NCBI RefSeq assembly: GCF_000725285.1
Contig: NZ_CP007161.1
Location: 2,456,213-2,520,212, forward strand
Reading direction: 5' to 3'
Source: Virgibacillus sp. SK37
GTDB taxonomy: Bacteria; Bacillota; Bacilli; Bacillales; Amphibacillaceae
Length of the DNA: 64,000 nt
The notes beneath the pieces were generated by a model. That model was given only the letters and a program-made list of their open reading frames with translations, was not told the origin of the DNA and did no database searches. A program made the translations under genes and the position numbers. Shown here one piece after another: positions 1 to 64,000 of the stretch (position 1 is its first letter; every line of letters begins with the position of its first letter).

Positions 1-636
1 GATTTCCCTAGTCGCAAGTTCAACTGCTTCCTTCCATTTTTCGGGAGCAACCTCATACCTGTTCATGATAGTTACATCCGTTACAGGAAGTGCTGTTTTA
101 GAAAAAAGGATTTCCTCCATGCTTCTAATTTCGTTTGCAACTTCCTCAGCATGGTCTCCCTTCCTCACCAAAATGTTTATAGTATAATAGCTGGCTCCAT
201 TGTTTTGAGTCAGCAAAAATTCCGGAACAGTAAATTGGCTATCACTGAAATTCTTCCATAGTGGAGTTCTTTCTTTTTTTGGATCAAAAGACATTCCCCC
301 TAATGCGACAATTCCTGCCCCATCCACCTTACTGTCATTATATATAATCGCCTTATTCAGTAATTCTCTCCATTTCTTTTCAACATTCCGGGAAGATAAC
401 CCTTCTACTCTTAGTTGTGCCGCATTTCCAACACCTACTATAAAGAAGTTATCCTGCGTACTTGACCAAAAAACCCGATCTCTTTTTGTATAACTCGCCG
501 CATGAAAAAAATGAAGTGGATTTATTTTATTTACTTGTTTCGTTATACTTATTAACTGATAATCATCCGCCGTATTTATATTAGGGATGGCTTCATCTAT
601 TATTTTTTCTAGTTGTTCTTCCATTATTTCTATCAT
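1..636 (-). CDS. menF: Isochorismate synthase MenF, N-terminal fragment
   Basis: The reading frame is open from an ATG at 634-636 to the window edge (212 codons), so only the N-terminal part is present. A GGAGG sits 9 bases before the ATG. The stretch with VGVGNAAQLRVEG and the later GGMSFDP segment resemble the N-terminal half of isochorismate synthases, which convert chorismate to isochorismate at the start of menaquinone synthesis. The chorismate-binding catalytic half lies outside the window. The gene is divergent from menA, a plausible arrangement for one pathway. An anthranilate or salicylate synthase-type paralogue cannot be fully excluded from the N-terminus alone, but the context favours menF. 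Confidence 0.82.
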   Translation of the reverse strand, partial: MIEIMEEQLEKIIDEAIPNINTADDYQLISITKQVNKINPLHFFHAASYTKRDRVFWSSTQDNFFIVGVGNAAQLRVEGLSSRNVEKKWRELLNKAIIYNDSKVDGAGIVALGGMSFDPKKERTPLWKNFSDSQFTVPEFLLTQNNGASYYTINILVRKGDHAEEVANEIRSMEEILFSKTALPVTDVTIMNRYEVAPEKWKEAVELATREI

Positions 637-791
637 GTATATAAACCTCCATTATCCTCCGATGGCAGACTTCCACATCTTATTTTATTCTCTTTCGCAA
701 TGTTTCTCAAGGAAATCAAACCCGATTATTGACACTCTTTGTCAATTTGCCTATCATTGATATGATATTGAGCCAATCAGGAGGAACCTAC

Positions 792-1718
792 ATGCAAAAA
801 ACAGATATTAAAAGCGCAATGAATGAGAAAGACGGCTTTCAAATATGGTGGCGACTATTAAGGCCACATACATTAACAGCTTCATTTATCCCGGTATTTG
901 TTGGCTCTATGCTGGCTTTTACAGACGGAGCTTTCCGGTTTACCATCTTTATGGCAATGCTTCTGGCCTCTATTTTGATCCAATCGGCAACAAATATGTT
1001 TAATGAGTATTATGACCATGCACGAGGACTTGATACGGAACATTCAGTCGGTATCGGAGGAACTATTGTAAGAGATGGTATTAAACCTAAAACAGTATTA
1101 AACATAGCTTTTCTTTTTTTCGGGATTGCCATTCTTTTAGGTATTTACATATGTATTCATTCAAGTTGGTGGATCGCCGTTATTGGTTTAATCTGCATGC
1201 TTTTCGGCTATTTATATACAGGTGGACCTTTGCCGATAGCCTACACCCCATTTGGGGAACTCTTTGCAGGTTTTTTTATGGGGACAGTTATTATCGGAAT
1301 AAGTTATTACATTCAAACACTGACAATGAACTCCTCCGTTATTTGGGTATCCGTACCTATCGCCATTTTTATAGGTACTATCTTACTAGCAAATAACATC
1401 CGTGATCTTGATGGAGACAAGGAAAATGGCAGAAAAACAATTGCTATTCTATTAGGCAGGAAGAAAGCAATTCTATTTCTTGCCTGTTTATTTGCAATAG
1501 CTTTTATTTTAACTGGAATCCTAATTATCACGGGTATTCTGCCTGTCTGGTCCATCATTAGCTTTCTTGCTATTTTCAAAGCATGGAGTGTAATTCAACA
1601 GTATAAAGGCAAAACAAAACCGATAGAAATGATGCCTGCCATGGCTGCTACTGGAAAGACAAATACCATTTATGGATTATTGTTGGGGATATCTTTATTC
1701 ATTAGTAAATTCTTGTAA
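792..1718 (+). CDS. menA: 1,4-dihydroxy-2-naphthoate polyprenyltransferase MenA
   Basis: This is a UbiA-family membrane prenyltransferase that joins a polyprenyl chain to 1,4-dihydroxy-2-naphthoate to give demethylmenaquinone. The first prenyl-diphosphate/Mg motif is visible at residues 71-81 (NEYYDHARGLD), and the second as NNIRDLDGDKENG near residue 205. About eight or nine hydrophobic segments follow, as usual for the family, and the 308-residue length is normal. An upstream in-frame start at 729 exists, but the ATG at 792 has AGGAGG at the right distance and is preferred. The gene is divergent from menF and is followed 16 bases later by a hotdog thioesterase gene, probably in the same transcript. 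Confidence 0.92.
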   Translation: MQKTDIKSAMNEKDGFQIWWRLLRPHTLTASFIPVFVGSMLAFTDGAFRFTIFMAMLLASILIQSATNMFNEYYDHARGLDTEHSVGIGGTIVRDGIKPKTVLNIAFLFFGIAILLGIYICIHSSWWIAVIGLICMLFGYLYTGGPLPIAYTPFGELFAGFFMGTVIIGISYYIQTLTMNSSVIWVSVPIAIFIGTILLANNIRDLDGDKENGRKTIAILLGRKKAILFLACLFAIAFILTGILIITGILPVWSIISFLAIFKAWSVIQQYKGKTKPIEMMPAMAATGKTNTIYGLLLGISLFISKFL

Positions 1719-1734
1719 AAGAGGAGAAAAAAAC

Positions 1735-2115
1735 ATGGATTTTAAAAATACCTTGATGAATGCTCTGGGCATCGAGCTAATTTCCCTGGATAAAAATCTA
1801 GTGAAAATGACAATGCCCGTAGATGAGAGAACACACCAGCCAGCGGGTTATTTACATGGTGGTGCAAATGCTGCACTTGCTGAAACAGCTGCCAGTATTG
1901 GTGCGTTTGCTCATGTTGATACAGAGAAGTTCCAAATATTTGGTATCGAAATTAACGCAAATCATATAAAGAGTAAGAAATCAGGTTTGGTGACAGCTGA
2001 AGCTAGTCCCCTGCATATCGGTAAATCAACAATGGTATGGCAAATTAAAATAATGGATGAAGAGAAAAACTTACTATGTATCTCACGGTGTACCATCGGT
2101 ATTATTTCTAAGTAA
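1735..2115 (+). CDS. menI: Hotdog-fold thioesterase, probable DHNA-CoA hydrolase
   Basis: A 126-residue PaaI/YdiI-type hotdog protein. The loop with H41-G42-G43 and E50 (HGGANAALAE) has the same His-to-Glu spacing as the His54/Glu63 pair of E. coli MenI (YdiI), which hydrolyses 1,4-dihydroxy-2-naphthoyl-CoA. It begins directly after menA with a GAGGAG ribosome site, and its product would be the substrate of MenA. The function is therefore inferred from family plus context. Broad-specificity PaaI-like thioesterases share the same fold, so the exact substrate is not proven. An upstream in-frame start at 1672 overlaps menA and lacks a better ribosome site. It is similar to B. subtilis YuxO. Confidence 0.8.
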   Translation: MDFKNTLMNALGIELISLDKNLVKMTMPVDERTHQPAGYLHGGANAALAETAASIGAFAHVDTEKFQIFGIEINANHIKSKKSGLVTAEASPLHIGKSTMVWQIKIMDEEKNLLCISRCTIGIISK

Positions 2116-2145
2116 ATACTAGAATGGAAGGGAGATAGCGTATTT

Positions 2146-2505
2146 ATGAGCAAACATTTAGATACAGAAAAGCTAAATTATTTTAAAGAGAGATTACTTG
2201 AAATGAAAAAAGAAAACGAATCAAAAATAAGTGATAATGAAGGTGACAGTCCAAACGATGCAATTAATGAGCTAGCAGATTATGACAATCATCCAGCAGA
2301 TATGGCTACTGAACAATTTGAACAAGAAAGAGATGCTGGTTTAAATATGGTGCGTGAGGATAGGCTTGTGGAAATCAAGGATGCACTTGAAAGGATAGAG
2401 AAGGGAACTTATGGATACAGCGAAAAATCAGGAAAACCTATTCCTATAGAACGGCTTGAAATAATGCCAACTGCCCGTAACTTGGTTGAAGAAGAAAACC
2501 AATGA
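2146..2505 (+). CDS. YteA-like TraR/DksA-family protein, short form
   Basis: A charged 119-residue protein with an N-terminal helical part and the segment YGYSEKSGKPIPIERLE near residues 92-108, which matches the C-terminal region of TraR/DksA-type proteins. The motif LADYDNHPADMATEQFE around residues 42-60 is typical of the sporulation-associated YteA family of Bacillus. Two points differ from relatives. The zinc-finger position contains no cysteine at all, so no metal site is possible. The protein also ends right after this segment, whereas B. subtilis YteA continues for roughly another 100 residues. It follows the menA transcript by 30 bases with a GGGAG site. The function is unknown; binding to RNA polymerase is only a family-based guess. 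Confidence 0.75.
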   Translation: MSKHLDTEKLNYFKERLLEMKKENESKISDNEGDSPNDAINELADYDNHPADMATEQFEQERDAGLNMVREDRLVEIKDALERIEKGTYGYSEKSGKPIPIERLEIMPTARNLVEEENQ

Positions 2506-2560
2506 TTACTTGGAACGGGATTCTAACTCAAATATTGGATAAACAAGATGTATAATTGAA

Positions 2561-3115
2561 TTTACTGTGTAGTTGGAGTAAACTGCGACGTAGTGAATAC
2601 TTATTTTCCAATTAATATAAAATAGCTAAATAACACCGCTACGGAAAAATACTGCGCTTTCCGGGGGCGGCTGATGAGCCTCGGGCCAACACGATGTTGG
2701 TCATGAAGGCGTTGCGACAATGGGGTTTGGTGGGGCGAGTATGCGCAGCCCCAGGACGTCGCGACTTTAGCCTTCCAACCTAATTAACGCATTCCGTGGT
2801 CTCACCGATGCCTCATCTCCCCCAGGAGTCTCCGTATTTTTCCTTCGCTACTATTTACTATTATACCTAGGAAGAAAAATAGCGTATGCATACACCCAGA
2901 ATGTGCTGTGTACCAATTGATTGGAATGGAAGATGACGACTCCTGCCGGAATAGCATGAGCTGAAGACCCTGCACGGAGCGTAGCGGAGGAAGCGGCTGA
3001 AGCCATGCCGGCGGAAAGCGTTCATCTGGAATGGAAATCAATGGCGATAGGTGGTCTTCGATAGTATCAAGTTACGTCGCAGTATATCTATACTGTGAAT
3101 TAAGTTAGAACTCAA
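2561..3115 (+). repeat. Dispersed repeat copy A (compound, with terminal inverted repeats)
   Basis: This gene-free 700-base interval between the yteA-like gene and ribU is filled by a non-coding repeat. ACTGCGACGTA at 2582-2592 is answered by its exact inverse TACGTCGCAGT at 3073-3083, marking the ends. Inside are GC-rich blocks unlike the surroundings: 2636-2740 (CCGCTACGG..., GGGCGGCTGATGAGCC) and 2938-3022 (CTCCTGCCGGAATAGC..., GGAGCGTAGCGGAGGAAG). The second block recurs around 37820 and, inverted, around 50700. A minus-strand open frame at 2802-3041 lies within the repeat and is not considered a gene. Similar GC-rich spacer repeats are known from many Bacillaceae genomes. Confidence 0.75.
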
Positions 3116-3198
3116 TGAATCCTTTTGACGCTGGAAATTGTTAGGTTAAACTTAGTCTACGTAACATGCAAGTTTATTTAATTTCGTATAGATTTAAA

Positions 3199-3242
3199 AT
3201 AACAAAGCAGGCTGTCTAAATAGACAACCTGCTTTGTTATTT
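3199..3242 (-). terminator. Terminator after ribU
   Basis: A near-perfect hairpin with stems AACAAAGCAGG and CCTGCTTTGTT, followed on the minus strand by a T-rich stretch. It starts directly at the ribU stop codon. Confidence 0.85.
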
Positions 3243-3830
3243 TTATGCTGCGGTTTTCATTTGTTTTTGCTCAATCCAGCTTCTCATCTTAATAAATAAT
3301 GGGACAAATAATAAACCAACAATTATCCCTTTAATTATATTAAATGGCAGAACGCCTGCATATACGGAAAACCATTTAAATTGTTCCGTCATGTCCCATC
3401 CCATAAATTTCCCATATGCTGGAAGGATAATGAAATAATTTAACACACTCATTCCAACTGCCATAATCAAGGTTCCTGTTACTAATCCTGAAACAACGCT
3501 TTTTACACCTTTAAAGCGATGATAAAGCAGTGATACAGGGATAACAAACATAGCTCCTGCGAGGAAATTAGCAGCAACTCCAATTGGATCTCCTGCTCCA
3601 GAAATAGCCAAATATAAAATATTTTTAATTGCTACTACGATGACTCCTGCTATTGGTGAGAAAATGAGTGAGGCCATTAAGGCTGGCACATCACTAAAGT
3701 CAATCTTTAAATAACTCGGCAAAAAAGGCAGTGGGAAATTCAAGAAAAATAATACAAGTGAAATAGTCCCAAGCAATGATAATATAATTAGCTTTAATAA
3801 ACGTGATGATGAGTAATTCTTATTTTCCAT
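3243..3830 (-). CDS. ribU: Riboflavin ECF transporter substrate-binding subunit RibU
   Basis: A 195-residue hydrophobic protein with about six membrane segments. The segment FLPSYLKIDFSDVPALMAS near residues 40-58 is typical of RibU S-components, which capture riboflavin and work with the shared EcfA/A'/T energising module (not encoded here). The identification is strengthened by the FMN riboswitch immediately upstream. The open frame extends to 3848, but the codons there (GGAGGAGGAG) form the ribosome-binding site, so the ATG at 3830 is chosen; the adjacent ATG at 3833 is also possible. It is monocistronic between the riboswitch and the 3199-3242 terminator. Confidence 0.92.
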   Translation of the reverse strand: MENKNYSSSRLLKLIILSLLGTISLVLFFLNFPLPFLPSYLKIDFSDVPALMASLIFSPIAGVIVVAIKNILYLAISGAGDPIGVAANFLAGAMFVIPVSLLYHRFKGVKSVVSGLVTGTLIMAVGMSVLNYFIILPAYGKFMGWDMTEQFKWFSVYAGVLPFNIIKGIIVGLLFVPLFIKMRSWIEQKQMKTAA

Positions 3831-3900
3831 CATCTTCTCCTCCTCCATCTTAATCGATTCCTATCTCGTGATGAAGGATCACCCATTATCCTGCATAAAT

Positions 3901-3937
3901 AAACCCTAAAGCCTGCCTAATCGGGGCTTTAGGGTTT
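3901..3937 (-). terminator. FMN-riboswitch expression-platform terminator
   Basis: The hairpin AAACCCTAAAGCC / GGCTTTAGGGTTT lies between the FMN aptamer and ribU on the minus strand. It fits the premature terminator expected to form when FMN is bound. Confidence 0.75.
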
Positions 3938-3984
3938 TGAATACATAGGAAAAACAAGGCGCTACGTGCACCTGGTTCAGGTTC

Positions 3985-4126
3985 GACATCTTCTCCCATC
4001 CAGACTGTAACTGTCGGTTCTGGAATTGCACCAGATCAGCCACAAAGCAAGAATAGCTTTGCAGGTCACGGACTTAGAGCATGGCTCCTTACCGTCGGTC
4101 GGGAATTTCACCCTGCCCCGAAGATG
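3985..4126 (-). promoter_or_regulatory. FMN riboswitch (RFN element)
   Basis: Read on the minus strand, this segment shows the conserved RFN blocks in order: ATCTTCGGGGCAGGGTG, AATTCCCGACCG, GCGGTAAGG-like (ACGGTAAGGAGCC), GTCCGTGACC, GCTGATCTGGTG, AATTCCAGAACCGACAG and GGATGGGAGAAGAT. The outer P1 stem closes between ATCTTC and GAAGAT. FMN binding is expected to switch off ribU, located downstream. Confidence 0.95.
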
Positions 4127-4152
4127 GAATCGATTATTTTATTGTCACTTTC

Positions 4153-4180
4153 ATTATACATCGTTATGTAGATTTTGCAA
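4153..4180 (-). promoter_or_regulatory. Sigma-A type promoter for ribU leader
   Basis: On the minus strand, TTGCAA (4175-4180) and TATAAT (4153-4158) are separated by 16 bases and lie just upstream of the FMN aptamer. Confidence 0.7.
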
Positions 4181-4219
4181 TATCTTTGCTTGATAGAATA
4201 CCATTTTATTAGATTTTAA

Positions 4220-4252
4220 CAAAAATAAGGTGCAGAATCATGTTCTGCACCT
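4220..4252 (-). terminator. Terminator after the bpr-type protease
   Basis: The hairpin AGGTGCAGAA/TTCTGCACCT, followed on the minus strand by TTATTTTTGTT, sits just after the protease stop codon. Confidence 0.85.
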
Positions 4253-4268
4253 CTTCTATAATTAGTTC

Positions 4269-7200
4269 TTATTCATCCATGTTTATGAATAGCTTTCCTT
4301 TTGCCTGTTTACGAGATTCATTGCCGTAGGTATCTGTAATCTTGACTTCAATCACGCCACCTTCAGCTTTTAAATTACTAGGGGCTGTCCAATATCCTAC
4401 ATAATGTCCATCTTCCATTTCCATCATTGGAAGCTCTGTCGCATTAGAAATTTGACTTCTTGCGTTCGTGAGTGGCATATGAATAAAGAATGTCGCCTTG
4501 CGCCCTGGCTCACTGTCAAATTCAATTTTCACACTCTGTCCTGCTTTTATATGTTTATCTTCCGTTGGTGTGAGGTTTTCAATCACAGGCTTCGTGTAGT
4601 TTACATCAATAGTTACTTTATCTTTGGACTTATTTCCGGCTAAATCCTTTGCCACAACTTTTATTGTGTTCTTTCCATTTTCTAGAATAATTCGCTTTGA
4701 ATACTTGCCGTCAGCTACAGTAGCTTTTTGACCATTAACCTTAACAGTAGCAAGATTTGGGTCATCTATGGTTCCTTCTACGGTAACTGTTTCCCGGTTT
4801 GTTTTTTCACCATTTACCGGCGAAGCAATGGTCAATTGAGGAGCTTTTGTATCCAACGTTACCTTCACTTTGGAAGACTCTCCAACAGGCGTTCCTTCCA
4901 AAAGGGATATAGCTTGGAATTCATTTACTCCTTCCGTTAATTCTGTAGGAATGGCAAATTCCCCATCATCTCCAACTTCGGCGTCGCCTACTTCTTCTCC
5001 ATTGTTCCAAAGTTGCACGGTAGTAGTAGGTGAAGCAGTACCTTTAATCGTTATCTCTTTTTCGTTGGTGATAACATCTTCTTCCGGAGTAGTAATTACC
5101 GGATCAACTGCTTCATAGGCTACTCTTGCTCTTATCATGTAGTTTCCTTCATTTGCTGGTGATTTAGACCATGCGCCTCCTACCAGTTGATAACTTCTTT
5201 CCGCATTTGGACTACTTTCATCAGTACCTAATCCCGGAGCACCGGTGTTAGGCTGTGTTTGAATATAAACCATATAGAAATCATCGTTTACGGTTATACT
5301 ATGCTCCCTTAAATCAATGACAGTCCATTCACTATTATCTCTAATAGCTTCTGCAGAAATTGGTCCTGCTATTTTCTTACCGGGCTTTCCGTCTGCGCCT
5401 GAGGCATCCCACACTTCTACTGCAAATGCAGTACCACCAGGAGAAGGAAACTCTTCGTCCCAGAATTTAAACACTCCCTCTGTCACGACTGCTGTGTCTT
5501 TCCCTTCTGGTAAGGACATCTTCACTGCCCAGCCATTGTTAGCATCATAAAATGCCCTGGCGTTTTCTGCTGTACCATCATCGTAACCGATTTCTCCACC
5601 AGGAACCGTGTAAAATGGCTCCAACTGGATATCTTTCGTGATATCTTCTTGCAGGTCGACTTGCACCTCTTTCGGATGGTATCCGCTGGCAAGTATTTTT
5701 AATGTGTACTGACCTTTATAAGCAGTTAGTGAATAGCTCCCATCTTCATCTGTTTGCACAGGAGTAATATTTGCATCCTCTACAATCATCACGGTCGCGC
5801 CATCTACAGGTTCGTTTGTTGTTTCATCTGTAACTTTTCCATTTATAACGTATTGTTCAATTTCTTCCAGTGTAAAGTCAATTTGTTTTGTTTGGTCATT
5901 TTCAATCTCTACATTTTTCTCTTTCGATTCAAATCCATAAGATTCTGCTTTTAAGGTGAAGTCTCCTGCTGCGTGCAGCAAGTTATAGTATCCATTTTTA
6001 GGATCCGTATTTACGGAACGTCCACTTTCAAGCACGCTTACTTTTGCCCCAATTGGTAAAAGCAATGGATTAATCTCTTCACTTTCAATTGGTGATTTTT
6101 CTTTTAGTGGTTGAATTGGTTTTATTTTCGCCGGATCAACCTTCTCTTTTTTGGAGGCTTTTTCCTTACTCTTAATCACACCAAGCCCTACGTTACCTTT
6201 AGATTGTTTCTTAGCTTTGCCTTTATCTTTGCTATTTCCTTTCCCCTTATTTAGTGCAAGTGAACTGCTCGGACTGCTCGATTCGTCAGTCAATGCTACA
6301 TCATCAATATACCACCCTTCTCTTGTAACACTTCCGTCTGAAGTTATATTGAAGCCTATATAAATTCGTTGCCCACGGTATTCAGACAAATCAACTTCTC
6401 CATCTATCCATTCATTGGACTCTCCTTGTACTCTCATCAATTGAGTCCATTCACTTTTATCTGTTGATATAAAAACATGGCCAAAATCGTATGCTCGTCC
6501 GGAAGCGTACATTTCCAACTCATGCCATTGCTTAAATTGTAAATAAGTGTTCCCTTCTTCTGGTAAATCAATTGGTGGCATAACGAGTGTCGCATTTGCA
6601 TCACTATCATATGCCCCAGCTAAATTAGTTGCATATAGCTTCTCCCCGGATGCGGCACTTTCGGGACCGGATTCTGGTGCACCCCACTCCCAGCTGTTAT
6701 TTTCGCCAAATGACGTCCAGCCAACCGGTGTGCTTTCAAAATCGTGCGTATAGCCAACGGTTATTCCAGGCAAGACGGTTACTTCGAAGGATTCACTAAT
6801 CACTTCATTGTTACCAAAATCATTGATTTTCCATGAATAAGTGATTGCTTCTCCATCGATATGCTCGCCAGGTATAGTAACAGCATAATTACCTTGCTTA
6901 TAGTCCCCAGAGATACGACCAGCTTCTATTACATGATCTTCTCCATTACTATCTTGGTAATTTACCTCTACAGATGAAACACTAATATTGTCAGCAACTT
7001 CAATTTCTAACTCTAAATCCATTCCTGCATAAGTCTCGGATGGGCTTTCATGTACAAAAGTAGGTGCTTCATTATCTTCACCCTCTTTTGTAACCTGGCC
7101 TTCGACTGTTCCTAATCCTGACACTAAAGAAGATACTGCATCAAATGCGTTCACTAGTCCATACCCATATCCATTGTTGGGAGAGTCAGGATACTCTTCG

Positions 7201-8654
7201 TCTGTCAATGGGTTAGCAGTGTTCAACAGCACTTCTTCCAATTCATCAACAGATAAGCTGGAATCAGCCTGCTTCATTAAAGCTACAACCGCTGAAACAG
7301 CTGGACCAGACATAGAAGTTCCATTCCAGCCACCTTCATATCCACTTCCAGGTACAGAAGAACGAATGTTAACTCCCGGAGCGGAAATATCGGGTTTTAC
7401 TTCATCATATGGTGACGGACCGCGTAGAGAAAATTCTGCAACTGTGTCATTTATATCAGTTGCTCCAGTTGCAAAGGACTCAGGATAATTTGCAGGTACA
7501 GCAACAGAACCAGGTCCTCCTGGATTGAATAATGTCGTGTTACCAGCAGAGAACTCCGGGAAAATCTGAGCTGCTCGCCAATTTATAACAACATCTCTAT
7601 ACCATTCATCCAAACCCGGACCGCCACCCCAAGAGTTATTAACGACATCCGGGGCCATATCAACACGTGCATTTCCTTCTCCGTCCTTCGGGGCAAGGAT
7701 CCATTCAGCAGCCTCAAGCAAATCTACATCTGTTCCACCGTCCGCTGTAAATGCTTTTACTGCTATCCATTTAGCGCCTGGTGCTACCCCCACTTGGTTT
7801 GAGCCATCAGGTTCACTTCCAACCATTGTACCTGTTACATGTGTTCCATGACCTTGATCATCGTAGGCTTCTCCTTGCCCTGCTGTTGCATCGAACCAAT
7901 TATAATCATGTGTTACTTCTCCAGTAGCTGAATCGTAACCACGATATTTTTCCTTTAAAGCAGGGTGATCCCACTGAACGCCAGTATCAATGCTTGCGAC
8001 CACTGTACCTGTTCCGTCAATCCCCATTTCCCAGACCTGTGGGGCTCCAACTCTTTCCACATTCCATTCTACATTTGCAATCTCAGATTTAGGTGCTTTA
8101 GCATCTTTTGTCACTGTGGTAAAAAGTTCTCTTTTTTCATTCGGTAGGATCTTTTCAACCTCTGCGAATGAAGACAGTTTTTCAGCGACTTCTTTTGTTG
8201 CAGTTACCGCCATCCCATTAACAATGTAGTAGGAGTTAAAGCTATCAACCTTGCCATTTTTCTTTTCTTGTTGTAAATAAGCTTTTACGTCTTGTTGAGA
8301 TTCTATAGAAGTGGCTTTTAATTCAGACACAACAACTGACCTTTGCATCAGCTCCGTCTTGGTCGAAGTAAGCTTTTTCTCCTCAGCTGTCTTCTTTGCA
8401 GCCTCAGCCGCCTTTTGAGTATCTGCTTTGTCTTTAAACTTCACCAAAAAAGTTACCCTATCGTCCTTTTTAAAGGCAGTCTTAAGCCGATCACTCATTT
8501 TTACTTGTGGAGCATTTTTTTCGCCGTACACGGATTGAAACAGTTCACCTTTTGATTCTGCATGACTCACTCCAGGTGTAATAAGGGAAACCGCCATAAT
8601 AAACGTTGCAGTTAAACTAAACAGCTTCGTTCGACGTTTCTTTTTCGTAGTCAA
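4269..8654 (-). CDS. bpr: Secreted subtilisin-family protease, bacillopeptidase F type
   Basis: A 1461-residue extracellular serine protease. A signal peptide covers about residues 1-32 (lysine-rich start, hydrophobic core, SHA cleavage site), followed by an I9-like propeptide to about 175. The S8 catalytic domain spans roughly 200-510, with Asp223 (SIDTGV), His269 (GHGTH), oxyanion Asn372 (SAGN) and Ser447 (NGTSMSGP). C-terminal parts are an MAM/jelly-roll-like region (about 630-790, FESTPVGW), a lysine-rich linker, carboxypeptidase-regulatory-like repeats (TDPKNGYYNL and TDEDGSYSL), and bacterial Ig-like/glucodextranase-B-like domains. The length is close to B. subtilis Bpr. The start is TTG with AAGGAGGG six bases upstream; the nearby ATG is out of frame. 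It is flanked by its own terminator and a long AT-rich upstream region, so it is probably monocistronic. Confidence 0.93.
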   Translation of the reverse strand: MTTKKKRRTKLFSLTATFIMAVSLITPGVSHAESKGELFQSVYGEKNAPQVKMSDRLKTAFKKDDRVTFLVKFKDKADTQKAAEAAKKTAEEKKLTSTKTELMQRSVVVSELKATSIESQQDVKAYLQQEKKNGKVDSFNSYYIVNGMAVTATKEVAEKLSSFAEVEKILPNEKRELFTTVTKDAKAPKSEIANVEWNVERVGAPQVWEMGIDGTGTVVASIDTGVQWDHPALKEKYRGYDSATGEVTHDYNWFDATAGQGEAYDDQGHGTHVTGTMVGSEPDGSNQVGVAPGAKWIAVKAFTADGGTDVDLLEAAEWILAPKDGEGNARVDMAPDVVNNSWGGGPGLDEWYRDVVINWRAAQIFPEFSAGNTTLFNPGGPGSVAVPANYPESFATGATDINDTVAEFSLRGPSPYDEVKPDISAPGVNIRSSVPGSGYEGGWNGTSMSGPAVSAVVALMKQADSSLSVDELEEVLLNTANPLTDEEYPDSPNNGYGYGLVNAFDAVSSLVSGLGTVEGQVTKEGEDNEAPTFVHESPSETYAGMDLELEIEVADNISVSSVEVNYQDSNGEDHVIEAGRISGDYKQGNYAVTIPGEHIDGEAITYSWKINDFGNNEVISESFEVTVLPGITVGYTHDFESTPVGWTSFGENNSWEWGAPESGPESAASGEKLYATNLAGAYDSDANATLVMPPIDLPEEGNTYLQFKQWHELEMYASGRAYDFGHVFISTDKSEWTQLMRVQGESNEWIDGEVDLSEYRGQRIYIGFNITSDGSVTREGWYIDDVALTDESSSPSSSLALNKGKGNSKDKGKAKKQSKGNVGLGVIKSKEKASKKEKVDPAKIKPIQPLKEKSPIESEEINPLLLPIGAKVSVLESGRSVNTDPKNGYYNLLHAAGDFTLKAESYGFESKEKNVEIENDQTKQIDFTLEEIEQYVINGKVTDETTNEPVDGATVMIVEDANITPVQTDEDGSYSLTAYKGQYTLKILASGYHPKEVQVDLQEDITKDIQLEPFYTVPGGEIGYDDGTAENARAFYDANNGWAVKMSLPEGKDTAVVTEGVFKFWDEEFPSPGGTAFAVEVWDASGADGKPGKKIAGPISAEAIRDNSEWTVIDLREHSITVNDDFYMVYIQTQPNTGAPGLGTDESSPNAERSYQLVGGAWSKSPANEGNYMIRARVAYEAVDPVITTPEEDVITNEKEITIKGTASPTTTVQLWNNGEEVGDAEVGDDGEFAIPTELTEGVNEFQAISLLEGTPVGESSKVKVTLDTKAPQLTIASPVNGEKTNRETVTVEGTIDDPNLATVKVNGQKATVADGKYSKRIILENGKNTIKVVAKDLAGNKSKDKVTIDVNYTKPVIENLTPTEDKHIKAGQSVKIEFDSEPGRKATFFIHMPLTNARSQISNATELPMMEMEDGHYVGYWTAPSNLKAEGGVIEVKITDTYGNESRKQAKGKLFINMDE

Positions 8655-9219
8655 TACATTCCCTCCTTTTAGTTAAAAGACACCATTCCTCTTTAGGTGA
8701 AATCTGGAACCATTTACAAGCACCTCATCCTCCTTTCCTAAACTTTTTAAGGTTCACAGTTGCAGGGTTGCTGTTTGCGAAATCTATGTTGTTAAAACCA
8801 GTATAAGCATAAATGAACAGAGAATTTGTCGAATACTGTCGTTAAAATATTGAATATTCTAAATTGATTAAAAAGTAACTTATTTTCCAATTCTAACTCA
8901 GGTTAAAAATACCCAATTTATTTACACACTTCTTTAAAATGGTGCTATACCAGTCCTTATAAAGTATTTCAAGAAAAATAATTAATGAAAAAATATAAAA
9001 ATGATAGATTATTCCTAGTAAAACAAAATAAAACCCTTACAGATTTTACTATTTTTGTAAAAATAGTACTATTTGTATAGTTTCAGTAATAATAAACAAG
9101 CATTAAGACTTATTTTTAACATCGACGAATAAATTCATGGTAATATTTCCCTCTCCAAATATATATTAGCTTAAGCATGTATGATCATGATAAACATACA
9201 TTTTTTATCACTTACACCT
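8655..9219. other. AT-rich intergenic region upstream of bpr
   Basis: A gene-free stretch of about 560 bases that is strongly AT-rich, with many short A and T runs. It presumably holds the protease promoter and control sites. I see no convincing small gene, RNA or named operator in it. Confidence 0.5.
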
Positions 9220-9250
9220 AAAAAAACCAGCAAACAATTCGTCTGCTGGT
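9220..9250 (-). terminator. Terminator after the M42 aminopeptidase
   Basis: The hairpin ACCAGCA/TGCTGGT, followed on the minus strand by a run of T, lies 17 bases past the aminopeptidase stop codon. Confidence 0.8.
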
Positions 9251-9266
9251 CCTGATTTTATTAACA

Positions 9267-10325
9267 TTAGTCTTCCAATGGATTTAAATTTTCTTCGCCG
9301 GTCAAGTTTGCAATCATTTCAACCAATAGTTCAATCTCTTCATCAATATCCTTTAGACTCGCTGTTTCCACTGGAGAATGCATATATCGTAATGGCAGTG
9401 AAACAAGAGATACAGGTACACCTTTGCCGGTTAATCGCATTTTATCTGCATCTGTTCCAGTCATTCTTGGTGTTAATTCGTATTGAACAGCCATTTGTAA
9501 CTTCTTCGCAGTTTGCTCCAACAATTTATTAATCTTTCGGTTAATTGGTGCTCCTTTAGCAAAAACAGGGCCTTTTTCCAAACGAATATCGCCATGTTTA
9601 TTTTTGTTAACTCCTGGATAATCTGTTGCAAAAGTTACATCACAAGCAATTGCCATTGTAGGTTCAATTCCTGCTGCAGCAAAATAAGCACCACCCATAT
9701 TCGTTTCTTCATTTACTGTGCTTGCTGCATAAACCCCTACAGTGCAACCTCTCTCGGCAAGTTTTTTCAAAACTTCAGCAACTATGAATGACCCTGTACG
9801 ATTATCCAATCCCCGACCTGAAATGTACCGGTCAGATAATATTTCCGGTTCTGTTTTGTAAACAGCCAAGTCGCCAATCTGAATGTGATCCTCTGCTTCC
9901 CCTTTCGTTTTATAACCGCAATCAATAAACAAGTCCTCTAAGTCAAAATCCTTTTTTATTCCTCCATGATGTTGGGCATTTACACCAATGACACCAGTCA
10001 CCGTTGTATCTTCACCCATTACAGTTACTTTCATTCCAACTGCTGCCTGAGGATTAATACCTCCCATTTTATCAAAATATAAGAAACCATCTTCATCAAT
10101 ACGATTAATGACAAGAGCGATCTCGTCACAATGCCCTGCTAAGAGGATTTTAAACTCAGCATCCGGATTAAGAATACCTATTGCATTGCCTGCATTATCT
10201 GTACGAATTTCATCAGCAAATGTTTTTACATAGTTTATCCACTTCTTTTGAATAGCAACTTCATTACTTGAAGGTGAAGCTGTATGTAATAAATCCAATA
10301 AAAAATCCTGATTAGCTTTAACCAT
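9267..10325 (-). CDS. M42-family aminopeptidase (glutamyl aminopeptidase/TET type)
   Basis: A 352-residue cytoplasmic metallo-aminopeptidase of the M42 clan. The metal ligands expected for the family are visible: His65 and Asp67 (AGHCDE), Asp174 (GRGLDNRTG), the catalytic Glu pair 206/207 (VNEETNMGG), Asp229 (ACDVTF) and a His in RYMHSP near residue 317. These enzymes form dodecameric tetrahedral particles and remove N-terminal residues from peptides. The segment TDADKM near residue 293 is also typical. The start ATG has GAGGA upstream. The gene is single, with its own terminator. B. subtilis has several M42 paralogues (YsdC, YtoP, FrvX-like), and I cannot tell which is the orthologue. Confidence 0.9.
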   Translation of the reverse strand: MVKANQDFLLDLLHTASPSSNEVAIQKKWINYVKTFADEIRTDNAGNAIGILNPDAEFKILLAGHCDEIALVINRIDEDGFLYFDKMGGINPQAAVGMKVTVMGEDTTVTGVIGVNAQHHGGIKKDFDLEDLFIDCGYKTKGEAEDHIQIGDLAVYKTEPEILSDRYISGRGLDNRTGSFIVAEVLKKLAERGCTVGVYAASTVNEETNMGGAYFAAAGIEPTMAIACDVTFATDYPGVNKNKHGDIRLEKGPVFAKGAPINRKINKLLEQTAKKLQMAVQYELTPRMTGTDADKMRLTGKGVPVSLVSLPLRYMHSPVETASLKDIDEEIELLVEMIANLTGEENLNPLED

Positions 10326-10454
10326 AACTATTCCTCCTCAAAATGAATTCTTTTTAATCATAGCAAAAATAATCCTCAAGAGCACTTTTGTTTACGAAAA
10401 CTTCTATAATCGATACACTTTATCACAAGACTAACTAAAAAGGAGCTAATGTCT

Positions 10455-11006
10455 ATGGAACTAAATGATTGGTTTATGAAGGGAATTTCACCGGATGACT
10501 ATATTGAATCCATGCAAACACATAAAGAGAATCTTTTACACATATATGATAAATTTCAATTACCCGGGGATCAAGCTTTTTTCGATACCTTAAAAGAGAA
10601 GAATTTGCGTGTGATAGTTCTCACAGAAGACTGGTGTGGTGACGCTATGTTAAACATCCCCATTCTACTTCGATTATCGGAAGCAGCTAACATGGATGTT
10701 CGTATGTTGTTAAGAGACCAAAATCTCGAACTAATGGATCAATATCTGACGAATGGAAAATCACGCTCAATTCCTATTTTCATTTTCCTTGATCCAGATG
10801 GTAATGAAGTAGCCAAATGGGGGCCAAGAGCACAAAAAGTCCAGCAGTTTGTGGACCATTCCAAAGAAGCTCTACCACAGGAAGATGCAGAAGATTTTAA
10901 AGAAAAATTCAAAGAAATGCTTTTTTTCATTACAAAATCATTTAGAGATAATACTGATTTTTGGGAAGACGTTTATGTTAGCTTAAAAGATGAACTAAAT
11001 AAATAA
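10455..11006 (+). CDS. Thioredoxin-family protein with a single active-site cysteine
   Basis: A 183-residue thioredoxin-fold protein. After an N-terminal helical extension, the segment RVIVLTEDWCGDAMLNIP gives the usual strand and active-site helix, and SIPIFIFLDPDGNEV gives the cis-proline strand. The expected CxxC motif is WCGDA here, so the second cysteine is missing and a standard dithiol oxidoreductase cycle is not possible; a monothiol role or a non-redox role remain open. Two in-frame ATGs (10449, 10455) exist; AGGAG at 10441-10445 fits the second better. The gene stands alone and is followed by a repeat remnant and a hairpin. Confidence 0.82.
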   Translation: MELNDWFMKGISPDDYIESMQTHKENLLHIYDKFQLPGDQAFFDTLKEKNLRVIVLTEDWCGDAMLNIPILLRLSEAANMDVRMLLRDQNLELMDQYLTNGKSRSIPIFIFLDPDGNEVAKWGPRAQKVQQFVDHSKEALPQEDAEDFKEKFKEMLFFITKSFRDNTDFWEDVYVSLKDELNK

Positions 11007-11160
11007 AAGCGAAAGCGCCTTGCAAGTAAGTAAGACAGAGTGAGATCGCCCAATCCTTTGGCAACGCCTGTGTACCTGGACTGGGACTACGATTACTCGT
11101 CCCATCGAAACTGACACTAGAACGTTCAAACCAGAGTTGAAGGGTAAAAAATTTATACAA
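11007..11160 (+). repeat. Remnant related to the dispersed repeat family
   Basis: Non-coding, GC-richer sequence with the blocks GAAAGCGCCTTGC and CTGGGACTACGATTACTCGTCCCATCGAAA. The second block resembles CTGGGACTGCGCTAACTCGTCCCACCGAAA in repeat copy B (37684-37713), suggesting a shared ancestral module. The minus-strand open frame here is not considered coding. Confidence 0.55.
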
Positions 11161-11172
11161 TCTTATCTTTTT

Positions 11173-11207
11173 AACAAGGCTGTCACATTATTTGTGACAG
11201 CCTTGTT
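11173..11207 (+). terminator. Hairpin after the thioredoxin-like gene
   Basis: The perfect stem AACAAGGCTGTCACA/TGTGACAGCCTTGTT has a short loop. The T-tract afterwards is weak (GTTGTAT), so termination is likely but not certain. Confidence 0.6.
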
Positions 11208-11283
11208 GTATAAGTATGGCAAAACATTGCCCATACTGAAATAAGTATGATTTTATTATTCTTATAAAAAGGTGAGTTTGTAT

Positions 11284-12288
11284 ATGAGCATACGATTAGT
11301 CAGACAACTATATTTACGAATTCCTTTACTCATCAGGGTCCTTTTGAGTGTTCTCTTTCTCTTATTTTTATTCGGCTTGGTTATTCATATTATTGAGCCA
11401 GCTCAATTTCCCACCTTATTTGATGGTATATGGTGGGCTATTGTCACTGGGGCGACTGTAGGATATGGCGATTTAGTTCCCATGAGCGTTCCAGGAAAAC
11501 TGCTTGCAATGCTTTTAATCCTTTCCGGCGGAGGATTAATCGCATTTTATATTACGTCATTTTCTGCATCAACACTTAGACATGAACAGGATTTAACTAC
11601 CGGTAAAATTGCTTTTAAGGGAAATAATCACATAATTATAATAGGTTGGAATGAACGAACAAGGCAAATTATCGAGCATATTACAAAAAGGAATGCCTAC
11701 CAGGAAATAGTTTTAATTGACCAAACATTGGACTATCTAAACTATAAGGATTATCCTGTCCATTTTCTTCACGGAAATCCAACAGAGGATAATACGCTTA
11801 GAAAGGCTAATATAACTACAGCCAAGTGTGTATTAATATCCTCAGACTTTTCTGATGATGAAAAGAAAGCCGATAACTCTACTATTTTGACAATTGTAAC
11901 TGTAAGGGGAAATAACCCAAAAATTCCCATTATTTCCGAAATACTATCAAAAATCCAAATTGAAAATGCATTGCGTGCGGGCGCAAATACTATTATCAGA
12001 TCAAACGATTTTATGAGTGCACTGTTTTATCATGAGCTTTATCACGCCAACAATGCAACTCCATTTGAAGATATTATTCGTTTACTGGCAAGCCAGCAAT
12101 TTTGCCACATTCCATTGTCGGAAACTGACATAGGGAAAACGTTTAAGAGTGTTCTTTTAGATTATAATGCCGAGCGACACATCTTAATTGGTGTCATTCG
12201 AAATAACGAATACTTGATGAACCCAGCGCCAGACTTCCTGTTGCAAAAAGAAGATTTGCTTATTTCGTTAACCTTCTGGGATAACTAA
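11284..12288 (+). CDS. yugO: Two-TM potassium channel with RCK (TrkA-N) domain, YugO type
   Basis: A 334-residue ligand-gated potassium channel. A transmembrane helix (about residues 13-37) is followed by the pore helix and selectivity filter TVGYGD (58-63), a second helix (about 70-95), and a cytoplasmic Rossmann RCK domain beginning HIIIIGWNERTR (116-127). A second RCK lobe fills the rest. In B. subtilis, YugO is the channel behind potassium-based electrical signalling in biofilms; transfer of that role is an inference. The frame is open from a GTG at 11272, but AAGGTGAG is then the ribosome site and the ATG at 11284 is preferred. The 3' end overlaps convergent yugN by 21 bases, as a conserved neighbour pair. 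Confidence 0.9.
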   Translation: MSIRLVRQLYLRIPLLIRVLLSVLFLLFLFGLVIHIIEPAQFPTLFDGIWWAIVTGATVGYGDLVPMSVPGKLLAMLLILSGGGLIAFYITSFSASTLRHEQDLTTGKIAFKGNNHIIIIGWNERTRQIIEHITKRNAYQEIVLIDQTLDYLNYKDYPVHFLHGNPTEDNTLRKANITTAKCVLISSDFSDDEKKADNSTILTIVTVRGNNPKIPIISEILSKIQIENALRAGANTIIRSNDFMSALFYHELYHANNATPFEDIIRLLASQQFCHIPLSETDIGKTFKSVLLDYNAERHILIGVIRNNEYLMNPAPDFLLQKEDLLISLTFWDN

Positions 12289-12678
12289 CTGCTCTAATTT
12301 CTCTACAAGTTGTTTACCTATTGCAACATAATCGTCTGGAACATGTGCATCAGCATCTATCGGTGGCTGGAATTGGTTAAATGCACCCTGAAATGCACCA
12401 CCCCTACTATCTTCATCAATTCCTTTTTCATATTGATGAGCAAGTAAAAAAGGCTTTTCTACACGAACAGTCACTCCTGGGTAATCCAATGAACCAGCAA
12501 CAGCGTAAAATGGAATTCTTAAATAATAATATTTTCCTTCATCGTCGATTTTCAAATCAAAATGGCCGTTATCATAATCCCAATTCGATGCAATCACATA
12601 GCCCTCTGGTTTGAGAAGCTCTTCCAATACATACAGGGGATAAATCCTGTTCTCAACTCGTGAATCCAAAGGAATCAT
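12268..12678 (-). CDS. yugN: YugN-family protein
   Basis: A 136-residue soluble protein of the YugN family, recognised from its tone of sequence (IPLDSRVENRIYPLYVLEE at the start, VPDDYVAIGKQLVEKLE near the end) and from its position tail-to-tail with the yugO channel gene, as in B. subtilis. No catalytic motif is visible and the biochemical role is unknown. It overlaps the channel gene by 21 bases at the 3' ends, so neither gene has space for its own terminator there. The start ATG has AGGAAGAG upstream. Confidence 0.85.
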   Translation of the reverse strand: MIPLDSRVENRIYPLYVLEELLKPEGYVIASNWDYDNGHFDLKIDDEGKYYYLRIPFYAVAGSLDYPGVTVRVEKPFLLAHQYEKGIDEDSRGGAFQGAFNQFQPPIDADAHVPDDYVAIGKQLVEKLEQLVIPEG

Positions 12679-12788
12679 TTATCTCTTCCTTTCCTCTACT
12701 TTTCTTAGTATTCTTTGCTTCTCAATCAAAATTATGCTAAAATGTTGTATTGTGTAAAAAGAATCGAATATATTAGGAGTTGTTCAGC

Positions 12789-13172
12789 ATGACAAGTAAA
12801 TTTGAGACAGGTCAAATTTTAGAAGGTAAAGTGACAGGAATTCAACCATATGGTGCTTTTGTTGCATTAGACGAAGAAACGCAGGGATTAGTTCATATCT
12901 CAGAAGTAACTCATGGGTTTGTAAAAGATATTAATGAACATTTATCCATTGGAGATGAAGTTAAGGTAAAAGTTCTTAATGTCGATGAAGAAAAGAATAA
13001 AGTCTCCCTCTCTATTCGTGCTACTGAGGAAGCACCGGCAAAACCCGTTAACCCTAAAAAAACTCAATCAGTAAAAACCCAACAGGAAAGTGAAACAGCG
13101 GGCTTCAATACACTTAAAGATAAATTGGAAGAATGGATTGAACAGTCTAAAAATGACTCATTTAAGAAATAA
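12789..13172 (+). CDS. yugI: S1-domain RNA-binding protein, YugI/general stress protein 13 type
   Basis: A 127-residue protein with one S1 domain at about residues 5-76: EGKVTGIQPYGAFVALD, GLVHISEV, and VKVKVLNVDEEKNKVSLSIR are the classic strands. A charged, proline-containing linker and a helical tail (LKDKLEEWIEQSK) follow. S1 proteins of this size bind RNA and associate with ribosomes; in B. subtilis YugI is listed as general stress protein 13. The TTG at 12780 opens the frame earlier, but AGGAG at 12775-12779 fits the ATG at 12789. It shares a bidirectional hairpin with yuzA. Confidence 0.88.
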   Translation: MTSKFETGQILEGKVTGIQPYGAFVALDEETQGLVHISEVTHGFVKDINEHLSIGDEVKVKVLNVDEEKNKVSLSIRATEEAPAKPVNPKKTQSVKTQQESETAGFNTLKDKLEEWIEQSKNDSFKK

Positions 13173-13193
13173 TAAAGCTCAATAGCTATAAAC

Positions 13194-13227
13194 AGAGGCA
13201 AACTCCAATTCTGATGAGTTTGCCTCT
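13194..13227. terminator. Bidirectional terminator between yugI and yuzA
   Basis: The hairpin AGAGGCAAACTC/GAGTTTGCCTCT lies between two convergent genes, with T-rich flanks on the plus strand (ATTGTTTT). Confidence 0.75.
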
Positions 13228-13233
13228 ATTGTT

Positions 13234-13473
13234 TTAACCGTCTACACCTTTAGGAGCACGCTGATCAGCAAAAGCTTCATCTGTTTTGAAAAGAAGCGGA
13301 ATTAAGACTAAACCACTAATCCCTACCAATGTATAAATAATCCGGGCAAAGCCAGCAGACTGGTCTCCTCCAAACAGTGCTGCAACTAAATCAAATTGAA
13401 ATAAGCCAATCAGTCCCCAGTTAACTGCGCCAATAATAGTAAGCGCTAAAGCGGTGCGTTGAATTCCATTCAT
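13234..13473 (-). CDS. yuzA: DUF378 small membrane protein YuzA
   Basis: A 79-residue protein with two transmembrane helices: LALTIIGAVNWGLIGLF (about 8-24) and IIYTLVGISGLVLIPLLF (about 44-61). The GAVNWGLIGLF motif is the hallmark of DUF378. The function is not known. The longer frame starting at 13527 is rejected because the ATG at 13473 has a perfect AAAGGAGG eight bases upstream. It sits next to yugI and pgi, in the order known from B. subtilis. Confidence 0.88.
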   Translation of the reverse strand: MNGIQRTALALTIIGAVNWGLIGLFQFDLVAALFGGDQSAGFARIIYTLVGISGLVLIPLLFKTDEAFADQRAPKGVDG

Positions 13474-13614
13474 ACATATACCTCCTTTATAATTTTCCTC
13501 TATCGTAGCTTCTGCAAAATATCTCATTATATACTATTTCTTTCTTGCTTTCGATGATTTACTTGGGTAAAGTTACATTATATACAAATCATGTATAGAA
13601 CAGGAGGCTAATAA

Positions 13615-14967
13615 ATGACACATATTTCTTTTAAATATGAAAATGCTTTACCTTTTTTCAATGAAGAGGAAATAAATAATTTAACTGAGTTTGTTGAAAA
13701 AGCACATTATAATTTACATGAAAAAACAGGCGCAGGTAATGATTTCCTAGGATGGGTTGATTTACCGGAAACGTATGACCAAGAGGAGTTTGCCCGAATT
13801 AAAGCCTGTGCAGAGAAAATCAGAAACGATTCAGATGTATTACTTGTAATTGGAATTGGTGGATCCTACTTAGGGGCAAGAGCAGCTCTTGATATGCTAA
13901 CACACTCTTTTCAAAACCTTTTAGCAAAGGAGCAGAGAAACGCTCCCCAAATTATTTTTGTTGGTAACCATATGAGTTCTTCTTATATCTCAGAGTTATT
14001 TGATATTCTAGAAGGAAAAGATGTTTCTATTAATGTCATATCCAAGAGTGGGACAACTACAGAGCCCGCGATTGCATTCCGTATCTTTAAGAAACATTTG
14101 GAAGAAAAATATGGAAAAGAAGAAGCAAGTAAACGTATCTATGCTACCACCGACAAGAAAAAAGGTGCATTAAAGACATTGGCTGATCAATCCGGCTTCG
14201 AGACTTTTGTTATCCCTGATGATGTAGGCGGTCGCTATTCCGTTCTTACCGCAGTAGGATTGCTTCCAATTGCTGTTGGCGGTATATCAATTGATCAGAT
14301 AATGAACGGAGCTCAATCTGCAATGAAAGACTTGGCTACTCCAACTCTTGCAAACAACCCTGCATATCAATATGCAGCCATTCGAAACATTCTTTATAAT
14401 AAAGGAAAGACAATAGAAATGCTGATTAATTATGAGCCACAACTCCAGTATTTTGCAGAGTGGTGGAAACAGCTATTCGGTGAAAGTGAAGGAAAAGATC
14501 AAAAGGGTATCTACCCCTCTTCCGCAAACTTTTCAACTGATTTACACTCACTAGGTCAATATGTACAGGATGGCAGAAGGGATATTTTTGAAACAGTATT
14601 GCATGTAAATAAATCTAATAAGGAAGTATTCATAGAAGAAGATGAAGACAATCTTGATGGTTTAAACTATCTCGCCGGAAAATCTATTCATGAAATAAAT
14701 AATAAAGCATTTCAGGGTACATTATTAGCACATACAGACGGCAATGTACCAAACTTGGTTCTGGAAATTCCTGCATTGGATGCCTACACATTTGGTTACC
14801 TTGTGTATTTCTTTGAAAAATCATGCGCGATCAGTGGTTATCTACTTGGTGTAAACCCATTTGATCAACCAGGTGTAGAAGCATACAAAGTAAATATGTT
14901 TGCTCTATTAGGAAAAGCAGGATATGAGCAAGAGAAAGAAGAACTGGAAAAGCGTTTAAATAAATAG
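13615..14967 (+). CDS. pgi: Glucose-6-phosphate isomerase
   Basis: A 450-residue cytoplasmic enzyme interconverting glucose-6-phosphate and fructose-6-phosphate. Visible family signatures are the phosphate-binding loop region [16 protein letters not shown] (about 79-94), [10 protein letters not shown] (about 143-152), [14 protein letters not shown] (about 204-217) and the C-terminal signature region [16 protein letters not shown] (about 408-423). Length and motifs match the short Firmicute-type PGI. It has an AGGAGG upstream and its own strong terminator, so it is probably monocistronic. It lies between yuzA and patB as in the yug region of B. subtilis (yugL). Confidence 0.97.
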
Positions 14968-15069
14968 GAATTAGAAACGAATTTTAATAAATTTTACCCT
15001 TTCACGTTTATATAATCTTTATGGTGGGTATAACTATAACTGTAAGACTTTCTCGTATTCCCCCTGTAG

Positions 15070-15098
15070 GCAAAGCGCTAAGCGCTTTGCTTTTTTTT
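15070..15098 (+). terminator. Terminator after pgi
   Basis: The perfect stem GCAAAGCGCT/AGCGCTTTGC is followed by eight T. Confidence 0.92.
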
Positions 15099-15194
15099 AT
15101 ACTTAAAATAAAATTACGAGACAAGTTCTACAATCACTCGATAACAATAATCTTTGTTATAATAGAATAAAATAAAGTGTTATGAGGTGAAATG

Positions 15195-16364
15195 ATGAGT
15201 TTATTTGATATGATTCAAGACAGATTGAATACTCGGTCAGTAAAATGGGATATGCGAAAGGCAGTATTTAACACAGATGAAGTGTTACCAATGTGGGTAG
15301 CAGATATGGATTTCAAAGCCCCACAGCAAGTATTAGATGCTCTAGCGAACAGGGCAGAGCACGGCGTTTTTGGTTACACAGCAGTGGATCAAGACGTAAA
15401 AGATTCTATTGTAAATTGGTTACATAAGCGCCACAATTGGACAATTAATGATGAATGGCTATCATTTAGTCCAGGAGTAGTAACAAGCTTACATATGGCA
15501 ATACAGGCTCTTACAAACCCGGGTGACAAGGTAATTATTCAGACACCTGTCTACACTCCTTTTTTCAACGTTGTAAATAGTCATGACAGGCAACTAGTTA
15601 AAAACCCGCTTAGTTATAAAAATAATTATTATACCATTGACTTTGAGGACCTGGAAGAAAAAATGAAGCAAGGAGCAAAAGCACTTATTCTCTGTTCGCC
15701 ACATAATCCAGTAGGTAGAGTTTGGTCTCGAGAAGAGCTGGAACGCATCGCAGATCTTTGTATTAAACATGACGTTATCTGCATTGCTGACGAGATACAT
15801 GGGGATCTAACTTTATCCGGAAATAAGCATATACCATTTGCTTCTATATCAGAAAAGATAGCAGACAGGACCATCACCTGTATGGCGCCGAGTAAAACAT
15901 TTAACTTAGCAGGTTTACAAGCATCATATATTGTTACTGCAAATAAGGAAATGCGCGAAAAAATAGATAAATGCTTCAGCAACCAAGGGCTTGGCATGTT
16001 GAACACGATGGGAAATGTAGCCTTGGAAGCAGCATATTTACATGGAGAGCAATGGCTGGATGAATTACTGGAGATTTTAGAGAGAAATAAAAACTATGTA
16101 GTTGAAATGTTAAATAAACATAAAACTGGATTGAAAGTAGTTCAAACAGAAGGTACTTACCTACTATGGATTGATTGCAGTGATTTGAACATGAATACAG
16201 ACGAATTAAAGGCATTTATGATCACAGAAGCCAAAGTTGGTCTGAACCCAGGAGCTTCCTATGGAGTAGAAGGAAATCAGTTTATGCGAATGAACATCGC
16301 CTGCCCTAAAGCTACATTAGAAGAAGGAGTTAACCGATTAATTAAGGCAATACAATCCAAATAA
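15195..16364 (+). CDS. patB: PLP-dependent cystathionine/cysteine-S-conjugate beta-lyase, PatB/MalY type
   Basis: An aminotransferase-fold C-S lyase of 389 residues. The PLP lysine is K234 (APSKTFNLAG), with N171 (SPHNPVGR) and D199 (IADEIHGDL) binding the cofactor. The early MWVADMDF motif separates this MalY/PatB branch from ordinary aminotransferases. It can cleave cystathionine and S-conjugates, giving pyruvate, ammonia and a thiol. Two adjacent ATGs occur; the second (15195) has better spacing to AGGTGA. In B. subtilis patB lies beside kinB-kapB; here kapB is also nearby but no kinB is seen. Confidence 0.9.
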   Translation: MSLFDMIQDRLNTRSVKWDMRKAVFNTDEVLPMWVADMDFKAPQQVLDALANRAEHGVFGYTAVDQDVKDSIVNWLHKRHNWTINDEWLSFSPGVVTSLHMAIQALTNPGDKVIIQTPVYTPFFNVVNSHDRQLVKNPLSYKNNYYTIDFEDLEEKMKQGAKALILCSPHNPVGRVWSREELERIADLCIKHDVICIADEIHGDLTLSGNKHIPFASISEKIADRTITCMAPSKTFNLAGLQASYIVTANKEMREKIDKCFSNQGLGMLNTMGNVALEAAYLHGEQWLDELLEILERNKNYVVEMLNKHKTGLKVVQTEGTYLLWIDCSDLNMNTDELKAFMITEAKVGLNPGASYGVEGNQFMRMNIACPKATLEEGVNRLIKAIQSK

Positions 16365-16368
16365 TCTT

Positions 16369-16396
16369 AGCCACCATGGAATTGTTCATGGTGGCT
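16369..16396. terminator. Hairpin between patB and the SOD-like gene
   Basis: The stem AGCCACCATG/CATGGTGGCT lies between two convergent genes. Long T-runs are missing, so its strength is uncertain. Confidence 0.6.
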
Positions 16397-16401
16397 GTAT
16401 A

Positions 16402-16977
16402 TTACTCTTCTTGCTTCTCATTAAGTTGAGTGGGATCTGTTGGTGATCCTGAGTTATCTTTGGAGTCCGGATTTGTTTTAATTTCCCCACAGATTATCCT
16501 GGGACCTGTATCACCCGCAGGTTGACTTACTCCATCATCTTTACCTTCGTCTACAACAAGCGAAGTTCCTTCCCCGGTTAAAATCGATTTCTTTCCTTCA
16601 GATAAAGTAGCGCCAGCTAGCATCAATTCAGCATCAACCAGTCCTCCTGCGTCCGCCTCAATATTTGGTAAATCACCTAAATGAGATCCTTCGGGATGCA
16701 TTAAACCATGCTCTTTTCCCTCGGGATTAAAGTGACTGCCAGCACTCTTAAAATCAGGCCCCTTGCAAGAAGGATATTCATGTACATGGATACCATGAAA
16801 TCCAGGGGATAAACCCTCTAACTTTAATTTAATACTTACTCCATCCGGTTTTTCGCTTATCTTTGCATTACCGACTAAGTCGCCATCAGCATTATACATT
16901 TCGACTTCTCTTGTTTTGTCTGGATTACTTTGACAGGAGGCCAAGAGTAAAATAAATACTATGATAAAAAGTCTCAT
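16402..16977 (-). CDS. Cu/Zn superoxide dismutase-like lipoprotein, copper site altered
   Basis: A 191-residue exported protein. The N-terminus is a lipoprotein signal with lipobox LLASC (Cys15). The SOD fold shows His64 and His66 (HGIHVHE), His82 (GSHFNPEG), His90, His99 and Asp102 (GSHLGD), i.e. the zinc site and three copper ligands. The disulfide cysteines are Cys71 and Cys163 (IICGE). The fourth copper ligand, normally His in a VVHE segment, is Asp143 here (SLVVDEGKDDG). The B. subtilis relative YojM is also known to lack copper ligands. True dismutase activity is therefore doubtful. The acidic, Ser/Pro-rich tail after about 168 is probably disordered. It occupies the place between patB and kapB. 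Confidence 0.88.
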   Translation of the reverse strand: MRLFIIVFILLLASCQSNPDKTREVEMYNADGDLVGNAKISEKPDGVSIKLKLEGLSPGFHGIHVHEYPSCKGPDFKSAGSHFNPEGKEHGLMHPEGSHLGDLPNIEADAGGLVDAELMLAGATLSEGKKSILTGEGTSLVVDEGKDDGVSQPAGDTGPRIICGEIKTNPDSKDNSGSPTDPTQLNEKQEE

Positions 16978-17217
16978 AAAATGAACTCCTTTTCATCTAC
17001 TTTCTGTTAGTATTTACAACTTACAAAAGGATAAACGTACAAAAAGATTATATAGACGAAACAACACCAGCATATATTTTTTGGCATATTAACGGCAAAG
17101 CACATTACGTAAAAACGTGCTATCCAAGTCTATAAGCGATCTACGGCGGATTATAAGCACTTCATTATGCATATTTCTCCAACTCAACAGAGAAAAGGAA
17201 AATTTAATATTCACAAA

Positions 17218-17247
17218 CAAAAAACCCCTTTTAAAGGGGATTTTTTT
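17218..17247 (-). terminator. Terminator overlapping the end of the small membrane gene
   Basis: On the minus strand, AATCCCC TTTA AAAGGGGTTTTTTG forms a hairpin with T-tract. The last codons and the stop codon of the gene at 17231-17428 lie inside the stem. Confidence 0.75.
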
Positions 17248-17428
17248 CTTTGTCAGAGTTACTATTTAGTTGATCATTGTATCTTTCATTAAATGATTTT
17301 TCATCTTTTTTTGATTTTTTATAGATTAAGTACATAACAACTCCAGCAGCAATCATGAAGATGGCTAAAGAAATAATTGCTGGAATATATTCCGACTTAT
17401 CTTCTGGAAAATAAAGAAATGGCATCAT
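17231..17428 (-). CDS. Small single-span membrane protein of unknown function
   Basis: A 65-residue protein: short N-terminus, one transmembrane helix (IPAIISLAIFMIAAGVVMYLIY, about residues 15-36), then a strongly charged cytoplasmic tail rich in Lys, Asp, Glu and Asn. The frame is open much further upstream (to 17722), but that part runs through the kapB gene on the other strand and is not plausible. The ATG at 17428 has AAAGGACGTGAG upstream and is the best start. I do not recognise the family. It is divergent from kapB and ends in a hairpin terminator. Confidence 0.65.
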   Translation of the reverse strand: MMPFLYFPEDKSEYIPAIISLAIFMIAAGVVMYLIYKKSKKDEKSFNERYNDQLNSNSDKEKNPL

Positions 17429-17545
17429 CAATCTCACGTCCTTTATCATAGTATAACAAATCATAATTTGATTCGATACAGACATAGCTAAATGTTCGCT
17501 AATCTGTGACATTTTTGGCAAAATAGAATAAAAGGAGGTTTTACG

Positions 17546-17938
17546 ATGGCAGAAGTTGAAATTGGAGCCAATGTAAAAGCACATTATAACTCTGGTACCT
17601 ACATAGGAAAGGTCAAAGAAGACCGGGGCAATCGCTACCTTATTGAAGTACTCGCAGTACTCAAGCATCCCATGCAAGGAGATATTCACCATCCTGGAGA
17701 GGTAGAAGGGGTGTTTTTTCATGAACGTAAAGCATTAGCCCCACATGAAAAAATGAATGTTAAGAAACCAGCAGTTCACCCTTACGATGGTGCTATTCCT
17801 GAATACAATAAGTCCTTACGCGATGCTGTGGAAATATATAAAGAAAAGCTATGTAGTAAGGATACTGAATTCAATCAAAGAGCTTATCACACTTTAACAG
17901 AATTAGAAGACAAATACTATAAAGAAAAATATTATTGA
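17546..17938 (+). CDS. kapB: Kinase-associated lipoprotein B homologue KapB
   Basis: A 130-residue protein matching KapB, the factor required in B. subtilis for the sporulation kinase KinB to feed the phosphorelay. Recognisable parts are GANVKAHYNSGTYIGKV, LKHPMQGDIHHPGEVEG and the tail RAYHTLTELEDKYYKEKY. As in B. subtilis, no obvious lipoprotein signal is present despite the name. The start has AAAGGAGG upstream. No kinB is found next to it, although kinB precedes kapB in B. subtilis; a kinase elsewhere may be its partner. Confidence 0.88.
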   Translation: MAEVEIGANVKAHYNSGTYIGKVKEDRGNRYLIEVLAVLKHPMQGDIHHPGEVEGVFFHERKALAPHEKMNVKKPAVHPYDGAIPEYNKSLRDAVEIYKEKLCSKDTEFNQRAYHTLTELEDKYYKEKYY

Positions 17939-18019
17939 TTAAATGCTTATAAGTGTTTGTTCAAAAAACAAAAGATCAAGGTAGCTCAACTGTTTGAACA
18001 ATCTTTTCCAAAAAATTTT

Positions 18020-18047
18020 AAAAGCTAGAGGGCCTCCTCTAGCTTTT
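18020..18047. terminator. Terminator between kapB and ptsH
   Basis: The hairpin AAAAGCTAGAG/CTCTAGCTTTT lies between convergent genes, with T/A runs on both flanks. Confidence 0.75.
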
Positions 18048-18055
18048 AGTTACTG

Positions 18056-18319
18056 CTATTCGCCTAAATGTTCCTTTATCACTTCAGCAACACCATTTAA
18101 TGCGTCTTCTTCGTCACTGCCATTTACTGTTATTTTAACTTCTGCCCCTTTTGGAATTCCTAGAGACATAACTCCCATAATGGATTTAAGGTTTACTGTT
18201 TTATCATTGTAAGTTGCTTCTACTTCTGACTCAAATTGGCCAGCTTTATTAACTAGTAAAGTAGCTGGACGAGCGTGTACACCAGTTTCCGCTGTAATTG
18301 TAAAAGTTTGTTCTTTCAT
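18056..18319 (-). CDS. ptsH: Phosphocarrier protein HPr
   Basis: An 87-residue phosphocarrier of the PEP:sugar phosphotransferase system. His15 (GVHARPAT) is the site phosphorylated by enzyme I, and Ser46 (LKSIMGVMSL) is the HPr-kinase site used in carbon catabolite repression through CcpA. Because His15 is present, this is HPr and not the regulatory paralogue Crh, which lacks it. In B. subtilis ptsH is co-transcribed with ptsI; here no ptsI is adjacent, and the gene stands alone between a terminator and its promoter region. The ATG has GGAAGGATG upstream. Confidence 0.93.
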   Translation of the reverse strand: MKEQTFTITAETGVHARPATLLVNKAGQFESEVEATYNDKTVNLKSIMGVMSLGIPKGAEVKITVNGSDEEDALNGVAEVIKEHLGE

Positions 18320-18530
18320 ACTTTATCATCCTTCCAGTTTATTAACTATGTACCAATCATCTTAGTACAATTTAGTGTATTTGATTAGTTTAACCAGTTA
18401 TATTATATACTATATGATAGTGATTTTGAAATAAAAACATATAAAGGTTTGGTTAAACTCACAATAATTGTTTTTGGCCAGGCATTGTGATAATTTAATT
18501 GTACATATAGTTTATGAGGAGGAATATAGT

Positions 18531-19238
18531 ATGAGTGTACATATTGGAGCAAAAGAGGGAGAAATAGCCGACAAAATATTATTGCCAGGTGATCCATTAC
18601 GAGCTAAGTATATTGCTGATACGTTTCTTGAAGATGTAACAAAATATAATGACGTACGAGGAATGTATGGATTTACAGGGACATATAAAGGTGAACGGGT
18701 ATCCGTTCAAGGTACAGGTATGGGAGTTCCGTCTATTTCCATTTATGTAAATGAGTTAATTCAAAGTTACGATGTTAAGAAATTAATTCGTGTAGGAACT
18801 TGTGGTGCTATTCAGAAGGACGTAAAAGTTAGAGATGTCATCCTGGCACAAGGATCCACTTCAGACTCCCAAGTAAATAAGATGATTTTCGATCACATTG
18901 ATTATGCCCCACTTGCAGATTTCGATCTACTAAAAAAAGCATATGATGTTGGACAAGAAAAAGGGATGAATTTGCGTGTAGGTAATGTATTTACCAGCGA
19001 TACGTTTTATCGGGATAACGCTAAGGAGATCAACGAATTATTGGCTAGTTACAAAGTACTTGCTGTTGAAATGGAAACAACTGCCTTATACACACTCGCA
19101 GCGAAGTATGATCGTCAAGCCCTTTCAGTGCTTACTGTTTCAGACCATATCTTAACAGGTGAAGAAACTACTGCTGAAGAAAGACAAACAACTTTTAATG
19201 AAATGATGGAAATTGCTTTAGAAGCTGCAATAAAATAG
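18531..19238 (+). CDS. deoD: Purine nucleoside phosphorylase DeoD type
   Basis: A 235-residue hexameric-type purine nucleoside phosphorylase, which splits purine (deoxy)nucleosides with phosphate. Visible features are the start [25 protein letters not shown] with the phosphate-binding [15 protein letters not shown] (about 61-68), RVGTCGAI (about 84-91), the substrate-binding VEMETTALY (about 178-186) and the catalytic Asp in VSDHILTGE (about 201-209). The frame opens at 18468, but the ATG at 18531 has GAGGAGG and gives the family's normal length. It is monocistronic with its own terminator. Confidence 0.95.
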
Positions 19239-19252
19239 AAGGTATTCCAGAG

Positions 19253-19281
19253 GAACAGCCAGAAACAGGCTGTTCTTTTTT
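19253..19281 (+). terminator. Terminator after deoD
   Basis: The hairpin GAACAGCC/GGCTGTTC is followed by six T. Confidence 0.88.
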
Positions 19282-19663
19282 CTGTTCTATTGTAAATGTT
19301 GGGTACAAACGCTATTTCGAACATTCATAGTAGGAGTAGAATGAACTAGCGGAAAAATTATCGGCTGCAGAGCAAAAATATTCGCCGCAGATGAGATTAA
19401 TCAGCAGGAGAATGAGATAGTTCACCGTATCTATTCAAGAACTACTATATAGGTTTTACTCACCATAATTATTTTCCCGATATGGCTATTTGAACAAGTT
19501 AGTTCGAAGTTTATCCCTTTTGCGAATCATTGTTTGAACACAGCATATATATTATAACCTCTTATGCCAAATAGCTATTGGGTGCATAATTGTTATACGA
19601 TATGCCTTTTCGTATGTTAATATTAACTAACTACAATCCTTTAGGAAGGAAGGATGCTCAAAT
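19282..19663. other. Intergenic region before yuiD
   Basis: About 380 bases without a gene. The part 19340-19430 is locally richer in GC and contains short related words (ATCGGCTGCAGAG, TTCGCCGCAGATGAGATTAATCAGCAGGAG) reminiscent of intergenic repeats. The rest is AT-rich and presumably carries the yuiD promoter. No RNA structure was recognised. Confidence 0.45.
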
Positions 19664-20137
19664 ATGGATGTATTGATGAATTTCCCTCTCTTATCAGCAT
19701 TAACTGCTATTGTCTTTGCACAGGTTGTAAAAATTCCCATTAAACTAGTTGTTACAAAAGAATTTCGCCCTGGTCTTGCCTTTAGTACTGGAGGTATGCC
19801 TAGCAGCCATTCTGCTGCAGTGGCTGCTTTAACAACAAGCGTGGGAATTATGGAGGGTGTTTCTTCAACCATGTTTGCTGTTTCTTGTGTTTTTAGCATT
19901 ATTATCATGTTTGACGCTTCTGGTGTGCGTAGGCAAGCTGGAGAACAGGCAATCGTATTGAATCAATTGATAAAAGATTTTCAACTGTTTGTAGATGGAG
20001 CCAAGGACTGGAATCGTAAGAAAGAATATGAAAAAAGACAGGAATTAAAAGAGTTATTAGGCCATCAGCCAATTGAAGTCTTTTTTGGTGGCCTATCTGG
20101 TGTAGCTATCGCCTTCTTACTATATCAACTTTATTAG
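19664..20137 (+). CDS. yuiD: DUF212/divergent PAP2-family membrane protein YuiD
   Basis: A 157-residue integral membrane protein. The motif FSTGGMPSSHSAAVAALTT (residues 45-63) is the phosphatase-like signature of the divergent PAP2 family, and ASGVRRQAGEQA (about 86-97) carries the second conserved cluster. Three or four hydrophobic segments are visible, the last one at the C-terminus. An acid-phosphatase or lipid-phosphatase role is suggested by the family but not demonstrated. The ribosome site AAGGAAGG is slightly distant from the ATG at 19664; a second ATG four codons later is possible. It is convergent with yuiC, as a conserved yui block. Confidence 0.85.
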   Translation: MDVLMNFPLLSALTAIVFAQVVKIPIKLVVTKEFRPGLAFSTGGMPSSHSAAVAALTTSVGIMEGVSSTMFAVSCVFSIIIMFDASGVRRQAGEQAIVLNQLIKDFQLFVDGAKDWNRKKEYEKRQELKELLGHQPIEVFFGGLSGVAIAFLLYQLY

Positions 20138-20272
20138 CATAAGAGCCTGGTACAAAACTAAATGAGGTTGTTTAAAGCGAACTTGGTGGTTAGTTGGCAA
20201 AAATGCCCCATTATCCGTCACAAAAAATCCGAACTGAAATTCAGTAGAAAATGAATTAGTTCGGATTTTTAT
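20138..20272 (+). repeat. ATCCGAAC-type hairpin repeat, copy 1 (acts as terminator)
   Basis: The inner hairpin AAATCCGAACT/AGTTCGGATTT at 20225-20268, followed by a T-rich tract, terminates yuiD transcription. The upstream part begins GAGCCTGGTACAAAACTAAATGAGG, matching the organisation of the second copy at 29007-29181, where an outer GGCTGAGACA/TGTCTCAGCC stem is still intact. In this copy the outer 3' arm has decayed. Confidence 0.7.
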
Positions 20273-20315
20273 TTGCTTAAATAATGTGTGTGTTTTTTTA
20301 GGATTTTAAAATCAT

Positions 20316-21005
20316 TTATTCTTGAATAATCTGGTGTCTAAATACTTGTAATGCTTCATTTTCATTTAATTTGTTTAATGTTTCTTCTGTTAGTGAGCCG
20401 TTGCCTTCTTTCACAATGTAGACATCCAGTTTCTTCTTCCCCCATTGAGAATATACGTCTTCCACTGAATTATAAAATAAATCTATTTTATTTCCATTAA
20501 TGGCGCTCCCTTTATCAGCGACAACTCCATACCCGTATCCAGGTATATACATAACCGTTCCAATTGGATATACATTCAGATCAGCTGCAATTGTAGAATA
20601 TAAGTCTCTTTTTACTTGTACTCCTGAATAAGTTATGCCATATTCTGGATGATCTGGTGTTTTTCCAGTTGATTCTACTCCTGCTGTATAACCTGTAGCT
20701 ACTACAGTTGCCATCGGATACTGCGAGAAGTCTACTGCCTCCTCTATGGAAGATGGCCCACTAATTTGTTCACTTGAGATATATCGTTTGTCTTGTTTGC
20801 GGTAATTCAATTTTTTTTCTTTAAGAGCAATATGCTTGTAGCTTGCCGGTGAATATGCTTTAGCAGCAGACGTTATGGAAGGTTTTTTAACCCATTTCTC
20901 TATATCTGATAAACTTACATTTGAGATTGTAGTAACTGTAACAAAAAATGCAATAAGGACTAACATCATCATGCCTGCTCTTTTCATCATTTTTTTTACG
21001 TTCAT
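20316..21005 (-). CDS. yuiC: 3D-domain protein YuiC (secreted, cell-wall related)
   Basis: A 229-residue protein with an N-terminal membrane anchor or signal segment (about 11-30) and a C-terminal 3D domain (about 98-205). The three conserved aspartates are Asp142 (IAADLNVYP), Asp164 (VVADKGSAI) and Asp175 (NKIDLFY). The fold is a double-psi barrel related to lytic transglycosylases of the MltA type; YuiC of B. subtilis has been described as a resuscitation-promoting (Sps-type) muralytic protein. The frame starts with GTG at 21014, but AGAGGTG there is the ribosome site and the ATG at 21005 is chosen. Confidence 0.85.
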
Positions 21006-21212
21006 TAATAACACCTCTCTAGTAGTAAACCTAATTTGTCATCCGTGCATACAGCCATAGCTTATACAGACTTAAAGATAAGCAAGCTGTTTATTTCACC
21101 AGATGACAAGTAATCTTTTCTACCAACTAAGCATTACCAATTAACTAAAAAATATACAACATAATTCAAAATTCTTTGTATATCGCTAGATTTTTGACTG
21201 TCTAAATCTAAT

Positions 21213-21251
21213 AAAAAATCCCACTGGAAGACTACGCCCAGTAGGATTTTT
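21213..21251 (-). terminator. Terminator after yuiB
   Basis: The hairpin AAAAATCC(C)ACTGG/CCAGTAGGATTTTT, T-rich on the minus strand, is 40 bases past the yuiB stop codon. Confidence 0.75.
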
Positions 21252-21292
21252 AAAAAAAAGAATAAATAACAGTCGGAAAATCATAGGATATG

Positions 21293-21604
21293 CTAGAACA
21301 TTTGGTATCCGCTTTTTCTTAATATTTTAATGACTATTCCTGAAACGATTGTACCCGCAAAACCCGCAGATAAAATAACTATATCCACAGGTGTAACGTT
21401 CATTAACCTAGATGCCGCTTCTGAAAAAGCTTCTCCAGGATGTTTAATATATTCTGCTGTACCCATATCATCTACGATCATAATTACAATTATTGGATAG
21501 ATAAATGCCATTAACCACGTTTTCCGTAATAACATATTTAAAATAAAGGCAATTCCAAAAAATATAACAAAGTATAATAATACCGACACTACCAACTGAA
21601 TCAA
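21293..21604 (-). CDS. yuiB: YuiB-like small membrane protein
   Basis: A 103-residue hydrophobic protein with about three membrane segments (LLYFVIFFGIAFILNMLL; LMAFIYPIIVIMIV; IVILSAGFAGTIVSGIVI). It resembles B. subtilis YuiB, which lies beside yuiC and yuiD in the same order. The function is unknown. The frame reaches back to 21673, but that part overlaps a terminator hairpin; AAGGGAG followed eight bases later by TTG (21604) gives the best start and the length expected for the family. The nearby ATG at 21637 is a possible alternative. Confidence 0.75.
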   Translation of the reverse strand: MIQLVVSVLLYFVIFFGIAFILNMLLRKTWLMAFIYPIIVIMIVDDMGTAEYIKHPGEAFSEAASRLMNVTPVDIVILSAGFAGTIVSGIVIKILRKSGYQMF

Positions 21605-21661
21605 AATAGTTTCTCCCTTCACTTCCAAGTTCTTCATCCAACTACATTTTATATGAAATAC

Positions 21662-21695
21662 AAAAAAAAGCAAAGACTGTTGTCTGTCTTTGCTT
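21662..21695 (-). terminator. Terminator after the NADH dehydrogenase gene
   Basis: The hairpin AAGCAAAGAC/GTCTTTGCTT is followed on the minus strand by eight T, directly after the yumB stop codon. Confidence 0.88.
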
Positions 21696-21700
21696 ACTTC

Positions 21701-22918
21701 TTAATAAAAGAAGTTAAACTTTCCTTTCTTTATCAACAAACTAAAACCGCCCAACTTTAATAAATAGCGATTATCTATAATTTTTTTAAGTACGGTAGCT
21801 TTCCAGCCATAGAATTTATATTTATTATTTAAAATTCCTACAGCATCATTATGTCCTAATGAAGCGACTGTTCCAAGTATACTTGGTTCAAAAGACTCTA
21901 AGTCCTCACTATTTAGTGTTGCCTTAATATTGTGTGCCACGATATCTGATTGCTGAATAGCAATTTGTGCGGTAGGTGGGTACGGTCTTCCAGTTTCTTG
22001 GTTTATAATTAATGCACAATCACCAATTGCAAATACATCTTTATAGTCGGGGGTTCGCATATCACTAAGCACTTCTATTTTACCCTTGTTAGTAGTAAAT
22101 CCTGATTTTTCAACAATTGTATTCGCCCGGACACCAGCAGCCCAAATAGTTGTTGCAGTAGGTATCTGGATTGTTTTATTGTTTTTTTCAATAACTACCT
22201 TATCTGAATGGCATTCTTTGATCAATGCACCTGTTATAAACTCTACCCCTCTGGCTTCTAAAGAGTTCATGGCATATTCTGCTAGTTGTGGATCAAACCC
22301 CGGAAGAACAGATGGCGACCCTTCAATATTAATAATTCTAACCAAGTTTTTATCAATATCATACTCTTTACAAAGTTCCGGTATCCGGTTTGCAATTTCT
22401 CCAAGAAATTCGACTCCTGTAAATCCTCCGCCACCAATAACAATATGTAATAATGCAGGATTTTTTTCTTGCTGCTCGCTATATTTTGCAAAATTATACT
22501 CAATATGTTCTCTTATTAGTCTGGCATTATTAATATTACCTATCGAAAAAGCGTTCTCTGCAAGACCTGTAATTCCAAACGTAGCTGCTTCGAATCCAAG
22601 ACCTATAACCAATATATCGTAATTTAACTCTACTTCGCTAAGTTTGACTTTCTTTTCATCAGGTTTAATCATGATAACTTTATCTTGGATAAAATTAACT
22701 TTATTTTGATTAATAATATTTCTAATAGGAATTCTGGTTCTATCATGATGCAATGTACCTGCAGCATTTTCATGGAGCCAGGTCGTTTGGTAATGGTAAT
22801 CATTTTTATTAACTAACGTAACCTCCGCCTCATTCACATTTAAGGATTTTTGAAGCTTAATTGTTGTCATTATTCCCCCATAACCAGCACCTAATATTAC
22901 TATATGTGGTTTTTTCAT
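21701..22918 (-). CDS. yumB: Type II NADH dehydrogenase-like flavoprotein YumB
   Basis: A 405-residue membrane-associated FAD oxidoreductase that passes electrons from NADH to menaquinone without proton pumping. The N-terminal FAD site VILGAGYGG (about 6-14), the second dinucleotide fold IVIGGGGFTGVEFLGE (about 158-173), TTIWAAGVR (about 262-270) and FAIGDCALI (about 301-309) are all family signatures. The C-terminal basic amphipathic tail fits peripheral membrane binding. The ATG at 22918 has GAGGAT upstream; the longer frame to 22966 is not needed. It is divergent from yumC, and the two probably share a control region of about 270 bases. Confidence 0.9.
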   Translation of the reverse strand: MKKPHIVILGAGYGGIMTTIKLQKSLNVNEAEVTLVNKNDYHYQTTWLHENAAGTLHHDRTRIPIRNIINQNKVNFIQDKVIMIKPDEKKVKLSEVELNYDILVIGLGFEAATFGITGLAENAFSIGNINNARLIREHIEYNFAKYSEQQEKNPALLHIVIGGGGFTGVEFLGEIANRIPELCKEYDIDKNLVRIINIEGSPSVLPGFDPQLAEYAMNSLEARGVEFITGALIKECHSDKVVIEKNNKTIQIPTATTIWAAGVRANTIVEKSGFTTNKGKIEVLSDMRTPDYKDVFAIGDCALIINQETGRPYPPTAQIAIQQSDIVAHNIKATLNSEDLESFEPSILGTVASLGHNDAVGILNNKYKFYGWKATVLKKIIDNRYLLKLGGFSLLIKKGKFNFFY

Positions 22919-23188
22919 AATATCCTCACTCTCGTTTTCTATGACTGTATATACCATTAATGACAATAAATTGTAATCTGTTTGATATGAAATGGTAATA
23001 TAATACCAAGGATAATAGTAGCCTCTTTAGTAGTATTTTTCAAGCAAAGTTTTTAGTTTCCACATATTACTTCTTTCGTGTTAAGCTGACAGAAAATATA
23101 TAGTGCATTATTATTCAAAAGAACCTGTTTTATGATACTATGAGTAGGATGGTTTATAGTTTAATTAATAGAATTGGGGGTAACAACC

Positions 23189-24175
23189 TTGTCTGAAGAA
23201 GTATTTGATGTCACCATCATTGGTGCAGGGCCTGTAGGTTTATTTACTGCCTTCTATGGTGGTATGCGCCAAGCAAGTGTGAAAATCATTGAAAGTTTAC
23301 CACATACCGGAGGGCAATTAACTGCTCTTTACCCTGAAAAGGATATATATGATATTGCAGGTTTTCCAAAAGTTCGTGCTCAGGAGTTAGTTGATAATTT
23401 AGAGGAGCAAGCTAACTTATTTAATCCTACTATCATTCTTGAACAATCCATAGAAGAAATTGAAAGAATGTCGGACGGCTCCTTTAAGTTAATTTCCAAC
23501 ACAAAGGAAATCCATTATTCGAAGACAATTATCATTACTGCTGGTAACGGAGCATTTCAGCCTCGTAGATTAAATGTAGGTGAATGTGACAAATTTGAAG
23601 GAATAAACTTACATTATCATGTGAAGGATATGAACCAATATAAAGGCCAAAATGTAGCTTTATTAGGTGGTGGCGACTCTGCGGTAGATTGGGCGCTTAT
23701 GCTTGAACCAATTGCCAATAAGGTCACGCTGATCCATCGCCGAGATAAGTTTAGAGCGCATGAACACAGTGTGGAGAAACTGATGTCATCCACTGTAGAT
23801 GTATTGACTCCATACGTACCAGTAGATATCCAAACAAGTGACAAGATTGATCGGATCGTCTTGGAAGAAGTAAAAGGAGAAAACAAAGTTGAACTGGAAG
23901 TAGATTCCGTTTTATGTAATTACGGCTTTGTTTCTACACTCGGTCCTATTAAGAATTGGGGTTTGGAAATAGAAAAAAACAGCATCGTCGTAAATTCTAA
24001 GATGGAAACAAATATTCCCGGAATTTATGCTGCAGGAGATATATGCACGTATGAAGGAAAGGTAAAACTAATTGCCACGGGCTTTGGTGAAGGTCCTACA
24101 GCCATCAATAATGCTAAACAATATATTGATCCTAAAGCACGAATTCAACCAAAACACTCTACTAGCATGTTTTAA
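23189..24175 (+). CDS. yumC: Ferredoxin/flavodoxin-NADP+ reductase YumC
   Basis: A 328-residue thioredoxin-reductase-like flavoprotein lacking the redox cysteine pair, the hallmark of the B. subtilis-type ferredoxin-NADP reductase. The FAD site [10 protein letters not shown] (about 9-18), the motif [21 protein letters not shown], the NADP site [13 protein letters not shown] (about 156-168) and [23 protein letters not shown] near the C-terminus are visible. It supplies electrons to ferredoxin- or flavodoxin-dependent enzymes. The annotated frame could begin at 23174, but GGGGGT there is the ribosome site for a TTG start at 23189, which gives the normal [12 protein letters not shown] beginning. 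Confidence 0.94.
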
Positions 24176-24235
24176 ATTAACTTCCATGAAGACAAGTAAG
24201 TTAAAAGTCTATTGTACACGTTCATACACATGATA

Positions 24236-24270
24236 AAAAGCTGTCGATCAATGTTGATCGACAGCTTTTT
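24236..24270. terminator. Bidirectional terminator between yumC and yutM
   Basis: The perfect hairpin AAAAAGCTGTCGATCA/TGATCGACAGCTTTTT lies between convergent genes. Confidence 0.9.
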
Positions 24271-24271
24271 A

Positions 24272-24628
24272 TTAACAATTCTCTGGTACTCCTTCTCTAT
24301 CTTTAGCTCTAAATGAAGAACCACAACCACATGAAACAATAGCATTAGGGTTATCGATACTAAAACCTCCACCCATCATGTTTTGCTTGAAGTCAATAGT
24401 GGTTCCTTCCAAAATAGGAATATCTTGGTTGAAGAATACTACCGGGATTCCATTAATCTCCTCCACACTATCTAACTCTTCATTAATATTATATTCAAAG
24501 CCTAATGAATAGGAAAGACCACTGCATCCGCCACCTTTTATTCCAAAACGTAAGTGGGCACCTTCTGTTTCTTCTTTCATCATTTCCTGAATCTGCTTAC
24601 TCGCATTGTCCGTTATCGTAATAACCAT
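24272..24628 (-). CDS. yutM: A-type iron-sulfur cluster carrier (IscA/SufA/ErpA family)
   Basis: A 118-residue HesB-domain protein with the three invariant cysteines: Cys35 (GGGCSGLSY), Cys100 and Cys102 (SCGCGSSF). A-type carriers receive Fe-S clusters from the scaffold and hand them to apo-enzymes. Position and sequence agree with B. subtilis YutM. It ends with the additional cysteine PENC. It is a single gene; the main SUF machinery lies about 21 kb away in the same window. It could also be called SufA, but the neighbourhood favours yutM. Confidence 0.93.
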   Translation of the reverse strand: MVITITDNASKQIQEMMKEETEGAHLRFGIKGGGCSGLSYSLGFEYNINEELDSVEEINGIPVVFFNQDIPILEGTTIDFKQNMMGGGFSIDNPNAIVSCGCGSSFRAKDREGVPENC

Positions 24629-24694
24629 CTCAGATTTCCTCCTTCTCTAGGATTGGTTACCTACAAGTATACAAACTAGAGGCTATAATATCAA

Positions 24695-25555
24695 CTAAGC
24701 CATTCTATAATGATAGAATCCCGAAGCAATTACTTCTGCGTCTCCTGTCATCCATACCTTGCCATGATGATCCCACCTGATTTTTAAATCCCCACCCTGC
24801 AGATGGACAGTCACCAGTTCACCTTGTCTCAAATGGTCGTTTAATATTCCTGCTACAACAGCAGCACATGCGCCAGTACCACATGCCTGTGTCACTCCAG
24901 ATCCTCGTTCCCACACACGAAAATTAATTTCATTTCCAGAAAGTATTTCTACAAACTCCACATTCACTCCATTAGGAAATCGTGAATCTTTTTCTATAAG
25001 CGGACCTAGGTCATATAAAGGGGCGTGTGTAATATCTTCCACGAAAAACACAGCATGTGGATTCCCCATGGAAACAGCGGTAAGCCTCAATTCCTCTTCC
25101 GAAACAAGAAATGACTCTGCCACGACTTGATCGGCTGCTTCCCCTAACATAGGTATAGAAGCCCTCTGTAATTCTGGAGCTCCCATGTTAATTGTGACTT
25201 CCTCAACAATTTGATCCTTTACCATGACTTCTGCTTCTACGATGTTTGCCTTTGTTTCCATGGAGAATTTTTGTTTATCTATAATACCAGCTTCGTAGGC
25301 GTATTTCGCAGTGCAACGCAGGCCATTTCCACAGCTCTGGCCCTCGGATCCGTCTCTATTAAATATTCTCATACCTACATCTGCCTTTTTGCTTGGATGA
25401 ATTAATATTAAGCCATCTGAGCCAATTCCTGTATGAACGTTAGATACGGCCTTGGCAAGTTCAGATAGAATAGATTCATCCAGTTTATACGAAAATAAAT
25501 CAATATATATATAGTTATTTCCTAAGCCATGCATTTTTGTAAAAGGTATTTTCAT
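24695..25555 (-). CDS. dapF: Diaminopimelate epimerase
   Basis: A 286-residue cofactor-free racemase converting LL- to meso-diaminopimelate for lysine and peptidoglycan synthesis. The two catalytic cysteines are Cys75 (SCGNGLRC) and Cys225 (ACGTGAC), each in its conserved loop. The start MKIPFTKMHGLGNNYIYID and the GNPHAVFFV and PNGVNVEFVE segments are also typical. The length is normal. It is followed by yutM in the same direction with a 66-base gap, as in the B. subtilis yutL-yutM order. Confidence 0.97.
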   Translation of the reverse strand: MKIPFTKMHGLGNNYIYIDLFSYKLDESILSELAKAVSNVHTGIGSDGLILIHPSKKADVGMRIFNRDGSEGQSCGNGLRCTAKYAYEAGIIDKQKFSMETKANIVEAEVMVKDQIVEEVTINMGAPELQRASIPMLGEAADQVVAESFLVSEEELRLTAVSMGNPHAVFFVEDITHAPLYDLGPLIEKDSRFPNGVNVEFVEILSGNEINFRVWERGSGVTQACGTGACAAVVAGILNDHLRQGELVTVHLQGGDLKIRWDHHGKVWMTGDAEVIASGFYHYRMA

Positions 25556-25690
25556 ACGATTGCCTCTTTCATCTAAATGTATTTTCCAGTTTGGATCGCC
25601 TTGTGTTCCTTAAGGTTAATTGCTATGCAACATAGGGTAATGGATTTATACGTCAAGTGTTGTTTCTTACAACCTTTTACCTTGAGCTTC

Positions 25691-26014
25691 CTATGCTCTT
25701 ACTGCTAACCCGTGTTTATCTAACTGCTGATAAATTGTTTTCAAGCGAGGTATTCCTTCTGCTACCATTTCTTCATTTACAAATACAATCGGATAGAATA
25801 GATCCTCTTCGTCTATCTGTTGAATGAATAGGTAATCCCTTTCATTATTTGTTGGTTTATTTATATCTACATATTTATATTCCACTCGTTCATCTTCGTA
25901 TTTTCTTCCAATTGCCGCTTGCAGCCATTCATAGGTATCTTTTGATCCAGGTGCCCCCACACAGCTTGCACAAATTTGTTCTGCTCCATATATTGTTATT
26001 TTAATTTTATCCAT
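25691..26014 (-). CDS. yuzD: YuzD-family (DUF1462) thioredoxin-like protein
   Basis: A 107-residue protein of the YuzD/DUF1462 family. The N-terminal strand [23 protein letters not shown] contains a CxxC pair (Cys14 and Cys17) in a thioredoxin-like arrangement, and the C-terminal part [20 protein letters not shown] resembles the cis-proline region. It is divergently arranged with the NifU-domain gene yutI, as in B. subtilis, so a redox or Fe-S-related role is a reasonable but unproven guess. The ATG at 26014 is used; GGAGG lies 11 bases upstream and the longer frame starts inside that site. Confidence 0.85.
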
Positions 26015-26170
26015 GCAAAAAACAACCTCCCCCTCCATAGTTACTTTTATTTTACAAAATCTCTAAATAAAGATAAAATAAAAGTGACTATTTTAGGGAA
26101 TTTATATTTTGAAATAGATTTTTTAGCTAATCCGTTTTATAATATATATATGGAAAGGAGAAGATGGATA

Positions 26171-26395
26171 ATGCAAGAGCAAGTACAAGAAGTGTTAAAT
26201 AAATTGCGACCATACTTACTACGAGACGGTGGAGATGTGGAATTAATCGATGTAGATGAGAATGGCATTGTGCTTCTTCGTCTAATGGGAGCTTGTGGCA
26301 ACTGTCCAAGTTCAACAATTACACTGAAAGCTGGTATCGAACGCGCTTTAATGGCAGAAGTTCCTGGCGTTACTGAAATCGAACAAGTATTTTAA
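26171..26395 (+). CDS. yutI: NifU C-terminal domain Fe-S scaffold/carrier YutI
   Basis: A 74-residue NfuA-type domain with the cluster-binding CGNC motif (residues 42-45, [10 protein letters not shown]). Such proteins carry Fe4S4 clusters. Other landmarks are [21 protein letters not shown] and [19 protein letters not shown]. The start ATG at 26171 has AAAGGAG upstream; the long open frame reaching back to 25976 crosses the yuzD control region and is not real. It ends before a bidirectional hairpin shared with the convergent dehydrogenase gene. Confidence 0.93.
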
Positions 26396-26400
26396 TATAA

Positions 26401-26428
26401 GAACAGGCAGATAGCTATCTGCCTGTTC
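26401..26428. terminator. Bidirectional terminator after yutI
   Basis: The perfect palindromic hairpin GAACAGGCAGATAG/CTATCTGCCTGTTC is followed by TGTTTT on the plus strand and lies between convergent genes. Confidence 0.85.
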
Positions 26429-26432
26429 TGTT

Positions 26433-27398
26433 TTAATTTACAGGGGTAAGAGGCGCTTTTTCCTCCAAAACAGTGGCAATGTTTTTCAAGCAAAGTTCTA
26501 TCATTTCTGTTCTGGTTTGAACAGTAGCCGAACCTATATGTGGAAGGCAAACTACGTTCTCCAACTCAAGCAAAGGATGATCACTTTTTATTGGTTCTTG
26601 CTCGAACACATCTAAGCCGGCAGCTTTAATTTCCCCTGATTTTAATGCGTAGTATAATGCATTTTCATCTACCACTGCTCCCCGGGAAATATTAACAAAG
26701 ACAGCTGATTCTTTCATTTTCTCAAAAGCTTCCTTGTTAAATAATTTATTAGTTTCCTTTGTGAAAGGAACTACTGAAATTACAAAATCAGATTGAGATA
26801 GAAGTTCTTCCATTTGTACATAACTCGCTTGTAATTTTACTTCAGCCTCCCTTTTACGATTTCTATTATGATATAGCACATTCATTCCAAATCCTTTTGC
26901 TCTCCGTGCTATAGCCTCTCCAATCCTCCCCATTCCTACAATTCCAAGTGTTTTATGATGAATATCCGTACCTGCCAGAAGAAATGGCGCCCAATTTTTC
27001 CACTGACCATTTTTTATGTACTGGGCTGCCTCGTTTAATCGGCGTGCAGTTGCCATCATCAATGCAAAGCCTAAATCAGCGGTGGATTCACTTAGAACAT
27101 CTGGAGTGTTAGTTACAACCACCCCCATTTTTTTTGCGTAATCAATATCAATGTTATCAAATCCTACGGCCATATTTGCTACAATTTTTAATTGATTTGA
27201 TTGGTTTAAAAGAGATTGATCAACTTGGTCACTGAGCACACACAGCAACCCATCCACCTGCTTCACTTCATCCTCCAACACTTCTCTTGGTACGGGTTCA
27301 TCTTCTTTTTTCCACATTTTAAAATCAAATAAATCACTATAAGGTTCCAGTAACTTCGTAGGTATTTTTCTAGTAATAAAGATCGTTGGCTTTTTCAA
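26433..27398 (-). CDS. D-2-hydroxyacid dehydrogenase (glyoxylate/hydroxypyruvate reductase type)
   Basis: A 321-residue NAD(P)-dependent dehydrogenase. The dinucleotide motif GIVGMGRIGEAIARR spans about 152-166. The catalytic triad of the family is in place with its usual spacing: Arg239 (NISRGAVVDE), Glu268 (DVFEQEP) and His287 (LPHIGSAT). Likely substrates are glyoxylate, hydroxypyruvate or gluconate-type 2-keto acids; the sequence alone does not decide. The start is TTG with GGAGGAGGGG upstream. It follows yutH in the same direction by 27 bases, so it is probably co-transcribed with that spore coat gene. Confidence 0.9.
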   Translation of the reverse strand: MKKPTIFITRKIPTKLLEPYSDLFDFKMWKKEDEPVPREVLEDEVKQVDGLLCVLSDQVDQSLLNQSNQLKIVANMAVGFDNIDIDYAKKMGVVVTNTPDVLSESTADLGFALMMATARRLNEAAQYIKNGQWKNWAPFLLAGTDIHHKTLGIVGMGRIGEAIARRAKGFGMNVLYHNRNRKREAEVKLQASYVQMEELLSQSDFVISVVPFTKETNKLFNKEAFEKMKESAVFVNISRGAVVDENALYYALKSGEIKAAGLDVFEQEPIKSDHPLLELENVVCLPHIGSATVQTRTEMIELCLKNIATVLEEKAPLTPVN

Positions 27399-27425
27399 TA
27401 ATTTCGCCCCTCCTCCATGGTCCTA

Positions 27426-28400
27426 TTATAACCAGTGTAACACAGGAAGATGAAGAGCATTAACCTCTGCCCCTGCCATATCATACAAATTTTTTAAAAA
27501 TGATTCGTAATGATCCTGCCCATTTAGAAGTTCTTGTAAATCACTTGCATAGTAATCAGGGTTTTCACTTGTAAAGCCGGTAGCCATACAGTCAAAAATG
27601 TGAATAGGACACAAAAGTCTAGCATACAATAGTCTCCAACTGAAAACAGACAATGGTCTAATTGCTTGGTAGTCATGAAGAAATTTAGAAACCTCTTGGT
27701 ATTCTTTATTTAGTATCATATAACGTATCTTTTCTGCTAAATCCCTTACAGGATGATCGTAAACCAGGTCAGTTGGCCACAAAAAAGGTTGTTCCAACTG
27801 ATCATAATATCTATGGAATGCAATGCTGCCCTGATCGTTTTCGTGGAACCTTCTTTCTTGTTCCGATTCTTGCATGTATTGAATGGCATTCTCAGATACT
27901 CCAATAATATATGGTAAGGCATCATTAACACTTTCATTCCATTTAGAATAAGAAGGTGAAATCATTGTCGCTGTTTTTTTCTCAAAATATGACAACTTAT
28001 CTATCCATAATGTTCTCCATTGACCATAGCTAGAGATTGTCTGGGGCTCATAATTATACGTACTTCCAAATTGATGGAAGTGTGCCAACTCCTCCCCTCC
28101 TCCAGCCGCTTTATGACTCCAATCACTTATTTTTATTTGGAGTACAATGTAAGCTGACTCATTAAGACGGCTAAACCATTCACCCTGTACATTAGGAATT
28201 GGAATTGCTATGTAGTCGGGGAATTTCTCAGCGACAAAATATGCGAGCGTAGCTTGTTCCATATGAATAATTTCCTTGTTTTCAGCAAAAATGATAAAAT
28301 AAATATATTCACCCTTTTTATATCCTTTAATATCATCAACGATTATAGACTCTTCACTATGAATTCCATATTGTTCAAAAAGTAATTGTTCAAATGACAA
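27426..28400 (-). CDS. yutH: Spore coat-associated protein YutH (CotS/aminoglycoside-kinase-like)
   Basis: A 324-residue protein of the YutH family, which belongs to the CotS-like group with a degenerate aminoglycoside-phosphotransferase fold. Typical segments are the N-terminal FEQLLFEQYGI, the helical LAHFHQFGSTYNYEP and the C-terminal FSWRLLYARLLCPIHIFDCM. The usual kinase HxD-type catalytic loop is not obvious. In B. subtilis YutH is a spore coat component made late in sporulation. The start is TTG with GGGGAG seven bases upstream. It is divergent from pgpA (yutG), matching the B. subtilis gene order. Confidence 0.85.
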   Translation of the reverse strand: MSFEQLLFEQYGIHSEESIIVDDIKGYKKGEYIYFIIFAENKEIIHMEQATLAYFVAEKFPDYIAIPIPNVQGEWFSRLNESAYIVLQIKISDWSHKAAGGGEELAHFHQFGSTYNYEPQTISSYGQWRTLWIDKLSYFEKKTATMISPSYSKWNESVNDALPYIIGVSENAIQYMQESEQERRFHENDQGSIAFHRYYDQLEQPFLWPTDLVYDHPVRDLAEKIRYMILNKEYQEVSKFLHDYQAIRPLSVFSWRLLYARLLCPIHIFDCMATGFTSENPDYYASDLQELLNGQDHYESFLKNLYDMAGAEVNALHLPVLHWL

Positions 28401-28487
28401 ACGGATCTCCCCTTTATACGTTTTATTACTAGTATATGGGTTAAATAAAAATTATTAACTAATGCTTGAACAGGAAAGGTGATTAAT

Positions 28488-29006
28488 TTGGATAAAAACA
28501 CGAAACAAAGTGAATTAGAAGTAAAAGCAAGGCAATGGTTAACGGAACGCGGAGTTGGTATTGATGACATTGCTGAACTTGTATATTATTTACAGTCTAA
28601 ATACCACGATAATCTAACACTTGATGTCTGCCGCCATAACGTAGATCGCGTGTTAACGAAAAGAGAAGTTCAGAATGCTATTCTAACTGGCATTCAATTA
28701 GACATATTGGCAGAGCAAAAAAAACTTCAGCAACCTCTCCAAAAAACAATTGAAACAGATGAAAGTTTGTATGGGGTTGACGAAATTATTGCATTGTCTA
28801 TTGTTAATGTTTACGGTTCGATTGGTTTCACGAATTACGGTTATATAGATAAACAAAAACCTGGTATTTTAAAGAGATTAAACGATAAGTCTACAGGCGA
28901 ATGCCATACATTTCTTGATGATATTGTTGGTGCTATTGCTGCAGCAGCTTCAAGTAGACTTGCCCATGGAACCAAAGAAGATATGTTGTTAGAAATGGAT
29001 CAATAG
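28488..29006 (+). CDS. pgpA: Phosphatidylglycerophosphatase A-family protein YutG
   Basis: A 172-residue soluble PgpA-domain protein. Landmarks are LTERGVGIDDIAELVYYLQ near the start, LTKREVQNAILTG in the middle and the C-terminal GECHTFLDDIVGAIAAAA. It is expected to dephosphorylate phosphatidylglycerophosphate, or a related phospholipid head-group phosphate, at the membrane surface. The frame can be read from a GTG at 28479, but AAAGGTGA there is the ribosome site and the TTG at 28488 is chosen. It is followed by the compound hairpin repeat that also acts as terminator. Confidence 0.85.
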   Translation: MDKNTKQSELEVKARQWLTERGVGIDDIAELVYYLQSKYHDNLTLDVCRHNVDRVLTKREVQNAILTGIQLDILAEQKKLQQPLQKTIETDESLYGVDEIIALSIVNVYGSIGFTNYGYIDKQKPGILKRLNDKSTGECHTFLDDIVGAIAAAASSRLAHGTKEDMLLEMDQ

Positions 29007-29181
29007 AAAAATGGGCTGAGACATAACTAAATAATGCTATTTTAAAGTGGAAAGTGCCAAAGTGTGGGAGGCGTTTTTTCCTACGATAATTTATAACAAA
29101 AATAAATCCGAACCATGATTTAGTAATAGTACAAATCGGTTCGGATTTTCAATGTATTAAAGTCTTTTGTCTCAGCCTCAG
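29007..29181. repeat. ATCCGAAC-type hairpin repeat, copy 2
   Basis: A compound stem-loop. The outer arms GGCTGAGACA (29013-29022) and TGTCTCAGCC (about 29169-29178) pair perfectly, and the inner arms ATCCGAACC and GGTTCGGAT (about 29105-29151) form a second hairpin followed by TTTTC. It sits between the convergent genes pgpA and yutF and probably terminates both. The same inner core occurs at 20138-20272. Repeats with an outer GGGACA/TGTCCC-like stem and a TTCGGATTTT core are known from many Firmicutes. Confidence 0.75.
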
Positions 29182-29955
29182 TTAAACCCTATCCATCCAT
29201 TCTGACAAATTTTCTACTTGGTGGGTCGGTAAACGATCTTTTTTGGATAACTGTTCTCTAGTGGTTACTCCAGTAAAAGCAATCAGCGTATCCATGCCAG
29301 CATTCATCCCAGCTAATATATCTGTATCATAATTGTCCCCCACCATAAGTGTTTCTTCAGCTGATAAGTTTATTATAGATAATGCTTCTTTCATAATAAC
29401 TGATTCCGGTTTTCCGATAAAAGTAGGCATCTGACCTGTGCTAACTGTTATTACGGATGTTAGAGCACCATTACCAGGTAGCAATCCTCGTTCATCTGGT
29501 ATGACCACATCGCTGTTTGTGGATATAAATGTAGCTCCATTTTGAATGGCCAAACAAGCAGTCGAATATTTTTCATAATTAATTTGCCGATCTATACCGA
29601 CTACCACGAAATCATATTCTCTTTCTGATGACATTTCTAGTCCTTCTTCTTTTAACGCCTCATTAATCCCGGTTTCACCAATTACATAGCAGTTTGCATT
29701 TTGTTTTTTACTTTTAATATACTTGGCTGTAGCTATGCTTGTTGTAACTACATGTTCAGGAGTGGAGTGTATCCCCATGTGATTAAGTTTATCTGACACT
29801 TCCTTCTGTGTTTTAGAAGAATTATTTGTAATAAACAAATATGGCAGTTGCTTCTTATTTAACATGTCAATAAATTCTGCTGCTGCTTCAATCGGTTCAT
29901 CTCCGCGGAACATCGTCCCATCTAAATCAATAAGATATCCTTTATATTGGTTCAT
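29182..29955 (-). CDS. yutF: HAD-superfamily phosphatase YutF (NagD-like, subclass IIA)
   Basis: A 257-residue HAD phosphatase. The nucleophile motif is YLIDLDGTMFRG at the N-terminus, motif II is LFITNNSSKT (about 40-49), the Lys in IGKPES (about 174-179) is motif III, and the acidic motif IV is MVGDNYDTDILAG (about 197-209). This is the NagD/PldP-like IIA cap type; B. subtilis YutF is its direct counterpart and acts on small phosphorylated metabolites in vitro. The start ATG has GAGGAT upstream. It is downstream of the regulator gene in the same direction. Confidence 0.92.
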   Translation of the reverse strand: MNQYKGYLIDLDGTMFRGDEPIEAAAEFIDMLNKKQLPYLFITNNSSKTQKEVSDKLNHMGIHSTPEHVVTTSIATAKYIKSKKQNANCYVIGETGINEALKEEGLEMSSEREYDFVVVGIDRQINYEKYSTACLAIQNGATFISTNSDVVIPDERGLLPGNGALTSVITVSTGQMPTFIGKPESVIMKEALSIINLSAEETLMVGDNYDTDILAGMNAGMDTLIAFTGVTTREQLSKKDRLPTHQVENLSEWMDRV

Positions 29956-30030
29956 TTTATATCCTCATTCCCAATTTGACTTCTTTGATACTCATATATT
30001 ACCTTATCTCGTATTGCAAAAGGAAGGTGA

Positions 30031-30669
30031 TCATTCACCTTCCCCCGGTTTTTTAATTGTCCACTTACAATAATTATGTCCATTTGTGATATAGGAATGT
30101 GCTTTAACTTCACTGGCAGGAAAAAGGTCATTAAAGACTTCCTTCTCATTATTGCATACCTGCCCATATGCCGAAGCAATATTTGCAATGGGGCAATTAA
30201 AATTAATAATTTCATAACCTTCTTCCGTCTTCTGCACTTCAACCATGTAACCTTTTTCATCCTGTATTTTAGCAATTTCTGAAATTTTTTGATCAAAGGA
30301 TTCTATAGACTCCAGTTTTGAATTGAAGTACGCCTTTTCTCTTTCCATACGTTTCTTAAAAACTGCATTTACGGCTTCATGTCCTTGTACCTCCTCCAGG
30401 TCCTGTAACAATTCCAAAGGTAGTTTTTCATATTGGTTGGGAAAGGTTCCATGGCCTTTTTTGGTGAGCTCATACGTGTAATATGGCCTACCCATCTTTT
30501 GCTTTATTGTATTCTTCCTCACAAATCCCTGCTGCTCCAATTCATGCAAATGTTTTCTAACTGCTATTTCTGATATATCGAAAAACGACATCACCCGTGT
30601 CATCGAACATTCTTTGTCTTTCTTTAAGATATGGAGCAACCTTTGCTTCGTAGTATGCCGCTTGTTCAT
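30031..30669 (-). CDS. SufR-like (COG2345) winged-helix regulator with C-terminal cysteines
   Basis: A 212-residue DNA-binding protein. A winged helix occupies about residues 5-70 (QRLLHILKK, MTRVMSFFDISEIAVRKHLHELEQQG, KMGRPYYTYELT), followed by a helical linker and a C-terminal ligand domain. Three cysteines, Cys159 (NCPIANIAS), Cys172 (GQVCNNE) and Cys201 (NYCKWTI), fall in positions used by SufR-type regulators, which sense Fe-S clusters. The C-X12-C spacing agrees with that group. Targets are unknown; the SUF operon about 15 kb away is an attractive candidate but this is an inference. AAGGTGA fits the ATG at 30669. It begins 4 bases after the yutE stop codon, so the two genes are coupled. 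Confidence 0.82.
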   Translation of the reverse strand: MNKRHTTKQRLLHILKKDKECSMTRVMSFFDISEIAVRKHLHELEQQGFVRKNTIKQKMGRPYYTYELTKKGHGTFPNQYEKLPLELLQDLEEVQGHEAVNAVFKKRMEREKAYFNSKLESIESFDQKISEIAKIQDEKGYMVEVQKTEEGYEIINFNCPIANIASAYGQVCNNEKEVFNDLFPASEVKAHSYITNGHNYCKWTIKKPGEGE

Positions 30670-30673
30670 ACCA

Positions 30674-31117
30674 TCACCTTTTCTCATTAGAAAAAGCATT
30701 AGCCACATTCAATTCATTGTCTAGATACTTTCGAATGTGGTGGCTGAATTTGTCCAGTACAGCTATATTGTCATGAAAGACGCTTGTCAATACTTCCTGG
30801 TTTGAGCTTGTATATTCAGTAACCAGTTTTTTTCTTAATTTAATAAACGTCTTATAATTTTTCTCTTCCTCTGCTGGTAGAACTTTCTCGTCAATTAGTA
30901 TATCAATAATATCATCATAGCTTCCTGGGTCACGCATAATAAAACCATCAATCATCATGTTTCCTACATCCAAAATAGCTTCAATTACTACTTGTACTGC
31001 CCGCTCAAATCCCAGTTTTTCCATATATGAATTTGCTTTACTATTTCTTACTTCATTTAATATGCTATCCATATAATTAAGTATCTCTTCTATTCTGCTT
31101 CTATCTACAAAATACAT
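30674..31117 (-). CDS. yutE: DUF86/HepT-like protein YutE, active-site His replaced
   Basis: A 147-residue all-helical HEPN-type protein of DUF86. The HepT RNase/toxin motif RX4HXY is present as R95-KKLV-T100-E-Y102, so the histidine is Thr. Ribonuclease activity is therefore unlikely. No nucleotidyltransferase (MntA-type) antitoxin gene is adjacent, unlike true HepT-MntA modules. B. subtilis YutE is the housekeeping relative in the same region. The ATG has GGAGG upstream. It is upstream of and coupled to the SufR-like regulator; a link between the two is possible but not shown. Confidence 0.82.
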   Translation of the reverse strand: MYFVDRSRIEEILNYMDSILNEVRNSKANSYMEKLGFERAVQVVIEAILDVGNMMIDGFIMRDPGSYDDIIDILIDEKVLPAEEEKNYKTFIKLRKKLVTEYTSSNQEVLTSVFHDNIAVLDKFSHHIRKYLDNELNVANAFSNEKR

Positions 31118-31234
31118 TTGAATCCTCCGTTCTCTTTATCATAATTATATCATATCATATAACGCATGATTATAAGGAAAAAACGTGATATAGTTAAGGA
31201 AATGTAAATATTCAGGAAAGGAGCGTGTCACAAT

Positions 31235-31504
31235 ATGAGTGAAAAATTTGAACTTCTGAAGGACGAAGTAAAAACGAAAGAAGTTAGGTATATAAGTTTT
31301 ATGGGAAATTTACAACGTTACGATTTTGCTTTTATGGAAAATGAAGACGATCCAAGTAAGGTAGTAGTTATTTATCTACAAAAGAATCGGTTTGGTATAA
31401 TCGGAAAAGAAGAGTTAAGAAACAAGGGACATCTTGAACATATTTTTCATGAGACCCAAATGGAAGCAGATGAAATTCGGAAGTTTTTGAATGAGATCCT
31501 TTAG
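31235..31504 (+). CDS. DUF3055-family protein
   Basis: An 89-residue soluble protein of the DUF3055 family: RYISFMGNLQRYDFAFM, VVIYLQKNRFGIIGKEEL and the ending IRKFLNEIL are typical. The function is unknown. The start has AAAGGAG ten or so bases upstream. It is followed 11 bases later by the amidase gene with the same orientation and is likely co-transcribed with it. It is divergent from yutE. Confidence 0.82.
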   Translation: MSEKFELLKDEVKTKEVRYISFMGNLQRYDFAFMENEDDPSKVVVIYLQKNRFGIIGKEELRNKGHLEHIFHETQMEADEIRKFLNEIL

Positions 31505-31515
31505 GAGGATGAGGC

Positions 31516-32949
31516 ATGTCTACATTAACGGTGAAAGAAAAGGAACAAATTCTTTCTGCGGATACCGTAGAGCTGGTTAATAAAATGAAGTCTAAAGAAA
31601 TGACCAGTGTTGAAATCGTCTCTACATATATTGAACATAATAGAAAAGTCAACCCTGAATTAAATGCAATTGTAGAAGAGCGCTATGAAAAAGCATTAGA
31701 AGAAGCCAAAATGTCGGATCAGAAAAAAACGGGCGGATTGTTACATGGTATTCCAATAACTGTAAAAGAGGCCATCCACGTCAAAGAAATGAAAACGACT
31801 GGGGGGCTTGAACAGCGACAAGACTTAATTGCTAGGGAAGATGCAGAAGCTATTACAAAGTTAAAAAAGGCAGGCGCAATCATCCTGGGAAAAACCAACA
31901 CACCTGCACTGTGCTTTTGCCAGGAGACAGAGAACAAACTTTATGGGCGAACAAATAATCCTTGGGATGTAAATCGCACTGCGGGAGGGTCAAGCGGTGG
32001 AGAAGGAGCAATTTTGGCTACTGGAGGTGCTGCAGCTGGTATTGGCTCTGATATCGGAGGGTCAATTCGGTTTCCTGCGCACTTTAATGGAATACTCGGT
32101 TTTAAACCAGGCATGAATCAAGTTTCCACAAATGGCCACTTTCCTTCCGTCTTACATCCATTGCAGGAAAGAATGCTATCAATTGGTCCAATGGGAAAAT
32201 CAGTAAGGGATATGGAATTGTTTTATAGTATTTTAGGTAATGAAACCTTTGGCACCAGGTACCTTCAAGATTTTAAAATCGAAATTTTGCCTGGCAACAA
32301 TAGTTATCCTTTATCTGAAGAGCAACATGTTCTGCTTGATCAAGTCGAGGAGTTACTTACAAAAACCTATTCAACTCGACGATGTGTGCCACCATATTTG
32401 GAAGAAAGTTCCTTATTATGGCAGGAAATCATGTCAATAGAAGGAAGTAAACCGATAGAGAAAGCTGCTTTTAACAATGTGCGCTCCAATGTTTACTCAG
32501 CCTTCTTAAGAGAGAAGCTTACACAGCGGACCAACATCCATCCATACTTATCTTGGGCTATTATAGGTTCTAAGTTATTTAAACCGTCTAAAGGACGAAT
32601 TCGTGAAATACATGAAATCATTAAGAAGGGAGATCATGTGTTGGATGAGTATTTGCAGCATCGTCTGCTGGTTTTCCCAGTCTATCATAAAGGTGCCTTA
32701 CACCATGGAAAAGTTTACCAGGAAATATTTTCTATAAGAAAATCATTTCTCCAGTATATGCCATATGTTGCTTATGCGAATATATGGGGTCTTCCATCCT
32801 TAACTGTCCCTATTGGTAAGGATGAAAATAATATGCCAGTGGCTATTCAAATTATGAGTACAAACGGAAATGAGGATGCAATATTCCGGCTTGGGAAAAT
32901 TATTGAAAAGAAATTTAGAGGATATATCAGATGTACTAGATATGAATAA
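31516..32949 (+). CDS. Amidase-signature hydrolase, fatty-acid-amide-hydrolase-like
   Basis: A 477-residue amidase-signature enzyme. The Ser-cisSer-Lys triad is placed at Lys84 (ITVKEAI), Ser159 (GGSSGGEGA) and Ser183 (DIGGSIRFPAHF). The spacing between these residues equals that of mammalian FAAH (142/217/241), and the wording GGSSGGEGA and GSDIGGSIR is FAAH-like rather than GatA-like. It is not part of a gatCAB operon, so a role in tRNA amidation is unlikely. The true amide substrate is unknown. The start ATG has AGGAGG upstream, and a strong terminator follows. Confidence 0.88.
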   Translation: MSTLTVKEKEQILSADTVELVNKMKSKEMTSVEIVSTYIEHNRKVNPELNAIVEERYEKALEEAKMSDQKKTGGLLHGIPITVKEAIHVKEMKTTGGLEQRQDLIAREDAEAITKLKKAGAIILGKTNTPALCFCQETENKLYGRTNNPWDVNRTAGGSSGGEGAILATGGAAAGIGSDIGGSIRFPAHFNGILGFKPGMNQVSTNGHFPSVLHPLQERMLSIGPMGKSVRDMELFYSILGNETFGTRYLQDFKIEILPGNNSYPLSEEQHVLLDQVEELLTKTYSTRRCVPPYLEESSLLWQEIMSIEGSKPIEKAAFNNVRSNVYSAFLREKLTQRTNIHPYLSWAIIGSKLFKPSKGRIREIHEIIKKGDHVLDEYLQHRLLVFPVYHKGALHHGKVYQEIFSIRKSFLQYMPYVAYANIWGLPSLTVPIGKDENNMPVAIQIMSTNGNEDAIFRLGKIIEKKFRGYIRCTRYE

Positions 32950-33005
32950 CAAAAGCATAGGCGCCGTTCATGCATAGAATTATAATAAAGTTCAAATAAT
33001 AAAAA

Positions 33006-33047
33006 GATGCTACAAACTTTTAAAATGGTTTGTAGCATCTTTTTTTT
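33006..33047 (+). terminator. Terminator after the amidase gene
   Basis: The hairpin GATGCTACAAAC/GTTTGTAGCATC is followed by eight T. Confidence 0.92.
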
Positions 33048-33147
33048 ATGTATGCTTACACCTTTGTATAAAGCCCTGTGCCTTAATAAATACCTTGAAT
33101 AGTTCTAATGAATATAACAAAAGATAGTAAATAGGAAGGTGATTAAG

Positions 33148-33420
33148 GTGAAGAAAAAGGATAAAAAGTACTCCGATTTTTCTAATGTAAATCGATTAAG
33201 GAACGAACTAATTCCAGAAGAATTTCCTGAAGGGACATACGGCTCTTCCATAGGGAAAGAGGAACCTGTTTTTAGTAAATCAACCCCATGGGAAGAAGGT
33301 CAATACCGTGGAAGTGCATTTGTATATCCTGATAAAGATCAACATGATGACTTACCAAGACAAATGCCTCAATCGCACCCTCTGCATGATGAATCTGGAA
33401 AGCCACGTGAAGAGGAGTAA
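33148..33420 (+). CDS. Conserved small hydrophilic protein, function unknown
   Basis: A 90-residue, highly charged protein with many Pro, Glu and Asp residues (PEEFPEGTYGSS, STPWEEGQYRGSAFVYPDKD, DLPRQMPQSHPLHDE). It has no membrane segment or cysteine, and it is probably poorly structured. It resembles small cytosolic proteins seen in this yut region of bacilli, but I cannot name a family. The frame opens with GTG at 33139; AAGGTGATT there is a ribosome site for the GTG at 33148, which is preferred. It is convergent with yutD. Confidence 0.7.
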   Translation: MKKKDKKYSDFSNVNRLRNELIPEEFPEGTYGSSIGKEEPVFSKSTPWEEGQYRGSAFVYPDKDQHDDLPRQMPQSHPLHDESGKPREEE

Positions 33421-33450
33421 TTGTTTTCAACAACAGTTACTCCTCCCTCT

Positions 33451-33723
33451 CTATTTTTGCTTTTTAAGTACGAAATAAGCACAGCCAAAGTTACAGTATT
33501 CATACAAATAATCATCCAATGTGCTAATTTTCGAATCCATGGAAGCTTTTTTATTTTGGTCTGCATAGAAGCCTTTTAATCTCAGCTGCTCATAGCCCCA
33601 GTCTCCTACAATGTAATCATATTTAGATAAGATATCGGAGTACCTTTCTTTTAATGCTTCCTCCTGATATCCGCTTTTCACGTTCTCAATTAATTCGTAG
33701 TTCTTGCCCTGTATTTCAATCAT
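33451..33723 (-). CDS. yutD: YutD-family protein (DUF1027)
   Basis: A 90-residue protein matching the YutD family: MIEIQGKNYELIENVKSGYQ at the start, RYSDILSKYDYIVGDWGYEQLRLKGFY in the middle and YLYEYCNFGCAYFVLKK at the end. Such genes are widespread in Firmicutes, but the role is unknown. The CNFGC pair could bind a metal, which is speculative. The ATG at 33723 with GTGGGGTGA upstream is used; the longer frame to 33759 has no ribosome site. Confidence 0.88.
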   Translation of the reverse strand: MIEIQGKNYELIENVKSGYQEEALKERYSDILSKYDYIVGDWGYEQLRLKGFYADQNKKASMDSKISTLDDYLYEYCNFGCAYFVLKKQK

Positions 33724-33849
33724 TATGTCACCCCACTTAACCTGTATATAGTTTACCATACTATCTCTTCGTTAAACCACTCTAATTTAGTGTATGATTT
33801 TTTAAGTTAATTACACACTAATAAAGAATATAAACAAAGGAGGAATACC

Positions 33850-34431
33850 ATGAAGCAAAGAAAATTGTACTGGAGTTTTATACTGGCTTTCCTTATAATG
33901 GCTGGCTGTGCCAATAATGATAACGCCATGGATGATAGAGAAGATATTGTTGATCAAATGGACCCATCGACAGAACTACAAGCTCCACGAGATCAGGAGT
34001 TAAATGACCGACTGGGTTATGTACGTTATACAAAGGATCAACTCGAAAATAGTGATGAAATAAACCACACGGCAAAAATGGATCGTACAGAAATGGCAAA
34101 CATGATTACCAAAATGATCCTTCGCAGCGAGAACTTTAATGAAGTAGCCACACTGGTTACAGATAAAGAAGTGCTTATTGCTTATGAATTAAAACCGGAT
34201 GCCCAAAAGGAATATGCAGCAGATATCGCCAAAAAAACAGCCATGTCTGTTATGCCACGTTATTTTGAAATTTATGTTTCTGATAATGAAACATTAATTC
34301 AGGATATCCATAGTCTCCATAATTCCAATTCATCCGAAAGAAATGATTTTGACAACACGATTGATACCATTATAAAAGAAATGAAAAAATCCCCCCAAGG
34401 GTTGAAGCAAAATAATATGGAAAAAAAATAA
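33850..34431 (+). CDS. yutC: YhcN/YlaJ-family sporulation lipoprotein, YutC type
   Basis: A 193-residue lipoprotein. The signal peptide ends in the lipobox IMAGC (Cys20). The rest is a YhcN/YlaJ-like domain: LGYVRYTKDQL, MANMITKMILRSENFNEVATLVTDKEVLIAYEL and MPRYFEIYVSDN. Proteins of this family are made in the forespore and are linked to spore germination or the spore inner membrane. The start has AAAGGAGG upstream. Position between yutD and lytH agrees with B. subtilis yutC. Confidence 0.85.
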   Translation: MKQRKLYWSFILAFLIMAGCANNDNAMDDREDIVDQMDPSTELQAPRDQELNDRLGYVRYTKDQLENSDEINHTAKMDRTEMANMITKMILRSENFNEVATLVTDKEVLIAYELKPDAQKEYAADIAKKTAMSVMPRYFEIYVSDNETLIQDIHSLHNSNSSERNDFDNTIDTIIKEMKKSPQGLKQNNMEKK

Positions 34432-34557
34432 GTTACAATGCATCAGGACTTCATTGGTACTGATGCACTACATATACAATTAAATATACCTGGTATAGGA
34501 TATTTTCTTTTGGCAAATATAATGATAAGTTAATTACTTACTAAAGGGTGGATTACT

Positions 34558-35511
34558 TTGTATTTAAAAATTATTTCAATCTTCTTATGTATAATTACTC
34601 TATTTTCATATTCACCAAAAAACGTTTTTGCCGATTCAGATATTTATGAGAAAAGAATGGCCCTATTTAAAAAAACAGAGGCACTAACACAAGTACCATG
34701 GTACTACTTTGCAGCAATGGATAATTATGAAAGAAACATTAAAAAGGAAAATGACGATCAGCTTATTTCCATTTCTTTTGAACCTGAAATATGGTTTGGT
34801 CCTGGGAATAGCTTAATGATTCAAGACGAAAATATAATAACTTTCTTTCAAGGCAAAGGAAAAGATGGGAATGGTGATAACAAGGCTGACCCAGGGAATC
34901 CTGAAGATATTTTACACACAATGGCTAATATGATTCTTGAATATGGACCCACCAAAGACGATATTCGAATTGCCTTATGGAATTTTTATCAACGGGACTT
35001 ATCTGTACAGACAATCATGAATACAGCAAAAGTATTAAAAAAGTTTAAGCATATTAACCTAACAGATCGGGATTTCCCTGTATCAATGGAACATAACTAC
35101 AGTTATAATAACACATGGGGAGATCGCAGGGGTTTTGGTGGATTACGAATTCATGAGGGTACAGATATATTTGCGAGTTACGGTACTCCCGTAAAATCAA
35201 CAACATATGGTGTAGTTGAATTAATGGGATGGAATCTATATGGAGGTTGGCGTATCGGCATTCGTGATATATACAATATATATCATTATTACGCACATAT
35301 GAATGGTTATAATGATGATTTAAAAGTTGGCCAAGTTGTTAAGCCCGGAGATGTTTTAGGAAGTGTTGGCTCAACTGGCTACGGACCTCCAGGGACTTCC
35401 GGTAAGTTTCCTCCTCACCTTCACTACGGGATGTACAAAGATAATGGTCATAGTGAATGGTCCTTCGATCCGTACCCATATTTAAAAAAATGGGAAAGAA
35501 TGGCCAAATAG
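34558..35511 (+). CDS. lytH: L-Ala-D-Glu peptidase LytH (sporulation, M23 family)
   Basis: A 317-residue exported zinc peptidase. The signal peptide covers about residues 1-25 (FADS cleavage). The C-terminal M23/LytM domain has the zinc ligands His199 and Asp203 (RIHEGTDIF) and His289 with catalytic His287 (PPHLHYGMY), plus His247 (YYAHMNG). In B. subtilis LytH cuts peptide side chains to single L-alanine residues in spore cortex peptidoglycan. The N-terminal half (VPWYYFAAMDNYER ...) is characteristic of LytH and separates it from other M23 enzymes. The start is TTG with AAAGGGTGG upstream. It is convergent with metS. Confidence 0.93.
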   Translation: MYLKIISIFLCIITLFSYSPKNVFADSDIYEKRMALFKKTEALTQVPWYYFAAMDNYERNIKKENDDQLISISFEPEIWFGPGNSLMIQDENIITFFQGKGKDGNGDNKADPGNPEDILHTMANMILEYGPTKDDIRIALWNFYQRDLSVQTIMNTAKVLKKFKHINLTDRDFPVSMEHNYSYNNTWGDRRGFGGLRIHEGTDIFASYGTPVKSTTYGVVELMGWNLYGGWRIGIRDIYNIYHYYAHMNGYNDDLKVGQVVKPGDVLGSVGSTGYGPPGTSGKFPPHLHYGMYKDNGHSEWSFDPYPYLKKWERMAK

Positions 35512-35540
35512 AAAAGAAGTAGTATTATTCTTTAAGTATA

Positions 35541-35574
35541 GAAGAGCCTTTACCAATGTAGGTAAAGGCTCTTC
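35541..35574. terminator. Bidirectional terminator between lytH and metS
   Basis: The perfect hairpin GAAGAGCCTTTACC/GGTAAAGGCTCTTC lies between convergent genes. Confidence 0.88.
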
Positions 35575-35577
35575 TTA

Positions 35578-35685
35578 TTACTCTGCTTCTTTGGCTTTCT
35601 TTACAGCATGCATGATACTAGCTGCTAAGCCTCCCCATATTACAACAATACCTAGGATCATTACAAAAATAGCTCCGCCAGTCAT
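35578..35685 (-). CDS. metS: Small subunit of NSS-family amino-acid transporter, MetS type
   Basis: A 35-residue membrane peptide found by reading the sequence directly: one hydrophobic helix (AIFVMILGIVVIWGGLAASI) followed by a short basic-acidic tail (MHAVKKAKEAE). This is the pattern of MetS, the tiny partner required by MetP, the sodium-dependent methionine/alanine importer studied in Corynebacterium. The start ATG comes one base after the metP stop codon and has AGGGAGG inside the end of metP, so translation is coupled. Because of its size it is easily missed in annotation. Confidence 0.88.
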   Translation of the reverse strand: MTGGAIFVMILGIVVIWGGLAASIMHAVKKAKEAE

Positions 35686-35686
35686 A

Positions 35687-37222
35687 TTATTTTGCCTCCC
35701 TAGTTTCAGATTCTTTATTAACCTGAGACGAAGATTTCCACTTGGTCGATGCCATAATGATACCCACTATCAAGGCACCGGCTGCAACAGCCCATCCTCC
35801 AAATGTAATAAACATGTCTGGATAACCTTCATAGTTCCCGTTATCTGTAGCAAATTCTTTTAAAATATTTTGCTTGAATAAACCGAACATCATATAGCCT
35901 AATACAATAGGTGTTATAAAGGTTAAGCTAAATGACCACCATGAACCTAAACGTATATCGGAAATTTCATTTGCATGTAACTGAAGGTTTTTCACTTCAC
36001 GTAAAACCCAAGCAATTAAGACTACTTCAACCAAACCAAGCATTGCAACACCAAATTGGTTAATAAAGTAATCAGCTGCATCAAGGAAGAATAAACCACC
36101 TTGTGTAGCGAAGAGAAGAGAAATTACTGCAGCTGTTCCTCCACCAAATAATACTGCCTTTGTTCTGGAAATCTTGAATTTATCTACCAGACCAGCTACA
36201 TAGGTTTCGGTAATAGACATTAACGAGGTTAACCCTGCTAAAACCAAGGATGCAAAGAACAAGAAACCGAACAGCCCATTTAGTCCAGGGAATTCATTAA
36301 TTATCGCTGGGAATACTACAAAAGCTAATCCAACTCCTCCAGCTACTACTTCATCTACTGCAACTCCTGATTGGGATGCCATAAAACCAAGTACAGAGAA
36401 AACTCCGATACCAGCAAGTAACTCAAAGCTGGAGTTCCCAAATCCTGTAATAAATGCGTTCCCAGTTATATCTGACTTCTTTGGTAGATAACTTGAATAA
36501 GTGATCATAATTGCAAAGGCAATGGATAAACTAAAGAATATTTGCCCATAAGCAGCTACCCATACATCTGGTTCCAAGATCTTAGAAAACTCTGGAGCAA
36601 AGAAGGCCTGCAATCCATCAATAGCTCCCGGTAAAGTAATAGCACGAATTACAATAATAAGAAAGATAATTACTAACGCAGGAATGAAAATTCTATTGGC
36701 TATCTCAATCCCCTTTTTAACACCTTTGAATAATATTCCCAGTACAACTACCCAAACGAGAATTAATGGAATGAGTACTCCAGGTACAAAACCGCCTGTT
36801 TGGCCAGGGTCTACAGATAAGTTTAGATACTCATTAAATAAGAATCCTTCAGTATCCGACCCCCAATTAAGGTTGAAAGAGAAAACTGAATACGACATTG
36901 CCCAGGCAATAATAACAGCGTAATAGGTAGAAATAACAAAGGATACTGCTACTGCCCACCAACCAACAAATTCAGACTTTTTATTCATGCGCTTAAACGT
37001 TAATGGAGCAGAACCTTTGTACTTATGACCCATTGTAAATTCCATAATGAGTATCGGAATACCTGCTGTTAACAGCGCAAATAAATAAGGTATAAAAAAT
37101 GCCCCACCTCCGTTCTCATAAGCAACAGCAGGAAATCTCCAAATATTTCCCAGTCCCACAGCAGAACCAACTGCTGCAAGGATGAAACCAGCTCTTGTCC
37201 CCCATTGTGAACGTGTTTCCAT
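35687..37222 (-). CDS. metP: Sodium-dependent amino-acid symporter, NSS family (MetP type)
   Basis: A 511-residue, 11-12-TM neurotransmitter:sodium symporter homologue. The start RSQWGTRAGFILAAVGSAVGLGNIWRFP is the family signature, covering the unwound TM1 sodium/substrate site. The adjacent metS-like gene points to the MetPS importers, which take up methionine and alanine. No SAM riboswitch is visible upstream, in contrast to metNPQ in this window, so the substrate could be alanine or another neutral amino acid. The ATG at 37222 has GAGGAGG upstream and is preferred to the longer frame to 37261. Confidence 0.88.
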   Translation of the reverse strand: METRSQWGTRAGFILAAVGSAVGLGNIWRFPAVAYENGGGAFFIPYLFALLTAGIPILIMEFTMGHKYKGSAPLTFKRMNKKSEFVGWWAVAVSFVISTYYAVIIAWAMSYSVFSFNLNWGSDTEGFLFNEYLNLSVDPGQTGGFVPGVLIPLILVWVVVLGILFKGVKKGIEIANRIFIPALVIIFLIIVIRAITLPGAIDGLQAFFAPEFSKILEPDVWVAAYGQIFFSLSIAFAIMITYSSYLPKKSDITGNAFITGFGNSSFELLAGIGVFSVLGFMASQSGVAVDEVVAGGVGLAFVVFPAIINEFPGLNGLFGFLFFASLVLAGLTSLMSITETYVAGLVDKFKISRTKAVLFGGGTAAVISLLFATQGGLFFLDAADYFINQFGVAMLGLVEVVLIAWVLREVKNLQLHANEISDIRLGSWWSFSLTFITPIVLGYMMFGLFKQNILKEFATDNGNYEGYPDMFITFGGWAVAAGALIVGIIMASTKWKSSSQVNKESETREAK

Positions 37223-37469
37223 GTAATGACCTCCTCTGTAAGTTTCCCTTATCACAACCAATTATATGTGTAGTTGTTCAAAGGAATGTTTAAAATGTTT
37301 ACTTTTTTCTGATATTTATGCTTGTATTATAACGGTACTTTTATACTATGTCAAAGGATTATTTAACTTTTCTAATAAATGGAACTTTTTACATAATATT
37401 ATTGTGGAGGAAATGCTTTTATTCTAAATATTTAATTCATATAATTAACTCTTTACACTTCATGTATTA

Positions 37470-37960
37470 CAGAGTTGGAAGAAACTGCGAACTAACTAAG
37501 AATATAGAGGCTGCGCCAATCACCGCTACGGGGAAATATTCCGCTAGGATGCGTTAGTAATATCGTTATATGGTAGTGATAATATATTTGGTCGCAAAAA
37601 TTAATTGATTAAACACTAAACTTAGTTAAAAGTCTATACTAATTGATTGGAGCGGAAGGGGGCAATCTAAGAACGCCACGTCCTGGGACTGCGCTAACTC
37701 GTCCCACCGAAAACATTTGTGGCAACGATTGCATGACCAACGTCCTCGAAAAAGAAAACCACTTTTTCATCGTGCGATGTTTCTCTTAGAAGCTTTCCTT
37801 GTCCTGTTGGCCCGCGGCTCCTGCCGGAATAGCATGAGCTGAAGACGGGTGTGAAAGCGTCCCCCTGCAGTGGAAATCAATGGGTCCATCCACCTCCTTA
37901 AAATGAGATAAACTACTATCAAGTTAGTTCGCAGTTTATTTATTATGCGAATTACTTTAG
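37470..37960 (+). repeat. Dispersed repeat copy B (perfect 16-bp terminal inverted repeats)
   Basis: The gene-free 780-base interval between metP and the NhaC-type gene is mostly this element. AAACTGCGAACTAACT at 37482-37497 is answered by its perfect inverse at 37922-37937. Inside lie modules shared with the other copies: the CTCCTGCCGGAATAGC block at 37818-37845 (identical to 2940-2967), a 28-base block at 37718-37745 identical to the inverse of 50781-50808, and a CTGGGACT...GTCCCACCGAAA block like that near 11080. Open frames at 37348-37557 and 37767-37973 fall in it and are not considered genes. It has no transposase and so may be a MITE-like passive element. Confidence 0.75.
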
Positions 37961-37999
37961 GGACACAAACCATTTAATACCCTAAACAACTATGCACGC

Positions 38000-38032
38000 A
38001 AAAAATCATTCTCCCAAAAGGAGAATGATTTT
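38000..38032 (-). terminator. Terminator after the NhaC-type transporter gene
   Basis: The hairpin AAAATCATTCTCC/GGAGAATGATTTT begins just past the stop codon and is followed by a T-run on the minus strand. Confidence 0.85.
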
Positions 38033-38035
38033 CAA

Positions 38036-39595
38036 TTACTCATCAGATAATTTTGTTTTAACTAAAAACTGCAGCAATAAGCAAATACCAATAATTACTG
38101 CAAAGGTTATAATCAATGGCAGAACTACTTGGTTTAGTGTACCAATCAGCAAATAACCAACACTAGCAGCAACAGCAACAATCATTGCATATGGCAGCTG
38201 TGTTAATACATGATCTATATGATTAGCTCCTGCTCCTGTAGAGGAAAGGATTGTTGTATCTGAAATTGGAGTACAATGGTCGCCAAATACGGATCCAGCC
38301 AAAACAGCAGCTAAGGTTGGCAGTAGTAAATCAATATTTGAAATGGATGTTACCTCAGCAGCTATTGGAAGCATTATTCCAAATGTTCCCCAAGAAGTTC
38401 CTGTTGCCAGTGCCATAATCCCTGCAATAATAAAGAACAAAAATGGTAGTAAACTTGGGCTGATAGAAGCACTTTCGACTACACCTGCAAGGTATTCACC
38501 AGTTTTCAGTGTACCAATTATGGAACCGATCATCCACGCTAAAAGTAAAATATAAATTGCTGGAAGCATCGTTTTAATACCTTCTATGATTATCTTTATG
38601 GTATTAGCTTTAGGCTTACTCTGTTGTAGATGAAAAAGAAGATTTGTCAATACAGCAATTAGACCACCTGTAAACAATGAAAGGTTTACATCTGTGTTTG
38701 CGAATATTGTTAAGATATTAACAGTGCCTTCCGTGTTGTTTATTCCGGTGATCACCATCATTACTACAGTCGCTATAATTAATACGCCAATTGGTGTTAA
38801 TAGATGAAATACGCTTCCGCTTTCATGTGGTTTGAATGTATCTCCTAAATCCCCAGGAATATTATCTTGCTTAGGATCATAAAGCTGGCCAGTTTTTATG
38901 GCACGTTGTTCATGTATCTTCATTGGTCCAATATCCATTTTAAAGTATGCCACTACAAAAACCAGCAATACGGCACCGAGTGCATATAAGTTAAACGGAA
39001 TCATCTTTATAAATGCTTCTAAAGGTGCAATATCAGTTATTCCATTGGCTGCAAATAACCCACCAAGAATACCAATAATATAGGCGCCCCAGCTTGAAAT
39101 GGGAGATATAACAGTAACTGGTGCTGAAGTAGAATCAATAAAATAAGCAAGCTTGGCTCGTGAAACACGGTGACGGTCCGTTAGTGGTCTTGCAATTTGA
39201 CCTACAGCAAGACTATTAAAATAATCATCTATAAATATAATTAGACCTAATACCGCACTCATTAACTGTGCACCCTTGCGTGTTTTAACTCTCTGAATCA
39301 TCCAATCCCCGAAGGCTCTGCTCCCGCCAGATGCCTGCAGAAATGCCGTCATTATGCCTAATAATAATAGAAAACTAAGTAAGAGTATATTTCCAATATT
39401 TAATGAGCCATCTGAGACAAAGATTTCATAAAAAATTGTCCAAATTTCTTTTACCATTGCAAATAAATTAAAATCGTGAATAAACAATGCTCCAACAATA
39501 ATCCCGGCTCCAAGAGAAATTAGCACTTTTCGTGTCAGTAAAACAAGTACTAACATTAATATAGCTGGGATAATGGAAAAAATGGTCCCCTCCAT
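38036..39595 (-). CDS. NhaC-superfamily transporter, predicted lysine transporter (LysW type)
   Basis: A 519-residue polytopic membrane protein of the NhaC/ion-transporter superfamily, with about 12 helices. Conserved parts are FIDDYFNSLAVGQIARPLTD (about 123-142), SPISSWGAY (about 165-173), ATGTSWGTFGIMLPIA (about 397-412) and GSVFGDHCTPISDTTILSS (about 431-449). By sequence alone it would be called a Na+/H+ antiporter, but the lysine riboswitch in its leader predicts lysine as substrate, as proposed earlier for riboswitch-linked NhaC-type transporters (LysW). The ATG at 39595 has GGAGG upstream; the longer frame to 39634 is rejected. It is a single-gene transcript. Confidence 0.85.
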   Translation of the reverse strand: MEGTIFSIIPAILMLVLVLLTRKVLISLGAGIIVGALFIHDFNLFAMVKEIWTIFYEIFVSDGSLNIGNILLLSFLLLLGIMTAFLQASGGSRAFGDWMIQRVKTRKGAQLMSAVLGLIIFIDDYFNSLAVGQIARPLTDRHRVSRAKLAYFIDSTSAPVTVISPISSWGAYIIGILGGLFAANGITDIAPLEAFIKMIPFNLYALGAVLLVFVVAYFKMDIGPMKIHEQRAIKTGQLYDPKQDNIPGDLGDTFKPHESGSVFHLLTPIGVLIIATVVMMVITGINNTEGTVNILTIFANTDVNLSLFTGGLIAVLTNLLFHLQQSKPKANTIKIIIEGIKTMLPAIYILLLAWMIGSIIGTLKTGEYLAGVVESASISPSLLPFLFFIIAGIMALATGTSWGTFGIMLPIAAEVTSISNIDLLLPTLAAVLAGSVFGDHCTPISDTTILSSTGAGANHIDHVLTQLPYAMIVAVAASVGYLLIGTLNQVVLPLIITFAVIIGICLLLQFLVKTKLSDE

Positions 39596-39692
39596 AGATA
39601 CTACCTCCAATTTTTTGTTGTGAATATGCATCAAGATAGTGAACTAGCTATGAATGGACGCGTATTTTTGTTCTTTAATGCGAAAAATAAGC

Positions 39693-39729
39693 ACAAAAAA
39701 ACAATGATAGAAAATAACCCATCATTGTT
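39693..39729 (-). terminator. Lysine-riboswitch expression-platform terminator
   Basis: On the minus strand, ACAATGAT...ATCATTGT followed by seven T lies between the aptamer and the transporter start. Confidence 0.85.
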
Positions 39730-39754
39730 TTTACAATATACGTTATCCTCCATT

Positions 39755-39947
39755 TCGATCAGTAGTTCTCCATGCACACTCCGTCTTGCTGCATGACAGT
39801 ACATTTCTTATTCAAAAATGTACCAGCTATAATAAGGTTGACACTTATTATGCTTCGGCAAACAATCCTTCTACCAACAATCACAGTTGTCATTCTCTTG
39901 CTGGCTACTCATATTGCTTGCGCCTCTACCTCACCGATCTGATAAGG
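39755..39947 (-). promoter_or_regulatory. Lysine riboswitch (L-box)
   Basis: Read on the minus strand: GATCGGTGAGGTAGAGGCGC, CAAGCAATATGAGTAGCC, GCAAGAGAATG, GTAGAAGGATTGTTTGCCGA with GCCGAAGC, a P3-type hairpin CATAATAAGTGTCAACCTTATTATAG (interrupted), AGCTGGTACATTTTTGAATAA, TACTGTCATGCAGC and GTGCATGGAGAACTACTGATC. These are the conserved L-box elements, with P1 closing between GATC...GTAG and CTACTGATC. A terminator follows, so lysine should switch the transporter gene off. Confidence 0.92.
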
Positions 39948-39970
39948 TTTAATATGCAATTATACATCTG

Positions 39971-39999
39971 ATTATAACAAGTATGTTTCATTTGTACAA
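39971..39999 (-). promoter_or_regulatory. Sigma-A type promoter for the lysine-riboswitch leader
   Basis: On the minus strand TTGTAC (39994-39999) and TATAAT (39971-39976) are 17 bases apart, directly upstream of the L-box. Confidence 0.75.
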
Positions 40000-40002
40000 G
40001 TA

Positions 40003-40779
40003 TTACTTTCTATCTTTTGGGACTGATATGGTCGGCCCCTCCCCACCACCGCCTCGGTTATAAAATTCGGGTACATCTCCCATAATAACACGTGAGTCAA
40101 TAAACACTTTTGTACTTATTACTTTCGTTGAAGTGGTAAAGGGAACTACGATCTGTGTGTTTACTGTTACTGGAACATAAATTTCAAATAGAGAAGCATT
40201 TATACCAAACTCTCTCATCTCATACATGATATCTGACTGGATACTCCCAACAATTTCAAAATGGACAGGTATCTTCGGGCCTAAATTAGCGAGAATCGTG
40301 CTACCTGTCGCTTGACCAATAGGTATCTCCACAACGGTGGGATCTTGATCCGCTAATTCAGCAGGTGTGTCTCCATATTGAATTGGATCTAATTCAGGAT
40401 CATCTGTATCCAAAGTTTCCCCTTTATTCATCCCATATAGAAAATATTCGGCCTTTTCAGTGCTTTGCCTAAGTACTTTATTTACAATAGAAGAATTCCA
40501 GCCAAGCTGGGCAACATTGCCATTGTTATCCATACTCATACTGACAAGATCTTCAAATGTCATACTTTCTGTAGACTTTACTGCTGCATTGATCGTACGA
40601 GTAGCAAATTCGGTTGTTTTTTCTTCAGCAATTGCCATTAATGGAGGTTTTATACCCTTATCAATAATTATAATACTTACAATGATAGCAGCTAAAAATA
40701 ATATACTAGTCACAGCAAAAGCAAATTTTACTGGAAAAGCTGTTCTTGTTTTACCAAGCTGTCTTCTGCGTTTCAACAC
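40003..40779 (-). CDS. yunB: Sporulation protein YunB
   Basis: A 258-residue membrane-anchored protein: one N-terminal helix (FAVTSILFLAAIIVSIIII) and an extracytoplasmic domain. The motifs PPLMAIAEEKTTEFATRTINAAV, IPIGQATGSTILANLGPKIPVHFEIVG and PVTVNTQIVVPFTTS are typical of YunB, a mother-cell protein (sigma-E dependent in B. subtilis) required for efficient spore formation. The start is GTG at 40779, seven bases after AGGAGGTG; the longer frame to 40800 begins inside that site. It lies downstream of the HD-GYP gene in the same orientation. Confidence 0.88.
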   Translation of the reverse strand: MLKRRRQLGKTRTAFPVKFAFAVTSILFLAAIIVSIIIIDKGIKPPLMAIAEEKTTEFATRTINAAVKSTESMTFEDLVSMSMDNNGNVAQLGWNSSIVNKVLRQSTEKAEYFLYGMNKGETLDTDDPELDPIQYGDTPAELADQDPTVVEIPIGQATGSTILANLGPKIPVHFEIVGSIQSDIMYEMREFGINASLFEIYVPVTVNTQIVVPFTTSTKVISTKVFIDSRVIMGDVPEFYNRGGGGEGPTISVPKDRK

Positions 40780-40831
40780 AAAAAAACACCTCCTGTACAA
40801 AGCTTATGCTTGTATACGGGAGGATAGAATT

Positions 40832-41923
40832 CTAAAATCCATCAAGGTTAACATCCACTATCGTAACATTCACCACCTTACCAAGATCCAAGTCATAGGG
40901 GGTGCTTATTATGTAAGTATTTTCTTTCATTATACGTACGACAGGTCTATCACAAAGGTTTTTATTCTGCCTTACAACTATTCCTTCACATTTGTTACTA
41001 AGAAGAACTGAAATACCATTAGGATAAATAACGATACTATTTTTAAAAGCCTCTACCATATTTTTATCAAATAACTTTACCGCTCCGGCATAGAGAATCT
41101 CAAGCCCCTCATGTGGCAGCATGGCTGCACGATACACTCGATTACTCGTAACTGCATCAAAAACATCCGCAATACCAATTAATTTACCATATGGATGAAT
41201 GTCATCACCACTAATACCTCTTGGATAACCGGATCCATCTAGTCTTTCGTGATGCTGATAGGCACAGTGGGAAACTACTGTTGGTAAATCAGCTTGTTTT
41301 CTTAAAAACTCAAAACCAAGCTCTGTATGGCTTTTCATCGTTTCATATTCTTCTTCTGATAATTTACCTGGTTTATTCAATATTTCCGATGGGATAAACA
41401 TCTTACCGATATCATGAAGCATAGCACCTATTCCGATATCAGTTAGCATCTTAGGCGTATAATTTAATTCCACTCCAATAGCCAATGAATAAATTGCTAC
41501 ATTTAATGAGTGTTGGAATACGTAATCATCTGTGATAAATATATCAGTTAATAAAGAGAGTGATTTCTTGTTTGATTGTATTTCTTCAAGTATTTGATTA
41601 ACGACAATAGAAAGCCTCTTTTTGCTGTTATCAAGGATAAAAGCTCGCCCTACCAGTCCGTTCTCCTGTATTTCAGAGAAAATATCCTTCATTATTTTCG
41701 TGGCGTCAGAACGTAGTTTGTTAGGAATAACCGGCTCTGCCTTGATATCTTCTGTAAGATTATCTTTTATGTATAAATAAGTTATCCCTTGTTTAATCAG
41801 CCGTGCAAGTATCTTCTCAGTTAAGGTTATGCCTTCCCTAATCAACACTACACCATTATCATTATGTACGGTCTGGGCCAGAATTTCTCCGGGGGTAATC
41901 AAGTTGGTATTTACAAGCTTCAT
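40832..41923 (-). CDS. HD-GYP domain protein, probable cyclic-di-GMP phosphodiesterase
   Basis: A 363-residue cytoplasmic protein. The N-terminal 120 residues form an unassigned regulatory region, and the HD-GYP domain spans about 125-300. Metal-binding and signature residues are intact: His170-Asp171 (MLHDIGK), His199 (KSHTELG), His224/His225 (YQHHERLDGSGYP) and the GYP triplet at 232-234. The intact HD and GYP motifs suggest true hydrolysis of cyclic-di-GMP rather than a degenerate sensor. A C-terminal tail of about 60 residues after position 300 may be a further domain. The start ATG has AGGAGC upstream. It is not a neighbour of any diguanylate cyclase. Confidence 0.88.
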   Translation of the reverse strand: MKLVNTNLITPGEILAQTVHNDNGVVLIREGITLTEKILARLIKQGITYLYIKDNLTEDIKAEPVIPNKLRSDATKIMKDIFSEIQENGLVGRAFILDNSKKRLSIVVNQILEEIQSNKKSLSLLTDIFITDDYVFQHSLNVAIYSLAIGVELNYTPKMLTDIGIGAMLHDIGKMFIPSEILNKPGKLSEEEYETMKSHTELGFEFLRKQADLPTVVSHCAYQHHERLDGSGYPRGISGDDIHPYGKLIGIADVFDAVTSNRVYRAAMLPHEGLEILYAGAVKLFDKNMVEAFKNSIVIYPNGISVLLSNKCEGIVVRQNKNLCDRPVVRIMKENTYIISTPYDLDLGKVVNVTIVDVNLDGF

Positions 41924-42171
41924 AAGGTGCTCCTAACTGTTAATAAATAATATTTCAACCAAAATATGACACTTATCGACATTTGTTATATTAAAATAAT
42001 ATCAAATTTAATGACAAATAGCCATTATATGAATGATATGTAAAGACAAATCTTCTTTATGGTTACTTACCTAGTGTCAGGAAATCCTTTTCCTGCTAAT
42101 GACAATTATATTTGTGGGTATCTATAGGTCCTAAACATTATTAGTTTTTTACTAAAATTAAGAAACTAAAA

Positions 42172-42198
42172 AATGCCTTCCTCATCACGGAAGGCATT
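42172..42198 (-). terminator. Terminator after yunC
   Basis: The perfect hairpin AATGCCTTCC/GGAAGGCATT has a TTTTTTAG tail on the minus strand. It lies at the very end of yunC. Confidence 0.85.
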
Positions 42199-42201
42199 CA
42201 A

Positions 42202-42504
42202 TCATGCGATTTTTAATAAAGCTTCTCTCCCTGTCATTCCAACTTCCCAGCCATAGGTTTTCGAAGCATCGGTAATTTTTTCAAGCGGGGCATTCAATAG
42301 GTCATCGATGGATCGCACACCTACCGCTCTTCCTGCAACTACTTTTCGATGGGCTAACTTTTCATTAAGCACATCCACATCCAGTGCAGCACACATAATA
42401 TAACCCGTTTCATTCGTAATCATAATAAGATTTGTTTTTGGTAGTTCAACTTGAATTGCCGTAAACATCATGCCATCTACCTCTAATGGGTTTACTGTTA
42501 TCAT
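42202..42504 (-). CDS. yunC: YunC-family protein (DUF1805)
   Basis: A 100-residue protein of the DUF1805/YunC family: VNPLEVDGMMFTAIQVELPKTNLIMI, GYIMCAALDVDVLNEKL and GRAVGVRSIDDLLNAPL are typical. The function is unknown; the crystal-structure family forms small alpha/beta subunits. The ATG at 42504 has AAAAGGAGG upstream, so the longer frame to 42567 is dropped. It is co-directional with yunD and 80 bases downstream of it, as in B. subtilis. Confidence 0.9.
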   Translation of the reverse strand: MITVNPLEVDGMMFTAIQVELPKTNLIMITNETGYIMCAALDVDVLNEKLAHRKVVAGRAVGVRSIDDLLNAPLEKITDASKTYGWEVGMTGREALLKIA

Positions 42505-42584
42505 ATATGGCCAGCCTCCTTTTATTGCTACACAATATATGTATGCAAGCAAAGGAAGTATGGTCACGAACCCGGTCTATAAAT

Positions 42585-43979
42585 TCACTTAAACTTTGTT
42601 TGTAATGTCTTAACCAATAAATCTCTTAAAAATTCCGGCAAAAAGAAATCTTTTCTTTCCGACTTGGCCACTTCTGGCAGGAGCCGACCGAACGTAAACG
42701 TATCTGCTGTTGCTACCGTATATATTTTGTTCGATTCTAGAGGGAAACCTTCTAATAACACATTTTTCACGTATTCTTCCCCATTCAAATGCTTGCCTGT
42801 GTCTACTTCTAAACCAGCAAATACCATTCTGCCCAATAGCTCACCACGGAACCCAAATCCCTTTAATTTTAGCTCCATGAAATCCTTAGTGAGCGAGGCT
42901 CTGATTACCTCTATTAACTCGTCTCCCTTTAACTCAACAACACATGGATTAATTGGATGTGGACATATTCGATGTACGTCACTGTAAGTAATATCTCCAG
43001 CTGTTAATTGATCTAGAAGCAAGCCAGAGTTCAACATGGCACAGTCCGCTTGTGTCCATGTCTTTAATGTATTCGTCAGTTCATACATTATAGGTGTTTC
43101 TTTAAACCAGTTGACTGCCAGTCCCTCTTCTAAATGAATTACTTTTTCACCAAGAATTTGTTCAGCTTGTTTTTGTAATTCAAAGAGCATCTGTTCAGTA
43201 TGCATATCTTTTGCCATGGTGGTGATATCTGTAGTGAATGCCTCTTTCCTAACAAGCTTATTAGCATTATGATCCCATGTTAAGGTGACTTCACCGACAA
43301 ATGCACAATGCTTTCCTGCGGCTGTAATTAGACTATTATTAACTTCTTCACCTGTACGCAATAAGTGATGGGTATGTCCGCCAATAATTATGTCAATAGC
43401 AGGAAATCTTCTGGCAATTTCCTGATCCTCACTAATCCCCAAATGCGATAAAAGAACGATTATATCAACTGATTCTTCTAGTTCACTGATATACTTATCC
43501 AATGCTTCAAACTGTGGGGAAATATGCCATCCAAGTAACTCATAAAAATCATTAAAAGGTGCTGTTAGACCAATAACTCCGATTCGTACTCCTGCTTCTG
43601 TTTCGAAAGCTGTGATTCGTTTTAACCAATCAGGGTTGATCCCATCTGTACTGTGTATATTGGAACAAACCACCTCAAATTCAGCCTCATCATATAAATG
43701 GAATAAATCTTCATGGGATAGCGTTATCCCTTCATTATTACCAATCGTTACTGCATCAAATCCAAGCTCGTTCATCAATTTAACATTTGCTTGCCCTAAG
43801 GAAGCTTCGCTAATAGGATGCACTCGATCTACATGATCACCAACATCTAAAAGAAAACAGGATTCCTTCTTGTAACGCTTTCCTGCCATACTGTCCTTTA
43901 GGTAACCTGCTACCCTCGACCAGTTACTAAAATTGCTATGAAAATCATTTGTATAAAAGATGGATATATTTTCTTCCAT
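42585..43979 (-). CDS. yunD: Metallophosphatase/5'-nucleotidase-like protein YunD
   Basis: A 464-residue two-domain protein. The N-terminal calcineurin-like metallophosphatase has YTNDFHSN (Asp12, His14), LDVGDHVD (about 44-51), TIGNNEGI (the Asn/Glu-type dyad), and IIIGGHTHHLLRTG. The C-terminal 5'-nucleotidase domain (about 290-460) includes MLNSGLLLDQL. It has no signal peptide, so it acts in the cytoplasm, unlike the secreted UshA type. B. subtilis YunD has the same layout. Likely substrates are nucleotides or UDP-sugars, which the sequence alone does not resolve. It starts 16 bases after yunE. Confidence 0.9.
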   Translation of the reverse strand: MEENISIFYTNDFHSNFSNWSRVAGYLKDSMAGKRYKKESCFLLDVGDHVDRVHPISEASLGQANVKLMNELGFDAVTIGNNEGITLSHEDLFHLYDEAEFEVVCSNIHSTDGINPDWLKRITAFETEAGVRIGVIGLTAPFNDFYELLGWHISPQFEALDKYISELEESVDIIVLLSHLGISEDQEIARRFPAIDIIIGGHTHHLLRTGEEVNNSLITAAGKHCAFVGEVTLTWDHNANKLVRKEAFTTDITTMAKDMHTEQMLFELQKQAEQILGEKVIHLEEGLAVNWFKETPIMYELTNTLKTWTQADCAMLNSGLLLDQLTAGDITYSDVHRICPHPINPCVVELKGDELIEVIRASLTKDFMELKLKGFGFRGELLGRMVFAGLEVDTGKHLNGEEYVKNVLLEGFPLESNKIYTVATADTFTFGRLLPEVAKSERKDFFLPEFLRDLLVKTLQTKFK

Positions 43980-43995
43980 TTAAAATCATTGCTCC

Positions 43996-44811
43996 TTACA
44001 TTAGGCCTTCAGCTATCATGCGTATCCCAATGATAATCAAGATAGCTCGTAAAATCCATTCCAATGTTTTGCCAGTCAGACGTTGGTTCACCATAGCGCC
44101 AATTTTTCCACCAATCCATGCTCCCGGAATAAAAAATATAGCATACTGCCAAATCACATGCCCTAAGACAATATGCGTGCTAGCACCGATAATACTAACA
44201 AAGAAAATCATGAACATAGATGTAGCTGTGGCAATATGGGCAGGAATACCAAATAACAGAATCATCGCAGGTACCATAATAGAACCTCCGCCAATCCCAA
44301 AAAGCCCGGACATCATTCCAACCATAAATGCCAGTAGAAAAGCCAAATAGACATTAACAGTATAATTGTATGTTTCTCCATTTAGCGTGAAGCTTCTTAC
44401 ATTCTTTCTATTTGATGCATCAACAGATCTCTGCTTCCTTTTAATAAAAAATAGCATAGAGATGATGATCATTACGAATCCAAAATATAATTGAAAATCA
44501 TCTACATTAACAAATTGATTCAACCAAGATCCTAATATACTTCCTGGTATGCTGCCAGAGAGAAAGTATAAACCTGTTTTATAATCTATTCTACCAGTTT
44601 TGAAATAAGCAATTGAGGAAGATAACCCGGTAAAAATCATCGCAACAAGTGAAATACCTACAATAGTCTGCGGAGTCGCCCAAGAAAAAGCCTCTGAAAA
44701 TTGGTAAAGAAATAGCATGCTTGGTATCATCACTATTCCCCCGCCGAGCCCCATTAAACCACCCACGAAGGCCGTAACTATCCCTATAATAATGCAAATA
44801 ATATATACCAA
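43996..44811 (-). CDS. yunE: TauE/SafE-family sulfite/organosulfur exporter-like protein YunE
   Basis: A 271-residue membrane protein with about eight helices. The family repeat is visible twice: GGLMGLGGGIVMIPSMLFL near the start and MMSGLFGIGGGSIMVPAMILL in the middle. TauE/SafE proteins move sulfite, sulfoacetate or similar anions; the substrate here is unknown. The frame can be read from an ATG at 44826, but that region (GGAAGGGA) looks like the ribosome site of a TTG at 44811, which is used here with moderate certainty. It is upstream of yunD. Confidence 0.85.
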   Translation of the reverse strand: MVYIICIIIGIVTAFVGGLMGLGGGIVMIPSMLFLYQFSEAFSWATPQTIVGISLVAMIFTGLSSSIAYFKTGRIDYKTGLYFLSGSIPGSILGSWLNQFVNVDDFQLYFGFVMIIISMLFFIKRKQRSVDASNRKNVRSFTLNGETYNYTVNVYLAFLLAFMVGMMSGLFGIGGGSIMVPAMILLFGIPAHIATATSMFMIFFVSIIGASTHIVLGHVIWQYAIFFIPGAWIGGKIGAMVNQRLTGKTLEWILRAILIIIGIRMIAEGLM

Positions 44812-45002
44812 AAAAATCCCTTCCATCCAAATTATATTCTATTAATAATTTCCCCAGATAACTATGTAGATAAAAGATTTTAAATTATGTACAGCACTAC
44901 CTCTTATTTGGTGCTCCATTAAATTTATGGATTTAAAATAAACATTGTTGTCTTTATAAAAGCTGGAAAAATTTAAAATCCAAGTTCTATACTACAATAT
45001 CC

Positions 45003-45041
45003 AAAAAAAGACTAAGACGCAATAGCTGCGTCTTAGTCTTT
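45003..45041 (-). terminator. Terminator of the suf operon
   Basis: The perfect hairpin AAAGACTAAGACGCA/TGCGTCTTAGTCTTT is followed by seven T on the minus strand, just after sufB. Confidence 0.92.
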
Positions 45042-45053
45042 AAAAATTTCGTC

Positions 45054-46451
45054 TTAGCCAATTGATCCTTCCATTTCGAACTTGATTAAACGGTTCATTT
45101 CAACGGCATATTCCATTGGAAGTTCTTTTGTAAATGGCTCAATAAAGCCCATTACAATCATTTCTGTAGCTTCTTCTTCACTTAAGCCTCTACTCATTAA
45201 ATAGAATAGCTGCTCCTCTGAAACCTTGGATACTTTTGCTTCGTGTTCCAATGAGATATTATCGTTATTAATTTCGTTGTATGGAATGGTATCCGAAGTC
45301 GATTCGTTATCCATAATCAGCGTATCACACTCGATGTTTGAACGGGCGCCAGAAGCTTTGCGTCCAAAGTGTACAATTCCTCGGTAGGATACTTTCCCGC
45401 CATGCTTAGAAATTGACTTAGATACAATAGAAGATGACGTATTTGGCGCCAAGTGATGCATTTTAGCACCAGCATCCTGCAATTGTCCTTTTCCGGCAAT
45501 AGCGATAGATAGCGTCATGCCACGGGCACCTTCTCCTTTTAGAAGAACTGCAGGATATTTCATAGTCAGCTTAGAACCGATGTTACCATCAATCCATTCC
45601 ATTGTAGCATTCTCATCACATGTCGCACGTTTTGTTACAAGGTTATAAACATTGTTTGCCCAGTTCTGAATAGTAGTGTAACGACAATACGCATCCTTTT
45701 TAACAAAGATCTCTACTACTGCACTGTGAAGAGAATTTGTTGTATATACTGGTGCAGTACATCCTTCCACATAGTGAACAGAAGCGCCCTCATCCACGAT
45801 GATTAATGTTCTTTCAAACTGTCCCATATTCTCTGAGTTAATACGGAAATATGCTTGTAACGGTGTACTTGTTTGTACACCCTTCGGTACGTAGATGAAA
45901 GAACCACCAGACCACACAGCAGAGTTTAATGCTGAAAACTTATTGTCTGTAGCAGGAATTACTTTACCGAAGTATTCTTTAAATAGCTCTTCATTTTCTT
46001 TCAGTGCTGTATCCGTATCCTTAAAGATAATACCCAACTCTTCCAGATCTTCTTTTAAGCTATGATAAACTACTTCAGATTCATACTGCGCAGAGACACC
46101 AGCAAGATACTTTTGTTCTGCTTCAGGAATACCAAGCTTATCAAATGTCTGTTTGATTTCTTCTGGTACTTCATCCCACGTACGTCCCTGTCTTTCCGAT
46201 GGTTTCACATAATAAACAATCTCATCGAAATCTAATTCTGATAGATCTCCGCCCCATTGCGGCATTGGTCGTTCGTAAAAATGTTCTAAAGCTTTCAATC
46301 GATAATCAAGCATCCATTGTGGTTCCTCTTTCATTCTGGAAATTTCCTCAACTATTTCGCGGGTAAGTCCCTTTCCAGAGCGGAATACAGAAACATCTCG
46401 GTCGTGAAAGCCATATTTATATTCTTCCATTTCCGGCATATTTTTTGCCAT
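45054..46451 (-). CDS. sufB: Fe-S assembly scaffold subunit SufB
   Basis: A 465-residue SufBD-family protein, the scaffold on which Fe-S clusters are formed together with SufC and SufD. The start region [36 protein letters not shown] and the C-terminal block [23 protein letters not shown] with the later [21 protein letters not shown] are typical of SufB rather than SufD. It is the last gene of the sufCDSUB operon, the standard order in Bacillus, and is followed by a strong terminator. The start ATG has AAGGAGG upstream. The gap to sufU is 44 bases. Confidence 0.96.
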
Positions 46452-46495
46452 GTTAAAAACCTCCTTTAAGGTGTATGTGTTCCTTTAACAACAAA

Positions 46496-49447
<2,952 letters not shown>

Positions 49448-49464
49448 GTTACCCCTCCTTACTT

Positions 49465-50250
49465 CTACGCGTTTTGCCCTACAGTTTCGTCTTCAATTCC
49501 TAGTTCTTCCTTAATCCAATCATAACCTTCTGCTTCAAGACGCTGAGCAAGCTCCGGTCCTCCTGATTTAACGACACGACCTTGCATCATAACATGAACA
49601 TGGTCAGGTGTAATATAGTTTAGCAAACGTTGGTAGTGGGTAATGATTAAGCAACCGAAGTTATCATCACGTAACTTATTAATTCCTTTGGAAACAACTT
49701 TTAATGCATCAATATCCAGCCCAGAATCAATCTCATCCAAAATAGCGATTTCCGGTTTTAACAACATTAGTTGTAGAATCTCGTTACGCTTTTTCTCCCC
49801 ACCGGAGAACCCTTCGTTTAAATAACGTTGTGCCATATTCTTATCTATTTCTAGAAAATCAAGCACACTGTCCATTTCTTTAATGAATTTCATTAATGAA
49901 ATTTCGTCTCCTTCTTCGCGACGTGCATTAATAGAAGAACGTAGGAAATCAGAGGTAGTTACTCCACTAATTTCACTTGGATACTGCATTCCAAGGAACA
50001 GACCTGCGCGTGCGCGTTCATCTACTTCCATTTCAAGAACATCTTCTCCATCAAGGTGGACAGATCCGTCTGTAATTTCATATTTAGGGTGACCCATAAT
50101 TGCAGAAGCAAGTGTGGATTTACCAGTACCATTTGGTCCCATAACAGCATGGAATTCTCCACCTTTTATTGTAAGGTTTACACCTTTTAATATCTCTTTA
50201 CCTTCGATTGACACATGTAGATTCTTGATTTCTAACGTTGACCCTGCCAT
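49465..50250 (-). CDS. sufC: Fe-S assembly ATPase SufC
   Basis: A 261-residue ABC-type ATPase of the SufBCD complex. Walker A is GPNGTGKST (about 38-46), the signature is FSGGEKKRNE (about 148-157), and Walker B is AILDEIDSGLD (about 169-179). ATP binding drives rearrangement of SufB-SufD during cluster assembly. It is the first gene of the operon, 78 bases after a plausible promoter. The ATG has GGAGG upstream. Confidence 0.97.
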   Translation of the reverse strand: MAGSTLEIKNLHVSIEGKEILKGVNLTIKGGEFHAVMGPNGTGKSTLASAIMGHPKYEITDGSVHLDGEDVLEMEVDERARAGLFLGMQYPSEISGVTTSDFLRSSINARREEGDEISLMKFIKEMDSVLDFLEIDKNMAQRYLNEGFSGGEKKRNEILQLMLLKPEIAILDEIDSGLDIDALKVVSKGINKLRDDNFGCLIITHYQRLLNYITPDHVHVMMQGRVVKSGGPELAQRLEAEGYDWIKEELGIEDETVGQNA

Positions 50251-50327
50251 ATCTATACCTCCAGTTACTAGTAATTTAATTATATTTGAATAGATAAGAT
50301 ATCCATTCTCAATTTATTCTCATTACA

Positions 50328-50356
50328 ATCTTAAATCATTTCGAATGTATTATCAA
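50328..50356 (-). promoter_or_regulatory. Sigma-A type promoter for the suf operon
   Basis: On the minus strand, TTGATA (50351-50356) and TAAGAT (50328-50333) are exactly 17 bases apart, about 80 bases before the sufC start. Confidence 0.6.
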
Positions 50357-50529
50357 CTCTTTTAGATTGTATAGGTTTGAACCATTGTAACTTTATTCTT
50401 CTAAGCTTAACGATTGTCATTTTGGTTTCAATAAAATTCATTTTTCTTTACCGTTTCCAAGTATAATGGATGAGGATATTTTTTAAACTTATATTATGTA
50501 ATTACAATGTCACTCAACACACGGACCAA

Positions 50530-50845
50530 TTATTCGCAGAGTTGGAGTAAACTCCGACGTAACTTTGTTGATGAAAAGCTCAGTGAAATATTTGAGGGAA
50601 ATTGCCCCATTGATTTTCGTTGCATGCGGACGCTTTCACACCTCCGGGTACAAGTGCGACATCTGTTCGTTACCTCACAGTGTCTTCTTTGCCGCCCGGC
50701 ATGGCTTCAGCCGCTTCCTCCGCTACGCTCCGTGCATGATCTTCAGCCCATGCTATTCCGGCAGGAGTCGCGGGCCAAAAGGACGTTGGTCATGCAATCG
50801 TTGCCACAGGATGTTAATCTAATACTTCTACCTAATATAGTGCCC
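50530..50845 (-). repeat. Dispersed repeat copy C (inverted, one end missing)
   Basis: Non-coding sequence between the suf promoter region and a small gene. Read on the minus strand it has the shared 28-base block (50781-50808), the CTCCTGCCGGAATAGC block (about 50740-50767, one mismatch), the GGAGCGTAGCGGAGGAAGC block, GGTGTGAAAGCGTCC and the terminal AAGTTACGTCGGAGTTTACTC (about 50546-50565, shortened in part). The opposite terminal repeat was not found, so this copy is truncated. The plus-strand open frames at 50507-50860 are the mirror of the same repeat and are not genes. Confidence 0.7.
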
Positions 50846-50903
50846 TGTCTTAACACATAGTAATACCGATGCCCACAAGGACACCGGTAAATGAGTTCTC
50901 TAT

Positions 50904-51074
50904 TTATCTCTGTATTTGACTTTCTAAGTCCGCTTTCAGCTGTTTACATTTTTCATACTCGCGTTCTCTTCTTCTTTCTACTGCGAGGCGATTTTCCAAT
51001 TTACGTTCATACTCTGCATACCCAATTTTATGGGATTGTTGCATTGCTTTCTCCATTTCAGGAGTGTAGTTCAT
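50904..51074 (-). CDS. Small charged helical protein, unknown
   Basis: A 56-residue open frame found by reading the sequence directly. It is very hydrophilic and likely a single long helix (EKAMQQSHKIGYAEYERKLE, then RRREREYEKCKQLKADLES), with one cysteine. Codon use looks normal for the region. The ribosome site is not convincing: AAAGGATGA lies about 25 bases upstream, with a small inverted repeat (CACTATTAATAGTG) between it and the ATG. I do not recognise a family. It lies between repeat copy C and metQ in the same direction as both neighbours, so it may also be a remnant. Confidence 0.45.
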   Translation of the reverse strand: MNYTPEMEKAMQQSHKIGYAEYERKLENRLAVERRREREYEKCKQLKADLESQIQR

Positions 51075-51275
51075 ACTTATTCCACTATTAATAGTGAATC
51101 ATCCTTTCGGTTTGTTTACGTTACTTATCGTAACACAAGGACAATTCCCGCTTCAATGAGTCTATAAACGTATGTGGAAGGATATAACTTCATATGAGAT
51201 GGTAATTTTCAGAATTCGCATTGTCTTCATAAACATTCCGCTTATTTCAAGCATATACTGTTAATTGCTCTGTTT

Positions 51276-52097
51276 TTATTTACTACTATCCACTGGGACA
51301 ACTGCTCCATCATATTTTTCCAATATAAAATCCTGGATCTTTTTTGAATGGAGAACTTCAACCAATTTATTCAGTGCTTTATTATCTTTATCTTCAGCTT
51401 GTACAGCGACCACATTCACATATGGTGATTTTTCGTCCTCAATAAATAAGGCATCTTCCGTAGGATTCAGTTCTGCTCCAATTGCATAGTTTGTATTAAT
51501 TACCACAAGAGCATTTTCTTCTGTTTCATATAGTTCCGGCAATAAAGCTGGATCATAGTCTGGTGAGAATTTTAATTTTTTTGGGTTTTCTACAATGTCA
51601 TCTACTGTGGCTTCTGCTTTTTTCACATTCTTATCTAATTTAATTAAACCTTCTTTTTCGAACAATGCGAGTACACGACCACGGTCAGAAACAGAATTAC
51701 TCATAATAATTTCGGTACCATTAGGAATATCTTTTGTACTTTTAATTCCTTTTGAATATGCTCCCATCGGCTCGATGTGTATACCATCAATATAATCCAG
51801 TTCATATCCTGTATCTTCTATGGTTTGTTCTAAATATGGTATATGCTGAAAATAGTTCGCATCTAAATCCCCATTTGCCAAATCATCGTTTGGTAATACA
51901 TAGTCCTCATATTGTTCTATTTCCAGTGTAATGCCTTCCTCTTTAAGTAAGGGCTTCGCTTCTTCTAAAATTTCAGCATGGGGGACACTGGATGCTCCTA
52001 CTTTAATTGTATTTTCATCTGAGGAACTGTCCTCCCCGCCACAAGCTGCTAGTACTAGTACTAATAGTAATGAAATAAAAGTAATTAATTTCTTCAT
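51276..52097 (-). CDS. metQ: Methionine-binding lipoprotein MetQ
   Basis: A 273-residue NlpA-family solute-binding lipoprotein. The signal ends in the lipobox LAAC (Cys19), followed by a Ser/Asp/Glu-rich linker and the binding domain (VGASSVPHAEILEEAKPLL at about 33-51, DANYFQHIPYLE and EPMGAYSKG). It captures methionine outside the cell for the MetN/MetP transporter. The start has AGGAGG upstream. It is the last gene of the riboswitch-controlled metNPQ operon, 28 bases after the permease gene. Confidence 0.94.
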   Translation of the reverse strand: MKKLITFISLLLVLVLAACGGEDSSSDENTIKVGASSVPHAEILEEAKPLLKEEGITLEIEQYEDYVLPNDDLANGDLDANYFQHIPYLEQTIEDTGYELDYIDGIHIEPMGAYSKGIKSTKDIPNGTEIIMSNSVSDRGRVLALFEKEGLIKLDKNVKKAEATVDDIVENPKKLKFSPDYDPALLPELYETEENALVVINTNYAIGAELNPTEDALFIEDEKSPYVNVVAVQAEDKDNKALNKLVEVLHSKKIQDFILEKYDGAVVPVDSSK

Positions 52098-52125
52098 TTT
52101 GTATTCCTCCTGGTTTAAATTTAAT

Positions 52126-52794
52126 TTATCTCTTATCTAATTTATTAGCAATATAGTCTCCAATAAATTGGAAGATAAATACAATAATCACAATAATAAT
52201 GGAACAAATCAATACGATATCAAAATCGCGACGCTGAAACCCGGAATAATATGCATAACTTCCCAAACCACCAGCTCCAATTGCTCCGGCCATTGCTGTA
52301 TAGCCAATTAAGGCGATTGCTGTTACTGTTAATCCTGAAATAAGAGCGGGCATCGATTCAGGCAACAATACCTTGAAAATTATTGTGCTTGTTTTAGCTC
52401 CCATTGCTTTGGCAGCTTCCACAACTCCTTTATCCACTTCTCTCAAGGCAATTTCTACCAACCTTCCGTAAAAAGGAGCTGCACCGATAATTAAGGCAGG
52501 CAAGGCGCCATTTGGGCCTCGGATTGTCCCCATAAGAAAGTTAGTAAATGGAAATAACAGTAATATGAGAATAATAAAGGGAATAGCTCTAAATATGTTC
52601 ACAAACGCAGCCACTATAAAATGCACAAACTTATTTTGCCATATACCATTTTTCGTTGTCAGATATAATAATAAACCGAGCAATATGCCAAATATAAACG
52701 TTCCAATTAAAGCAATGATTGTCATATAAAATGTTTCATACGTGGCGCCCCAAAAATCTTCTAAATTAATACTAGGGAACAAATCAGTTAACAT
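52126..52794 (-). CDS. metP: Methionine ABC transporter permease MetP (MetI type)
   Basis: A 222-residue permease with five or six membrane helices. The EAA-type cytoplasmic loop is EVDKGVVEAAKAMGAKTSTIIFKVLLPES (about 124-152, only its ends are quoted: EVDKGVVEAAKAMGA and FKVLLPES), the contact site for the ATPase MetN. It overlaps the end of metN by 11 bases, which suggests translational coupling. The name metP is also in use for the unrelated NSS symporter; this gene is the B. subtilis-type metP, equal to E. coli metI. Confidence 0.94.
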   Translation of the reverse strand: MLTDLFPSINLEDFWGATYETFYMTIIALIGTFIFGILLGLLLYLTTKNGIWQNKFVHFIVAAFVNIFRAIPFIILILLLFPFTNFLMGTIRGPNGALPALIIGAAPFYGRLVEIALREVDKGVVEAAKAMGAKTSTIIFKVLLPESMPALISGLTVTAIALIGYTAMAGAIGAGGLGSYAYYSGFQRRDFDIVLICSIIIVIIVFIFQFIGDYIANKLDKR

Positions 52795-53818
52795 GCTGTA
52801 CGACCTCCAATTCTACAGAGGTTTCTTTTTCTATATACTGAATAGCTTGGTTAATTTCAGTTTGGTCACCATCCATTTGCACAAATAGTGAACCATAAGC
52901 CCCTGCCTGTGTCTGTGTGATTTTACCCTGTAATATGTTAATATTCACATTAAATTTTTTAGCAATTTGACTGATTAAAGCTTGGTTAGTAGTTTCACCC
53001 ACAAAATGCAATCGTATAATTTTCCCATGTTTGTATGACTGAATAAGTTGCTGCAAGTCTTCTTCCTCTTCATTACTACCCATTACCTGTTCTACAAATT
53101 TCCGGGTAACATCTTGTTGTGGTTTTAAAAAGACATCCAGAACGTTTCCTTGTTCCACGATTTTGCCACTTTCCATTACTGCGACCCGATTACAAATTTT
53201 TCGTATGACATGCATTTCATGAGTTATCAAGATAATCGTCAAGCCGAGTTGCGCATTGATATCTACTAATAAATCTAAGATTGAATTCGTCGTTTCAGGA
53301 TCCAGAGCGGATGTTGCTTCATCGCAAAGCAAAACTTTTGGTCTATTGGCCAAAGCCCGAGCTATACCTACACGCTGTTTTTGTCCCCCGCTTAATTGAG
53401 ATGGATAAGCATTTTCTTTTCCTGCTAAACCAACCAAGTTAATCAATTCTTGCACCCTGTCATCTCGTTCTGTTTTAGGAACACCTGAGATTTCTAAAGG
53501 GAATGTAATATTCTCTTTTACCGTGCGAGACCACAATAGATTAAAATGTTGGAATATCATCCCTATTTCCTGTCGTGCTAATCGGAGCTCTTTTTGTTTC
53601 AATGTACTTATCTCTTGATTATTAATTGTTATTTGACCTTCCGATGGTTCTTCCAAGCGGTTTAACAGACGTACGAACGTACTTTTTCCCGCCCCACTAT
53701 AACCAATAAATCCAAAAATATCGCCTTCATTAATAGACAGGGTTATATCATCAACTGCTGTCACTTGATTATGTTTGTCTGTGTTAAAAATTTTGCTTAA
53801 ACCCTTTATGGAAATCAC
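52784..53818 (-). CDS. metN: Methionine ABC transporter ATP-binding protein MetN
   Basis: A 344-residue ABC ATPase. Walker A is GYSGAGKST (39-47), the signature is LSGGQKQR (about 142-149), and Walker B is VLLCDEATSALD (about 160-171). The C-terminal part (about 262-342) is the NIL/ACT-like domain, which binds methionine and inhibits transport in related systems. The start is GTG with GGAGG upstream. It is the first gene of metNPQ and lies 215 bases after the end of the SAM-riboswitch terminator. Confidence 0.95.
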   Translation of the reverse strand: MISIKGLSKIFNTDKHNQVTAVDDITLSINEGDIFGFIGYSGAGKSTFVRLLNRLEEPSEGQITINNQEISTLKQKELRLARQEIGMIFQHFNLLWSRTVKENITFPLEISGVPKTERDDRVQELINLVGLAGKENAYPSQLSGGQKQRVGIARALANRPKVLLCDEATSALDPETTNSILDLLVDINAQLGLTIILITHEMHVIRKICNRVAVMESGKIVEQGNVLDVFLKPQQDVTRKFVEQVMGSNEEEEDLQQLIQSYKHGKIIRLHFVGETTNQALISQIAKKFNVNINILQGKITQTQAGAYGSLFVQMDGDQTEINQAIQYIEKETSVELEVVQHVN

Positions 53819-54032
53819 GCTTAATCCTCCTTGTAAACTACAACAAACCTATTTTGCCCTAAAAGATTGTTTCTACATCAAAATTAGAGCGGTAAGAATA
53901 ATTTTAAAATGTTCTATCTGCTGTAAAGAAGCAGTAAAATGTATTCGCAATTAATTCGCAATCAATAACGTAACAAATTTTTATAGGAATACATTGATGC
54001 TTTAAGTTCTCAATAGTAATGTAGAACCAAAA

Positions 54033-54072
54033 ATAAAATAACGCCTTTCTGCAAGAGAACAGAAAGACGTTA
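54033..54072 (-). terminator. SAM-riboswitch expression-platform terminator
   Basis: On the minus strand, AACGTCTTTCTG...CAGAAAGGCGTT followed by ATTTTATTTTTGG lies directly after the aptamer. Confidence 0.85.
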
Positions 54073-54085
54073 GTTATTGTCATTT

Positions 54086-54202
54086 CGTTCTCTCATCTTC
54101 CAAAGCTTTCACTTTGCTGGAATTAGCACCTTTCAAACAGAAGTGTTTGAAGGTTGCCGCGGTTTCTTAGGGCCAGTCCCTCCACCGCTCTAGATAAGAG
54201 TC
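54086..54202 (-). promoter_or_regulatory. SAM-I riboswitch (S-box)
   Basis: The minus strand shows the S-box consensus almost completely: CTCTTATCTAGAGCGGTGG, AGGGACTGGCCC, GAAACCGCGGCAACC, a variable hairpin, AGGTGCTAATTCCAGC, AAAG...CTTTGG and AAGATGAGAG closing P1. SAM binding should stop transcription before metN. Confidence 0.97.
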
Positions 54203-54232
54203 CACATTATTAAGTTTAAAATTAATAGACAA

Positions 54233-54261
54233 ATAGTATCATGCGCCTAACATATTGTCAA
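54233..54261 (-). promoter_or_regulatory. Sigma-A type promoter for metNPQ
   Basis: On the minus strand TTGACA (54256-54261) and TACTAT (54233-54238) are 17 bases apart, just upstream of the S-box. Confidence 0.8.
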
Positions 54262-54273
54262 TCGTTTATATAA

Positions 54274-54588
54274 TCAGGTGGATAAGAACAATTCTGGTTT
54301 GTATTCCAAAAGGTACGTATACAGATTACCGATTGACTTAAATGCATACACTTTTTCTTTAATTTCATTATTATGCTTTATTAGTAAGCAAGGCACACTC
54401 TCCACCTGATTTTCAAGCATGAATTCAGGATGTAAAGAGGCATTCATAGTAAGAAAAAGGTTCTCCTGATGAACAGTTTCAATCTTTTCAAGCATCCCTT
54501 TGGCTACCGAACAGGTACCGCAAAAGGGAGTATAAATATAAAGTAAATACTCAGATTGCTTTAACTGATCTGTCTTAATTTCTTGCAA
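54274..54588 (-). CDS. yusE: Thioredoxin-family protein YusE
   Basis: A 104-residue small thioredoxin-like protein with the active site FCGTC (Cys23 and Cys26) and the cis-proline strand VESVPCLLI. No signal peptide is seen, so it is cytoplasmic. The partner is unknown. The start is TTG with AGAAGGTGA upstream. It starts 11 bases after the toprim gene yusF; this pair has the same order in B. subtilis, where metNPQ is also close. Confidence 0.88.
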   Translation of the reverse strand: MQEIKTDQLKQSEYLLYIYTPFCGTCSVAKGMLEKIETVHQENLFLTMNASLHPEFMLENQVESVPCLLIKHNNEIKEKVYAFKSIGNLYTYLLEYKPELFLST

Positions 54589-54599
54589 AAAATCACCTT

Positions 54600-54953
54600 C
54601 TAAAAAAGGAACATTGGGTTTACAGCTATCCGCTTATTTACTAAAGCAGCTGCCAAAACATGTTCCGGGGTTGTTGCAACTTCGCGATATTCACTACTCA
54701 CATAAATGTGTTCCGCGTGGGGCAGTTCCCGTGCTAATTGTTTTCTAAGTTTCCATCCGGAACGATCCTCATCAACGAAAATAAACACATCTTTATAATC
54801 CAAATGATATGTTTCAAGAAGTTCATCGAACCTCTCCACCCCTAGCGTTCCATTTGTACAAATAATTGTTACGTCATCTGTAATAACTTTATTTATTTGT
54901 TTTTTATCTGTTAACCCTTCAACAATAATTACCTTTTCAGATTCATGAGCCAT
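54600..54953 (-). CDS. yusF: Toprim-domain protein YusF
   Basis: A 117-residue stand-alone toprim domain. The conserved acidic residues are Glu12 (IIVEGLTDKK) and the DxD pair Asp61/Asp63 (FVDEDRSG), which bind magnesium in primases, topoisomerases and OLD-type nucleases. No other domain is attached. By family it may act on nucleic acids or on 5S-rRNA-like maturation substrates (RNase M5-like), but this is only a resemblance. It is upstream of and co-transcribed with yusE. Confidence 0.88.
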   Translation of the reverse strand: MAHESEKVIIVEGLTDKKQINKVITDDVTIICTNGTLGVERFDELLETYHLDYKDVFIFVDEDRSGWKLRKQLARELPHAEHIYVSSEYREVATTPEHVLAAALVNKRIAVNPMFLF

Positions 54954-55020
54954 GATTACACAACACCTCTCAGGAATTCAAGCAATATGGTCTACATAAT
55001 TCATTATATGATGAAAACAA

Positions 55021-55059
55021 GGCTGGCTATACAACCTTTTTAAAAGTTATATGCCAGCC
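55021..55059 (-). terminator. Terminator after gcvH
   Basis: The hairpin GGCTGGCATATAAC/GTTGTATAGCCAGCC (one bulge) is followed by TTGTTTTC on the minus strand. Confidence 0.75.
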
Positions 55060-55083
55060 CAGTTAACTTGGATTTATTTATAA

Positions 55084-55467
55084 TTAATCTTCTTTAATGA
55101 ATTCTTCATATTTTTCGCTTGATAAAAGGTCATCCATTTCATCATTATTGGATGGTTCAACAACAATCATCCATGCTTTTTCGTATGGAGATTCATTTAC
55201 AAATTCAGGGCTATCTTCAAGTTCTTCGTTGACTTCCACAACTTTACCACTAATTGGTGCATAGAGCTCAGAAACAGTTTTAACTGATTCCACACTACCA
55301 AATGGCTCATCTAACTCAATTTCTTCGCCAACTTCTGGCAATTCTACAAAAACAATATCTCCTAGTTCATCTTGAGCGAAGTCAGTAATCCCAATACGGA
55401 CTTTATCATCTTCTTTTTTTACCCACTCATGCTCTTCTGAATATAATAGATCTTTTGGTAAGTTCAT
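55084..55467 (-). CDS. gcvH: Glycine cleavage system H protein
   Basis: A 127-residue lipoyl-domain protein. Lys63 in ESVKTVSEL is the lipoyl attachment site. The protein shuttles the aminomethyl group in glycine cleavage, and in Bacillus GcvH is also the platform for lipoate relay to other complexes. The other gcv genes are not adjacent, as in B. subtilis. The ATG at 55467 with GGAGGG upstream is used; the longer frame to 55518 has no ribosome site. Own terminator, so monocistronic. Confidence 0.96.
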
Positions 55468-55542
55468 TGCTATCCCTCCATTAGATAATTCCAATTTAAC
55501 TATACAAGTTATAATCATTTTTTTCTAGTGTTTTATCTTATT

Positions 55543-55899
55543 TTATAACCAATTTTCATTAAAAGTTTCTTCTTTATATCCAACGGTTACTTTTTGACCA
55601 TCCGTTACAATTGGACGCTTGATCAGCATACCGTCAGAAGCTAACATTTCTGCCATCTGTGGAACGGTTGCATCTTTAATCTTTTCCTTCATATTTAATT
55701 CACGGTATTTTTTACCGCTAGTATTAAAAAATTTCTTTGCAGGTAAACCGCTTTTATCAATTAACTCCTCCATTTCTTCTTTGCTAGGTGGATTTTCGAC
55801 AATATGTACAGGTTTGTAAGAGATACTATGATCATCCAGCCATTGTTTAGCTTTTTTACAAGTCCCGCAATTTGGGTACCAATAGAATGTTACAGCCAT
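55543..55899 (-). CDS. yusI: ArsC/Spx-family protein YusI
   Basis: A 118-residue thioredoxin-fold protein of the Spx/MgsR/ArsC family. The motif YPNCGTCKKAKQW has Cys11 and Cys14, and LIKRPIV near residue 95 is the conserved C-terminal Arg-Pro segment. The residue set fits YusI, a relative of arsenate reductase and Spx; arsenate reduction is not shown. The ATG at 55899 fits AAAGGAAG; two codons further upstream there is another ATG. It is close to gcvH and fadNAE, as in B. subtilis. Confidence 0.9.
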   Translation of the reverse strand: MAVTFYWYPNCGTCKKAKQWLDDHSISYKPVHIVENPPSKEEMEELIDKSGLPAKKFFNTSGKKYRELNMKEKIKDATVPQMAEMLASDGMLIKRPIVTDGQKVTVGYKEETFNENWL

Positions 55900-56067
55900 C
55901 AACATCTTCCTTTCTTATGTATCCTGTTAAGAGTATATCAAATTTGATTACATAATAAGAAAAGTAATGCTTGTTCTTCATTTAGAGAAGATGAATATAA
56001 ATCACCATGTTAAATATAAATATCTATATCAAGTTATTTCACCTTTTAAACAGAACGTAAAGTAATA

Positions 56068-56102
56068 TAAAAAATCCCATCGAGAATACGCGATGGGATT
56101 TT
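56068..56102 (-). terminator. Terminator of the fadNAE operon
   Basis: The hairpin AAAATCCCATCG/CGATGGGATTTT is followed on the minus strand by a T-run, 10 bases past the fadE stop codon. Confidence 0.88.
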
Positions 56103-56111
56103 AGTAAAAAC

Positions 56112-57896
56112 CTAGACTATATATTTTTCTTCTTCAATTATTTTAGCTGCGATTTCACGTTTCTTTTCAATGACATTTGTTGGTGTGTGACGAGTTAATT
56201 TTCTTAATGAAGAAAGCATCATACGTAATGTATCTCCTGATTCCACAGCAATTAATGTTTCTTTTGCATCTGCTTCAATTTTGTTAAATGCTTCTTGAAC
56301 ATAAACCTGGGTATAAAGAAGCTTTTGTTTATTCTTTTCTGCACCCGATTTTTCTATCGCTTTTTCAGTTCGCAGAATAGCTGCTTCCATATTATAAACT
56401 TCTGCAGTCATATCTGCTAGATTAACTAGGATTTCCTGTTCCTGGTCAAGCTTTTTCATATACTTTTGAGCTGCTAATCCTGCACCTAGCAATACCATTT
56501 TTTTAGCATTCCTTAATAGATACTTCTCTTGCTCCAATGGTTCAATACCAACTTCCTCTGGCATCATCATCATAAGTTCCTCTTGCAGGCTTTGAGCTTT
56601 TTGAAGTAATGGAAGTTCACCTTTCATAGCTTTTTTCAATAAAGTACCAGGTACGATAAATCTATTTATCTCATTCGTTCCTTCGAAAATACGATTGATT
56701 CTTGAATCACGATACATACGCGCCACTTCATATTCTTCCATAAATCCATATCCGCCATGTAACTGAACAGCTTCATCCACAACGTAATCCAGACACTCTG
56801 TTGCTGTATATTTATTCATAGAACACTCAATTTGATATTCAGCAATGGCTCGCGCAATTTCACGCCCATCCTTTAATTGTTCATCACTTAGTGCTCCCAT
56901 ACGCTGTTCAAATAAACCTACAGTACGATATACAGCACTTTCATTCGCATATGTTTTGGCAGCCATTGTGGCTAATTTTTCCTTTGTTAAAGAAAAACTG
57001 GCAATTGGCGTACCAAATTGCTTTCTTTCTTTCACATACTTTGTTGCCACTTCAATTGCACGTTTTGAACCGCCAACACCTCCAATAGCGAGCTTATAAC
57101 GTCCAACATTCAAAATATTAAACGCAATAATATGGCCGCGTCCTTTTTCACCTAATAAATTTTCAACAGGCACTTCTGCATCCTCTAAAATTAATGTGCG
57201 TGTAGAAGAACTCTTAATACCCATTTTCTTTTCCTCTGGTCCTGTTGATACTCCAGGGAATTCTCTTTCTACAATAAACGCGCTAAAGTGCTCCCCATCT
57301 ATTTTCGCATACACAATAAATACATCAGCAAAGGCAGAGTTCGTTATCCATTGTTTTTCACCATTTAAAATATAGTGCGTGCCTGCCTCATTTAATTTTG
57401 CGGTGGTCTTCGCGCCTAAAGCATCTGAACCCGAGCTTGGTTCGGTTAAAGCATATGCTGCCAACAATTCGCCAGTTGCCAGTTTAGGCAGATATTTTTC
57501 TTTCTGTTGATCATTACCAAAAAAAACAATTGGTAGAGAGCCGATACCTACATGCGCTCCATGTGTTACAGAAAAACCTCCGGCTCTTGAAAACTTTTCA
57601 GTAATTAACGATGAGCTTATTTTATCTAATGCCAATCCACCATATTCTTCTGGTACATCTGCACCTAATAAGCCTAAATCACCCGCTTTTTTCAACAAAT
57701 CAACAGAATGCTCAAACTCATGATTCTCCAAATTGTCTATCTTGGGCAAAACCTCTCCAATCACAAAATCCTCCGTTGTTTTTGCGATCATTTTATGCTC
57801 TTCTGTAAAATCTTCTGGTGTGATTACATCTTCCCCTCGTAGATCTTCAACTAAAAACGCGCCGCCTTTGAAAAGTCTTTCTTTTGTTTCACTCAT
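56112..57896 (-). CDS. fadE: Acyl-CoA dehydrogenase FadE
   Basis: A 594-residue FAD enzyme for the first step of fatty-acid beta-oxidation. Family motifs are ALTEPSSGSDALG (about 151-163), QWITNSAFADVF (about 184-195) and the C-terminal QLHGGYGFMEEYEVARMYRD with IFEGTNEINR (about 395-430). The extra C-terminal part beyond about 440 residues is typical of the long FadE (YusJ)-type enzyme of Bacillus, here with coiled helical repeats. It is the last gene of fadNAE, 37 bases after fadA. The ATG has AAAGGGG upstream. Confidence 0.94.
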   Translation of the reverse strand: MSETKERLFKGGAFLVEDLRGEDVITPEDFTEEHKMIAKTTEDFVIGEVLPKIDNLENHEFEHSVDLLKKAGDLGLLGADVPEEYGGLALDKISSSLITEKFSRAGGFSVTHGAHVGIGSLPIVFFGNDQQKEKYLPKLATGELLAAYALTEPSSGSDALGAKTTAKLNEAGTHYILNGEKQWITNSAFADVFIVYAKIDGEHFSAFIVEREFPGVSTGPEEKKMGIKSSSTRTLILEDAEVPVENLLGEKGRGHIIAFNILNVGRYKLAIGGVGGSKRAIEVATKYVKERKQFGTPIASFSLTKEKLATMAAKTYANESAVYRTVGLFEQRMGALSDEQLKDGREIARAIAEYQIECSMNKYTATECLDYVVDEAVQLHGGYGFMEEYEVARMYRDSRINRIFEGTNEINRFIVPGTLLKKAMKGELPLLQKAQSLQEELMMMMPEEVGIEPLEQEKYLLRNAKKMVLLGAGLAAQKYMKKLDQEQEILVNLADMTAEVYNMEAAILRTEKAIEKSGAEKNKQKLLYTQVYVQEAFNKIEADAKETLIAVESGDTLRMMLSSLRKLTRHTPTNVIEKKREIAAKIIEEEKYIV

Positions 57897-57933
57897 ACTA
57901 AATGCCCCTTTCTATTTTAGAAAATTTTTTATT

Positions 57934-59109
57934 CTATAGAAGCTCGAATACTCCTGCAGCACCCATGCCCCCACCAATACACATTGTTACAACTCCATAT
58001 TGTACCTGTTGCCTTTTCATCTCATTGATCAAGCTTAACGTTAGCTTTGTTCCTGTCATACCAAGTGGATGACCAAGGGCGATTGCTCCCCCATTTACAT
58101 TTACTTTTGACATGTCTAAATCCAATGCTTCAATAACACGTAATGATTGGGAAGCAAAAGCTTCGTTCAGTTCAAATAATCCGATATCTGCTAGTTGAAG
58201 ACCAGCAATTTTTAATGCTTTGGGGATAGCCTCCACAGGGCCAACTCCCATAATCTCAGGTTCTACACCTGCTACAGCGAAGGACCGGAATTTCACAAGT
58301 GGGGCTAACCCTTCTGCCACCGCTTTTTCCTTATCCATAACCAATACAGATGCAGCGCCATCGCTCATTTGAGAAGAATTCCCAGCCGTCACTGATCCTT
58401 TCACATGAAAAGCCGGACGTAGTTTTGCCAATACCTCTGTAGTAGTTCCTGCACGCACACCCTCATCCATTTCAAATATAAATTTCTTTTCTTCTACTTT
58501 ATTGTTTTTACCAATCACTCGCTCCGTAACTTCCACAGGAACAATTTCATCAGTAAATTTACCTTCTTGGATTGCTTTTGCTGCACGCTCATGACTTTGT
58601 GCAGCAAACATGTCTTGGTCGGCACGTGATATTCCAAAACGATTAGCTACTTCTTCGGCCGTATGTCCCATCCCCATATAATAGCCAGACGCATCCTGAA
58701 CAAGCTTGGAATTAGGCTTGATAACATGCCCCCCCATTGGGATTAGACTCATAGATTCTGCACCGCCCGCTATAATTGTGTCACTTGCGCCAACCATAAT
58801 GCGCTCAGCAGCAAATGCAATGCTTTGTAATCCTGATGAACAGTAGCGGTTGATCGTGATGCCAGGGACATCTTGCTTCAAGCCTGCAAGTCCAGCTATA
58901 TTACGAGCCATATTCATTCCTTGTTCCGCCTCAGGCATAGCGCAACCAATAATTACATCATCAATCGTTCCTTCATAATTACCTGCCCGCTTTAAGGTTT
59001 CTTTTATCGTTAAGGCTGCTAAATCGTCTGGCCGACTATTTTGTAGTGATCCTTTTTTTGCTTTTCCTACAGGGGTTCTAGCTCCTGCAACAATAACTGC
59101 TTCCTTCAC
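57934..59109 (-). CDS. fadA: Acetyl-CoA acyltransferase (3-ketoacyl-CoA thiolase) FadA
   Basis: A 391-residue thiolase for the last beta-oxidation step. Cys90 ([10 protein letters not shown]) is the acyl-carrying nucleophile, the His is in the NEAFASQ / [11 protein letters not shown] blocks near residue 350, and the second cysteine is in [10 protein letters not shown] (about 377). The start is GTG with GGGGGAAG upstream. It is 15 bases after fadN in the same operon. Confidence 0.95.
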
Positions 59110-59123
59110 ATTTCTTCCCCCTT

Positions 59124-61523
59124 TTAATTACGTAATGGTTTCCCTTTTAATAACATGTGTTGCATTCTTGCTTGTGTTAATGGTTCTCCTATTAAACTAA
59201 GAAATGCTTCTCTTTCTAAATCCAGCATGACTTGTTCGTCTAGTAACGTGCCTTCTTTAACTCTGCCACCAGATAAAACAAATGCTAGTTTCTCAGCAAT
59301 TTTTACATCGTGTTCAGAAGCATATCCGCTCAATTGCAGGTTCTTCGCTCCTAATAACATAGCAGCATAACCAGAATCACCGACTACTGGTATCTTTTCT
59401 CGTTTTGGTGCTTGGTAGCCTGCTTTCGCTAAAGACAAAGCCTTCTCTTTTGCATCATGTAATAAATGATCAGCATTTTTACTTATCGCATCATTATAAT
59501 CTAAAAAGCCATTCTCTCTTGCCTCTTCTGCTGAGGTGGATACTTTAGCTGTCGCTACTTTTTCAAATACATCATTAGCAACTTTGGAAAGGTCGAAATC
59601 TACCCCGCTAGGTAAATTACGTAACTCTTTAAGATACAGTTCTTTTGTTCCGCCACCTCCAGGAATTAGACCGACACCGAACTCAACGAGCCCCATATAC
59701 GTCTCCGGAGCTGCTTGAATAGCTGCCGCTGGCAAAGAAACTTCTGCTCCTCCCCCTAATGTCATATTAAACGGGGCAGCGATAACTGGTTTGTTTGCAT
59801 ATTTTATCGACATTGCCATGTTTTGGAATTGTCGCACAACCATTTCCAGTTCAAAGAAATTATCATCTTGTGCTTCCATCAGCATCATACCCAGGTTGGC
59901 ACCTACACAGAAATTTTTACCTTGATTTCCGATAACTAGACCCTCATAATTCCTATCCACTTCTTCAATGGCATAATTAACCATTTGTATAATATCAAGA
60001 CCGATAGCATTACTCTGTGAGTGGAATTCCAGTCCTAAGACTCCATCTCCTAAGTCTATTAAACTTGCACCCGTATTCTTTTTAATGACCCCTTTTGTTT
60101 CTTTAGTTAATTGAAGATTAATTTCTTTTTTATTAAACGTCTGCTTTTTATACTTCCCTTGGTCATAATAATAAACATTGCCATCTTCTTTCTTATAAAA
60201 AGATGTATGCCCATCTTCAAGGAACTTCATTACCCATGCCGGGATTCTTTCGTCTTCCTCTTGCATACGCTTAATTGAATTTTCTACCCCTATAGCATCC
60301 CATGTCTCAAATGGACCAATTTCCCAACCAAATCCCCATTTCATTGCATGATCAATAGAAACGATGTCATCCGCTATTTCACCAAGCAATTCTGCTGAAT
60401 AAAGCAGTACTGGTTTTAATATAGACCATACAAGGTCTCCGGCTCTATCACCCTTCGATGGTACAAGCGCTTTCAATTTTCTAGTTGTACCTTTTTCTTG
60501 TTTAGCCATTTCCGTAGCTGTGGTTTTTAATTTCTGTCTCTCTTCATACTCCAATGTCTCCGGATTTAGTTCGTAAATAATGCTGCCACTCTTTTCTTTT
60601 TTCTTAAGGAAAAATCCCTGACCGCTTTTAGCTCCAAGCCAGCCTTTTTCGTGCATTTTTCTCATAAATTCCGGTACATCAAATACTTCTTTTTCTGCTC
60701 CTTCAACTTGATCATATACATTCTTAGCAACATGAATAAATGTATCCAAACCAACTACATCCAATGTTCGGAAAGTCGCACTTTTCGGTCTGCCAATCAT
60801 AGGACCGGTAACCGAATCTACCTCTCCAACACGATAACCACCTTTTAACATTTCTCTTACTGTAACAAGCAGACCATAGGTCCCTATCCTGTTTGCAATA
60901 AAGTTAGGTGTGTCCTTTGCTTCCACTACGCCTTTACCTAGTACATTTTCTGCAAATTTCTTCATGAACTGAAGCACTTCTTGATCCGTATCTTTTGTTG
61001 GAATGATCTCCAATAACTTTAAATATCTCGGCGGGTTAAAGAAGTGTGTACCAAGGAAATGTTTACGAAAATCTTCTGAACGCCCTTCTGCCATCGCTTC
61101 TACGGAAATTCCAGATGTATTTGAGCTTACAATAGATCCTTCTTTGCGATACTTATCCACTTTAGAAAACACTTTTTTCTTAACTTCCAGATTTTCAACA
61201 ACTACTTCAATAATCCAATCTACTTCTCCCAACTTTTCCATATCATCGTCCATATTACCAACTTCTATTAGATCTAATGTTTTCTTTGAAGTAATTGGTG
61301 ATGGCTTTTGCTTTAATAGAGCTTTTTTGCTGTCGGCTGCCATCTTGTTTCGTACAGCAGGATCCTCTAAACTTAATCCTCTCTCCTGCTCTTTTTTTGT
61401 TAACTCACGTGGAACGATATCAAGCATAATTGTCGGAATACCTACGTTAGCCAAGTGAGCAGCAATTCCGGAACCCATTACGCCTGAGCCTAATACCGCG
61501 GCACGCCTGATTGATTGCTTCAT
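59124..61523 (-). CDS. fadN: 3-hydroxyacyl-CoA dehydrogenase / enoyl-CoA hydratase FadN
   Basis: A 799-residue bifunctional enzyme for the middle steps of beta-oxidation. The N-terminal NAD-binding fold starts with LGSGVMGSGIAAHLANVG (about 11-28), and the dehydrogenase motif is GTHFFNPPRYLKLLEIIP (about 158-175). The crotonase domain lies at about 485-690, with ANLGMMLME and LGGGAEVSLPAAAIQ marking the oxyanion and catalytic loops. This dehydrogenase-first order is the FadN type, opposite to E. coli FadB. It is the first operon gene, downstream of a FadR-type operator. Confidence 0.95.
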   Translation of the reverse strand: MKQSIRRAAVLGSGVMGSGIAAHLANVGIPTIMLDIVPRELTKKEQERGLSLEDPAVRNKMAADSKKALLKQKPSPITSKKTLDLIEVGNMDDDMEKLGEVDWIIEVVVENLEVKKKVFSKVDKYRKEGSIVSSNTSGISVEAMAEGRSEDFRKHFLGTHFFNPPRYLKLLEIIPTKDTDQEVLQFMKKFAENVLGKGVVEAKDTPNFIANRIGTYGLLVTVREMLKGGYRVGEVDSVTGPMIGRPKSATFRTLDVVGLDTFIHVAKNVYDQVEGAEKEVFDVPEFMRKMHEKGWLGAKSGQGFFLKKKEKSGSIIYELNPETLEYEERQKLKTTATEMAKQEKGTTRKLKALVPSKGDRAGDLVWSILKPVLLYSAELLGEIADDIVSIDHAMKWGFGWEIGPFETWDAIGVENSIKRMQEEDERIPAWVMKFLEDGHTSFYKKEDGNVYYYDQGKYKKQTFNKKEINLQLTKETKGVIKKNTGASLIDLGDGVLGLEFHSQSNAIGLDIIQMVNYAIEEVDRNYEGLVIGNQGKNFCVGANLGMMLMEAQDDNFFELEMVVRQFQNMAMSIKYANKPVIAAPFNMTLGGGAEVSLPAAAIQAAPETYMGLVEFGVGLIPGGGGTKELYLKELRNLPSGVDFDLSKVANDVFEKVATAKVSTSAEEARENGFLDYNDAISKNADHLLHDAKEKALSLAKAGYQAPKREKIPVVGDSGYAAMLLGAKNLQLSGYASEHDVKIAEKLAFVLSGGRVKEGTLLDEQVMLDLEREAFLSLIGEPLTQARMQHMLLKGKPLRN

Positions 61524-61545
61524 CTTTTGTCCCCCATTCTCTTTT

Positions 61546-61563
61546 TGAATGAATACTCATTCA
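61546..61563 (-). promoter_or_regulatory. FadR-type operator of fadNAE
   Basis: TGAATGAATACTCATTCA matches the B. subtilis FadR (TetR family) consensus TGAATGANNANTCATTCA completely. It lies about 23 bases before the fadN start, next to a TAAAAT that could be the -10 box. Long-chain acyl-CoA would release the repressor. No fadR gene is in the window. Confidence 0.88.
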
Positions 61564-61668
61564 TTTTACTGCGAAAATAAAAAGATAGCTCCCTATCCAT
61601 CTATTACTACTATAAAATACTTTCTGACATTTCGCAATAAATAACTAAAAAAATAATTAATTATATTT

Positions 61669-61702
61669 AGATATGTGATCAATATCTATTGATCACATAT
61701 CT
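61669..61702. repeat. Long perfect palindrome between fadN and proline dehydrogenase
   Basis: Two 16-base arms, AGATATGTGATCAATA and TATTGATCACATATCT, are separated by only two bases. It lies 24 bases past the stop codon of the proline dehydrogenase gene and about 105 bases before the FadR-type operator. There is no immediate T-run on either strand, so it is unlike the other terminators in the window. It may be a 3'-end hairpin, an operator or an mRNA stabiliser. Confidence 0.7.
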
Positions 61703-61726
61703 ATCAATTAAGTCTACACTAATGCT

Positions 61727-62641
61727 TTACTTTACTACTCCTTTTAATACGAACAATACATTTGCAGGCCGTTCCGCAAGTCGACGCATGTTATAGCCAT
61801 ACCAATCATTACCATAAGGAAGATAAACACGCACTTTATAGCCTTCCATACGTAAACGTTGTTGAAGATCTAGCCGAATGCCATAAAGCATTTGAAACTC
61901 AAATTGATCACGAGAAATACCTTCAAGCTGTTCCAGTCTCTTTACATAATATATGATGTTCTCATCATGTGTGCCAATAGCCGTATAGTGACCATTTTCT
62001 AAATTCTGTTTGATCAACTTTTTATAGTTCTCGTCTACATCTTTTTTCTTCGGAAAGGCTACTTCAGGTGGTTCTTTATAAGCACCTTTCACAAGTCGAA
62101 GATATGGTTCATACGGGCTTAAGTCTTGCATATCTTCTTCTGTACGATACAAGTAAGCTTGCAATACGGTCCCCACATTGTCATATTCTTTTCTTAGCTC
62201 TTTAAAAATTTCAAGCGTTTTACCACAACGCGTATGGTCTTCCATATCTATTGTAACGGTTATATTATGTTTGCTGGCAGTATCCAAGATCTTTCGCATA
62301 TTCTCCATTACAAGCTCTCTAGATATATCAAGTCCCATCGAGGTCATTTTTAAAGAAACCTCTGAATCTAATTTTTTTTCACCTATTACCTCAATGGCAT
62401 GTATACATTCAGCAGCAGACTCTCTCGCTTCCTCTTCATTATCAATAAATTCTCCGAGATGATCTACTGTAACAGCAAAGCCTTCTTCATTTAGATTATT
62501 TATTTTTCTTGCTGCATGCTCAATGTCTATCCCTGCAACAAATCTTGCTGCTCCAAACCGAAGCCCATAATTTTTCGCAGCCTTTGTAAGCGTTTTATTT
62601 TTTGATAAAAATAAAAAGAAGTTACGCATAAGTTGTTCCAT
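61727..62641 (-). CDS. fadM: Proline dehydrogenase (FadM/PutB type)
   Basis: A 304-residue FAD-dependent proline dehydrogenase. Typical segments are LYRTEEDMQDLSPYEPYLRLVKGAYKEP (shortened: RLVKGAYKEP, about 182-191), the strand IGTHDENII (about 222-230), FQMLYGIR (about 249-256) and the C-terminal RVYLPYGNDWYGYNMRRLAERPAN (with the Arg pair binding substrate, RRLAERP). It converts proline to pyrroline-5-carboxylate. In B. subtilis this position next to fadNAE carries yusM/fadM, a member of the same family. No pyrroline-5-carboxylate dehydrogenase gene is nearby. A metabolic link to fatty-acid use is only inferred from position. Confidence 0.9.
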   Translation of the reverse strand: MEQLMRNFFLFLSKNKTLTKAAKNYGLRFGAARFVAGIDIEHAARKINNLNEEGFAVTVDHLGEFIDNEEEARESAAECIHAIEVIGEKKLDSEVSLKMTSMGLDISRELVMENMRKILDTASKHNITVTIDMEDHTRCGKTLEIFKELRKEYDNVGTVLQAYLYRTEEDMQDLSPYEPYLRLVKGAYKEPPEVAFPKKKDVDENYKKLIKQNLENGHYTAIGTHDENIIYYVKRLEQLEGISRDQFEFQMLYGIRLDLQQRLRMEGYKVRVYLPYGNDWYGYNMRRLAERPANVLFVLKGVVK

Positions 62642-62740
62642 GCTATATTACCCCCAAATAAAAAATGTAGTGCAATTTATTAACTATTATTCTATCATTT
62701 TTCTCTGAAAATAAATATCTTTTTCCTCAAAAATAAATAG

Positions 62741-62774
62741 AAAAACTGGTTTCCGCAGTCGGAAACCAGTTTTT
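62741..62774 (-). terminator. Terminator of the copA-copZ transcript
   Basis: The perfect hairpin AAAAACTGGTTTCC/GGAAACCAGTTTTT lies just past the copZ stop codon. Confidence 0.9.
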
Positions 62775-62775
62775 C

Positions 62776-62982
62776 TTATACTACTACGTCATACCCTTGC
62801 TCTTCTATAGCTTCACGCATTTTAGCGATTGTTACTTGAGCATTATCATACGTTACATCTACTTTGCCTGTATTAAGGTGTACTTCCACACCAGTAACTC
62901 CAGTTAATTCTTCCAAAGCATTTTTGACAGCTTGCTCACAATGTCCACATGTCATACCTCTTACATCTAATGTTGTTTGCAT
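62776..62982 (-). CDS. copZ: Copper chaperone CopZ
   Basis: A 68-residue heavy-metal-associated domain protein. The metal site is GMTCGHC (Cys12, Cys15). It binds Cu(I) and delivers it to the CopA ATPase. The gene lies 26 bases downstream of copA. In B. subtilis the order is csoR-copZ-copA; here copZ comes after copA. The ATG has AAAGGGG upstream. Confidence 0.94.
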   Translation of the reverse strand: MQTTLDVRGMTCGHCEQAVKNALEELTGVTGVEVHLNTGKVDVTYDNAQVTIAKMREAIEEQGYDVVV

Positions 62983-63008
62983 GATTTGAACCCCTTTCGA
63001 ATTATTTT

Positions 63009-64000
63009 TTATATCTTAGCTCGCTTCAATCGAAGTGAGTTGGACACAACACTTACAGAACTAAATGCCATAGCAGCTCCGGCAACCCAAGGTGCTAGAA
63101 ACCCGGCTGCAGCTATAGGAATTCCTGCGCTATTATAAGCTAAGGCCCAGAATAAATTCTGACGAATATTTTTAATTGTTTTATGGCTTAGCTTTATTGC
63201 TTTAGGAATAAGCAAAAGCTCTCCCCTTAGAATGGTAACATCTGCAGCTTCAATAGCAACTTCGGTTCCAGTTCCAATGGCAATTCCAATATCGGCAATG
63301 GCTAAAGCTGGAGCATCATTTATACCATCTCCTACCATAGCTACTTTATTGCCCTGAAATTGGATTTCTTTTACTTTATCCGATTTTTCCTGTGGTAAAA
63401 CCTCTGCAATTACATTTTCTTTTTTGATGCCCACTTGAAGTGCAATTGCCTCAGCTGTACGTGTGTTATCTCCTGTAAGCATATATACATCTATATTCAG
63501 ATCAACTAACTGACCGACCGCTTCCTTTGCGGTTTCTTTTAATGTATCAGCGACAGCTACCAGACCGGAATATTGATTGTTTACAGCTATAAACATCGTT
63601 GTTTTACCTTCAACTTCGAACGCCTTTACCTTTTCTTCTACATTAGAAATATCAATCTGGTTATTTTTCATTAACTTTCTAGTACCTACAAGGATATGGT
63701 TCTGGTCAATTTGTGCTTCAATACCGTGCCCTGGAATAGCATGAAATTCATTGGGTTCTTCCAAATGAATTCCTTCCTCCAAAGCATATGCTACAATAGC
63801 GTCTGCCAACGGGTGCTCAGAATTATTCTCTGCACTTGCTAACAGCTTTAGAGTTTCATGTGTACCGGAAAAATCAGTTACTTCTGGCCTTCCTTTTGTT
63901 AGGGTTCCAGTTTTATCGAAAATAATAGCATTAAGTTGATGTGTACGCTCAAGGTGTTCGCCACCCTTAAACAAGATGCCGTTCTCTGCTGCTTTACCGG
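63009..64000 (-). CDS. copA: Copper-exporting P1B-type ATPase CopA, C-terminal part
   Basis: The frame is open to the window edge, so only about the last 330 residues are present. The partial protein contains DKTGTLTKG with the phosphorylated Asp, the P1B nucleotide-site GHGIE ([10 protein letters not shown]; the SEHPLA segment carries the conserved HP dipeptide), [14 protein letters not shown] and the hinge [13 protein letters not shown]. The C-terminal helices include [16 protein letters not shown] and the final [15 protein letters not shown] with the copper-site segment. Together with copZ directly downstream this identifies Cu(I) as the likely substrate. The N-terminal metal-binding domains and CPC motif are outside the window. 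Confidence 0.93.

Follow-up and report, generated by a model that had tools for sequence, protein, structure and literature searches.

The NhaC-superfamily gene at the centre of this analysis very likely encodes LysW, a secondary-active lysine importer that is predicted to be controlled by a transcriptional OFF switch. It lies on the minus strand of a 64,000-nucleotide stretch of DNA from Virgibacillus sp. SK37 (NZ_CP007161.1, positions 2,456,213 to 2,520,212), referred to here as the window. Taking related loci into account, we also think it probable that LysW stands for a lysine-transporter family with swapped halves, which would comprise an anabolic branch under riboswitch control and a catabolic branch in lysine-6-dehydrogenase operons, and that tet(35) corresponds to the last 369 residues, from Met165 on, of the 533-residue lysW of Vibrio. 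In that case, tet(35) calls in susceptible Vibrio would report a housekeeping lysine importer, not resistance.

LysW was reportedly introduced by Rodionov et al. in 2003 as a predicted lysine transporter under L-box control. It also appears as a candidate lysine transporter in passages of other comparative genomic studies (PMC5584792, Mukherjee et al., 2017; PMC545781). Both the published LysW and the protein of the window are NhaC-superfamily proteins encoded directly downstream of a lysine riboswitch, and LysW is spread over Firmicutes and Proteobacteria. A 2024 review regards the function of NhaC proteins under lysine riboswitches as unknown and offers import of lysine or pH antiport as the options (PMC11477304). 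In Vibrio natriegens, RNA-seq found four genes that change with lysine, and NhaC is not named in the portions of the main text available (PMC12925634). A literature search of mainly open-licence papers, some available in part, found no experimental test of LysW transport; nor did the open-licence search find a paper equating Tet(35) with LysW or linking NhaC to lysine dehydrogenase. New relative to the published LysW are the sister branch in the lysine-dehydrogenase operon, the half-swap with respect to NhaC, conservation of the antiterminator and, in Vibrio, the Tet(35) identity.

The leader and the gene have the following parts, in the direction of transcription:
39971 to 39998, minus strand: candidate extended -10 promoter, TGTACA-16-TATAAT with an extended TG (10 of 12 matches)
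39755 to 39936, minus strand: lysine riboswitch aptamer (L-box), complete (RF00168, 117.6 bits, E 8.8e-31)
39742 to 39753, minus strand: 5' strand of the antiterminator, AUGGAGGAUAAC, starting 2 nt past the aptamer and forming a 12-bp helix with 39718-39707
39707 to 39718, minus strand: 3' strand of the antiterminator, GUUAUUUUCUAU, overlapping the terminator loop and part of its 3' arm
39697 to 39732, minus strand: intrinsic terminator hairpin, 15 bp and a U run (terminator scan; present in 29/30 family loci)
39604 to 39610, minus strand: Shine-Dalgarno-like TTGGAGG (read from the sequence)
38036 to 39595, minus strand: lysW, predicted lysine importer, 519 aa, NhaC superfamily (PF03553, 230.9 bits)
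38002 to 38032, minus strand: 13-bp inverted repeat and T run after the lysW stop codon, probable terminator (by eye)

An earlier note on this DNA had claimed that a full L-box aptamer, a terminator and a promoter precede this gene only. The aptamer is borne out by a search with the Rfam covariance model, in which it scores far above the gathering cut-off of 30 bits and spans model positions 1-182. Our own covariance model, R1, gives it 129.6 bits, with the window sequence being among the 25 aptamers from which R1 was built. The promoter claim stands in part: there is a candidate at the expected position (39998-39971), but the scan found 10 promoter-like sites against 8.4 expected, so that their number is not above chance and the candidate is backed by position only. 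The leader serves lysW alone by position, as the note had proposed. The same-strand neighbour upstream, a YunB gene (40800-40003), ends ahead of the promoter candidate, and the next minus-strand gene downstream, for an SNF symporter (37261-35687), starts about 775 bp beyond lysW.

The terminator also held up, with its 15-pair stem and U tract. Terminator-like sites near the window leader are commonplace by chance (2 found, 1.6 expected in shuffles), and the comparison was extended to 30 leaders of the family (29 relatives and the window), which are kin and hence not independent observations. The hairpin is present in 29 of these 30 loci (28 relatives and the window) versus 64/600 shuffled leaders, and an antiterminator helix of at least 12 bp in 27/30 versus 17/1450 shuffles. 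The threshold was set at 12 bp or more as 8 bp is too loose, being reached by 628/1450 shuffles. In two of the family loci (L291 and L298) the antiterminator helix begins inside the last bases of the aptamer; that of the window has no overlap with the aptamer, and the minimum-energy fold of its leader contains aptamer and antiterminator at once. That lysine tips the balance between the helices in the window leader is therefore something we infer.

The RF00168 aptamer is thus followed by an expression platform with alternative helices, the 15-bp terminator and the 12-bp antiterminator, and judged from its sequence the anatomy of the leader is that of a transcriptional OFF switch. Terminator-type L-box leaders are repressed by lysine, as established for other L-boxes, and by analogy with these characterised leaders that of lysW would respond in the same way. 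When lysine is scarce, the antiterminator just downstream of the aptamer would form, allowing read-through and production of the importer. When lysine is plentiful, the bound aptamer would lock its P1 helix, the neighbouring terminator would form and transcription would stop. In a wider census, 32/68 L-box loci had a terminator-like hairpin of -8 kcal/mol or better, compared with 17/204 mononucleotide shuffles. The split is uneven, with such hairpins in 29/41 L-box leaders of Bacillota versus only 3/27 from gammaproteobacteria; gammaproteobacterial leaders without a terminator may act on translation.

The start of lysW is best taken as the ATG at 39595 behind TTGGAGG, not the TTG at 39634 of the mechanical list of open reading frames. 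An orthologue from a genome of the same genus (L270), 97% identical, is matched from residue 9 onwards only, and its open frame has a different N-terminus, which suggests a small indel near its start. At the other end of the gene, the terminator scan did not list the inverted repeat at 38032-38002, though it is visible by eye.

LysW belongs to the NhaC superfamily on its PF03553 score, as previously claimed, and its gene has the L-box directly upstream, an arrangement that is conserved among orthologues. A sequence search found no solved relative (best E 0.2). The AlphaFold model has a mean pLDDT of 91.9, and it comes closest in fold to an integrative model of MleN (Z 24.5, rmsd 3.6, 408 aligned residues). 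NaS1, NaDC3, Pho90 and INDY follow with Z of about 18-21 over about 400 residues, and Foldseek gives a probability of 1.00 for ranks 1-24. On the predicted model, LysW therefore shares the fold common to INDY/NaS/AbgT-type structures. The INDY/NaS/NaDC-type fold is what we take to be the IT superfamily of elevator transporters. LysW would then be an elevator-type transporter of the IT superfamily, on an NhaC-superfamily branch distinct from the NhaC antiporters, and probably driven by Na+ or H+ symport; we infer its direction, substrate and coupling ion. Thirteen residues are invariant in 58 homologues (D123, D124, D140, R146, D154, S167, W169, D439, H440, S445, H462, Q466 and Y469), which makes them candidate residues of the sites for substrate and ions.

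The relationship of LysW to the NhaC antiporters proper is distant. The window genome encodes two other proteins above the NhaC equivalog cut-off of 370 bits (TIGR00931), at 520.5 and 372.6 bits, and LysW itself reaches 45.5 bits, with residues 292-486 aligned to model positions 19-207, and so falls outside the equivalog. In profile alignments, LysW 312-486 aligns to NhaC 40-212 (E 2e-14), and LysW 4-231 aligns weakly to NhaC 238-471 (E 4e-4, probability 34.8). The two half matches are out of sequence, and the halves of LysW are therefore in swapped order. We rejected the reading of the partial match as a collinear fragment, since there are two half matches in swapped order, the second of them weak. 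LysW and NhaC thus have a Pfam superfamily and similar half-domains in common, but the halves of LysW are swapped, which would suggest that this repeat fold underwent a permutation during its evolution.

Of the two true NhaC genes of the window genome, one (L017, 2799-3707, minus strand) comes next after a gene that is presumably proline-racemase-like. Elsewhere in the genome, an NhaC-superfamily gene (L014, 6672-5123, minus strand) is present as two open reading frames of 130 aa and 364 aa, perhaps frameshifted; its neighbours are, we assume, an alr-like gene on one side and a dehydrogenase-like gene on the other. Other members of the superfamily include MleN, an NhaC transporter under a SAM riboswitch (PMC5399880) and one under a tyrosine T-box (PMC2494555). 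They have superfamily and fold in common with LysW, but differ from it in substrates and regulators.

Homologues of LysW at E 1e-40 or better occur in 63 of 249 genomes of the phylum. Among the 83 matches listed, 78 loci were fetched and two more belong to the window's own genome, while three were dropped because they contain stops or are incomplete (two in G039 and one in G161). In 30 of the 78 Bacillota loci, an L-box on the same strand precedes the gene by 1-284 bp; the other 48 are without it. A second set of 84 loci of named source (80 from named genomes and four from a plasmid collection) was searched with our own covariance model, which places an L-box 42-368 bp ahead of the gene in 68. 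The 16 named loci without one include all four actinomycete loci, the Deinococcus locus and L238, which has no upstream DNA. All bearers of the L-box are Bacillota or Pseudomonadota. A subset of 32 named loci comes from 31 genomes that were searched with Rfam, and 30 of these genomes have lysine riboswitches. Given how many homologue loci are without an L-box in both sets, some members may carry other substrates. Neither a T-box nor a SAM or other amino-acid riboswitch reached gathering score when the 78 Bacillota loci were scanned with Rfam. The idea of another metabolite-sensing RNA (T-box, SAM and the like) near the homologues was likewise rejected, as lysine riboswitches and tRNAs are all that Rfam gives there at gathering score.

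On an 81-row tree the L-box label changes 13 times, against a mean of 24.8 when shuffled; this is a quick tree with long branches, and it shows clustering of the L-box, not a single origin. In the window's own family the L-box is present at all 29 of the closest orthologue loci (the closest, not all). Three loci (L289, L294 and L296) have it 413-698 bp before the match, versus the usual 113-279 bp in the family set. The presence of the L-box in these closest loci and in 68/84 of the wider set supports the proposal of the earlier note that the protein is of the LysW type, with lysine as its predicted substrate.

Gammaproteobacteria have a second type of LysW (L156, L157, L158, L219 and L222), in which DDFFH and SPISSTS replace DDYFN and SPISDTT; it keeps the L-box, and its ion or substrate binding is perhaps altered. 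In two Vibrio loci (L197 and L199), lysW is directly upstream of apparent hisG-hisD-hisC genes, named from reading their sequences.

The window genome has two further L-boxes: the first precedes dapA, and the second lies some 500 bp ahead of an Amidohydro_3 gene. The latter is given here after three other RNAs that lie in the window itself:
Window 4129 to 3984, minus strand: FMN riboswitch (Rfam)
Window 54200 to 54090, minus strand: SAM riboswitch (Rfam)
Window 2786 to 2686, minus strand: Bacillaceae-1 RNA (Rfam)
L014 3953 to 3779 (G000:C1:2754452-2754278), minus strand: third L-box, very similar by eye to the sequence of the lysW L-box

The third L-box has a terminator-like hairpin by eye, and the Amidohydro_3 gene, the next gene after it, is followed by one for an SBF-family transporter. 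Between this L-box and the amidohydrolase gene (L014, about 3600-3390) are imperfect repeats of roughly 50-60 bp (GGTATGACGGACATTG...).

A separate line of evidence comes from a second LysW homologue in the window genome, about 50% identical to LysW. Such paralogues group as a single clade (support 100) that lies within the L-box bearers in a quick LG+G4 tree made without L238. An L-box was found in 0/22 paralogue loci, versus every one of the closest orthologue loci, and Rfam found nothing in the 20 paralogue loci searched. Paralogue neighbourhoods were compared at 24 loci, a subset of the listed ones (L321 and L326, being the same locus, were counted once). Downstream of the paralogue are genes for an aldehyde dehydrogenase (22/24), an aminotransferase (20/24), a saccharopine-dehydrogenase-fold protein resembling L-lysine 6-dehydrogenase (19/24) and a TPP enzyme (18/24); the stretch may stop short of the dehydrogenase gene in L322, L335 and L342, and several of the dehydrogenase matches are truncated where the stretch runs out. 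The best solved match of the operon dehydrogenase is 3ABI (E 5.9e-40), ahead of saccharopine reductase (3.4e-12). 3ABI is described as the L-lysine 6-dehydrogenase of Pyrococcus horikoshii (PMC10413350). Near the 80 named homologues, a search at E 1e-30 in flanks of up to 4 kb, compared with roughly 5 kb around the paralogues, gave no match to the aminotransferase, the aldehyde dehydrogenase or the lysine dehydrogenase; three of the 80 have a distant TPP enzyme nearby (32-33%). The paralogue branch is tied to lysine by an apparent degradation-type operon and the LysW branch by its predicted riboswitch, and the sister branch would supply lysine to the degradation operon.

The analysis also bears on a gene catalogued as conferring resistance. 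Among NCBIfam models, Tet(35) (NF000013, 369 positions) gives the window protein its highest score, 311.7 bits, below the 750 bits set for membership. In the genus of Vibrio sp. RE86, 76/80 genomes match Tet(35) at E 1e-150 or better, nine of the 80 exceed the cut-off (752-838 bits), and all 30 loci fetched, the best 30 of the 76 matches, have an L-box upstream. All nine genes above the cut-off encode 533 residues from the chosen start, and from the internal Met165 to the end there are exactly 369; in all nine genomes, the Tet(35) fragment begins at this methionine, with a lysine riboswitch upstream. Residue 165 is also where the alignment to the model begins in 9/9 gammaproteobacterial proteins scanned. 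Tet(35) is thus a collinear homologue of LysW, but its model is without the first 164 residues. As it matches only residues 165-533 of the 533-aa Vibrio LysW, the Tet(35) reference looks like a shortened lysW. The original paper is said to describe efflux by Tet(35), and a fragment, when overexpressed, could still lower tetracycline accumulation. Tet(35) is termed an energy-dependent efflux pump in a study in which tet34 and tet35 were ubiquitous in Vibrio isolates, and the 62 tested isolates from southern sea otters were tetracycline-susceptible (PMC11921324). Its authors give a weak pump or non-functional allelic variants as reasons for this susceptibility (PMC11921324).

Other functions for LysW have to be weighed against lysine import. 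The superfamily name (PF03553) fits a genuine Na+/H+ antiporter, which would serve pH control when lysine, and with it proton-consuming lysine decarboxylation, is low; this alternative is stated in the 2024 review, on C. difficile riboswitches (PMC11477304), and mentioned in PMC5584792. We consider it unlikely, as two NhaC equivalogs are already present in the genome, LysW falls far below their cut-off with its halves swapped, and the nearest LysW paralogue adjoins a lysine-dehydrogenase-like gene. The preference of the earlier note for an importer over an antiporter was weak on the riboswitch alone, but gains support from the paralogue operon, the separate NhaC equivalogs and the swapped halves. 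A lysine transporter predicts both a riboswitch on one branch and a degradation-type operon on its sister, which a pH antiporter does not. Export of lysine, or a lysine/cadaverine-type exchange, is compatible with a sequence that does not reveal the direction of transport, but we judge it improbable. A lysine-repressed leader of the terminator type fits an importer better than an exporter, which would need the opposite sense, and the two neighbours scanned encode YunB and the SNF symporter, neither of them a decarboxylase.

LysW might also carry a range of cationic amino acids (lysine, arginine and ornithine), with lysine as one substrate as well as the regulatory cue; this reading would overlap with lysine import, and we hold it tentatively. 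LysW resembles the ArcD model weakly, in part and without collinearity (21.5 bits; cut-off 650), and the aminotransferase and TPP enzyme of the paralogue operon could, we presume, belong to an arginine transaminase route. Against this, Rfam scans near the homologues gave lysine riboswitches and no other metabolite-sensing RNA, and the dehydrogenase of the paralogue operon is lysine-6-dehydrogenase-like. That LysW pumps out tetracycline in the manner of Tet(35) is highly improbable, even with Tet(35) as its best NCBIfam model and efflux by Tet(35) reportedly described: the score is far under the cut-off and the model corresponds to the C-terminal 369 of the 533 residues of Vibrio LysW. The susceptibility of tested Vibrio isolates that carry tet35 also speaks against it (PMC11921324).

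Predicted lysine import by LysW bears on how these proteins are named. Most annotated homologue matches are called 'Na+/H+ antiporter NhaC family protein', just as the earlier note had expected of automatic annotation, and with this common NhaC naming the clade may be misnamed. The paralogue in the lysine-dehydrogenase operon is an independent line that separates an importer from a pH antiporter, and the results from related loci make the contested function of LysW directly testable. They also cast doubt on tet(35) as a catalogued resistance gene, and identity of Tet(35) with LysW would explain the discordance between tetracycline genotype and phenotype in Vibrio.
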